Shown: in pieces, positions 1 to 33,843 of the stretch
How the letters are laid out: every line of letters starts with the position of its first letter
Numbering within the stretch: position 1 is the first letter of the stretch
Virus record (IMG/VR): IMGVR_UViG_3300034064_000207
Span: 1-33,843 of that record
DNA: 33,843 nt
Direction: 5' to 3' (one strand)
From: a virus
Notes under the pieces: model-generated
What the model was told of the DNA's origin: nothing
Database searches by the model: none
What the model saw: the letters and a program-made list of their open reading frames with translations, nothing else
Program-made: the position numbers and the translations under genes

Positions 1-2
1 TA

Positions 3-995
3 GGGTCTTTTACTTCTGCTCAACTAGCACTTGCAATAAGCGATGAAACAGGGACTGGTAAAGCCGTATTTGCAACAAATCCAACATTGACATCGCCAAC
101 TTATGCAGGAACTCTTACAGGCTCTACTGACATACTAAACATAGGCTCAGGTCAAATCTATAAAGATGCTTCAGGCAACGTGGGGATTGGGACTGCTTCA
201 CCAACTCAAAAGTTACAAGTAGCAGGTAATATAGCTCTGCAAGGTAGTACATCAGGAACTGTAACATTACAAGCACCAGCGGTAGCAGGGAGTACGGTCT
301 TAACTTTGCCAGCGGTAACAGGAAACGTCTTAACAACTACAAGTGGTGTAGCACACACAGTCCAAGTATTCACATCAGGCTCAGGCACATACACTCTACC
401 GACTAACTGTAAAGCTATTAAGGTCACGATGGTTGGTGGTGGAGGTGGTGGCGGTGGTGGTGGTACTGGTAGTTGGGGTATCGGAGGGGCTGGAGGTAAT
501 ACTACTTTTGGAGCTAATACTGCAAATGGCGGAAACGCACCGGCTGCACCTTATGGTACTGGTGGTGGTGGTGGATCGTTTACTTTAGGTGTTGGCTCAG
601 GGTATGGGATAGTTGGTGGGGCGGCTGGCGATGGTAGCATAACTACAACTGGAGGTACTGCTAGTAATGGCATAGGTTCAGCAGGAGGAGGCACACCATT
701 CGGTAGTGGTGGGGCTGGTGGGGCTTATGTTACCAGTGGAAGAGCGGCCTCCGGCAATACAGGCGCTGGGGGTGGTGGTGGAGCTGCTGGTAATGCTACG
801 GCTACTACTCTTTATGGTGGCAATGGTGGTGGAGGGGCTGGGTATTTAATGTCCTTAATAGCTTCTCCTTCTGCTACCTATTCGTATGCTATAGGGGCTG
901 GAGGTACAGCCGGTGCAGCCGGTGCAGGGGGAAACGCGCAGGCTGGCGGTGCTGGTGGCTCAGGTGTAATTATAGTGGAGGAATATTATGTTTAA
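3..995 (+). CDS. Tail fibre protein, C-terminal part (5'-truncated), glycine-rich tip
   Basis: The frame is open from the window edge, so the true start lies upstream; an internal TTG at 87 is not a credible start. The N-terminal part seen here (SAQLALAISDETGTGKAVF) is the kind of segment repeated in many phage tail fibres. The middle has a DASGNVGIGTASPTQKL motif common in fibre and adhesin-like proteins. From about nt 370 (YTLPTNCKAIKVTMVGGGG) to the end (GVIIVEEYY) is a glycine-rich domain, with long Gly runs between a beta-strand entry and exit; such domains form receptor-binding tips in other phages. Overlaps the next gene by 8 nt. Role as host-recognition fibre is inferred from the family. 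Confidence 0.85.
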   Translation, partial: GSFTSAQLALAISDETGTGKAVFATNPTLTSPTYAGTLTGSTDILNIGSGQIYKDASGNVGIGTASPTQKLQVAGNIALQGSTSGTVTLQAPAVAGSTVLTLPAVTGNVLTTTSGVAHTVQVFTSGSGTYTLPTNCKAIKVTMVGGGGGGGGGGTGSWGIGGAGGNTTFGANTANGGNAPAAPYGTGGGGGSFTLGVGSGYGIVGGAAGDGSITTTGGTASNGIGSAGGGTPFGSGGAGGAYVTSGRAASGNTGAGGGGGAAGNATATTLYGGNGGGGAGYLMSLIASPSATYSYAIGAGGTAGAAGAGGNAQAGGAGGSGVIIVEEYYV

Positions 996-1266
996 TCTAA
1001 TACGTCACGTTATCTTAAAAGACAATGTTGTGGTCAATGTTATTGAGTATGAATCAGCGCAAACTGGCTGCCCTGAAGGTTTAGAAGATGTCATTGCTTT
1101 AGCTTCAGATGAAGGTCAAATAGGTTGGATATATGCTAACAACACATTCACTGATCCTAACCCACCAGTTGCACCTGATCCATTACCAGAACCAACACCT
1201 CAAGAAAAACTAGCAAATGCAGGTCTTTCAGTGGATGAACTTAAAGAATTATTAGGACTAAAATGA
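988..1266 (+). CDS. Putative tail-fibre-associated protein (92 aa)
   Basis: The ATG overlaps the end of the tail fibre gene, with GGAGGAA just upstream. The first 50 residues (hydrophobic beta-rich, then EGQIGWIYANNTFTDPNPP) are followed by a proline-rich linker and a helical tail (EKLANAGLSVDELKELLGL). This architecture recurs in small proteins coded directly after tail fibres and is often annotated as fibre assembly or fibre-associated protein. No catalytic motif is visible. Function is inferred from position and architecture only. Confidence 0.7.
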   Translation: MFNLIRHVILKDNVVVNVIEYESAQTGCPEGLEDVIALASDEGQIGWIYANNTFTDPNPPVAPDPLPEPTPQEKLANAGLSVDELKELLGLK

Positions 1267-1418
1267 TAAACTTAAATTTAACAGTACAAGAAATTAACCT
1301 TATCCTACAAGCACTGGGTCAAGCACCTTATGCTCAAGTAGCTGAAATTGTAGAGAAGATAAAAGCACAAGCTGTGCCTCAAGTTGAGGTATTACCTAAA
1401 GAAGAGGTTGCTGAGTAA
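1263..1418 (+). CDS. Small conserved phage protein (51 aa)
   Basis: The ATG overlaps the previous stop (ATGA). It reads MINLNLTVQEINLILQALGQ, then a second predicted helix and a Val/Pro/Glu tail. Proteins of this pattern, opening with N-L-T-V-Q-E, are frequent next to tail fibre or lysis genes in aquatic phages, but their role is unknown to me. Start/stop coupling on both sides supports that it is translated. Confidence 0.7.
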   Translation: MINLNLTVQEINLILQALGQAPYAQVAEIVEKIKAQAVPQVEVLPKEEVAE

Positions 1419-1419
1419 T

Positions 1420-1581
1420 ATGAAAATAGAATGGTCTGAAGCTTCTACTAAACGAGGTATCATATGGGTTGCAACTGCTGTAATAGGAAGTGTATTTGTT
1501 TTCCTAGGTAAGCCTGTAGACCAGTTATTATTACTTGCTGGTGGAGTTGCTGGTGGTCTAGGTGTACTGTTGAAAGACTGA
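1420..1581 (+). CDS. Holin-like small membrane protein (53 aa)
   Basis: ATG at 1420, one base after the previous stop; a longer in-frame start at 1384 would lie wholly inside the preceding gene and is rejected. After a polar N-terminus (MKIEWSEASTKR) there are two hydrophobic segments (about residues 14-27 and 35-50) joined by GKPVDQ, ending GVLLKD. Two short membrane spans, this size and a position directly before Rz/Rz1 fit a class II-type holin, which would permeabilise the inner membrane at lysis. No endolysin gene adjoins it, so the holin call is inference. Confidence 0.7.
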   Translation: MKIEWSEASTKRGIIWVATAVIGSVFVFLGKPVDQLLLLAGGVAGGLGVLLKD

Positions 1582-2060
1582 TGGGATATATAGTTATTGC
1601 CATAGCAGTTTTATCTGGAGGGTTTGGGTTTACTTTTTCACATATGATTGATAAAGCTGAGATCCAGCACATGTCTGACAGCATTGCTGCACAAAATAGA
1701 GAAGCAGAACTACAGCTTGCGACGCTGACTGAGAAGGCTACCAAAGCTCATGATGAAGCTTTAAAACTTAACAAAGATTTGGAGGATGCCAATGTATCAG
1801 CGATCAATGCACTCAATAGTCAACGTGATTCTTTTAAGTCTGTGCGGATGTACGACAGCGGTAGGAAAAGTAGTAGTTGCGCCACAACAAAAAGTAATAG
1901 TTCCCAAGTCGTTATTGAATCAGATGAAAATAGATACGAACTTTCAAACGAACTTACGGAATTTCTCAAGTCTGAAGCCTACAGAGCAGACCAAGTAGCA
2001 GAGTATGCTAAAATATGTCAAAAGTTTGTGGTGGATAATAATTGTGGGATAACTAAATAA
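1581..2060 (+). CDS. Rz-like inner-membrane spanin (i-spanin)
   Basis: It starts at the last base of the holin stop (TGATG). An N-terminal membrane anchor (GYIVIAIAVLSGGFGFTF) is followed by a long charged helical region (roughly residues 25-80, rich in Glu, Lys, Ala) expected to form a coiled coil, then a Ser-rich stretch and a C-terminal helix. The 159-residue length, single N-terminal anchor and the lipoprotein gene embedded in another frame are the Rz pattern. The i-spanin joins an outer-membrane partner to fuse inner and outer membranes at the last step of lysis. Confidence 0.8.
   Translation: MGYIVIAIAVLSGGFGFTFSHMIDKAEIQHMSDSIAAQNREAELQLATLTEKATKAHDEALKLNKDLEDANVSAINALNSQRDSFKSVRMYDSGRKSSSCATTKSNSSQVVIESDENRYELSNELTEFLKSEAYRADQVAEYAKICQKFVVDNNCGITK
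1792..1998 (+). CDS. Rz1-like outer-membrane lipoprotein (o-spanin), embedded in Rz
   Basis: It lies entirely inside the Rz gene in the +1 frame. I chose ATG 1792 because GGAGG at 1781-1785 sits 6 nt upstream; ATG 1786 is too close to it and ATG 1807 has no such site. The 68-residue product has a short basic N-terminus, a hydrophobic run (IVNVILLSLCGC) with lipobox-like L-C-G-C ending at Cys20, then a mature part with VAPQQKVIVPKSLL, the beta/proline pattern common in Rz1 proteins. With Rz it would bridge the periplasm. Confidence 0.75.
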   Translation: MYQRSMHSIVNVILLSLCGCTTAVGKVVVAPQQKVIVPKSLLNQMKIDTNFQTNLRNFSSLKPTEQTK

Positions 2061-2671
2061 TGTTTGGGCTAACCGCTTTTGCGCAATCTTCATTTTCTGA
2101 TTTTGAGCATAATACAACATCGTATGGAAATTATTTATACGCAGGATTAGACGCTAATATTCTTAATAATAGAAGCATAACTGCATTAAATGGTGTTTAT
2201 AACTATACAGGCAATAATGCAAGTTTACTTGTTAATAGAAACTTAACAGCAGCCAGCGCAGTAAATAGGACGATTGCTTTTTCAGAATTACCTTTTGCTG
2301 GACTTGATTTAGTAACACAAAATAAATCCTATACATACATAGGATTAACATCAGATTTGCTTGTTAATAGAAATCTAATTGCACTTAATGGTGTTTATAC
2401 TTATACAGGTAATAACGCTGTATTTTCTCAAACATTAACTGCATTAAATGGTGTTTATAGTTGCACAGGCAATAATGCAAGTTTACTTAAAACTTATAAA
2501 GTATATGCCATTAACGGTGAATATGGTTATGTAGGCTTTACATCAAGAAGAAAGATATTTATTGGTAACTGGGAAATGGGAGAGGATTTTGTTGATGTAT
2601 GGACTTGTCAGGACGATAATACTTCATCAGTATGGACAAAACAAACACCACCAACTGCAACTTGGAATTAA
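2060..2671 (+). CDS. Repeat-containing putative structural protein (203 aa)
   Basis: The ATG overlaps the Rz stop (TAATG). I do not recognise a defined family, though the opening MFGLTAFAQSSFSDF resembles the start of small virion proteins in other phages. The body carries repeats with core A-L-N-G-V-Y-x-Y/C-T-G-N-N-A at residues 42-54, 108-120 and 128-140 and a degenerate copy at 150-160. The C-terminus (IGNWEMGEDFVDVWTCQ, then PPTATWN) is aromatic and non-repetitive. Position just before the adaptor gene suggests a virion or fibre component; not proven. Confidence 0.6.
   Translation: MFGLTAFAQSSFSDFEHNTTSYGNYLYAGLDANILNNRSITALNGVYNYTGNNASLLVNRNLTAASAVNRTIAFSELPFAGLDLVTQNKSYTYIGLTSDLLVNRNLIALNGVYTYTGNNAVFSQTLTALNGVYSCTGNNASLLKTYKVYAINGEYGYVGFTSRRKIFIGNWEMGEDFVDVWTCQDDNTSSVWTKQTPPTATWN
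2180..2542 (+). repeat. Intragenic repeats coding for ALNGVYxYTGNNA units
   Basis: Near-identical DNA blocks (for example GCATTAAATGGTGTTTATA) occur around 2183, 2383 (as GCACTTAATGGTG) and 2450, with related blocks (ACTTGTTAATAGAAA) near 2228 and 2360. They code for the amino-acid repeats of the 203-residue protein. The copies differ at synonymous and a few coding positions. Confidence 0.75.
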
Positions 2672-2674
2672 AAA

Positions 2675-3295
2675 ATGAATTATGCAGAAATTGTAAGTTT
2701 AACGCTTGGTTATGCTGATAGGCAAGATACAGAGGTAACATCTCGCATTGATCTATTTATGCGTGTTACTGAGGCTCGCATTAATAGGCTTCTTATGACG
2801 CTTGATATGTCATGCAGAGCTACAACACCAATGAGCAGCACAACTGAATATTATTCATTGCCAATCAACTATTCTGTTATGCGATCTATTAAGGTTATTG
2901 ATAATAATAACTCAAAAAGTAGAGTAACTTTGTTGCAAGTCAATCCAGAACAGATGGCGAACATTATTAACAATGGTGAAACACAATTTCCATGCTATAC
3001 CGTTATTTCTGGAGATATTCAAGTACAACCTTTTTATGATAATACTCATTCACTAGAGATTAATTACTTTCAAACATTGCCACCATTATCAACTAGCATA
3101 ACAACCAACTGGCTTTCTGACTCCAATCCAGATGCTTATATTTTTGGATTATTAGTTGAGATTAATAGCTTCATAAAAGATGCAAACTCAGCCACTATGT
3201 GGGACGCTAGATTTAATCAAGCATTAAGTGAAATAACAAACAATGATTCCAAGTCTACTTGGTCAGGCACTTCTTTAACTACTTTCCCAGGGTAA
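2675..3295 (+). CDS. Head-tail adaptor (SU10-type phage adaptor protein)
   Basis: The 206-residue protein opens with a helical region (MNYAEIVSLTLGYADRQDTE, then FMRVTEARINRLL) followed by alternating strands with SLPINYSVMRSIKV, a PCYTVISGDIQVQPF segment, LEINYFQTLPPLS and NWLSDSNPDAYIFGLLVEI, then a C-terminal helix. This order matches the adaptor family that docks below the portal in SU10/P22-like podoviruses, forming the ring between portal and nozzle. It begins 3 nt after the preceding stop. Confidence 0.8.
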   Translation: MNYAEIVSLTLGYADRQDTEVTSRIDLFMRVTEARINRLLMTLDMSCRATTPMSSTTEYYSLPINYSVMRSIKVIDNNNSKSRVTLLQVNPEQMANIINNGETQFPCYTVISGDIQVQPFYDNTHSLEINYFQTLPPLSTSITTNWLSDSNPDAYIFGLLVEINSFIKDANSATMWDARFNQALSEITNNDSKSTWSGTSLTTFPG

Positions 3296-3300
3296 TTATT

Positions 3301-3948
3301 ATGGGTTTAGAAACAGGCAGTACAATATCAAGTCTTATTACATCAAATCCTACTAGCTCTGATCCTGTAAACCAAGGTGATGACCATTTAAGATTGATTA
3401 AATCTATATTAAAAGCACAATTTCCTGGTGCTGCTGGATCAGGTTTTGCTATACCGATTACAGCAACTGAGGCAGAGATAAATGCCTTACATGGGTTTAC
3501 CAATATAGGCTTTGCATCTGGTACAAGGATACCATTTGCACAAGCCGCAGCTCCTACAGGGTGGACTCAGGATATTACTGATAATGCTAATAACCGTATG
3601 CTTAGAGTTTCAAACGGCACAGGAGGTGGTGTTGGTGGTACTGATAACCCTACATTTAATAGTACAGTACCATCACATACCCATACATTTACTGGCTCTG
3701 TGATGGCAACGCATAGTCATGCAGATTTGGGTCATAGTCATAAAGTGAATGCTCTGACTACTGGTGGTGGTGGATATTGGGCGCCAGGTGGGTCTGGACA
3801 AAACAATCTAGCTGCAGGAACTACAACTGGATATGCAAATATACAGGCAGCATCAGCAGGCACACCATCTGGAACAATTTCAACCAATGCTAGCTCTGCT
3901 AATTGGGCGCCTCGTTATATTGATATGATTATTTGTTCTAAAAATTAA
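3301..3948 (+). CDS. Tail-collar domain fibre protein
   Basis: I chose ATG 3301, just after the adaptor stop with AGGGTAA upstream, over an alternative start at 3259 that would overlap the adaptor by 37 nt. Residues 1-45 (GLETGSTISSLITSNPTSSDPVNQGDDHLRLIKS) are a conserved virion-attachment segment. Residues about 75 onward (SGTRIPFAQAAAPTGWTQD) are the collar domain entry, then VPSHTHTF and HSHADLGHSHK, His-x-His motifs like those that bind metal in fibre tips, ending APRYIDMIICSKN. Likely a receptor-binding short fibre or tip. Confidence 0.85.
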   Translation: MGLETGSTISSLITSNPTSSDPVNQGDDHLRLIKSILKAQFPGAAGSGFAIPITATEAEINALHGFTNIGFASGTRIPFAQAAAPTGWTQDITDNANNRMLRVSNGTGGGVGGTDNPTFNSTVPSHTHTFTGSVMATHSHADLGHSHKVNALTTGGGGYWAPGGSGQNNLAAGTTTGYANIQAASAGTPSGTISTNASSANWAPRYIDMIICSKN

Positions 3949-4241
3949 TGGAAATTAAAACAGTATTAACATGCCCATTAGGTGCAAAGTGTGAAGAGAT
4001 AAAAGACAATGCAATCCATCGTTGTGCATGGTACACAAAGTTAGCTGGAACTAATCCTAATACAGGCGAAACTGTTGATGAACACGGTTGTGCTATGAGT
4101 TGGTTACCAATGTTAATGATAGAAAACTCTATGCAACAACGCTCTACTAGTGCCGCCGTTGAGTCTTTTAGAAACGAAATGACTTCTGCTAACCAAACAA
4201 GCCAGCAATTATTATTAGCTACTCAAGGTAAACTGTTATGA
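3948..4241 (+). CDS. Conserved cysteine-containing phage protein (97 aa)
   Basis: TAATG overlap with the fibre gene. Four cysteines at positions 9, 15, 27 and 49 (TCPLGAKC, HRCAWY, HGCAMSWLP), followed by a helix PMLMIENSMQQRSTSAAVESFRNE. The pattern of early Cys pairs, aromatic core and the MIENSMQQR helix is found in small proteins near tail genes of many podoviruses. The spacing suggests a metal or Fe-S site, which is inference. Function unknown. Confidence 0.7.
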   Translation: MEIKTVLTCPLGAKCEEIKDNAIHRCAWYTKLAGTNPNTGETVDEHGCAMSWLPMLMIENSMQQRSTSAAVESFRNEMTSANQTSQQLLLATQGKLL

Positions 4242-5800
4242 CATTATTAAAAATTAATAATTTGGGTATGCAAAATGTTAATTTTGATTTAGAACCTTGT
4301 GACTTACCACCAGAAGTATTTACCTATGGCACAAACTTTAGGTTATTAAATAATAAAATCGTTGGCTTTAACATGTCTAAGACACTAGCCACTCCACCAT
4401 CTAACTTTAAAGCAGGTGTAATTCAGCCAATATTGGGTGCTAGTGGTAGTTTTTATGTGCTAATAGGGCAATCATCAGCATGGGCATATAGCGGATCCTC
4501 ATGGACAAATATTACATCTGCTACAGGTTATCCAGGCATTAGTACAAACGGTGAATTATTTTGGCATAGTTGTTTGCTTGGAAGCATACCAATATTTAAT
4601 AACAAACAACATTATCCAGAATATTGGTCGCCACAACAAACTGCACAGATACTTCAACCACTTAACTTTAAAGTTGGTAGCACTTGGCAAGCAATGGGCT
4701 ATAGTGCTGATATTATACGTTCTCATAAAGACTTCTTGTTTGCCTTAAACCTTTCAGAAACTGGAACTATTTTGCCATCAACTTACCGATGGAGTCATCC
4801 TGCTGATGTAAATGGCTTGCCGTACACTTGGGACGAAACAGACTTAGCATCTATAGCTGGAAAGGCATCTATTGGTGGCGATATGGGCGCATTGATTGAT
4901 GGAAAGACCTTGCGTGATGCTTTTGTTCTTTATTCAGAGCGAGGCATCAATATATTAAATTATGTTGGCGGTGAATTTGTATGGCAACGGCAGGTATTGT
5001 CTGCAAATCATGGGTTATTAGCTAAGAACTGCCTAGCAGAAGCAAATGGCGTTCATTATTTCTTATCTGATGGCGATATTTTATCGAATGACGGTAACTC
5101 TATACGGTCTATATTAAATAAACAGTTAAAAATACGCCTAACCACTAATATAGATTCTACTTATTATGCCAACTCGTTTGCCTTAACCAATCCGATTACT
5201 AAAGAGATTTGGTTTTGTGTTCCAGAGGTAGGCAATACATTGCCTAACATTGCCTTCATATTTAATTATGTTGACGGCACTACATCAATTCGCAACATAC
5301 CAAACACTACAACAGGTTTAGCATTTGGTGTGAATCTTGCTGTGCCTTTATTGTGGAGCAATATATCTGACACTTGGGACACATCATCAAGAGTTTGGAC
5401 GTACGATCAAACATCAGTATTCTCTAAAACGATTGTAAGTACAAATAACGTCAATAGCGCAATAGTTTCACTAGAGCTAGACGATAACACTACTGTTCAA
5501 AATACGTTGCTAGAAAGGCTTAGTTTTGCCTTAGAAGGGCAGGAAGTGGTAACAACAACACAAAGTGTATACCCACACTTAACATCCAACGAATCAGTTA
5601 GTATTCAACTTGGATCACAAGATTTTGTAGGTGGCGCAGTAAGATGGAAGCCAGAAGTGTTATTTGATCCTAAAACAATGCGTAAAGTAGATATTAGAAC
5701 GACTGGAAAGCTACTGTCATGGCGCATTAAGTCAACTGGTTTATTACCATTTACTTTAAGTGGTTTGGATATAGAATATGTAACTAATGGGGTGAGATAA
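4238..5800 (+). CDS. Tail nozzle / stabilisation protein
   Basis: ATGA overlap with the previous gene. The 520-residue protein is beta-rich throughout, with repeated strand-turn elements typical of a propeller (WAYSGSSWTNIT, GELFWHSCLLGSIPIFNN, WSHPADVNGLPYTWD, VLYSERGINIL, GVHYFLSDGDI, EIWFCVPE). It ends LLPFTLSGLDIEYVTNG, a signature of nozzle-type proteins in P22/SU10-like podoviruses. It should form the distal tail tube through which DNA leaves. The adaptor upstream and fibre genes on both sides fit this. The family call is by pattern recall. Confidence 0.75.
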   Translation: MTLLKINNLGMQNVNFDLEPCDLPPEVFTYGTNFRLLNNKIVGFNMSKTLATPPSNFKAGVIQPILGASGSFYVLIGQSSAWAYSGSSWTNITSATGYPGISTNGELFWHSCLLGSIPIFNNKQHYPEYWSPQQTAQILQPLNFKVGSTWQAMGYSADIIRSHKDFLFALNLSETGTILPSTYRWSHPADVNGLPYTWDETDLASIAGKASIGGDMGALIDGKTLRDAFVLYSERGINILNYVGGEFVWQRQVLSANHGLLAKNCLAEANGVHYFLSDGDILSNDGNSIRSILNKQLKIRLTTNIDSTYYANSFALTNPITKEIWFCVPEVGNTLPNIAFIFNYVDGTTSIRNIPNTTTGLAFGVNLAVPLLWSNISDTWDTSSRVWTYDQTSVFSKTIVSTNNVNSAIVSLELDDNTTVQNTLLERLSFALEGQEVVTTTQSVYPHLTSNESVSIQLGSQDFVGGAVRWKPEVLFDPKTMRKVDIRTTGKLLSWRIKSTGLLPFTLSGLDIEYVTNGVR

Positions 5801-6501
5801 TGGAACAACCTCCTTTTACAACATCACCAGAACTTAAAGAGTATTTAGTAAGACAACTTACTGCTGTTAATTATAAGGCTGATGATCTAGGTAATCTATC
5901 AGCATTAACTGCATTGCCAGCGAAACCGCACATAGGGAAGATTTATTATTTTTCCAATGCGATACTGCCATACATTACTTATGAAGGCGCATGGGTATAT
6001 ACTTCATATGGCTGGACATCGTTATCATCAATGTCATCTGCTCCTTATGGTGCATTTGCAGATACTTTAACGCATACGGTAACAGCCAACACAGCTAATG
6101 CTATGACATTTAATACTACTGATTATAGTAGCAATGTCAGTATGGTTAGTGGATCAAGGATAACAGTTGCATATAGTGGCTTATATAATTTGCAATTTAG
6201 TACGCAGTTTCAAAATATAGATAATTCATTACAGGACGTTAGTATTTGGTTGCGTATAAATGGCACAGATGTTGTGGGTTCTGCAGGATATATTTCTGTA
6301 CCCAATAGTCATGGTGGTATAGCAGGACATAGCATTAATGGCTGGAACTTCTTTGTTAGATTAACTGCAAGTCAATATGTTGAAATCTGGTGGTCTACAA
6401 CAAGTGCAAATGTAACTATACAAGCATATACAGCAGGAACTTCACCAACTAAACCATCAACTGCATCTAATGTAGTAACAATGACTTATGTAGCACAATG
6501 A
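5800..6501 (+). CDS. Virion protein with C-terminal C1q/TNF-like jelly roll
   Basis: TAATG overlap with the nozzle gene. The N-terminal 70 residues (PPFTTSPELKEYLVRQL, then PHIGKIYYFSNAI and EGAWVYTSYGW) form an attachment segment also seen in other tail proteins. From about residue 85 (YGAFADTLTHTVTANTANAM) to residue 215 there is a C1q/TNF-like jelly roll: strands with ITVAYSGLYNLQFSTQF, VSIWLRINGTDV, GWNFFVRLTASQYVEIWW. Such trimeric domains act as fibre heads or decoration and bind host surfaces. Binding role is inferred. Confidence 0.75.
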   Translation: MEQPPFTTSPELKEYLVRQLTAVNYKADDLGNLSALTALPAKPHIGKIYYFSNAILPYITYEGAWVYTSYGWTSLSSMSSAPYGAFADTLTHTVTANTANAMTFNTTDYSSNVSMVSGSRITVAYSGLYNLQFSTQFQNIDNSLQDVSIWLRINGTDVVGSAGYISVPNSHGGIAGHSINGWNFFVRLTASQYVEIWWSTTSANVTIQAYTAGTSPTKPSTASNVVTMTYVAQ

Positions 6502-6929
6502 ATAATTATAATATAGTAGCATTACCACCAACATTAGTAGAAGTATTGTGGGAAAAGATTGTTCCACATCTTAAAAAAGCTATTGAAATATCAAATGGTG
6601 AGCTTACTGAGGAAGGAATAAAAAGAGTCCTATTGTCAGGAAACAATATGGCACTCCTTATTTGTCGTAATGAACACATTGTTGCAGTGCATACTTTAGA
6701 AGTAAGAGAACTTTCAGAAGGATTGCGTGTCCTCCATATTAACGCTATTGGTGGTGAAGAAATGGGCGCATGGTTTGAACAATATGTGCTTGTAATGAGA
6801 GCTATAGCAAAAGACTTAAACTGTACAGAAGTCAGAGGTTGTGCAGTTAGAAATGGTTGGTTAAGGTATCTTAAAGGCTTAGGATTTGAAAAAATATCAT
6901 CAACAGTTAGATTAAAACTAGGGGAATAA
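6498..6929 (+). CDS. GNAT-fold-like phage protein
   Basis: ATGA overlap upstream. The 143-residue protein has an N-terminal helix (VEVLWEKIVPHLKKAIE), a middle strand with LLICRNEHIVAVHTLEV, a second with GLRVLHINAIGGEEM, then a long helix and a terminal RNGWLRYLKGLGFEKISS. This order is that of GNAT acetyltransferases (the last motif is their C-terminal helix-strand). The usual acetyl-CoA loop (Q/R-x-x-G-x-G/A) is not clear; IGGEEMG stands near its position. It recurs in tail modules of podoviruses, so a structural or accessory role is as likely as catalysis. Confidence 0.65.
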   Translation: MNNYNIVALPPTLVEVLWEKIVPHLKKAIEISNGELTEEGIKRVLLSGNNMALLICRNEHIVAVHTLEVRELSEGLRVLHINAIGGEEMGAWFEQYVLVMRAIAKDLNCTEVRGCAVRNGWLRYLKGLGFEKISSTVRLKLGE

Positions 6930-6930
6930 C

Positions 6931-7092
6931 ATGTCTGGAAAAATATATAAAAACTCATTTAAACTAAATGAAGCATGGGGAGATGGTCGTAGAGCTGCTC
7001 AAACAGGTTTGCTTATTGGTACTAACCCATTTTCTGCTGGAGTTCCTGCTTACCAAGCATGGATAGACGGCTTCAACAACACTTTCGCATAA
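6931..7092 (+). CDS. Small RMF/CrpP-like protein (53 aa)
   Basis: ATG 6931 follows the previous stop by one base, with GGGGAA upstream. The core is EAWGDGRRAAQTG, then TNPF at 31-34 and YQAWIDGF at 41-48. The pattern G-x-R-A-A-x-x-G ... N-P-F ... W-x-x-G-F is that of the ribosome modulation factor (RMF)/CrpP family, whose host member dimerises ribosomes into inactive 100S particles. Length fits (RMF is about 55 residues). Similarity is by motif only; a virion role is also possible given its neighbours. Confidence 0.6.
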   Translation: MSGKIYKNSFKLNEAWGDGRRAAQTGLLIGTNPFSAGVPAYQAWIDGFNNTFA

Positions 7093-7102
7093 GGAGAAGG
7101 TC

Positions 7103-7945
7103 ATGTCAGGTGGTGGAAGCTATAATCAAAGCAACGCAAACAACCAAAGTCAGTTTGCTCAGAAAATACCAAAGTGGCAATCTGATGCGCTTACTCAAAT
7201 GTACAATGCAGCAGCAGGTACTTATGGTAATGTTGGAAATACCATTAATCAACAAATGGGTGGAGCGCAAGATTACATTAACCAAACTAACCAAGCTGCA
7301 ATGCCAGAATGGCAAAACCAGTTAGGTGGTGGTGTATATCAAGGCATGGATAATGCTAATAAACTTTCTGAGTCATTACAACAATCGTTAAATGCTCCAA
7401 CTAATACACAAAGCATTTATTCTCAGATGATGGGTGGACAGGGTAATACCTATGCTGATGCAATGAAAGCTGGTTATACTGCTGATGCTAATAGAGCAAC
7501 TGCTAATATGCTATCTAATCTTGATGCAAGGGCAACAGCTTCAGGAATGTCTGGCGGTTCAAGACATGGCACTGCTACTTCTCAAGGAATGTATGATATT
7601 AACAGCAACCTGCAAAAGAATTTAGCAGATGTTGGTTACAATACTTTTGACAAAGACTTACAAAATAAACTTAACATTGCACAACAAGCAGATCAAGGAA
7701 CACTTGCTAGACAACAGTTAATGTCAAACATGTTGGGTCAGCAACAAGGCGTTTCTACTGGTGCTTTAGGTATGGGTCAGAATATGCAAAATCTTGGTAT
7801 GGGTTCTTTTGCTCCTGGCATGATGCCTTGGCAAAACATTAGTAACTATGCAAATGCTTTAGGATCACCAACAGTTCTTAATTCAGGTAGCAGTTCTGGA
7901 AACAGCAATGCTATGGGCATGAGTGGCGGTGGTGGTGCTAAGTAA
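7103..7945 (+). CDS. Putative internal virion / DNA ejection protein (280 aa)
   Basis: Strong AAGGAG site 6-8 nt before ATG 7103. The protein is rich in Gly, Asn, Gln and Met with low-complexity ends. Its recognisable core is a helical segment with ATANMLSNLDARATASGMSG, then GSRHGTATSQGMYDINSNL and NIAQQADQGTLARQQLMSNM. The S-G-x-S-G-G-S-R-H-G motif followed by such helices recurs in a family of podovirus proteins coded between tail and ejection genes. A role as internal or DNA-ejection component is inferred from position. Confidence 0.65.
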   Translation: MSGGGSYNQSNANNQSQFAQKIPKWQSDALTQMYNAAAGTYGNVGNTINQQMGGAQDYINQTNQAAMPEWQNQLGGGVYQGMDNANKLSESLQQSLNAPTNTQSIYSQMMGGQGNTYADAMKAGYTADANRATANMLSNLDARATASGMSGGSRHGTATSQGMYDINSNLQKNLADVGYNTFDKDLQNKLNIAQQADQGTLARQQLMSNMLGQQQGVSTGALGMGQNMQNLGMGSFAPGMMPWQNISNYANALGSPTVLNSGSSSGNSNAMGMSGGGGAK

Positions 7946-8439
7946 TGGGTAGTTTATTGGAGTTATTAAGTGGCGGTGGCAGTCTTGTTGATTTACTAAG
8001 AAAGAATCCTATGGGAGGCTCTGGCAATGCCATGTCTGGACAGGTTGCAGGTGCTGTATTGCCACAAAGTTCATTAAATCAAGCATTAACAGGATCACCA
8101 ACAGCCACTAATCCTATGATGTCACCAACAATAGGATCAACAGCAACCATTCCTGCACAAAAACAAAGTAATCGTAGTTGGGAGAAATGGGCGCAACCAC
8201 AAGATGTTTCTGCTGGATTAGTTGCAGGACAAGCCAACGACCCAATGTATAATCAAATGATGCAACAGGTTATGCAACAACAACAGCCTCAACAACAAAG
8301 ACAACCAATGACTTCTGTTGGTGTAGCGCAGCTTCCACAGACAGGTATTCCACAAGCTACTATGCCTCAAATGCCTGGTGCTATTCATCCAAACGAAGAT
8401 ATGATGTCATTATTTAGAAGATTAATGGGAGGTGCGTAG
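7945..8439 (+). CDS. Low-complexity Gln/Met-rich virion-region protein (164 aa)
   Basis: Overlaps the preceding stop by one base (TAATG). I do not recognise a family. It starts GSLLELLSGGGSLVDLLRKN, has a long disordered middle rich in Gln, Pro and Met (MMQQVMQQQQPQQQRQP), and ends in a short helix DMMSLFRRLMGG. It sits between internal virion candidates in the same transcription unit and is probably another small ejected or scaffold-like component. Confidence 0.6.
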   Translation: MGSLLELLSGGGSLVDLLRKNPMGGSGNAMSGQVAGAVLPQSSLNQALTGSPTATNPMMSPTIGSTATIPAQKQSNRSWEKWAQPQDVSAGLVAGQANDPMYNQMMQQVMQQQQPQQQRQPMTSVGVAQLPQTGIPQATMPQMPGAIHPNEDMMSLFRRLMGGA

Positions 8440-9620
8440 TGGCATTTAATATTGTTGATATGTTAAGAGGTGATATTGTCCAGCGACAACAACCTCAACA
8501 AAATTCAAGCTCAGGTCTTGGCGAGATGCTTTCATATCTAATGCAAAGTAACAACCAACCTGTTGCAAAAGTTCCTGAGCAAGCACAATACTGGAATCCT
8601 CCTAGTTTAAGTGAGATTGCTCAAGTTTCTGCTAATAGACGACAAGAAAAGCAACAGGAAGATTCTTTTGCAAAGTTGCAGGAGTTAATTGGCACTAAAG
8701 GCACACCAGGTAATAACATTCCAATACCATTTAGGGGTGCAGTAATGCCAACTAAAGGAACTGGATTGCGTGGAGGTGGAAGTTTAGAAGATTTTGCTAT
8801 TGGTCTTGCTGGTCTTCCTGATAAGGTTTTAGCAGCTCAAGGCTTTGATATGATGACTAATTTGTCAAAACCACAAGCTAAACCAACACTTCATTCAATG
8901 GGCGCACCAAATAAGCCTGGTTACAAAGTTAATTTTTATCTTGATGATAATAATCAACCTGTACCAGTTGGCGAACCGTACAAAGCAGATGGTGGTATTA
9001 ATATTAATACTGGTGCTACTGGTGCTATGGGTAACTTATTAACTAAAGAACAAAAACAACAAGCTGGAATACCTGAAGCAGATGTTGCACAAGTTAATCA
9101 ATCTGGTGGAATAAACATTGTAAAATCTGCTCCTGCACCAGTTGAATTAAAAGATTGGCAACGAAAAGATTTAGACTTTGCTACAAGAATGATAAAAGCA
9201 GATAAGATTTTGTCTGAAGTTGGTACTAATTACAGTCCAGCAGCTGTAAAAGCTGCAAGATTTTTAGAAAATGTGCCATTTGTAGATGATTTAGCTTATG
9301 CTAATTTAGATACAAACGATCAAAAGGTTTTGCAAGCTCAACTCCAACTTCTTAATTCTGTATTAAGACCTGAATCTGGAGCTGTTATTGGGGATACTGA
9401 ATTTTCAACTGGAGAAAGACAATATTTTCCAAGACCAAATGATCCACAGGAATTATTAGATCAAAAGGCTGCAGCAAGAAAAACTGCAATAGAAGGATTG
9501 TTGCTTGGAATACCTAAAGAATTTTATCCAAAAGATTATGGATCATATTCTCCATCATCAACAGGAAATTCTAATTTATCGCATACTGATTATTTAAAAT
9601 CAATAGGGGAAAAACCATGA
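8439..9620 (+). CDS. Putative internal virion (ejection) protein (393 aa)
   Basis: GTG start overlapping the previous TAG. After a Gln-rich N-terminus there is a helical C-terminal domain (about residues 235-370) with RKDLDFATRMIKADKILSEV, QLQLLNSVLRPESGAVIGDT and EFSTGERQYFPRPNDPQELL. The pattern LRxESGAxI-xxxEF-x-R-Q-YFPxPxD recurs in a large class of phage proteins at the end of the tail/ejection module. It lacks any enzyme motif. I infer an ejected internal protein because the next gene is the long helical one. Confidence 0.7.
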   Translation: MAFNIVDMLRGDIVQRQQPQQNSSSGLGEMLSYLMQSNNQPVAKVPEQAQYWNPPSLSEIAQVSANRRQEKQQEDSFAKLQELIGTKGTPGNNIPIPFRGAVMPTKGTGLRGGGSLEDFAIGLAGLPDKVLAAQGFDMMTNLSKPQAKPTLHSMGAPNKPGYKVNFYLDDNNQPVPVGEPYKADGGININTGATGAMGNLLTKEQKQQAGIPEADVAQVNQSGGINIVKSAPAPVELKDWQRKDLDFATRMIKADKILSEVGTNYSPAAVKAARFLENVPFVDDLAYANLDTNDQKVLQAQLQLLNSVLRPESGAVIGDTEFSTGERQYFPRPNDPQELLDQKAAARKTAIEGLLLGIPKEFYPKDYGSYSPSSTGNSNLSHTDYLKSIGEKP

Positions 9621-11611
9621 GTTCCTATGGCGATTTACAAAAAGCATTTTATCTAGCGCAACAAAGAGGCGATACAGAGTATGCCACAAAATTTGCAAAA
9701 GAATTAGCAGCACAAGGAACTGATTATAGTGGAAAGCAGATTGAAGAATCAAACCTACAGGCTGGTGATACATTAGGCGGTAATGTTTGGAATGGTAAAG
9801 GATGGGTATCTCCTGATAAGTATGATCTGCCATTAAAAACTGTTGCTAGCACACCAACTGCACAAGAAAACAAACCTAAATCATCTATGTTTGGTCTTGG
9901 TGGACGTGCTATGTTAGAGGGTGTCGCTGGAGCTCCTGCTGGTATTTATAATGCAATTAGTGCTTTAGGCAATATTGGCATGCCTGAAAATAAAGTTGTA
10001 ACTCCATTAACACCACCAGAAAGTATAAATACTCAACAGTATGGTACTAAGTTAGCTGATTATTTAGGATTACCACAACCTACTAATGAGCAAGCAATTC
10101 CAATGGAAGTTGCAAGAACTATATCTGGATTTGCTGTTCCACTAGGAATGTTAAGCAAAATTAAATCCATTCCATCAATGGCAGCTACAATGATTGGGTC
10201 TAATGCTCCAAAAGCAACTGCAATAACTGCTGGTTTATCCAAATATGCTACTGAAAAGGCAAAAGAAAAAGGATTGCCAGAATGGGAGCAAAGTCTTTTT
10301 GGAATGTTGACTGGACTTGGAGCTGGTAGCGTATTAGGAATGGCTGCTCCAACATCGAGAGCGGTATTAAGGACAGGACAAAGTAGTTTTGGCGCATTAG
10401 AACCATTGGCAGGTAGGTTATTAAATCGTCAAGCTGGTGCTGAAGCTGGTACTGTTGCTAATTTATTAGAAACTGGTGGCGTGCAGGGTGTTAAACCTAT
10501 TGCTGGCTTTCAACCAAAAACATCAGATATTGCAGGAAACGCTGGCATATCTGCATTGGCAAGGTTTGTTGAAAATGATCCTAATTCATCCACAATATTA
10601 AGTGAGCGTTTATTTAACAATGCCAAATCATTAAAAGACTATGTTAATAGAGCTATTGGTTCTGATGCAAGTATAACTAAAAAACAAGATTATCTATATG
10701 ATGTTGTTAATACTGTTTCTAAACCTATGAGAGATAGAAACTTACCAACTAATATTGATAATGTAATAAATTCTATTGATAACGCACTACTTAAGAACAA
10801 AGGAAATCCAGCTATTGAAGGTGCATTACAAAGTATTAAAGAAAAAATACCTGAAGGAGATGTTGGGTTTAATGAAGTTTATAATTTTAAACAGTATATT
10901 GATGATGCTTTGCGTGGCAAATATGATGATCCTGCTTCAATGCAAATTGCAAAATCAGGAACAGCTTTGAATAATGTAAAAACAGAACTAGCAAAATCAT
11001 TAACAAATACTGAATCAGAATTTGGTAAATTCTTAAAAACACAAGCTATTGGTGTAAGACAACTTAATCAATCTAAACAAGCTGAAAAAATGATTAACCA
11101 AGCAACTAATAAAACACCAATTATTAGTAATAGAACAGGTATTCAAGAAGAGGTATTTCCATTATCTGCTGCTAACTTAAGAACTCAAATTCTTAATGAA
11201 AAAGCAATAAGTAAGTTATCACCTAATCAGCAAGTTATTTTTGAAAATGCACAAAGAGCAGCAGCCGCAGGAACAAGGGGAAGCATGGGCATGGCTAAAG
11301 GATCAAACACCACGCAGAACCTTAAAATGAATGAATTAATTTCTGATGATGTTACTAGAGCATTACTTGGTTCTGATGTTAAAGATCAGCCTGGCATCTT
11401 ATCTAATATTTTACGTCCAGTAACAAGGGGATTATCAAATGTTACTGGTAGAACTGGTGAGATTGCTGACATATTAGCTAAAGCAGAACTAGACCCTGCA
11501 TATGCAGCCATGTTGATGCGAAAATATAAATTATCTCCAACTACTGATATGAAATCGGCTGCTGGTCGTAATGCTCTGTATGGCGCATTAACACAATATC
11601 AAAATAAATAA
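9617..11611 (+). CDS. Large internal virion / DNA ejection protein (664 aa)
   Basis: ATGA overlap. The N-terminal 35 residues (SYGDLQKAFYLAQQRGDTEY, then FAKELAAQG) form a motif found at the start of many ejection proteins. A glycine/alanine-rich hydrophobic stretch at about residues 95-125 and a further one at 205-245 could insert in membranes. The remainder is long, helical and polar, with repeated KxxxAL patterns, ending AELDPAYAAMLMRKYK. Its length and context suit a P22 gp20/T7 gp16-type protein that lines the channel across the cell envelope. No lytic transglycosylase motif was seen. Confidence 0.7.
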   Translation: MSSYGDLQKAFYLAQQRGDTEYATKFAKELAAQGTDYSGKQIEESNLQAGDTLGGNVWNGKGWVSPDKYDLPLKTVASTPTAQENKPKSSMFGLGGRAMLEGVAGAPAGIYNAISALGNIGMPENKVVTPLTPPESINTQQYGTKLADYLGLPQPTNEQAIPMEVARTISGFAVPLGMLSKIKSIPSMAATMIGSNAPKATAITAGLSKYATEKAKEKGLPEWEQSLFGMLTGLGAGSVLGMAAPTSRAVLRTGQSSFGALEPLAGRLLNRQAGAEAGTVANLLETGGVQGVKPIAGFQPKTSDIAGNAGISALARFVENDPNSSTILSERLFNNAKSLKDYVNRAIGSDASITKKQDYLYDVVNTVSKPMRDRNLPTNIDNVINSIDNALLKNKGNPAIEGALQSIKEKIPEGDVGFNEVYNFKQYIDDALRGKYDDPASMQIAKSGTALNNVKTELAKSLTNTESEFGKFLKTQAIGVRQLNQSKQAEKMINQATNKTPIISNRTGIQEEVFPLSAANLRTQILNEKAISKLSPNQQVIFENAQRAAAAGTRGSMGMAKGSNTTQNLKMNELISDDVTRALLGSDVKDQPGILSNILRPVTRGLSNVTGRTGEIADILAKAELDPAYAAMLMRKYKLSPTTDMKSAAGRNALYGALTQYQNK

Positions 11612-11623
11612 GGAGAATCGCCA

Positions 11624-12565
11624 ATGACATTAGAGGAAATAGTTAATAGTTTAAAATCTGCTGGACAAGATTATGGTCAGTTGTTTAACAATAATCCAAA
11701 GTACACGGCTGTAGCATCAAATGTTACTAAAGGACTTGAAAATCTTGTTCCACCACAGTTTACTAATACTCAAGATGCTAAAAGCCAAGAATACAGCAAG
11801 AAGTTAGCTGAATGGGCTTTAGGAAATGGTATGGGTATGAGCGGTATGGCGTTGGGTACTAAGATACCTAATCCTATTAAAGATAATCTTAATGCTGACT
11901 TGCTTAAAAAATACCTATCTACAGGTAAGTTATCGCCAAAAGAAATGGCTCAATATGAAGCTAATGGTTTAGCAATGGAAACGCCACAGTTGCAAAGGTA
12001 TAATGTTGCTAATGCAATGGCTAATCCTGAAAGACAAGCTTATAAAAACAATTTGGACTTTAATTGGGCGCATGGAAGCCCATCGCCTAATATACAAGAG
12101 TTAGTGCCATCCGATATTGGAGCAATGGGACCGGGCGTATATGCAACAAATTATTTCCCTGAAGCAGACAGGTATGCAACAGAAAATATTGGAGCAACAG
12201 TATATCCTTTAGCTGTAAACACATCTAAATCATTTAATCCTAAAAAAATAGGAAATATTTATGACATCTTAGATGCTGATAATGACAGAATGCTTGGGCA
12301 ACGGTTAAGTGCAATGGATAAAGATAGCATTATTCAGACTCAGCCACCAGCTAGAGCTTATTACAAGCATTTAACTGGAGATAATTTAGATATGATTCCA
12401 GCCTTACCAGAAAGAAAGCATTATGTAACAGATTATCAAAATAACATACGATCCCGATTTGCCGCCTTTGATCCACTAAGAAAAAACAGTTCTAGTTTGT
12501 TAGCAAGTGGATTATTAGGTGCTTTATTATTTAACAATGAAAACAAAACATCAGAGAAAAGATAA
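11624..12565 (+). CDS. Internal virion protein with ADP-ribosyltransferase-like segment
   Basis: AAGGAGA lies upstream of ATG 11624. The N-terminal 130 residues are helical with a Gly/Met-rich stretch. Residues 147-200 read NWAHGSPSPNIQEL, then GAMGPGVYATNYFPEADRYA and ATVYPLAVN. His150, Tyr173 and the G-P-G-V-Y-A-T motif match the first and second elements of H-Y-[EDQ] ART folds found in phage polyvalent proteins; the third residue is not certain (Glu187 is a candidate). NNIRSRFAAFDPLR (273-286) is a motif often seen at the end of such proteins. A toxin-like activity delivered with the DNA is possible but unproven. Confidence 0.6.
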   Translation: MTLEEIVNSLKSAGQDYGQLFNNNPKYTAVASNVTKGLENLVPPQFTNTQDAKSQEYSKKLAEWALGNGMGMSGMALGTKIPNPIKDNLNADLLKKYLSTGKLSPKEMAQYEANGLAMETPQLQRYNVANAMANPERQAYKNNLDFNWAHGSPSPNIQELVPSDIGAMGPGVYATNYFPEADRYATENIGATVYPLAVNTSKSFNPKKIGNIYDILDADNDRMLGQRLSAMDKDSIIQTQPPARAYYKHLTGDNLDMIPALPERKHYVTDYQNNIRSRFAAFDPLRKNSSSLLASGLLGALLFNNENKTSEKR

Positions 12566-12702
12566 TGCCATCAAAATCAAAAGCACAAGAAAAGTTAATG
12601 CAAGCAGCAGCCCATAATCCAAAGTTTGCAAAGAAAGTTAAGATACCAGTTGAGGTTGCTCAAGAGTTTGTAAAAGCTGATAAAGCTAAAAGAAAAAAAT
12701 AG
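12565..12702 (+). CDS. Small basic phage protein (45 aa)
   Basis: TAATG overlap with the preceding gene. It begins MPSKSKAQEKLMQAAAHNP, then FAKKVKIPVEVAQEFVKADK and a basic tail. The combination S-K-A-Q-x-x-L-M-x-A-A-A-H-N-P-x-F-A-K-K-V is a very widespread short phage protein whose function is unknown to me. It is the last gene before the terminator. Confidence 0.8.
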   Translation: MPSKSKAQEKLMQAAAHNPKFAKKVKIPVEVAQEFVKADKAKRKK

Positions 12703-12718
12703 TTTTCGCTCGTAGCTT

Positions 12719-12745
12719 GGGGATACCTAAGTATCCCCTTTTTTT
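12719..12745 (+). terminator. Rho-independent terminator of the plus-strand tail operon
   Basis: Perfect 8-bp stem GGGGATAC (12719-12726), loop CTAA, GTATCCCC (12731-12738), then seven T. There is no T run on the other strand, so it acts on plus-strand transcripts. It lies at the convergent junction with the minus-strand operon, whose last stop codon overlaps the T run. Confidence 0.9.
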
Positions 12746-12995
12746 ATTTACGAACAAATTGACCATCAAGTAAGATCATTTGTGTTTGATAAGCGTTGTT
12801 TCTTTCTTGACGTATTTGTCTATCTTGATTAAGTTCATTTATATAAGCATTATAATTAGCATCATTTCGTTGTTGACGTAATTCATTAGTTATCCTACTT
12901 GTTCTTGCTTCTTCTGCCAAATCATAACCAGCATCATCATCGCAAGCTAAAACAATAGTTGGTATTAACAGTAATATTAAAAGTAAGTTTTTCAT
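12744..12995 (-). CDS. Small exported protein or lipoprotein (83 aa)
   Basis: The last gene of the minus-strand operon. MKNLLLILLLIPTIVLACDD is a clear signal peptide: Lys2, a leucine-rich hydrophobic core and a cleavage region with Cys18. V-L-A-C is an imperfect lipobox, so either lipoprotein processing or ordinary cleavage after Ala17 is possible. The mature part is short, highly charged and rich in Asn, Gln and Arg, ending in MILLDGQFVRK. Its start overlaps the upstream stop (ATGA). An envelope role such as superinfection exclusion is a guess. Confidence 0.7.
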   Translation of the reverse strand: MKNLLLILLLIPTIVLACDDDAGYDLAEEARTSRITNELRQQRNDANYNAYINELNQDRQIRQERNNAYQTQMILLDGQFVRK

Positions 12996-13093
12996 TTCTT
13001 TTCCTCTTTCTTTTTATCTCCAAATATCTTATCCCAATTTTCTTCAAACTTTTTCCTATCATTTATAGGGCGTGGTGCTGAACCTTTACTCAT
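12992..13093 (-). CDS. Small phage protein (33 aa)
   Basis: A good GGAGG site lies 7 nt before the ATG, inside the previous gene. The product (MSKGSAPRPINDRKKFEENW, then DKIFGD and a Lys/Glu tail) matches a recurrent tiny phage protein pattern with MSKGSAPR and F-x-x-N-W-D-x-I-F-G. Function unknown. Start and stop overlap its neighbours. Confidence 0.65.
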   Translation of the reverse strand: MSKGSAPRPINDRKKFEENWDKIFGDKKKEEKK

Positions 13094-13233
13094 TGTTTTT
13101 CCTCCAGTTGTTTCTCTGCCCATCGTACACCATCTTCAAAACCTTCTTCCCATTCTTCAGAATAATATTCCTCACTAAATGATGATGAACGTATTGAGTC
13201 AATGTATTCTTCTATTTCTTTTTCACTAATCAT
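13090..13233 (-). CDS. Acidic small protein (47 aa)
   Basis: Starts inside the end of the previous gene, and its own end carries the GGAGG for the next gene. Very acidic (MISEKEIEEYIDSIRSS, then EEWEEGFEDGVRWAEKQLEE). The E-G-x-x-D-G-V-R-W-A motif near the C-terminus resembles endings of other small phage early proteins (compare KGVKWAEQQ in the 122-residue protein upstream). No function assigned. Confidence 0.6.
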   Translation of the reverse strand: MISEKEIEEYIDSIRSSSFSEEYYSEEWEEGFEDGVRWAEKQLEEKQ

Positions 13234-13516
13234 CTTTCTTCCCCCTCTCTGCTAACATTGCGTCTGCCATGGTGTACGACAGTCTTGCTAAAGTTTCCAT
13301 ATCAGGAATATTTTTTGGTAATGTTTGCATAGCCAAGCCAGCAAAGTGATCTCGGAGGGATATTCCTTCTCGTATATCTTCTCGCATATCTTCTCGTAAC
13401 TTACTATTTTCTTCTGCTAATTTAAGTATGTGCTTATCACGCTCATGTAGTTTTGTTTTAACCCACTTTAATTCCAAATCCATAGGTATTTCTAATCTTT
13501 CATATTCAACGCTCAT
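13226..13516 (-). CDS. Small conserved phage protein (96 aa)
   Basis: The first half is a predicted coiled coil (LELKWVKTKLHERDKHILKL, then EENSKLREDMREDIRE). The second half begins GISLRDHFAGLAMQTLPKN and ends YTMADAMLAERGKK. The S-L-R-D-x-F-A-x-x-A-M-Q followed by a M-A-D-A-M-L-A helix is frequent in early operons of many phages. Function is unknown; a regulatory or interaction role is only inferred. Confidence 0.65.
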   Translation of the reverse strand: MSVEYERLEIPMDLELKWVKTKLHERDKHILKLAEENSKLREDMREDIREGISLRDHFAGLAMQTLPKNIPDMETLARLSYTMADAMLAERGKKDD

Positions 13517-13653
13517 TTCTCTCTCCAGTACATACTGTGCATTGCTTTAGTACTTCTTTGTTTATGTGGGATATACTCAAACTTATATGGATTACAGTGT
13601 CTTAGCTCTCGTAAAAAATACGCTATACGACACCAGTTATTTTTAATTTTCAT
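13513..13653 (-). CDS. Small basic protein (46 aa)
   Basis: Starts right after GGAGGTGGGGG, a Shine-Dalgarno site inside the upstream gene's last codons, and its stop overlaps the next start. The sequence has MKIKNNWCRIAYFLRELRHC, then PHKQRSTKAMHSMYWREK. Basic and aromatic, with two Cys; no family recognised. Confidence 0.5.
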   Translation of the reverse strand: MKIKNNWCRIAYFLRELRHCNPYKFEYIPHKQRSTKAMHSMYWREK

Positions 13654-14018
13654 CCCCCACCTCCAATGCCGTGTTGCTGTTCTGCCCACTTAACCCCTTT
13701 TACAAACGCTTCTCTCGTAACATTAAACATTGACTGATTACCTTCGCTTATTTGTTGTGGTGTTAAAGGCTCTTGCTTCTTAACATATACGTTACCGTCA
13801 AGAACTATTGTATTGCCCAGTTCAGGAAAGGTGTCCAATTCATTTAGTTTCATTCCACTACTCTCTTTACATTTTTGATAATCCAAAGTTAAAACACATT
13901 CCTTCACAACCAATTCAGCAAACTTTCTTAACTCTTGCTCACAATCATCACCGGATTCAGAAAACCATGAGTCCATAAACCCCGCACGTTCAGCAAGTTC
14001 GGCAAGTTTATCGTTCAT
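13650..14018 (-). CDS. Small phage early protein with HGIGGG tail (122 aa)
   Basis: The ATG is preceded by GGAGGTGGGG. The N-terminus (LAELAERAGFMDSWFSESGD, then CEQELRKFAELVVKECVLTL) matches a common phage protein pattern in which a helical start is followed by E-L-x-K-F-A-E-L-V. The middle (PLTPQQISEG) is a second motif seen in other small phage proteins, and the end is KGVKWAEQQHGIGGGG. The Gly tail is coded by the ribosome-binding site of the next gene. Confidence 0.65.
   Translation of the reverse strand: MNDKLAELAERAGFMDSWFSESGDDCEQELRKFAELVVKECVLTLDYQKCKESSGMKLNELDTFPELGNTIVLDGNVYVKKQEPLTPQQISEGNQSMFNVTREAFVKGVKWAEQQHGIGGGG
13655..13673 (-). repeat. Direct repeat copy 1, coding tail plus Shine-Dalgarno
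   Basis: On the minus strand CACGGCATTGGAGGTGGGG, identical over 19 bases to the copy at 14020-14038. It codes for HGIGG and contains GGAGGT placed about 5 nt before the next gene's ATG. Confidence 0.85.
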
Positions 14019-14437
14019 TCCCCACCTCCAATGCCGTGATACTTTTCAGCATCTCTAAAACCCAAATAATATCCTGCAATGCCCTCGTCTGTTATATTAG
14101 CCTCAGCAAGTACATCGAGTTTATCTTCGCTTAAAGGCTCACGTTTTTGTGGTGCTGTGTAGAGCGGTATCACTTCAAATATTTCCCTGTTGTACAAAAA
14201 GGGTGTTAAATCAGATACTTGTGTTCTATAGCCTGTTTCTTTATTAACTATTATCCATGCCTCAGGTTGCTGTTCAGACATTAAAGATTTTCTACCTTCT
14301 TCATAAGCATCATATACATTACTAACGCAAACACCGTTAGGCATAACAGCCATAGGAGTTGCATTTGATATAGAATCTAGCCCAGTCTGCTCAGGTTGGG
14401 CAAGTAACTCTTTTTTTTTACTCATAATACATACCAT
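14015..14437 (-). CDS. Small phage early protein with HGIGGG tail (140 aa)
   Basis: ATG 14437 or ATG 14425 could be used; both overlap the preceding gene. Features are SNVYDAYEEGRKSLMSEQ, then PEAWIIVNKETGYRTQVSDL, VIPLYTAPQKREPLSEDKLD and a C-terminus RDAEKYHGIGGGE. The P-L-Y-T-A-P and E-P-L-S-x-x-x-L elements recur in phage early proteins of unknown role. The ending, shared with the next gene, contains its ribosome-binding site. Confidence 0.65.
   Translation of the reverse strand: MVCIMSKKKELLAQPEQTGLDSISNATPMAVMPNGVCVSNVYDAYEEGRKSLMSEQQPEAWIIVNKETGYRTQVSDLTPFLYNREIFEVIPLYTAPQKREPLSEDKLDVLAEANITDEGIAGYYLGFRDAEKYHGIGGGE
14020..14038 (-). repeat. Direct repeat copy 2, coding tail plus Shine-Dalgarno
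   Basis: Second exact 19-base copy of the block at 13655-13673. It sits at the same place relative to the downstream start codon. Confidence 0.85.
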
Positions 14438-14618
14438 CTCTAAAATCTATAAATAAATCACATTCAAGTTTATTCAGTTCTTTTTTGAAGTCTCCATGCC
14501 ACATGAAGTCCTTAGTATCTACTTCAATAGATAAATATCTTGAACAATTTTCTTTTTTATCGCAGTTACTTCCTAAGCAACGTGCGTTTTCATTCGGCAG
14601 TGGATACTTCATCTTCAT
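14418..14618 (-). CDS. Small Cys-containing protein (66 aa)
   Basis: Four cysteines: Cys14, Cys19, Cys25 (RCLGSNCDKKENCSRYL) and Cys53 (ECDLFIDF). This C-x4-C-x5-C-x-R-Y ... C-x-x-F-I pattern is widespread in small phage proteins and could bind a metal ion. The start overlaps the previous gene by 29 nt. Function unknown. Confidence 0.65.
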   Translation of the reverse strand: MKMKYPLPNENARCLGSNCDKKENCSRYLSIEVDTKDFMWHGDFKKELNKLECDLFIDFRDGMYYE

Positions 14619-14868
14619 AATAATAATCTCCTAATTCAATGTAATCACCAACACGGGGAGGTGCTTCACCTGTCGCTTTACGATAATACTCTTGCATTGA
14701 CAAACCTTCCCAGCCATCATGCCATGCATCAGGAACATTTTTTAATTCTTGTTTAACATTGCTCAATGTACTTACTGCTGCACCTGTTAATCTGGATATA
14801 CTAGCTAAACTATATCCTTTGCTATAAAGAACTTGCAGTAAAAGCGCATAATCAACATCTCTAGCCAT
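14590..14868 (-). CDS. Small HTH DNA-binding protein (92 aa)
   Basis: Residues 10-40 form a helix-turn-helix: YSKGYSLASISRLTGAAVST followed by LSNVKQ, with the usual Ser-x-x-x-Ile-x-x-x-x-Gly turn and a recognition helix. The C-terminal half is acidic and aromatic (LGDYYYEDE). It lies next to an AlpA-like gene, so both may be early regulators. The start overlaps the upstream stop by 8 nt. Confidence 0.6.
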   Translation of the reverse strand: MARDVDYALLLQVLYSKGYSLASISRLTGAAVSTLSNVKQELKNVPDAWHDGWEGLSMQEYYRKATGEAPPRVGDYIELGDYYYEDEVSTAE

Positions 14869-15316
14869 TTTTACCTCTGCGTCTTAATTCATCGCAATAC
14901 AATTCCATGTCTTTACTGCGACGAATAAACTCAACTATTGATGCTGCCATGCCAGTTAATTTGATTGGTTTAGTTTTTTTAATAAAAGCACAAGCTTCAC
15001 GGGCGTATGGCAACCATTCCATTATTTCAGCTCTGTTAAACAACACAGTGCCATCAATATGCGTGGCAACCTGTTTTGGCATACAATACTTCTTATCTTT
15101 GCTAATTCTATCCAACACTAATGCTGTAACACCAATTAATGCCATTATTTCTTTCTTGGTTATGTTTTTTTGATTTATTTTCACAACAACATTTAGTTCT
15201 TTCAATTTATCTGACTTACGTTTTGCAACAACTCTTACATTTATAGCTTTCTTATTCCTGTGATAATATTCCAACATTCTAACTCTTTGCTTTTCTTTGC
15301 GTTCTTCTGGTGTCAT
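14861..15316 (-). CDS. AlpA-like winged-HTH protein with basic N-terminus (151 aa)
   Basis: I chose ATG 15316 because it overlaps the upstream stop (ATGA); a longer frame to 15364 would lie inside the upstream gene. The N-terminus (MTPEERKEKQRVRMLEYYHR) is basic and helical, similar to linkers of HNH or homing-type proteins. Residues 52-100 include ITKKEIMALIGVTALVLDRI and VATHIDGTVLFNRAEIMEWL, the AlpA/excisionase-type winged helix pattern in which the wing precedes a W-containing helix. No cleavage motif is visible. A regulator is more likely than an enzyme. Confidence 0.55.
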   Translation of the reverse strand: MTPEERKEKQRVRMLEYYHRNKKAINVRVVAKRKSDKLKELNVVVKINQKNITKKEIMALIGVTALVLDRISKDKKYCMPKQVATHIDGTVLFNRAEIMEWLPYAREACAFIKKTKPIKLTGMAASIVEFIRRSKDMELYCDELRRRGKNG

Positions 15317-15426
15317 TGTAACCATGCCTTTAGAGATAAAATAATTCCTGCTACTAATAAACACCAGATTTGTATTTCTTGATGCTTAGTAAATATATGA
15401 ACTGGTTTATTCTTATAGTCTTTCAT
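15313..15426 (-). CDS. Small membrane protein (37 aa)
   Basis: A polar N-terminus with MKDYKNKPVHIFTKHQE, then a single hydrophobic segment (IWCLLVAGIILSLKAW). Coupled to both neighbours by overlaps (ATGA with the next gene). No family recognised. Confidence 0.5.
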   Translation of the reverse strand: MKDYKNKPVHIFTKHQEIQIWCLLVAGIILSLKAWLQ

Positions 15427-15869
15427 TTACATGCACTCCAATTTCGTGCGCTATTAGCTTCAAGGTTATCTCTATATTCAATTCTTGCTGCTTTAGCTGC
15501 TTTATATAATTTCTTTGTAATATTATTTTTATTTGGTTCACTTAAATAATTTTTTGTTTCTTTTGAAACAACAGTTATATTTATATCTGTATTTTTTAAC
15601 CATAATGCAATATCTAAAATATCATCAACTTGTTTTTTATCTAAAATCTTATATAACTTTTCTAATCTAGTAGCTACAAAACAATAAATATCTAATTTTC
15701 TTGGAATAAATCCATTGCTTTTTCTTTTTATTAAATCCATATCATCATTAGTCAACTTATTATTAATTTTAAAAGTATGTTCCAACCTTAAAATTTTATA
15801 ATTTGGTTTTTCATAAAAATGATTCATCAAACAAATATCCCATCTCATTTGCAATCTTTCAATATTCAT
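15423..15869 (-). CDS. Unknown AT-rich ORF (148 aa)
   Basis: ATG 15869 is preferred over a TTG at 15881. The product is Lys/Asn/Ile-rich, with MNIERLQMRWDICLMNHFYE, a helical middle (DDILDIALWLKNTDINITVV) and the end NLEANSARNWSACK. No family recognised. It lies just downstream of a minus-strand terminator and its DNA looks more AT-rich than its neighbours, so it may be a separately expressed or acquired gene. Its end overlaps the small membrane protein. Confidence 0.55.
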   Translation of the reverse strand: MNIERLQMRWDICLMNHFYEKPNYKILRLEHTFKINNKLTNDDMDLIKRKSNGFIPRKLDIYCFVATRLEKLYKILDKKQVDDILDIALWLKNTDINITVVSKETKNYLSEPNKNNITKKLYKAAKAARIEYRDNLEANSARNWSACK

Positions 15870-15879
15870 AATATTACCC

Positions 15880-15906
15880 AAAAAAATGCCCAGTCATAAG
15901 CTGGGC
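15880..15906 (-). terminator. Rho-independent terminator on the minus strand
   Basis: On the minus strand GCCCAG, loop CTTATGA, CTGGGC (15906 down to 15888), then A and seven T. It falls after the 81-residue gene and before the 148-residue gene, inside the early operon. It would lower expression of all genes downstream to 12744. Confidence 0.8.
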
Positions 15907-15922
15907 GAGTGGTTGCTTCCCC

Positions 15923-16168
15923 TCAGGAAGTAATTAATTGATTTGCTTTCCAGTCCATTGCTTCACGAACTAGATAATTAATATCTGTATGTTTTGGCGA
16001 TAATGTTGCGTTCTCTAACAATCCAAATAGTTCAGATCCGTCTGTTTCTGCTATTTCAGCGTTAATTATTGCTTGGCAATAGTCTACAAAGGCTTGTGCT
16101 ATTAAAATGCCACCAAGCGATTGATCTGTACGCATATCAGTTATTATTTTATCAAATTGCTCTTCCAT
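15923..16168 (-). CDS. Small acidic protein (81 aa)
   Basis: The ATG overlaps the previous stop (TAATG). Helical, acidic product with LIAQAFVDYCQAIINAEIAE and YLVREAMDWKANQLITS. No family recognised. It is the last gene before the internal terminator. Confidence 0.6.
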   Translation of the reverse strand: MEEQFDKIITDMRTDQSLGGILIAQAFVDYCQAIINAEIAETDGSELFGLLENATLSPKHTDINYLVREAMDWKANQLITS

Positions 16169-16392
16169 TAGAAATCACCTTTGTTTGGTGCTACAAATGA
16201 AGGAACATTACTTGGAAGCTCAAGAACTTGGTAAATCTGCTCCTCTCCCTTCAGATTCTTTTGGATAATGAAGCTACCACTTCGAGTTTTGTGGATTACG
16301 CTGGATTGACTATCATTTTTATAATTTGTACCTGCAAAAATACCAATTATAAAAGTTGTTAATGCTATTGTTGCTATTTGTTTATTGTTCAT
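16168..16392 (-). CDS. Small membrane-anchored protein (74 aa)
   Basis: N-terminal membrane segment (IATIALTTFIIGIFAG, residues 5-20) with basic Lys4 before it, then a short polar domain (KTRSGSFIIQKNLKGEEQIY). It starts 25 nt downstream of the CACAAGGATGTG hairpin, with AGAGAG before the ATG. No family recognised. Confidence 0.6.
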   Translation of the reverse strand: MNNKQIATIALTTFIIGIFAGTNYKNDSQSSVIHKTRSGSFIIQKNLKGEEQIYQVLELPSNVPSFVAPNKGDF

Positions 16393-16416
16393 AATTTCTC
16401 TCTAGTTGTTGTTAAT

Positions 16417-16432
16417 GCCACATCCTTGTGGC
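16417..16432 (-). repeat. Short hairpin with shared CACAAGGATGTG core
   Basis: GCCACA, loop TCCT, TGTGGC as read on the plus strand. The core CACATCCTTGTG (16419-16430) is identical to 22605-22616. Both copies lie between minus-strand genes. No T run follows on the minus strand, so it is not a standard terminator; it may be an operator or a leader structure. Confidence 0.5.
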
Positions 16433-16443
16433 GGTGGTTAATC

Positions 16444-16710
16444 CTATATAACATTTACTGGCAATAAATCATCGCCAGCAAAGAAGCTCCATAAAAGTTC
16501 TGGTTGTTCTGTATACCTAGAGTTTCCCAACTCGTAGATTTTACCAGCGTCTCCCATTACAGCTGTGGTGCGGTTGCCATGCGATATTACAGCACGATGA
16601 TCATCCATGATCTGGATGGTAGTAACCCATCCAAAAGCTGTAAACTTACCTGCGATAATATCGCAGTCTTCGTAACTATACGCTTCGGATTTTAATATTT
16701 TAATTCTCAT
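16444..16710 (-). CDS. Small early protein (88 aa)
   Basis: ATG 16710 has AAAGGGG about 9 nt upstream and replaces a much longer frame to 16830 that would overlap the nuclease gene. The product (MRIKILKSEAYSYEDCDIIA, then FTAFGWVTTIQIMDDHRAV) is a mixed alpha/beta domain, ending WSFFAGDDLLPVNVI. No family recognised. Confidence 0.6.
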   Translation of the reverse strand: MRIKILKSEAYSYEDCDIIAGKFTAFGWVTTIQIMDDHRAVISHGNRTTAVMGDAGKIYELGNSRYTEQPELLWSFFAGDDLLPVNVI

Positions 16711-16759
16711 CTTATTTACCCCTTTGTATTTCTTGTTAAGTTGGGCATAGATTAAATAA

Positions 16760-17182
16760 TTATTTATCAAATTGCAAATATTTTTTATCTTTCCAGAAAA
16801 TAAATGCTTCATATGCTCCAACATAACCAAGAGCTACACAAGCGAAAGCCCCTTGTTTCTTGGCTTCCAAGAGATATTCTTGCTGTCCATCTTGCCATTT
16901 TGACCGTGTATGATCTTGACGTTTTAATTCACAGACGAACGCAACGCTTGCTGGAATTAAAATATCAGATGCTCCTTTTGTCATGCCTTCACTTTTTTGT
17001 TTAGCAACCTGGTGATAAGTACGCAGTCCTTCATTTCTTATGTGCGTTGCAATCTTTCCATAACTGTCTGGGTATTCTCTTCTAAGTTTTGCAAAGAATG
17101 TTACTGCTTCAGCAGCTTCAGAAGGACATTCACCTCTAAACTCAATATCACCAAAAACTTTTATATCATTGTGGAACTTCAT
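16760..17182 (-). CDS. VRR-NUC-like nuclease (140 aa)
   Basis: I chose ATG 17182 (ACAGGA about 6 nt upstream), overlapping the helicase by 17 nt. The core reads HIRNEG at 48-53, then TKGASDILIPASVAFVCELK (69-87) and GQQEYLLEAKKQGAFACVAL (99-118). Asp73, Glu85, Lys87 and Gln100 are the restriction-like catalytic set of VRR-NUC domains, preceded by the usual G-x-x-D. Phages carry this nuclease next to an SF2 helicase, as here; it probably acts on branched DNA in recombination or replication. Family assignment is strong; substrate is unknown. Confidence 0.8.
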   Translation of the reverse strand: MKFHNDIKVFGDIEFRGECPSEAAEAVTFFAKLRREYPDSYGKIATHIRNEGLRTYHQVAKQKSEGMTKGASDILIPASVAFVCELKRQDHTRSKWQDGQQEYLLEAKKQGAFACVALGYVGAYEAFIFWKDKKYLQFDK

Positions 17183-18950
17183 CGGCATTCCTGTTGTAGT
17201 CGTATATCCTAAAAAAATCACCACTTTTTCTATAAGTGATGGTGGTTGGTGTTGTAAAGCCTCCATCAGTAAACGCCATAAAAGCATCGTAGTGCTTCTG
17301 CATCTTCATGGTAAACCATACTGGAAACGATCTATACTCGGTTACAAAATCAACCCGTAGGCATTCATTTCCTGCCTTGCTTAGTGTGGGAGTTGCTCGC
17401 ATTGCAACAACCTTATCAGTTTGTATCTGCGTGGGGTCTTTTTTCTTCATCTGGAAGTCAGAAATTAGCTTGCTGTTTGGGTCAATCAGTTCGTGCTTGC
17501 ACTCGCAACAATACCTTGCTGCAATATCGTTTTCAGCTTCACAATGCACACAAGGTTTAAACGTCCATCTATAGCTGCATCTAACCAGTTTCTTTATGGT
17601 CTTGTTAAATACTTCCCCATAACATCTTCTGCCATGATGGGCTGGCATATCTCCATATTCTGTTTCTAGTCGTATTCCTTCAAGATCAATAAAATATCCA
17701 TTAATGTCAATCTCATGTTTTGCTTCATTAATTACTGGTGCAAACTGATTTATTGCTCTGCACTCTGGACATTGTGCTTCTATTGCTTCACCAGCTCCAC
17801 AATTACTTGATGCTTCAATTTCTGGATTAAATAAATCACCATCAGTACAATGACGACTAATATTTTCTGCATAATCAAGAATCAGACAGTCATCTTTGTT
17901 GTTATCAATTCTAAGTCCTCTACCAATTATTTGTTGGAGTAAACTAACTGACTCGGTAGCTCTTAAAATAGCCACCAAATCAACGTGTGGGGCATCAAAT
18001 CCTGTAGTCAACACGCTAACATTAACTAAATATTTAAGCCTTCTAGCTTTAAATAATCGCAGTATTTCAGCACGTTCTTGTTTGGGTGTTTCGCCAGTAA
18101 CAATTGCTGATAACGATGGCGGTAACGACCCCATTACCTCGCCAGCATGTTGCACTGTAGCTGCAAAAATCATTACACCTTGTCTATCTACTGCTTGCGA
18201 TACAATATCGCCCACAATTGAGCTGGTGAGCCTTCCTTGTCCATGAAATGCCCTATCAATGTCAGCAGCATCAAAGTTACCCATGCGATTGGTTTGCAAC
18301 TCCAATGTTTCATAATGACCTGTATTGATTCCCCCAATAGTAGGAGCTGTTAAATAACCTTGTTTTATTAAATCTCTCGCATAAACAGTAAACACTCTTG
18401 CGCTAAAGTAAGGATCTTTTGCTTTATCGTCACCATAAGCATTGCCATGCTCGTCCATCCTATATATATAGCCATCACCAAGACGGTATGGCGTTGCTGA
18501 CAAACCTATGACCCTAAGATTAGGATTACAGGCAACCAAAGATTCAATGATGCTTTTAACGGTTGGTGTTATCCTATGTGCTTCATCCAGTACAACCGCA
18601 CAAAATTTAGCTCCAAAACGATGAATCTTATTCTTGACGCTAACAGGTGTGCCAAAAACTACTGGATGTTTTAAACATGTTTCACCAACACTTGCACTAA
18701 ACAAACTGCATTGATTACCAGTATCTCTATATTTCTCTGCATTTTGTTCTAACAGCTCTTTTGATGGGACAAGACACAATATATGTTTACCACCACTAAC
18801 TTGGTGTAGTGTATTTGCTATTGCTGCAACAATTAAAGATTTGCCACTCCCTGTTGGCAGTTCTAATACGCATGGTGATGTACATTTCTTTATCCAGTCT
18901 ATAGCAGCATCATGCGCTTGTGATTGGTATGGGCGCAGTTTCATAATCAT
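17166..18950 (-). CDS. SF2 DEAH-box helicase with zinc-ribbon C-terminus
   Basis: The 594-residue protein carries Walker A PTGSGKS at 32-38, motif II DEAH at 122-125, motif III SAT at 151-153, motif V around NVSVLTTGFDAP (310-321) and motif VI QQIIGRGLR at 339-347. It therefore has both RecA-like domains of an SF2 ATPase (RadD/UvsW-like). After residue 390 there are Cys pairs (394/397, 467/470, 481-484) fitting zinc ribbons. It should unwind or remodel branched DNA, and overlaps the VRR-NUC gene. ATG 18950 overlaps the previous stop; ATG 18944 is an alternative. Confidence 0.9.
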   Translation of the reverse strand: MIMKLRPYQSQAHDAAIDWIKKCTSPCVLELPTGSGKSLIVAAIANTLHQVSGGKHILCLVPSKELLEQNAEKYRDTGNQCSLFSASVGETCLKHPVVFGTPVSVKNKIHRFGAKFCAVVLDEAHRITPTVKSIIESLVACNPNLRVIGLSATPYRLGDGYIYRMDEHGNAYGDDKAKDPYFSARVFTVYARDLIKQGYLTAPTIGGINTGHYETLELQTNRMGNFDAADIDRAFHGQGRLTSSIVGDIVSQAVDRQGVMIFAATVQHAGEVMGSLPPSLSAIVTGETPKQERAEILRLFKARRLKYLVNVSVLTTGFDAPHVDLVAILRATESVSLLQQIIGRGLRIDNNKDDCLILDYAENISRHCTDGDLFNPEIEASSNCGAGEAIEAQCPECRAINQFAPVINEAKHEIDINGYFIDLEGIRLETEYGDMPAHHGRRCYGEVFNKTIKKLVRCSYRWTFKPCVHCEAENDIAARYCCECKHELIDPNSKLISDFQMKKKDPTQIQTDKVVAMRATPTLSKAGNECLRVDFVTEYRSFPVWFTMKMQKHYDAFMAFTDGGFTTPTTITYRKSGDFFRIYDYNRNADEVPQ

Positions 18951-19177
18951 TAATTACTCAGTTCAATACGTTTAAAAAAAGAATACCATTTTGATGGCTT
19001 TGCTGTATTGCCAAGCGTTAATAAACCATGATCATTCTTTAAAATAGCTATTGCTATAGCTTTGTATGATGGAGCTAAATTATTTTTCATTAACTCAGCA
19101 GGAACTTCATCAGGGATATCTATTGGATAACCCTGTTCTTTCCATTTATTAATATAATCTTGTATTTTCCCAATCAT
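18950..19177 (-). CDS. Small protein resembling the IbrA C-terminal module (75 aa)
   Basis: AAGGAT lies upstream of ATG 19177. The product starts KIQDYINKWKEQGYPIDIPD, then APSYKAIAIAILKNDHGLLT (36-54) and ends WYSFFKRIELSN. Residues 37-50 match the C-terminal segment of the IbrA-like protein of this operon (SWKRFAITILKNDH) at 10 of 14 positions. Similar 70-80 residue proteins occur beside IbrA genes in other phages. It is probably a partner or detached copy of the IbrA C-terminal domain; activity is unknown. Confidence 0.7.
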   Translation of the reverse strand: MIGKIQDYINKWKEQGYPIDIPDEVPAELMKNNLAPSYKAIAIAILKNDHGLLTLGNTAKPSKWYSFFKRIELSN

Positions 19178-19532
19178 TTAATTTTATCCTTGCTGCATTG
19201 TTTGCTTCTATTTTTTGATAATCATCTAATAAAAAGAAACCACTTTTAAATGTGCTTGGTATTTTATTTGCCAAACACATTGATGACTGCCCAAGCCAAG
19301 CTATTCTATTTATACTTGGATTAGATAAAAAATGTTCTGAAGAATATTTCCATGTTTTTATTACTTCATCCATTGAATAATTAAACAACTCAATATCTGA
19401 TAAAAAAATTGCATATTCTTCTTTGCACTGTTCTTTTGTTTTTCCATCAGGTGGAATAGTGCTATAAAATCCTGCTTTATAGCACTCCCATAGCCACCAA
19501 GGATGATAAATCCTAAGCCCATTCTTCTTCAT
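19149..19532 (-). CDS. IbrA/IbrB-associated small phage protein (127 aa)
   Basis: ATG 19532 (GGAAG just upstream) replaces a longer frame to 19583. The sequence begins MKKNGLRIYHPWWLWECYKA, then GFYSTIPPDG, and later FLSNPSINRIAWLGQSSMCL and FFLLDDYQKIEANNAARIKL. The H-P-W-W-L-W-E-x-Y-K-A-G-F-Y opening and the S-x-N-R-I-A-W-L-G-Q-x-S-M-C motif identify a recurrent phage family that I recall near IbrA/IbrB-type genes. It has no catalytic motif I can name. Overlaps both neighbours (20 and 29 nt). Confidence 0.7.
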   Translation of the reverse strand: MKKNGLRIYHPWWLWECYKAGFYSTIPPDGKTKEQCKEEYAIFLSDIELFNYSMDEVIKTWKYSSEHFLSNPSINRIAWLGQSSMCLANKIPSTFKSGFFLLDDYQKIEANNAARIKLNDWENTRLY

Positions 19533-20040
19533 CTGCTTCCCAACTATCAGAAAAACTACGATTTTGAAATAAAGCAGCAACACCAGTTATTTGTTTTAAT
19601 CTCAATAACTCATCAACACTCATTCCAATATGTTTGCATATCCAAGCATCTCCTTTTCCCATTTCAACAAGCTCAGAAACTATAGTACTCATTAATTCAA
19701 TATTATGAGAACCTCTAGCTCTGTTATGTCTGATAGTAGATGCCATTCTGTCGCCAAGTTCTTTTTTGATTACAACAATTGGCAGCATGTTATTTTCACG
19801 CTCTCTTATGCGCTCACTATTTTTCATTGTTAAATAGCGGTGAAACCCATCTACTACAATGTAAATGTCTTTTGTATCATCGTAATAAGTAACAATTGGC
19901 TGCGTATATCCATCTTCCCATATTGATGTTTCTAATAAAGCCATCTCAGGTGGAGCAACTGCATTAGGGTTGTAATCATTTGCAGTTACTTGGCTAAATG
20001 GAACGCAAAGTACGTTATAAACTGGAGATTTAAATGTCAT
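19513..20040 (-). CDS. IbrB-like ParB/sulfiredoxin-fold protein (175 aa)
   Basis: ATG 20040 is preceded by AAGGATAA; a longer frame to 20067 is rejected. The N-terminus (VLCVPFSQVTANDYNPNAVA) and the IVVDGFHRYLTM motif (61-72) are those of a ParB-type nuclease/NTPase domain, with D-G-x-H-R in place of the classical G-E-R-R. A helical C-terminal part follows (IRHNRARGSHN, GKGDAWICKHIGMSVDELLR) with an HTH-like shape. IbrB proteins pair with IbrA; in E. coli the pair was described as an activator of immunoglobulin-binding surface genes. Confidence 0.8.
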   Translation of the reverse strand: MTFKSPVYNVLCVPFSQVTANDYNPNAVAPPEMALLETSIWEDGYTQPIVTYYDDTKDIYIVVDGFHRYLTMKNSERIRERENNMLPIVVIKKELGDRMASTIRHNRARGSHNIELMSTIVSELVEMGKGDAWICKHIGMSVDELLRLKQITGVAALFQNRSFSDSWEADEEEWA

Positions 20041-20413
20041 ATGAATTATCCTTATTGTGGACCTCAAGTCCTGTTAATGGTGGGTTAAATACGCATAGCA
20101 GCTCTACTGTAGAAAAAGCTATAAATGAATGCGGATCATTGTTGTCAAGAACGTACATTGTGCCGGGCAATATTCTATGCTTTTCTCCTGTATTTTTATT
20201 TGTAATACATCCATGACCTTTTATGCAATAACAAGCTTCAAGATGATTTTTATAATGCCAATGTTGCTCTCCATTTGGAGGTATTATTGTATTTGTTACA
20301 GAAAATCCCATATTGTCTTTTTCAAGCAAAAACCTTCTGCTTAAAAACCCTCCTTTTGGGCATTTAACTTCTCTTTCTGTTCCTGCTAACTCATGTAATT
20401 TAATTATTTTCAT
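20030..20413 (-). CDS. Ectoine-synthase-like cupin (EctC family, 127 aa)
   Basis: The product aligns by eye along its length with L-ectoine synthase (EctC, about 130 residues), which cyclises N-gamma-acetyl-2,4-diaminobutyrate. Key stretches are GGFLSRRFLLEKDNMGFS, HWHYKNHLEACYCIKGHG, ILPGTMYVLDNNDPHSF and CVFNPPLTGLEVH. Glu59, Tyr87 and His95 correspond to the EctC iron ligands, and the Y-K-N-H-x-E-A and C-V-F-N-P-P-L-T-G signatures are intact. The gene is coupled to IbrA (ATGA) and to IbrB (11-nt overlap). No ectA or ectB is present, so the substrate may be supplied by the host or differ. Family is clear, activity is inferred. Confidence 0.85.
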   Translation of the reverse strand: MKIIKLHELAGTEREVKCPKGGFLSRRFLLEKDNMGFSVTNTIIPPNGEQHWHYKNHLEACYCIKGHGCITNKNTGEKHRILPGTMYVLDNNDPHSFIAFSTVELLCVFNPPLTGLEVHNKDNSYDI

Positions 20414-21711
20414 AATTTTTTATATTTTTCCATAATATTACGTTGTCTCAATGATTGTTCTTTTGTTGGAGCAAATCCCATGTATTTACAGGTATGGTCA
20501 TTTTTTAAAATAGTAATTGCAAATCGTTTCCATGAAGCAATTTCACTATTATTATTTCTTATATCATCAGTATGGTCTGGGTATTTTTTAATTATCACTC
20601 TAATTTTGTCTTTCCTTCCATGAGGAGTTAATCCGTTTTCTTTTATCTTTATACGGTTACTTTCTCTTAGTTGTTTTAAAGTACTGTCTGATACGGTTTG
20701 CCCAACTCTACCCCAGTATTTTATAGATTGAACAAACCGCATTTTAAAATTTATAGAAACTTCCTCCGGTAAAGTTGCCAATAAAAATTTAACAAATGAT
20801 TTCCATGTATGTCCTTCTGGAAGCTTAAAAGTATTGTAATTAAGTTGTTTTCCATAAGTTGCTATAAAGTTAGCACCTTGCACTCTGGCACATAATTTAG
20901 CCCATGTATGAGGATCAATAACTCGATACAAACCTAAACTAGATTTAGACTCAGACATAAATGGAGACGCAACCCTCATTCTATGAACTGGAATACCTGC
21001 TTTATAAAAAATATCGTAAAGCTTGTTGTAATCCCAATCATATATATAATTAGCCGTCCAAACATCTTCTGTTCTCCAATCATAAATGGGGTAACAATTA
21101 TAAGAATGTTCAGTATTCTTTTTTGTCCACATTTGACCGCCTAATGTTTCCTTGCGTTGATTCATAATTGCTCTAAACCTGTTTAAACTTTCAACAGTTC
21201 TAATTCCAATTAAATTTGCGCAAGTTTTGCCTTGTGAATACCATTCTGAAAATCCATCCCAGAATTTATCGTATGGCATATCTTCTTCAAAAAATGGAAA
21301 ATTATGATTTTCAAAATTAACAATGTAATCTTGTTTTGGCATAGGGCGTATCCATCTTTCTTTATCTCTATTACCCCAGCATTGCCATTCAACTGCATAC
21401 GAACTTATTGTGCAAGGAAGCGTTATTGGCAAACAACACCAATAAATTTCAAGCAAATCTCTATTTGAATCAAGTATTTTGTGCATAAACTCTACAGACA
21501 ATTCATAATTTGCTTCATTGTCTAAAATTTGAATGCCTATTTTTTTTGTTATTCCTTTTTCCCTCATATATTTCAAAACAAAATTAAGCATTACTCCAGA
21601 ATCTTTGCCGCCTGAAAATGAAAGATATATTCTTTCAAAATTATTAAATATAAAATCTAATCTTTCTACGCCTGCATCCCAAACATTCTTATTTCTGTTA
21701 TAAGTTCTCAT
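20410..21711 (-). CDS. IbrA-like PP-loop (PAPS-reductase-type, DUF3440) enzyme (433 aa)
   Basis: ATG 21711 has GGAGG about 6 nt upstream and overlaps the YqaJ stop (ATGA). Residues 31-38 SFSGGKDS are the PP-loop of the PAPS reductase/ATP pyrophosphatase superfamily. Further landmarks are IQILDNEANYELSVEFMH, ANLIGIRTVESLNRFRAIMN, IYDWRTEDVWTANYIYDWDY and SSLGLYRVIDP. The C-terminal 60 residues (SWKRFAITILKNDHTCKYMG) are the DUF3440-type module. Such enzymes adenylate a substrate and often transfer sulfur (compare DndC). The role in phage is not known. Confidence 0.85.
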   Translation of the reverse strand: MRTYNRNKNVWDAGVERLDFIFNNFERIYLSFSGGKDSGVMLNFVLKYMREKGITKKIGIQILDNEANYELSVEFMHKILDSNRDLLEIYWCCLPITLPCTISSYAVEWQCWGNRDKERWIRPMPKQDYIVNFENHNFPFFEEDMPYDKFWDGFSEWYSQGKTCANLIGIRTVESLNRFRAIMNQRKETLGGQMWTKKNTEHSYNCYPIYDWRTEDVWTANYIYDWDYNKLYDIFYKAGIPVHRMRVASPFMSESKSSLGLYRVIDPHTWAKLCARVQGANFIATYGKQLNYNTFKLPEGHTWKSFVKFLLATLPEEVSINFKMRFVQSIKYWGRVGQTVSDSTLKQLRESNRIKIKENGLTPHGRKDKIRVIIKKYPDHTDDIRNNNSEIASWKRFAITILKNDHTCKYMGFAPTKEQSLRQRNIMEKYKKL

Positions 21712-22571
21712 GTCAACCTCCAATAACTACTAGGAGGTGATTGATATTTAGTAAGGTCTGCATCAGGCAATAATTCTTTTATGGCTTTAGCGTAGGATAT
21801 AGCACCATCACGGTGTACTTGTGTTAGTTTGTGTCCAGCAATCTCACTATCCTTTCCACCAGCCAATGTAACTATCTCAGCTAATATATCTTTGCGTGTT
21901 GCTTCTAGCTTCTTAATTTCTTCTGTTGCTGCAAGATACAGTTCCAACATTGCTTCACATTGAAGTTGTTGGCGTTTATCTTCCAAATACTTTATACAGA
22001 CTGGTGCTTCACGTTCCACAAGATACTTATTATAAAATGTTCTAAGTTCCGGTAAGTATTTATCAATAGCTAAAGGATTAAACCAAACTGTTTCTAGCAT
22101 CTCTCCATGTGCAGACCATTGGTAGAAATGACACCATTCCCTACCAGTAACTAACAACTGTATTTGTATTTGCATCCAGTAATGCGTTTGGTAGTCTATG
22201 CTTTTAAACTCTGGTGGGTTTTTGTCACGCAAACCATATGGGCATTTAATTTCAATTAAACCGTCAGTATCGATCAAACCATCTGGTGATGCTCCAAGCC
22301 AATCTTCATAAGTATGAAAACCAGTTTCTACTACTTTTTTATCAAACTTCAATTCGTAATCAGCTAAAGCATTGGGTTCGTTATACGTTCCATAGCTAGT
22401 CGCTGGATTACCAGTAAACTCACTTGGATAGCCATGATAATCACGAACCATGTTACGCATAACATCTTCACGTTTCATAAATGGCGACAATCCTAGAATT
22501 GCACCAACATTACTACCAGTTATACGACCTTTGCGTTTTTCAAACCATTCTTCTGTACGTTGTTGTTCCAT
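21708..22571 (-). CDS. YqaJ-type viral recombinase / lambda exonuclease-like nuclease (287 aa)
   Basis: N-terminus EEWFEKRKGRITGSNVGAIL is the YqaJ opening motif. The catalytic core follows at 92-113: LGASPDGLIDTDGLIEIKCP, with Asp97, Glu107 and Lys109 as the metal-binding PD-(D/E)xK set. HYWMQIQIQLLVTGREWCHF supplies the downstream Gln motif. It would resect double-stranded DNA ends for annealing, together with the SSB-like and Sak4-like proteins upstream. The C-terminal part is helical (ELYLAATEEIKKLEATRKDI). Confidence 0.9.
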   Translation of the reverse strand: MEQQRTEEWFEKRKGRITGSNVGAILGLSPFMKREDVMRNMVRDYHGYPSEFTGNPATSYGTYNEPNALADYELKFDKKVVETGFHTYEDWLGASPDGLIDTDGLIEIKCPYGLRDKNPPEFKSIDYQTHYWMQIQIQLLVTGREWCHFYQWSAHGEMLETVWFNPLAIDKYLPELRTFYNKYLVEREAPVCIKYLEDKRQQLQCEAMLELYLAATEEIKKLEATRKDILAEIVTLAGGKDSEIAGHKLTQVHRDGAISYAKAIKELLPDADLTKYQSPPSSYWRLT

Positions 22572-22604
22572 TTTTATTTACTCTTATAGTTATAATTAAA
22601 AATA

Positions 22605-22616
22605 CACATCCTTGTG
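22605..22616 (-). repeat. Second copy of the CACAAGGATGTG hairpin core
   Basis: CACATCCTTGTG on the plus strand, in the 56-nt gap before the YqaJ gene. It matches 16419-16430 exactly, and both copies lie upstream of a minus-strand gene. Here only the 4-bp CACA/TGTG arms remain paired. Confidence 0.5.
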
Positions 22617-22627
22617 CGTTTGGTTAT

Positions 22628-23140
22628 TTACCAGGGTATAGAATCAATATCAACAACACTGGGTTCAGCAGATACTTCTTCTTTAACTGGTGCAGATGCA
22701 CCTTTGCGTGGAGCTACAGAAGCCACCCAATTACCAGTTCTACCTTCTAAATCCCAAACCATTACTTTTATCAACATTGGTTTATGGAGTAATGCTTTAG
22801 CCATTGCCGTGTCATTTGGGGATTCATCAGACTGTGCTAACTTACCACCGCAGTTTGCATCAATAGCAGCTAACATCTTTTTAGCTTTGTCTGATTTTTT
22901 AGTATCAGGATCAAATACACGAACCTTTTGGAATATCTTGCGTCCTTTATAAATAGCAGGTTCAGCTATTACCCATCTTAATGAAATGTATTCATCACCT
23001 TGATATTCAGCTAATCCTGCCTCGTCAATCATAGCTAAACATGTTGTATTGTCTGGTATGTTTTCAATCATGCCACCAGATGTGAACTCACCATTTGTTG
23101 TAATTTCTTGGTTGTCGCTTGTTGTCCAAAAGTTTGCCAT
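22628..23140 (-). CDS. DUF669-type single-stranded DNA-binding protein (170 aa)
   Basis: The core has IPDNTTCLAMIDEAGLAEYQ, then ISLRWVIAEPAIYKGRKIFQ, VRVFDPDTKKSDKAKKMLAA and LHKPMLIKVMVWDLEGRTGN, an OB-fold order typical of phage DUF669 proteins. The C-terminus (VVDIDSIPW) resembles the acidic D-D-I-P-F tail by which SSBs recruit partners. It lies between Sak4-like and YqaJ genes, fitting a recombination cluster. ATG 23140 has GGAG 10 nt upstream. Confidence 0.8.
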   Translation of the reverse strand: MANFWTTSDNQEITTNGEFTSGGMIENIPDNTTCLAMIDEAGLAEYQGDEYISLRWVIAEPAIYKGRKIFQKVRVFDPDTKKSDKAKKMLAAIDANCGGKLAQSDESPNDTAMAKALLHKPMLIKVMVWDLEGRTGNWVASVAPRKGASAPVKEEVSAEPSVVDIDSIPW

Positions 23141-23144
23141 TTGT

Positions 23145-23903
23145 TTATGCTCCGATGCTTGGGATTAAATTTAAAAGTGGATTAGTTCCGTTTACAACCA
23201 ATAAGTCCTCGCTAATTCCATAACGGTTTTTAGATACGTTGGCAGCGCTTGCATAAGTAACTAATATGCGAGTTCCATCTGATATAGCTTTTTTACGATC
23301 TCCATCACCAAAAGTATGTGTTTCCAACTTAAGATAACCACATAAATCAACATTATCTGTATAATGCGAAACGCTCTTTTTCTGCATACGGATGTTATAA
23401 CGTGTATACGGGTCTTGGTCAGGAAGTTCTATTGTTTCTGTTTCACTATGTGCTATGAATACAATGTTCATGCCCTTAGTTTCATTAAGTATGCCAGCAG
23501 CTTTGCGAACCCTGCCATGCAAACTTGACAACGCTTGGAAGCCAGCACCATAACCTCCAAGGGCTTGCGCAATGGTTCGTGGTTTTTTAGGATCAGTATC
23601 AACAATGTGATTTGTGAACAAATTATCAAGCTGAGTGACACTGTCAATAACCAATGTTTTATAATCATGATCTTCCTTGATTAATGCAGTTAGTTGTTCC
23701 CACAACATATCAACATTAGATAGCAATGGAAAAGCATCAGGTCTTGTTGCTGTTGGTATGGCTTGTAATCCATCTTCAGCTCTGATAAATATAGGTTTTG
23801 GAAATGTGGCAGCTAAACTTGTTTTTCCAAGTCCTGCATCGCCAGTTATAGTGCAGATAATCGAACGATCATCTGGTTTTGCAATAGAGCTTAATATGCT
23901 CAT
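23145..23903 (-). CDS. Sak4-like RecA-type ATPase (252 aa)
   Basis: First gene of the minus operon, with AAGGAG before ATG 23903. Walker A GDAGLGKTS at 21-29 and Walker B LVIDS at 84-88, then a long RecA-like core (AGFQALSSLHGRVRKAAGIL, MNIVFIAHSETETIELPDQD). At 252 residues this is the size of the phage Sak4/NTP-binding recombinase family, which promotes annealing with an SSB partner. The SSB-like gene lies 4 nt downstream. Confidence 0.85.
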   Translation of the reverse strand: MSILSSIAKPDDRSIICTITGDAGLGKTSLAATFPKPIFIRAEDGLQAIPTATRPDAFPLLSNVDMLWEQLTALIKEDHDYKTLVIDSVTQLDNLFTNHIVDTDPKKPRTIAQALGGYGAGFQALSSLHGRVRKAAGILNETKGMNIVFIAHSETETIELPDQDPYTRYNIRMQKKSVSHYTDNVDLCGYLKLETHTFGDGDRKKAISDGTRILVTYASAANVSKNRYGISEDLLVVNGTNPLLNLIPSIGA

Positions 23904-23945
23904 GGTATTTCTCCTTACGGTTAAAAATCTTTTTCTCTAATTCCG

Positions 23946-23974
23946 TTGCACATTTTACCGATATAAATTAGAAT
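23946..23974 (+). promoter_or_regulatory. Sigma70-type promoter for the rightward genes
   Basis: TTGCAC (23946-23951), 17-nt spacer, TAGAAT (23969-23974). It lies 44 nt before the HTH gene, whose ribosome site AGAGGA is at 24006-24011. It overlaps the leftward promoter almost completely. Confidence 0.65.
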
Positions 23975-23979
23975 TGCAA
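23952..23979 (-). promoter_or_regulatory. Sigma70-type promoter for the leftward early operon
   Basis: On the minus strand TTGCAA (23979-23974), 16-nt spacer, TAAAAT (23957-23952). It reads into the Sak4-like gene with AAGGAG before its ATG. A GTTGCA/TGCAAC inverted pair (23945-23950, 23975-23980) overlaps both -35 boxes. Confidence 0.6.
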
Positions 23980-24017
23980 CACCTAAACAAATATTTTTTT
24001 AAACAAGAGGAAAAACA

Positions 24018-24194
24018 ATGCTAACACCTGAAGAAATCAAAGCTAAATTAATACATCCTTCTTTTAACCTATCTTATTTATCTAGGGAAGTAGGAATCGG
24101 ATATATGACTCTGTGGAAATTAGCTCACGGGAAATTAAAAGTAATTCCTTATGATTTAGTCAAAAAATTAAGTGACTATTTCAATGTTGCCTGA
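24018..24194 (+). CDS. Small Cro-like HTH regulator (58 aa)
   Basis: MLTPEEIKAKL precedes NLSYLSREVGIGYMTLWKLA and HGKLKVIPYDLVKKLSDYF. The S-x-L-S-R-E-V-G-I-x-x-x-T-L-W-K-L-x-x-G-K pattern is a classic helix-turn-helix in a Cro/CI-type fold. It is the first rightward gene, after a clean AGAGGA site, and sits beside overlapping divergent promoters, so autoregulation and repression of the leftward operon are likely. It overlaps the primase-helicase by 11 nt. Confidence 0.8.
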   Translation: MLTPEEIKAKLIHPSFNLSYLSREVGIGYMTLWKLAHGKLKVIPYDLVKKLSDYFNVA

Positions 24195-26058
24195 GTTATG
24201 CGATGCAATTAGAGCAGTTGGTTATGAACCACCTTCTAATATAGCAGTTGGTAAAGTTACTCGTTTTTCAACCAACGGCAAAAGAAATGATAGGTCAGGT
24301 TGGGTTCATGTATTCGATGATGGAAAAGGCGCAGTATTTGGTTGTTGGCGCAGTGGAGAGCAACACCAATGGTTTGAAAAACGTGATTATGTTCCAGATA
24401 TACACGAACAAGAAGCCATGCGTCAGCAGTTTGAAGAAGCTAAACGTAAAGCTATTGCTGAACGTGATGCTGCTTATTCTATAGCTGCAAAGGAAGCGCA
24501 GGTATTATTTGATAATGCTGTTCCAGTTATAAGTCATGACTACCTTACAAATAAAGGCATACGTCCAAATATGGCTCGTATGTTTGGCGGAAAGTTAATC
24601 ATACCTGTCTATGGTGCAGACGGAGAAATTCAATCTGTACAATCGATATTTAGTGATGGTGCTAAAAGGTTTCATTCTGGTGGAAAGATGCTTGGAGGTC
24701 ATTGCTGGATTGGTGATCCTTCTGAGTCTGAAACTCTTTTAATTGCAGAAGGATTTGCAACTGCGGATAGTTTAAACCAAGCCACCAATCTTGCTGTATG
24801 TATAGCATTTAACGCTGGAAATCTTAAGCCAGTAACACAAATGATTGCAAGCCAGTATATTGGCAAGAAAATAGTTATTTGTGCAGACAATGACAGTTCT
24901 GGCATTGGTATGAGCAAAGCAAAAGAATGTGGCGTTGATATTGTATTGCCAACTATTGATGGTGACTTCAACGATATGATGTCAGAAAAAGGAATTGATG
25001 CAGTTCGTGACATTGTATTTGGAAAAGTAAAGCAGGAAGGCTTGTTCATCACCATTGAAGATATGATGGCAAGCATCAAGAAGCCTAATTGGTTAATTAA
25101 GGGAATACTTGAGCGTGGCTCAATGAATCTTCTTTTTGGTGAGTCAGGTGCAGGTAAAAGTTTATTTGCAATGGATTGGGCGTTTTGCGCTGCAACAGGT
25201 AGAAACTGGCATGGTCATAAGATAAAAGAAGAGCTTAAAACTTTAATTATTATGGGTGAAGGTTTGCGTGGTGCTTCAATGCGCTTTAAAGCATTATCAC
25301 AAAAATATGGAGAACCGCCAAAGAATATTAGATTAAGCAGACGATCCATTAATCTATTAGATAGTAAAGAAGCTGATGAAATATTAAAAATAGTAGCAGA
25401 GTTAGATTTTAAACCTGATATTATTATTATTGATACGTTGCACAGAAACATGGTTGGAGATGAAAATAGCTCTGAAGATATGGCAATGTATTTTAAGTCT
25501 ATAGAATTACTTGCCAGACGTTTAGATGCTGCTATTGTAACTGTTCACCATTCTGGACATGGTGATAAGGGAAGATCAAGAGGTTCATCATCTATTAAAG
25601 CTGCAATGGACGCAGAGTTTTGTGTCACCAAGAATGGTGATGGCATTACTTTTTCATGCACCAAGTCAAAAGACTTTGGATTTGGTACTGATATGAGTTT
25701 TGTCATTAAAGAAGTAGAGTTAGAAGGTGAAGTATTTTATGATGAAGATGATGATAAGCAGATCACCAGTGTTTATTTAGAGTATCAAGGTGTTGCTAAG
25801 AAGGAAAAATCATTGCCAAAGAAATTGCAAAAGGCACTTGATAGTTTAGTTTTGGCAGCAGAAACTATTGGAAAAGAGCGTCCAGAACTGTCCATTTTAG
25901 GTTCTGGACAGATAATTGTTTCACTGTCCGAATGGAAACCATTTTTTAATGAGGATAAAGAGCTTGCTTCAAGGCGACAAAACTTTTCAGAGTGCAGAAA
26001 AGAGTTGTTAAAACAAGAGCTTATAGCTGTTGATGGAGATTATAGTTGGATATTATAA
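24184..26058 (+). CDS. Bifunctional primase-helicase (Toprim plus RepA-like AAA ATPase, 624 aa)
   Basis: ATG 24184 is preferred to GTG 24172. Toprim elements: LLIAEG with Glu189 and ADND at 234-237, the metal-binding motifs of a primase. The helicase half has Walker A GESGAGKS at 319-326 and Walker B IIIIDT at 413-418, then AAIVTVHHSGHGDKGRSRGS, a motif of RepA/AAA_25-type replicative helicases. No N-terminal Cys zinc motif is visible, unlike T7 gp4. It primes and unwinds at the phage origin, and the repeat region overlaps its end and follows it. Confidence 0.9.
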   Translation: MLPELCDAIRAVGYEPPSNIAVGKVTRFSTNGKRNDRSGWVHVFDDGKGAVFGCWRSGEQHQWFEKRDYVPDIHEQEAMRQQFEEAKRKAIAERDAAYSIAAKEAQVLFDNAVPVISHDYLTNKGIRPNMARMFGGKLIIPVYGADGEIQSVQSIFSDGAKRFHSGGKMLGGHCWIGDPSESETLLIAEGFATADSLNQATNLAVCIAFNAGNLKPVTQMIASQYIGKKIVICADNDSSGIGMSKAKECGVDIVLPTIDGDFNDMMSEKGIDAVRDIVFGKVKQEGLFITIEDMMASIKKPNWLIKGILERGSMNLLFGESGAGKSLFAMDWAFCAATGRNWHGHKIKEELKTLIIMGEGLRGASMRFKALSQKYGEPPKNIRLSRRSINLLDSKEADEILKIVAELDFKPDIIIIDTLHRNMVGDENSSEDMAMYFKSIELLARRLDAAIVTVHHSGHGDKGRSRGSSSIKAAMDAEFCVTKNGDGITFSCTKSKDFGFGTDMSFVIKEVELEGEVFYDEDDDKQITSVYLEYQGVAKKEKSLPKKLQKALDSLVLAAETIGKERPELSILGSGQIIVSLSEWKPFFNEDKELASRRQNFSECRKELLKQELIAVDGDYSWIL

Positions 26059-26172
26059 TCTGTCCAAGTGTCCAAATTGGACATTATTGGACATGTTGTA
26101 CAGGATTAATAAAAGTGTACGTACTGTCCACACCCCCTTAAGGGGGTGGACAGTGGACACAAATCTCGGACA
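25888..26172. repeat. Iteron-like TGTCCA/TGGACA array, candidate replication origin
   Basis: Ten exact or near copies of TGTCCA or its complement TGGACA. In the primase end: 25889-25894, 25905-25910 (as a 7-bp hairpin CTGTCCA/TGGACAG) and TGTCCG at 25925-25930. Downstream: 26061, 26069, 26078, 26088, 26125, 26147, 26154, and CGGACA at 26167. TGTCCAAATTGGACA (26069-26083) is a perfect dyad. The 196 nt from 26059 to 26254 hold no convincing gene. Such arrays bind initiators or regulators; the origin role is inferred. Confidence 0.65.
26124..26153. promoter_or_regulatory. GC-rich hairpin in the repeat region
   Basis: Palindrome CCCCCTTAAGGGGG (26133-26146) flanked by CTGTCCA (26124-26130) and TGGACAG (26147-26153), with a 2-nt CA bulge on the left arm. 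It is the most stable hairpin seen in an AT-rich region. No T run follows, so a terminator is unlikely; an origin or primase site is possible. Confidence 0.7.
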
Positions 26173-26216
26173 AGGAATTGTATGGATAAAATTAAAAGAC
26201 ATGAAGGACTAATTAT

Positions 26217-26239
26217 GTTATATTAATTTTTAATATAAC
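26217..26239. promoter_or_regulatory. AT-rich perfect inverted repeat
   Basis: GTTATATTA, loop ATTTT, TAATATAAC. It lies directly before the 73-residue ORF, 44 nt after the iterons. It could be an easily melted element of an origin or an operator; no T run makes a terminator unlikely. Confidence 0.5.
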
Positions 26240-26254
26240 TAAGTGAGTTTTGAA

Positions 26255-26476
26255 ATGGATAATGAAGAAAGATTAAATAAACAAAAATTAGCAAAAAGAA
26301 TTTATCGTTTAAAAAATAAAGAAATTGGAAATGATAGGGATAAAGTTTATGAAGAAAAAAATAAAGAAAAAATAAAAGAAAAAAAATCTTTGTTTTATTT
26401 TGCTAATAAAGAAAGATTAAACAAAGAAAGATGCGAAAGAAGATTACGACAAAAATTGAGAGAATCTATTGAATGA
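26255..26476 (+). CDS. Highly charged Lys-rich protein (73 aa)
   Basis: ATG 26255 or GTG 26243 may be the start. The product (MDNEERLNKQKLAKRIYRLK, then NKEKIKEKKSLFYFANKERL) is almost all Lys, Glu, Asn and Arg. The N-K-E-R-L-x-x-x-R/K spacing resembles basic repeats in the linkers of HNH/homing nucleases and of the AlpA-like protein here. No nuclease motif. Possibly a DNA-binding accessory protein. Confidence 0.5.
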   Translation: MDNEERLNKQKLAKRIYRLKNKEIGNDRDKVYEEKNKEKIKEKKSLFYFANKERLNKERCERRLRQKLRESIE

Positions 26477-26603
26477 AATTTTAGAGTTTATAAAAGAGCT
26501 TGAAGAAGTTTTTAAAGTACAAGCAAAAGCAATTAAGATTAATGACAAGGTGGTGTTACATGATGGTAAATTTCAACAAAAAAGAGATGGACTTAAATTA
26601 TGA
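26469..26603 (+). CDS. Small ORF with TTG start (44 aa)
   Basis: TTG 26469 lies inside the end of the preceding ORF, and its stop overlaps the next ATG (ATGA). It reads LNEILEFIKELEEVFKVQAK as helix, then VVLHDGKFQQKRDGLKL. Coupled position supports it; no family recognised. Confidence 0.35.
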   Translation: MNEILEFIKELEEVFKVQAKAIKINDKVVLHDGKFQQKRDGLKL

Positions 26604-26704
26604 AGAAAGATTACGTTGTATCGTGGTATTTGCTACCGTTTGTATTGGTAGTATATTTTTTTATATTGTTGGTGGGCATTGTTAGAATGGTGTTTAACAA
26701 ATGA
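26600..26704 (+). CDS. Small membrane protein (34 aa)
   Basis: Begins MKKDYVVSWYLLPFVLVVYF and continues FILLVGIVRMVFNK: one hydrophobic helix with basic ends. Overlaps both neighbours (ATGA). No family recognised. Confidence 0.5.
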   Translation: MKKDYVVSWYLLPFVLVVYFFILLVGIVRMVFNK

Positions 26705-26838
26705 CAGACGAAGAATGGTTTTATAATATGTGTGACCGTATTAATAAAATGCCAATAGAAGCGCAGTTAGAGGCGTTTTTAGAAGAAGTTAAGGATAAGC
26801 CTAGAGTTAAAGCTTTTGTCCTTGTGATGAGGCTGTAA
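26701..26838 (+). CDS. Small acidic protein (45 aa)
   Basis: ATG 26701 overlaps the preceding stop. It begins MTDEEWFYNMCDRINKMPIE, then AQLEAFLEEVKDKPRVKAFV. Helical; no family recognised. TAATG overlap with the next gene. Confidence 0.55.
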   Translation: MTDEEWFYNMCDRINKMPIEAQLEAFLEEVKDKPRVKAFVLVMRL

Positions 26839-27065
26839 TGAAGCACAATCATTATTTTAAAGATGTACGGCATATTGACGGCATTGACGTTTATCGGGTG
26901 TTGGAATTGTTTAATGTAACAGACCCTTGTCTGCAACATGCGGTAAAAAAGTTGTTGTGTGCAGGGAAAAGAGGTGCAAAGGATGAAGAGCAAGATGTTC
27001 AAGAGGCAATGGATACGTTGGAGCGTTATCAGGATATGAAGGTGGAGGAAGATCTGCATGATTAA
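26838..27065 (+). CDS. Conserved small phage protein (75 aa)
   Basis: The core YFKDVRHIDGIDVYRVLELF, then VTDPCLQHAVKKLLCAGKRG and EQDVQEAMDTLERYQDM, is a family recurring in many phage early regions (D-V-R-H-x-D-x-I-D-V-Y-R-V-L-x-L-F). Charged and helical; function unknown. TAATG overlap with the previous gene and 8 nt overlap with the next. Confidence 0.75.
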   Translation: MKHNHYFKDVRHIDGIDVYRVLELFNVTDPCLQHAVKKLLCAGKRGAKDEEQDVQEAMDTLERYQDMKVEEDLHD

Positions 27066-27186
27066 ACGGACAAAGATTTGCAAACATAAGTACCAGGCAA
27101 CTTATGTTTCATGGCGCAAGAAAGTTTGTGTTGATTGCAATAAAGAGTTTCCATTGTATGATTTAAAGATTGAACACCAAAGGTAA
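27058..27186 (+). CDS. Small Cys protein (42 aa)
   Basis: MIKRTKICKHKYQATYVSWR, then KKVCVDCNKEFPLY. Cys8, Cys24 and Cys27 with His10 suggest a small zinc-ribbon. Overlaps the previous gene by 8 nt. No family recognised. Confidence 0.55.
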   Translation: MIKRTKICKHKYQATYVSWRKKVCVDCNKEFPLYDLKIEHQR

Positions 27187-27191
27187 TAATA

Positions 27192-27275
27192 ATGGCGTTA
27201 AAGGTTAGCAACAAGAACAGAAAGAAATTAATAATGTTCAAGGCAAATGAAAAAAGTTATGAAACCAAAGATTAA
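27192..27275 (+). CDS. Tiny basic ORF (27 aa)
   Basis: MALKVSNKNRKKLIMFKANE with end KSYETKD. Its 3' end overlaps the next ORF. Short and highly basic; weak evidence apart from position. Confidence 0.3.
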   Translation: MALKVSNKNRKKLIMFKANEKSYETKD

Positions 27276-27375
27276 GTGGGTTGGAAATTACTGGAGGTGT
27301 TATAGTGCAGACAGAATTGCTTATGGTGAGTCACCAAAGGTGGCGTTTATTAATTGGAAATCGCAGTATTTTTAA
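27259..27375 (+). CDS. Small conserved phage protein (38 aa)
   Basis: The pattern K-W-V-G-N-Y-W-R-C-Y, then YGESPKVAFINWKSQ, is recurrent among tiny phage proteins (W-R-C-Y ... Y-G-x-x-P-x-x-A-x-x-N-W). Role unknown. Last gene before the small terminase. Confidence 0.65.
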   Translation: MKPKIKWVGNYWRCYSADRIAYGESPKVAFINWKSQYF

Positions 27376-27391
27376 TAACTAATTTTAAGAT

Positions 27392-27425
27392 AAGGAGTTG
27401 TCTAAAAAAGACAAAATTAGATATG
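27392..27425 (+). promoter_or_regulatory. Ribosome site with hairpin between Shine-Dalgarno and start codon
   Basis: AAGGAG (27392-27397) is 25 nt from ATG 27423. Between them TTGTCT, loop AAAAA, AGACAA (27398-27414) can pair. If folded, the effective spacing drops to 8 nt. This is the arrangement described for T4 genes 25 and 38. No other Shine-Dalgarno is near the ATG. Confidence 0.65.
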
Positions 27426-27719
27426 GCAACATTAGGAAAAGCAGGTGGAGAAAAAACAGGTGGTCGTCAAAAGGGCGTACAAAATGTTGCAACTGTACAA
27501 GCAAGACAAGCTATTGCAGATTTTGTTGATGGAAATGCTCACAGATTAACAGGATGGCTTGACCAAGTTGCTGAAACAAATCCAGAGCGTGCGTTTCAGT
27601 TATTTCAAAGTGTTATTGAATATCATGTTCCAAAGTTAGCAAGAAGTGACAATACTGTAACAGGTGCAGTTGGTGGAGCAATAGTCCACAGGATAGAGGT
27701 TTCATTTGGCGACGATTAA
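27423..27719 (+). CDS. Terminase small subunit-like protein (98 aa)
   Basis: Placed directly before the large subunit and overlapping it by 14 nt. The N-terminus is MATLGKAGGEKTGGRQKGVQ, basic and glycine-rich; the C-terminal part has helices ARQAIADFVDGNAHRLTGWL and RAFQLFQSVIEYHVPKLARS. The E-Y-H-V-P-K-L-A-R motif is often seen in short small-subunit proteins of podoviruses. At 98 residues it is shorter than most. It should recognise phage DNA for packaging. Translation appears to depend on the hairpin ribosome site. Confidence 0.65.
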   Translation: MATLGKAGGEKTGGRQKGVQNVATVQARQAIADFVDGNAHRLTGWLDQVAETNPERAFQLFQSVIEYHVPKLARSDNTVTGAVGGAIVHRIEVSFGDD

Positions 27720-28971
27720 GGCAAAGTTTCCTCCAAGTCTTAAAGATATATTTAAGCCAAAAAGATATAAAGTAATTTATGGTGGACGTGGATCAGGAAA
27801 GAGTTGGAGTGTTGCAAGAGCATTAATCATTAAGTCTGTTAATGAACCGATAAGAGTTCTTTGCGCTCGTGAAACACAGAAGTCTATACAAGAATCAGTA
27901 CATAAGTTGCTCAAGGATCAGATTGATATACTTGGTTTACAGCATATGTTTACAGTTCTTGAAACAAAGATAATTGGAATTAATGGTTCTGAGTTTAGTT
28001 TTGCAGGTATTCGTCAACAAGGCATTACAAACTTAAAGTCTTTTGAAGGTGTTGATATATGTTGGGTTGAAGAAGCTCAGGTTTGTACTAAGAAATCATG
28101 GGACGTTTTAATACCTACAATAAGGAAGCCAAACAGCGAAATATGGATAACATTCAATCCTGAATTAGATACTGATGAAACATATGTTAGATTTGTATTG
28201 ACAGATAATGAAGAAGCTGTTGTTATAAAATGCAACTATTCTGATAATCCTTGGTTTCCAGAAGAACTTGAAAAGGAAAGGATAAATTGGTTAAAGCGTG
28301 ATCCTGAAGGATATAAAACAGTTTGGGATGGAGAATGTCGTCCTGCTGTTGAAGGTGCTATTTACGTTAATGAGATAACTAAACTTCATCTTGAAAAAAG
28401 ACTAGGAAATGCTCCATACGATCCACTATTGAAGGTTCATACAGTATGGGATTTAGGTTGGAACGATTCAATGTCTATATTGATGGCGCAACGATCAGGC
28501 TCTGGTGAAGTAAGGATTATCGACTATATTGAAGATTCACATCGTACTTTAGATAGTTACATTGCTGAATTGAATACAAAGGGTTACAATTATGGCACGG
28601 ACTATATTCCTCATGATGGACGTAGTAGAGATTTTAAGTCTGGAAAGTCTACTGAAGAAATATTAATGGCATTAGGAAGAAGTGTTAATGTTTTAGGACG
28701 CGAGGACATCGAGGAAGGAATCAAGATGGCAAGGATGATGTTTGGTAGAGTTTGGATTGATAAGAAAGCGTCAGAGTTACTGAATCAAATCAAACGCTAT
28801 AGAAGAACACAAAACCAAAGCACTGGTACATTTGGCGCACCACTTCATGATGATAGTTCACATGGTGCTGATTGCTTTAGGTATCTGGCTATGGCAGAAC
28901 AGAATATGACAAATGACTCTTGGGGTTCAGGAGCATTAGATTATTCATATATACAAAGCGGTATAATTTAA
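27706..28971 (+). CDS. Terminase large subunit (PBSX type, 421 aa)
   Basis: The start is TTG 27706 with AGAGG 6 nt upstream; no ATG lies nearby in frame. Walker A GGRGSGKS at 26-33 and Walker B ICWVEEA at 118-124 are the ATPase; FNPE at 150-153 is coupling motif III. The nuclease domain has VWDLGWND with Asp249, HDGRSRD with Asp304 and HDDSSHGAD with Asp382/383 and Asp389. The 421-residue length fits the PBSX/Terminase_3 family. It pumps DNA into the prohead and cuts it. Confidence 0.93.
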   Translation: MATIKAKFPPSLKDIFKPKRYKVIYGGRGSGKSWSVARALIIKSVNEPIRVLCARETQKSIQESVHKLLKDQIDILGLQHMFTVLETKIIGINGSEFSFAGIRQQGITNLKSFEGVDICWVEEAQVCTKKSWDVLIPTIRKPNSEIWITFNPELDTDETYVRFVLTDNEEAVVIKCNYSDNPWFPEELEKERINWLKRDPEGYKTVWDGECRPAVEGAIYVNEITKLHLEKRLGNAPYDPLLKVHTVWDLGWNDSMSILMAQRSGSGEVRIIDYIEDSHRTLDSYIAELNTKGYNYGTDYIPHDGRSRDFKSGKSTEEILMALGRSVNVLGREDIEEGIKMARMMFGRVWIDKKASELLNQIKRYRRTQNQSTGTFGAPLHDDSSHGADCFRYLAMAEQNMTNDSWGSGALDYSYIQSGII

Positions 28972-28987
28972 CAACAGAGGATTAAAA

Positions 28988-29053
28988 ATGGCTAAGTCTA
29001 AATCAAAAAAAGCTCCATCTCCAATGATGCCTGGTAAGAAAAAAGGCTGCTAA
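28988..29053 (+). CDS. Tiny basic protein between terminase and portal (21 aa)
   Basis: AGAGGA is 7 nt before ATG 28988. The product is Lys-rich (MAKSKSKKAPSPMMPGKKK) ending in Gly-Cys. Similar tiny basic ORFs with P-M-M-P-x-K-K-K occur at this place in related phages. Ends 2 nt before the portal start. Confidence 0.55.
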   Translation: MAKSKSKKAPSPMMPGKKKGC

Positions 29054-29055
29054 TA

Positions 29056-31212
29056 ATGGCTAAAATGAATGATTCAGAGATATTGGCAATTATCCAAAAT
29101 GAAATGGCTAATGCAGATATTACGACAACTTCATCTTCTGCATTACAAGAACCTTTAAGATATTATCTTGGGCTTCCGTTAGGTAATGAACAGGAAGGGC
29201 GTAGCTCATTGGTATCAACAGATGTTGCTGATGCTATTGAGTGGATAATGCCTCAGATTATGAAATCATTTACTCAGAATAATGAGGTGGTGGTTTTTGA
29301 TCCTGTCAATGAAGGAGATGAATTACAGGCGCAAATTGAATCAGAATATGTATATGATGTATTGATGAAGCAAAATGATGGGTTTACTTTAATCCATCAA
29401 TTTGTGAAAGATGCACTTATGCAACGCAATGGAATGTTAAAAGTTTATTATGAAGATGATGAAAAGATAACCACATACAACTATTCAGGATTAACAGAAG
29501 ATCAGTTAGCTGTTGCTCTGTTGGATGAAGATAGTGAGATATTGGAATTAACTGAAGATGAAAGTCAATCAGAAAATCCATTAGAACAAGAACCTACTAC
29601 ATACAGTGCAAAGATTAAGGTCACTGAGAAATGTGGAAAGATTTGTATTGATCCTGTAGCGCCTGAAGAGTTTAGGGTTAATACACAGCACAACAGCATT
29701 AGCTTAGTTAATGCTAGATTCACATGTCATATAGTCAACAAAACTATATCTGACTTAAGGGAAGAAGGGTACAAGGACGAAGATATTGAAAACTTAGTAA
29801 GTTCTGATCTATTAAGGTCTGCTTACAGGTTTAACTACCAGAATGAACCAACACAAGTTCCATCTGTATTAAGTTCAGATGATGCTAACAGATTAGTAGA
29901 GGTTACTGAGTGTTATCTAAAGCTTGATGTCAATGGTGATGGAATAGCTGAGTTAATGAAGATTACAGTGGCTGGTGTTGAAACTCCTACTGTTATCTTA
30001 AACAAAGAAGAAATAGATAGTGTTCCTTGGATATCAACTACCGCTATCTTGATGTCGCATAAGTTTCAAGGTCTATCTATATTTGACCGTCTGAAGTCTA
30101 TCCAAGACAATAAGACCGCAATTATCCGTAATATTATGGATAACATGTATTTGCAAAATAACCAACGTAATGTTGTGCTTGAAGGTCAGGTTAATCTTGA
30201 TGATCTTTTAGTATCAAGACCTGGTGGTTTAATCCGTGTAAAAAGAACAGATGCAATAATGCCATTGCAAACACCTGCCATTGGAGATGCTGCTTTTACC
30301 ATGATGCAGTATCTTGATGAAGTTAAAGCCGGACGTACCGGTGTATCTGGCGATGGAACTGCTTCACCTGAAAACATTGGTAACGCAGTTGGCTCACAAG
30401 GTGTTGAGCGTATGATGAACGCCAAAGAAGAATTGGTCGGCTTAATCATTCGTGTTATTTGTGAAACTGGTATTAAACCTTTATGCAATAAGATTCGTGA
30501 TCTTGTTACCATGCACGTTGATACAGTACAAGACTTTAAGTTTCGTGGGCAATGGGTAAAGGTAAATCCAGCAGAATGGGAAGAAAGAACAAGAAGTTCA
30601 GTAAGAGTTGGAACTGGAACTGGTGATACTAGAGCAAAACTTGCAGCCATACAACAGGTTCAGTTACTGCAAGAAAAGATTATGAGTATGCCAAATCAAA
30701 CGCTTACTAATTCTAACAAGATATATGCCACTATAGATGACTTCTGTAAGTTCTCAGGATTAGACTCTGCTAATAAATATTTTGTTGATCCATCAAGTCC
30801 AGAAGGTCAGCAAGCAGCACAACAAGCGCAACAAACACAACAGCAACAACAGCAGGAAGCGCAACAGGCACAACTTGAGCAAATGCGTATGCAAGCAGAG
30901 CTGGCTAAATCAGCAACTACTACAGCAGAAGCGCAGATGCAAAATGTAGCTATCAAAGGTCAGGTTGAGTTAGGTAAGCATCAACGTGAAATGGAAAAAC
31001 AATCATTTCAGATTCAGTTGGAGCAGTTAAAGGCTGAATTAGACAAAGCTAAGGCTGTTCAGATAGCTGAAAAAGATTTAGAAGATATAAAGTTTAAGTA
31101 TGACCAGTTGTATGCTCAAACAGCACTTAAATTAACAGAGTTGGAATCATCATCAAATACATCTCAAGATGTTAATTATGAGCAGAACAGGAACAATATG
31201 TATGACGGTTGA
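29056..31212 (+). CDS. Portal protein (P22 type, 718 aa)
   Basis: Long helical and beta protein with landmarks of P22-type portals: an N-terminal helix ALQEPLRYYLGLPLGNEQEG, IEWIMPQIMKSFTQNNEVV, FVKDALMQRNGMLKVYYED, VTECYLKLDVNGDGIAEL and GLSIFDRLKSIQDNKTAIIR. A Gln-rich low-complexity stretch (about residues 582-615) precedes a C-terminal coiled coil that may form a barrel. It forms the dodecameric DNA gate at the capsid vertex and anchors the adaptor. Length compares with 725 for P22. Confidence 0.9.
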   Translation: MAKMNDSEILAIIQNEMANADITTTSSSALQEPLRYYLGLPLGNEQEGRSSLVSTDVADAIEWIMPQIMKSFTQNNEVVVFDPVNEGDELQAQIESEYVYDVLMKQNDGFTLIHQFVKDALMQRNGMLKVYYEDDEKITTYNYSGLTEDQLAVALLDEDSEILELTEDESQSENPLEQEPTTYSAKIKVTEKCGKICIDPVAPEEFRVNTQHNSISLVNARFTCHIVNKTISDLREEGYKDEDIENLVSSDLLRSAYRFNYQNEPTQVPSVLSSDDANRLVEVTECYLKLDVNGDGIAELMKITVAGVETPTVILNKEEIDSVPWISTTAILMSHKFQGLSIFDRLKSIQDNKTAIIRNIMDNMYLQNNQRNVVLEGQVNLDDLLVSRPGGLIRVKRTDAIMPLQTPAIGDAAFTMMQYLDEVKAGRTGVSGDGTASPENIGNAVGSQGVERMMNAKEELVGLIIRVICETGIKPLCNKIRDLVTMHVDTVQDFKFRGQWVKVNPAEWEERTRSSVRVGTGTGDTRAKLAAIQQVQLLQEKIMSMPNQTLTNSNKIYATIDDFCKFSGLDSANKYFVDPSSPEGQQAAQQAQQTQQQQQQEAQQAQLEQMRMQAELAKSATTTAEAQMQNVAIKGQVELGKHQREMEKQSFQIQLEQLKAELDKAKAVQIAEKDLEDIKFKYDQLYAQTALKLTELESSSNTSQDVNYEQNRNNMYDG

Positions 31213-31438
31213 AGATGAGATAGAGTTAGGTAATAGAGCAAGCAGAGCTTACTCAAATTACTTGGCTGATTATATTATTAAGAAAAATGCAGACTTATAC
31301 AGGCAGTTTTTGTTTACAGATGATATAGAAAGTTTAAAATTGATAAAGGCTCAACAAAAGGCATTACAAATTATTGAGAATGATATAACTTCAGATATAG
31401 AAACTGGGCGACTAGCTCAACTACAAAAAGGAAATTAA
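31202..31438 (+). CDS. Small protein after portal (78 aa)
   Basis: ATG 31202 overlaps the portal end by 11 nt and replaces a longer frame from 31169. The sequence is MTVEDEIELGNRASRAYSNY, then LADYIIKKNADLYRQFLFTD and an all-helical end. Proteins of this size after the portal are common (portal-associated or head assembly accessory). Not individually identified. Confidence 0.65.
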   Translation: MTVEDEIELGNRASRAYSNYLADYIIKKNADLYRQFLFTDDIESLKLIKAQQKALQIIENDITSDIETGRLAQLQKGN

Positions 31439-31440
31439 AA

Positions 31441-32526
31441 ATGTCAGACCAAGATACTACTTCAACGGCAGAGCTATCAAGCGAAGCTGGAAGCGTAAAT
31501 ATGGTGGATCAAATTGCTAACCTGTTATCAGGTGAACCAGAAAAAGAATCTGTTAAGAAGCCAGTAATTGAAGAATCAGAGGAGGATGATACCCAACCAG
31601 ACGATTCTACCCAAGATACGGAAGAAGCAGATAATGAGGAAACAGATGATGTTGAAGAAACTGATTCTGATGAAGATGTCACTTGGGCAAATACACTTGG
31701 CATTGATGAAAAAAATGTAGTCCTTGATGAAGAAGGTAACTTAGCTGGAATCAATGTAAAGGTTGATGGAAAGGTAAGTACAGTTGGAGTTAAAGACTTG
31801 ATTGCTGGATACCAAAGCAACAAGAGCAATACTAATAAATCAAAACAACTTGCTGATGAAAGGCGAGATTTTGATAGCATTAAGAACGCTGTTGCTAATG
31901 AGTATGTTAGAAAAATAGAAACAGTTAATAAACTGACACAGCATCTTAAAGATACCTTAATGGGGAGTTATAAGGATGTTGATTGGAATAGACTTAGAGT
32001 TGATAATCCTGGCGAATACGCTGCAATGGTTCAAGATTTCAATTTACGAAATAGTGAAATAGAACAAATTTCAAGTGCAGTAAATAATGAAATGCAGGGC
32101 ATTGGTCAACAAATGACCGCAGAACAACAGGCTATTCAACAAGAGTATATTAAAAGTCAGGCTGATAAGGTCTTAGAGAAAAATCCTTCATGGGCAAAAC
32201 CTGAAGTATTCAAAAAAGCTTTAACAGATATGACTGATTTTGTAGCAGATGCTTATGGTTTTACGCCAGAAGAGTTTGGTGGAATACAAGATGCTAGAAT
32301 GTTAGAAGTGGTAAAAGATGCCATGAAATATCGTTCAAGCATAAAGAATGTTAAAACTAAACTTGATGTTAATTTACCTAAGTATCAAAAAAGCTCAGGA
32401 AAAACAACCAAATCAGTTACTAAACTTGATAAACTAACAAAGATTGCAAAATCTTCTAATGGTTATCAAAGACGTAACGCTGAAACTGATGCCGTAGCAG
32501 AGTTGCTCGGTGGATTATATAATTAA
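31441..32526 (+). CDS. Putative scaffolding protein (361 aa)
   Basis: Just before the capsid gene, with a highly acidic, disordered N-terminal third (EESEEDDTQPDDSTQDTEEA, residues 44-63, and further Glu/Asp runs) followed by helical regions such as DFNLRNSEIEQISSAVNNEM and QQAIQQEYIKSQADKVLEKN, and a basic C-terminal region (KSSGKTTKSVTKLDKLTKIA). This acidic/helical/basic layout and position fit P22-type scaffolding proteins, which guide prohead assembly and then leave. No protease motif was seen. Confidence 0.8.
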   Translation: MSDQDTTSTAELSSEAGSVNMVDQIANLLSGEPEKESVKKPVIEESEEDDTQPDDSTQDTEEADNEETDDVEETDSDEDVTWANTLGIDEKNVVLDEEGNLAGINVKVDGKVSTVGVKDLIAGYQSNKSNTNKSKQLADERRDFDSIKNAVANEYVRKIETVNKLTQHLKDTLMGSYKDVDWNRLRVDNPGEYAAMVQDFNLRNSEIEQISSAVNNEMQGIGQQMTAEQQAIQQEYIKSQADKVLEKNPSWAKPEVFKKALTDMTDFVADAYGFTPEEFGGIQDARMLEVVKDAMKYRSSIKNVKTKLDVNLPKYQKSSGKTTKSVTKLDKLTKIAKSSNGYQRRNAETDAVAELLGGLYN

Positions 32527-32546
32527 TTTTTTAAAAGGGTATCGAA

Positions 32547-33608
32547 ATGAGTACAGCTAACTTAGATGCAGCAACACTTAAAGGTGTTGTTCGTGGCGGT
32601 TTAATCCGTGAAGATGTAATGAACCAAATCTGGGATATTTCTAAAATCCCATTACCATTTACTGATGCGATTGGCACTGAAACTTCAGGCAATCCATACA
32701 AAGAGTGGACAACTGATGCACTTGCTGCACCAAACTTAACTAACGCTGTTATTGACGGCTCAGATGCTTCAGGTAACAACACTGTTACTGGCTTAAGAGT
32801 TGGTAATCATCACCAAATTTCTACTAAAGTTGTTCGTACATCTTTCAGAGCAGATTCTTCTGATGTGATTGGTCGTACTAAAGAGTTGTCTTATCAAATG
32901 ATGCGTAGACAACAAGAGTTGCGTCGTGACGTTGAAGCTATTGCTTTAACTAACCAAGCATCTTTTGCTGATACTGGCTCTGCTGCTGGTAACGCTGGTG
33001 GTTTACCATCTTGGTTGACTACCAACTTCTCAGCTGGTGCAACTGGCGCAATCGGTGGCTTCCAATCTTCAGGTGTAACTCTAAAGCGTACTTATGGTAC
33101 TGCTAGAGCGTTGACTGAAACTCTTGTGCGTGATGCAGTTCAATCTGTTTACTCACAAGGTGGCGATCCAACTATCATGATGTCAGTACCTGGTGTTATT
33201 CGTAGATTCAGCGAGTATTTATTTACTTCTTCTGCTCGTGTAGCAACATTGATGTCAGATCAAGGAAAATCAGCTTCTGCTGCAACTGCAATGGGTGCTG
33301 TGAATGTATTTGTAACTGACTTTGGTACTTTGAAATTAGTTCCAAACCGTTTGCAAATTCCTTACACTGGCACAGCTGGTTCTACAACTGGTGTTTATGC
33401 TTCTTCTGGCGTATCTGCTGACGTATTTATCCTTGATCCTTCATACTTGGCTATGTCTTATTTAAAAGGCTACAGAACTGAAGAATTGGCTAAAACTGGT
33501 CTTGCAGAAAACCGTCAAATGTCTGTTGATTGGACATTGATATGCAACACTGAGAAGTCACACGCAATCATTGGTGATATTACCATTGCATCTGCTGTAA
33601 CTGCTTAA
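32547..33608 (+). CDS. Major capsid protein (SU10 family, HK97 fold)
   Basis: 353 residues. Landmarks are IREDVMNQIWDISKIPLPFT, NPYKEWTTDALAAPNLTNAV, GNHHQISTKVVRTSFRADSS, ELSYQMMRRQQELRRDVEAI and a C-terminal LDPSYLAMSYLKGYRTEELA, AKTGLAENRQMSVDWTLICN. This order is typical of SU10-type major capsid proteins. It is followed directly by a terminator, as expected for a highly expressed gene. Codons appear more consistently chosen (GTT, CGT, GGC) than in early genes. Confidence 0.88.
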   Translation: MSTANLDAATLKGVVRGGLIREDVMNQIWDISKIPLPFTDAIGTETSGNPYKEWTTDALAAPNLTNAVIDGSDASGNNTVTGLRVGNHHQISTKVVRTSFRADSSDVIGRTKELSYQMMRRQQELRRDVEAIALTNQASFADTGSAAGNAGGLPSWLTTNFSAGATGAIGGFQSSGVTLKRTYGTARALTETLVRDAVQSVYSQGGDPTIMMSVPGVIRRFSEYLFTSSARVATLMSDQGKSASAATAMGAVNVFVTDFGTLKLVPNRLQIPYTGTAGSTTGVYASSGVSADVFILDPSYLAMSYLKGYRTEELAKTGLAENRQMSVDWTLICNTEKSHAIIGDITIASAVTA

Positions 33609-33615
33609 TATTGAT

Positions 33616-33645
33616 AGCCCACTGTAACAGGTGGGCTTTCTTTTA
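33616..33645 (+). terminator. Rho-independent terminator after capsid gene
   Basis: AGCCCAC (33616-33622), loop TGTAACAG, GTGGGCT (33631-33637), then TTCTTTTA. It is 8 nt past the capsid stop and would lower transcription into the next genes. Confidence 0.85.
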
Positions 33646-33659
33646 TCTGAGGAATAAAC

Positions 33660-33824
33660 ATGGCTACAACAAAAGAAAAAGAAGTAAAACCAAAAACAAT
33701 TAAAATTAAAAACATTTGGACTGATCCAATTAGTTTTGAAAGTGGTGTTATTGCACCAAACGCTGAAGGTGAAGTATCTTTAGCAGAAGCAGAAGCATTA
33801 TCAGAATTTGTACAAAAGGTGTAA
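33660..33824 (+). CDS. Small protein after the capsid gene (54 aa)
   Basis: GAGGAA lies 6 nt before ATG 33660. Lys-rich N-terminus (MATTKEKEVKPKTIKIKNI), then WTDPISFESGVIAPNAEGEV and a helix (LAEAEALSEFVQKV). Short proteins with this beta-then-helix outline are often coded after capsid genes in podoviruses; role unknown. Confidence 0.6.
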   Translation: MATTKEKEVKPKTIKIKNIWTDPISFESGVIAPNAEGEVSLAEAEALSEFVQKV

Positions 33825-33827
33825 GCA

Positions 33828-33843
33828 ATGGATAGTGTAATTA
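33828..33843 (+). CDS. Start of next gene, cut by window edge
   Basis: ATG GAT AGT GTA ATT begins 3 nt after the previous stop. Only five codons are visible, so nothing can be said of the product; the close spacing suggests a real start. Confidence 0.35.

Follow-up and report, generated by a model that had tools for sequence, protein, structure and literature searches.

Iteron origins that lie downstream of an initiator gene and are read by a C-terminal domain of its product are already known. In PICIs, the origin is located 3' of rep, and plasmids carrying this segment replicate (PMC6092414). SaPI Rep recognizes the iteron origin downstream of its gene through its C-terminus, and specific binding was observed for the isolated C-terminus of Cch2, a relative of SaPI Rep (PMC7581432). 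For P4 alpha, the studies of Ziegelin & Lanka 1995 and Yeo et al. 2002, as cited in PMC4234260, describe a primase, a helicase, and a C-terminal winged-helix origin-binding domain in one protein. In pRN1, a stem-loop after the replication gene is essential (PMC4234260). In PLE satellites, origin and DNA-binding domain vary in concert, and the origin-directed ICP1 nuclease Odn was proposed as the driver (PMC8263062).

The window, i.e., the whole stretch of DNA analyzed here, is an IMG/VR virus record of 33843 bases and derives from a tailed phage, whose genes include those for an SU10-type portal, a terminase, a scaffold protein, and a major head protein. It encodes a 628-aa Toprim primase/RecA-like helicase (24172–26058, + strand), the proposed self-loading initiator, in which the primase and helicase domains are joined in one protein (Pfam Toprim_3, residues 189–275; AAA_25, residues 295–464) and which also matches the DNA primase and primase/helicase PHROGs. 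A small transcriptional regulator gene precedes it (24018–24194, + strand; phrog_18104, E 2.4e-10), and small HTH genes take the same position in Alteromonas PB15 and Idiomarinaceae 1N2-2. A repeat array follows the stop codon. It is highly probable that this array is the cis-acting replication origin of the phage family, read by the winged-helix C-terminus of the upstream primase-helicase.

Elsewhere in the window, an auxiliary gene encoding a phosphoadenosine phosphosulfate reductase-like protein with DUF3440 (20410–21723, − strand; phrog_2302, E 9e-107) lies amid the replication genes. Two large proteins of 664 aa (9617–11611, + strand) and 313 aa (11624–12565, + strand) gave no PHROG match, and the former gave no Pfam match either.

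Comparison with described origins

As in the pri-rep-ori arrangement of SaPIs and PICIs, the putative origin is found directly 3' of the primase/initiator-helicase gene, it has two iteron sets, and a C-terminal domain of the helicase is the predicted origin reader. The SaPI helicases are of the DUF927 and D5/Primase_Cterm types and the primases are AEPs, whereas Toprim and the RecA-like AAA_25 are found here. Furthermore, unlike in SaPIs and PICIs, a conserved CTWWAG hairpin is present between the halves of the second iteron block, the AT-rich stretch lies after the array instead of between the iteron sets, and many repeated words circulate on one near-identical backbone. A PICI was rejected on the presence of terminase, portal, scaffold, and major head genes and of a Toprim rather than an AEP primase.

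P4 alpha likewise combines a Toprim-type primase, a helicase, and a C-terminal winged helix (predicted here) in one protein and uses an iteron origin. The P4 helicase, however, belongs to SF3, its origin does not adjoin the 3' end of the gene, and it has one iteron family, in contrast to the AAA_25 helicase, adjoining array, and many words of the present phages. The P4 alpha family proper was rejected based on the helicase region, which is AAA_25 (2.6e-33) with no SF3 family among the matches listed.

The locus also resembles pRN1 ORF904 and phage BIP-1, where a regulator gene, a primase-helicase with a C-terminal winged helix, and a downstream stem-loop follow each other (PMC4234260), and where the stem-loop varies in sequence with its structure kept. 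These systems differ in having an archaeo-eukaryotic primase, an SF3 helicase, a large 100-nt stem-loop, and no iterons; a pRN1-type stem-loop origin was rejected on the iterons and the Toprim primase. The PLE RepA/ori pair differs in belonging to a satellite and in showing two specificity groups, an N-terminal RepA_N domain, and an origin apart from repA. This module was rejected as well, as there was no RepA_N Pfam match and the variable domain here is C-terminal. The best reading of the class is an iteron origin of the P4/SaPI-like kind, read by a primase-helicase and situated beside its own initiator, given the iterons directly after the gene and the C-terminal winged helix indicated by predicted models and winged-helix matches.

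The repeat array and its flanks

The first-pass annotation had described an element resembling an origin beside the primase-helicase gene, and its components were all recovered. Seven exact TGTCCA/TGGACA hexamers start at 26061, 26069, 26078, 26088, 26125, 26147, and 26154; two exact copies (25889–25894, + strand; 25905–25910, − strand) and the near copy TGTCCG (25925–25930, + strand) are located inside the gene. The perfect 15-base dyad is TGTCCAAATTGGACA (26069–26083), and the GC-rich hairpin (26123–26154) has 13-nt arms with 92% complementarity. An additional GGACA (26168–26172) closes the array. The element itself is supported, and replication would initiate there.

In the window, no other non-trivial hexamer cluster is as dense as these nine exact hexamers within 271 bp. 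The claim of a density above chance held: TGGACA occurs 7 times in 120 bp, compared with a maximum of 3 in 40 simulated windows (5 for any hexamer), and no other non-trivial hexamer exceeded 4 anywhere in the window, so that no similar density exists elsewhere in it. Window-wide, TGTCCA is found 27 times versus 16.9 ± 4.3 in shuffled sequences; the 18 occurrences outside the cluster are background. Additionally, the single-stranded fold of the array is 5.7 sd better than that of shuffles (z −5.7). Rfam and tRNA scans of the window returned no match.

The iterons are arranged in two blocks. In block A (26061–26093), which holds the dyad, forward iterons at 26061 and 26069 stand opposite reverse iterons at 26078 and 26088. 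Block B (26123–26172) comprises the forward iteron at 26125, the hairpin, the reverse iterons at 26147 and 26154, and the closing GGACA. The hairpin centre is CTTAAG (26137–26142), at +79 from the stop. Directly past block B, an AT-rich stretch (26178–26258) is a candidate unwinding region; across 16 types, the AT content at +120 to +200 exceeds the locus mean by 0.10 to 0.15. The PICI arrangement, with an AT-rich spacer separating the blocks, was looked for and not found; here the AT-rich part comes after block B.

Just 3' of the array, we observed an AT-rich inverted repeat, its 10 perfect pairs enclosing TTT (26208–26248), which is shared with locus L001 and apparently with L002 and L037 and is absent from the other TGTCC-type loci. 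The small genes 3' of the array (26180–27350 in the window; same place in L001–L048) vary among phages of the same origin type: those of L001, L002, and L037 are window-like, and most others have a short gene starting MEE or MDE. This region looks like an exchange spot.

A GC-skew turn had been suggested as a check. The skew has no clean turn at the array; its cumulative minimum lies near 24.0 kb, at a flip of gene orientation, and it gives no independent origin call because it is confounded by gene orientation. The third-position G excess, 0.29 to the right versus 0.12 to the left, is suggestive only.

A TGGACA-16-TATAAT promoter-like match (11/12) on the minus strand (26066–26039) overlaps the first iteron and the primase gene end; it may be fortuitous or may drive an antisense RNA. 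This overlap, the position of the array between the primase and the downstream genes, and the frequency of winged helices among regulators would fit an operator through which the winged helix regulates its own or downstream transcription, with the hairpin as a terminator or attenuator. We regard this as improbable, since the hairpin lacks a T-run and was not listed by the terminator scan, no TGTCC or GGACA occurs before the primase (23904–24171), and two iteron blocks, one of them with a hairpin, fit an origin better. Moreover, an origin may double as an operator.

The in-gene copies had been taken as a sign of selection on the DNA inside the coding part, and this is supported by the fact that they switch with the word. 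Between 190 and 60 nt from the end of the coding sequence, own-type words reached a density of 0.92 versus 0.18 for the words of other types (13/15 loci), with less enrichment in the upstream (0.45 vs 0.19) and downstream (0.33 vs 0.23) controls. TCC makes up 3% of the serine codons in the window. Both TCC codons within the in-gene TGTCC copies recur in L029, which is 75% identical, and are the sole TCC there among 45 serine codons. In L193 (1–1300), the primase frame spans the whole array with the CGGGACA copies and hairpin intact, so that the array encodes a C-terminal tail of the protein.

Array types among relatives and their coupling to the C-terminus

A protein scan yielded 50 IMG/VR loci, to which an alignment-based scan and a third scan added more; a GTDB scan gave one relative, a prophage. 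In total, about 80 loci from IMG/VR phages, the prophage, and cultured phages carry an array after the stop of a homologous primase-helicase. Conservation in relatives thus holds for the position of the array, also in distant relatives, and the word itself varies. Every first-scan locus with the gene end present had an array after the stop, with TGTCC in only part of them and the same layout built from CATCCATCC, TATACCTACC, CATACATAC, ACCCACCC, and more in others. The alignment-based scan and the prophage contributed CCTCAC, AGGTG, ATGTACAT, CGGGA, CGTACG, TATACATAC, and CGTTAC. Across the relatives, the words include TGTCC, CATCC, ATACC, CATACAT, CACCC, CCTCAC, CGGGA, CGTACG, CGTTAC, GGTTCA, CGTGACA, and others.

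Arrays were also found in cultured phages whose proteins are about 30% identical: Alteromonas PB15 (GGTTCA), Idiomarinaceae 1N2-2 (GGTACA), Salicola CGphi29 (GGGACA), Roseobacter CRP-406 (GGCTGGAA), and Rhizobium 16-3 and RHph_X2_25 (GCGTGACA), the last two with a longer array and the hairpin about 350 nt past the stop. A Pseudorhodobacter replicon carries GTGACA. No array was present in the more distant helicase homologues of Mycobacterium phage Wanda, Caulobacter GB2A, and MW202475. Four or five types occur within single samples (IMG 3300036985, 3300046005, and 3300020044).

Using the top 6-mer in the 200 bases at and after the stop against dinucleotide shuffles, 79 of 85 distinct loci were enriched at p ≤ 0.05 and 72 at p ≤ 0.01; for the 79 enriched loci, 15 of about 2270 equal-size control tiles matched the array value. 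Six loci failed. The two-letter word of L027 was filtered out, the copies in L035 are degenerate, and the array of L193 lies within the reading frame, outside the tested stretch. L100, L103, and L104 have no array, L103 keeping the hairpin only. L096 passed (p 0.04), yet no array was seen on inspection. In L055, a 200-base tile outside the array contains 12 copies of one 6-mer, exceeding the array itself.

The layout is fixed in the IMG/VR family, with two iteron blocks of which the second surrounds a hairpin whose CTWWAG-like centre lies close to +78. In block A, the iterons point rightward at about +2 to +20 and leftward at about +20 to +45; in block B, rightward copies (about +55 to +72) are followed by the hairpin centre (about +66 to +81, mostly +74 to +81) and leftward copies to about +115. 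CTWWAG-like hairpins with at least 4 pairs, of 29 different sequences, were present in 67/85 loci versus 29/6654 control tiles; the loci scored without one are mostly definition cases. Among 41 distinct stems, pairing over eight positions reached 84% versus 48% (maximum 56%) with the right arms shuffled, an excess that is partly by construction because the centre was chosen for pairing.

The word tracks the last ~85 residues and not the rest of the protein. Between types, identity collapses around codon 541 (~260 nt before the stop) and does not recover across the array; in same-type pairs it is high through the array and falls afterwards. The window and L017 share 96/98/35% identity in primase/helicase/C-terminus, and L029 and L035 share 99/98/36%, with different words in each pair; the cassette has thus been exchanged on near-identical backbones. 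Same-word pairs gave 73/76/74 (window and L029) and 75/76/73 (L017 and L031), which look like old types retained in both backbone clades, and L023 and L046 (helicase 68, C-terminus 89) look like a transfer. All 16 C-terminal clusters carry one array type each, and helicase cluster 4 carries five, the cluster numbers being threshold-dependent.

Over 70 loci, the array correlated with the C-terminus given the helicase backbone (partial Mantel r 0.74, p 0.001) and not with the backbone given the C-terminus (−0.15); the p value is only indicative because the loci are not phylogenetically independent. With the downstream flank added, the C-terminus retained a value of 0.75, whereas the flank reached 0.07. 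Since the domain adjoins the array, part of the coupling could be co-inheritance, though the equally near flank is uncoupled.

These values bear on two further explanations. Mere linkage, in which array and C-terminus co-travel by mosaic recombination with no molecular recognition, would agree with their adjacency and with breakpoints near codon 541 and past the array. It is nevertheless very unlikely, as the flank is uncoupled, the copies in and outside the gene switch word together with layout and hairpin maintained, and divergence between types peaks at the predicted recognition helix. A packaging site (pac/cos) recognized by a terminase subunit comes to mind because terL (27706–28971) lies 1.5 kb downstream and pac sites may be repeats close to terminase genes. 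The chance of this is minimal, given that the word tracks the primase C-terminus, the flank adds no signal, and in other phages the neighbours of the array are NTP-PPase, p102–p105, and VRR-NUC nuclease genes instead of terminases.

The C-terminal segment (residues 541–628; 25792–26055, + strand) is predicted to form a winged helix (H1-S1-H2-H3-S2-S3). AlphaFold2 models had a mean pLDDT of 73 for the window C-terminus and 85 for L065 of the CGTAC type (~95 over the domain). The structural neighbours were winged helices, including Cdc6 and ORC1 (Z 8.5 and 8.3), CRP (Z 8.0), and others, values that indicate the fold and not kinship. A Pfam search with the domain and PDB sequence searches gave no significant match; the structure matches listed did not include 1KA8, the origin-binding domain of P4, an absence that excludes nothing. 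Between- minus within-type divergence peaks at residues 601–604 and 606–608 (0.89 at residue 602), in the start of the predicted recognition helix H3 (residues 601–609; 25972–25998, + strand), with further peaks at 552, 555, 571–573, 579, and 596. Phe605 (nearly invariant), Leu612, and Trp626 vary little or not at all.

Proposed mechanism and implications

For an origin read by the primase-helicase, we propose that the C-terminal domain would bind the iterons in both blocks and the few in the 3' end of the gene. Helicase rings would then be loaded facing each other, with the DNA opening at the central hairpin and/or the AT-rich flank, and the attached Toprim primase would synthesize the initial primers, for which the exposed CTWWAG loop is a possible site. 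A role of the CTWWAG hairpin in opening or priming is conjectural, as is that of the AT-rich flank. Domain and array would together behave as an exchangeable cassette of ~400 bp, in which the layout is held and the word diversifies.

As to the cause of diversification, we conjecture escape from cross-firing, from satellites, or from origin-directed nucleases. A free-standing C-terminal domain, such as that of an origin-directed nuclease, was sought for two types, and confirmed matches occurred only on contigs already known for the primase and at one short contig end. Satellites carrying the origin alone were sought in IMG/VR with a 28-base block-B pattern; 11 of the 13 contigs found were known primase loci, and in the two new ones the match is near the contig end, one carrying the end of the C-terminal domain. 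The chances appear evenly balanced that one family maintains an allelic origin-specificity system by selection for rare origin types, with at least 9 array types and 16 C-terminal types (more with cultured phages) across diverged backbones, co-circulating in single samples, and with iterons partly inside the gene segment of their reader.

In the open-licence literature searched, no report was found of such origins in this family of Toprim/RecA-like primase-helicases, of the CTWWAG hairpin, or of a comparable number of specificities on one backbone. The natural series of winged-helix/word pairs on one backbone makes an initiator-origin recognition code directly testable, and phage origins become findable from sequence as an iteron array around a CTWWAG hairpin after a primase-helicase stop. 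Diversifying pressure on origins has been described for a satellite, PLE against Odn (PMC8263062). The present arrays suggest that diversifying selection acts on the origin identity of phages, as it does on immunity or receptor type.
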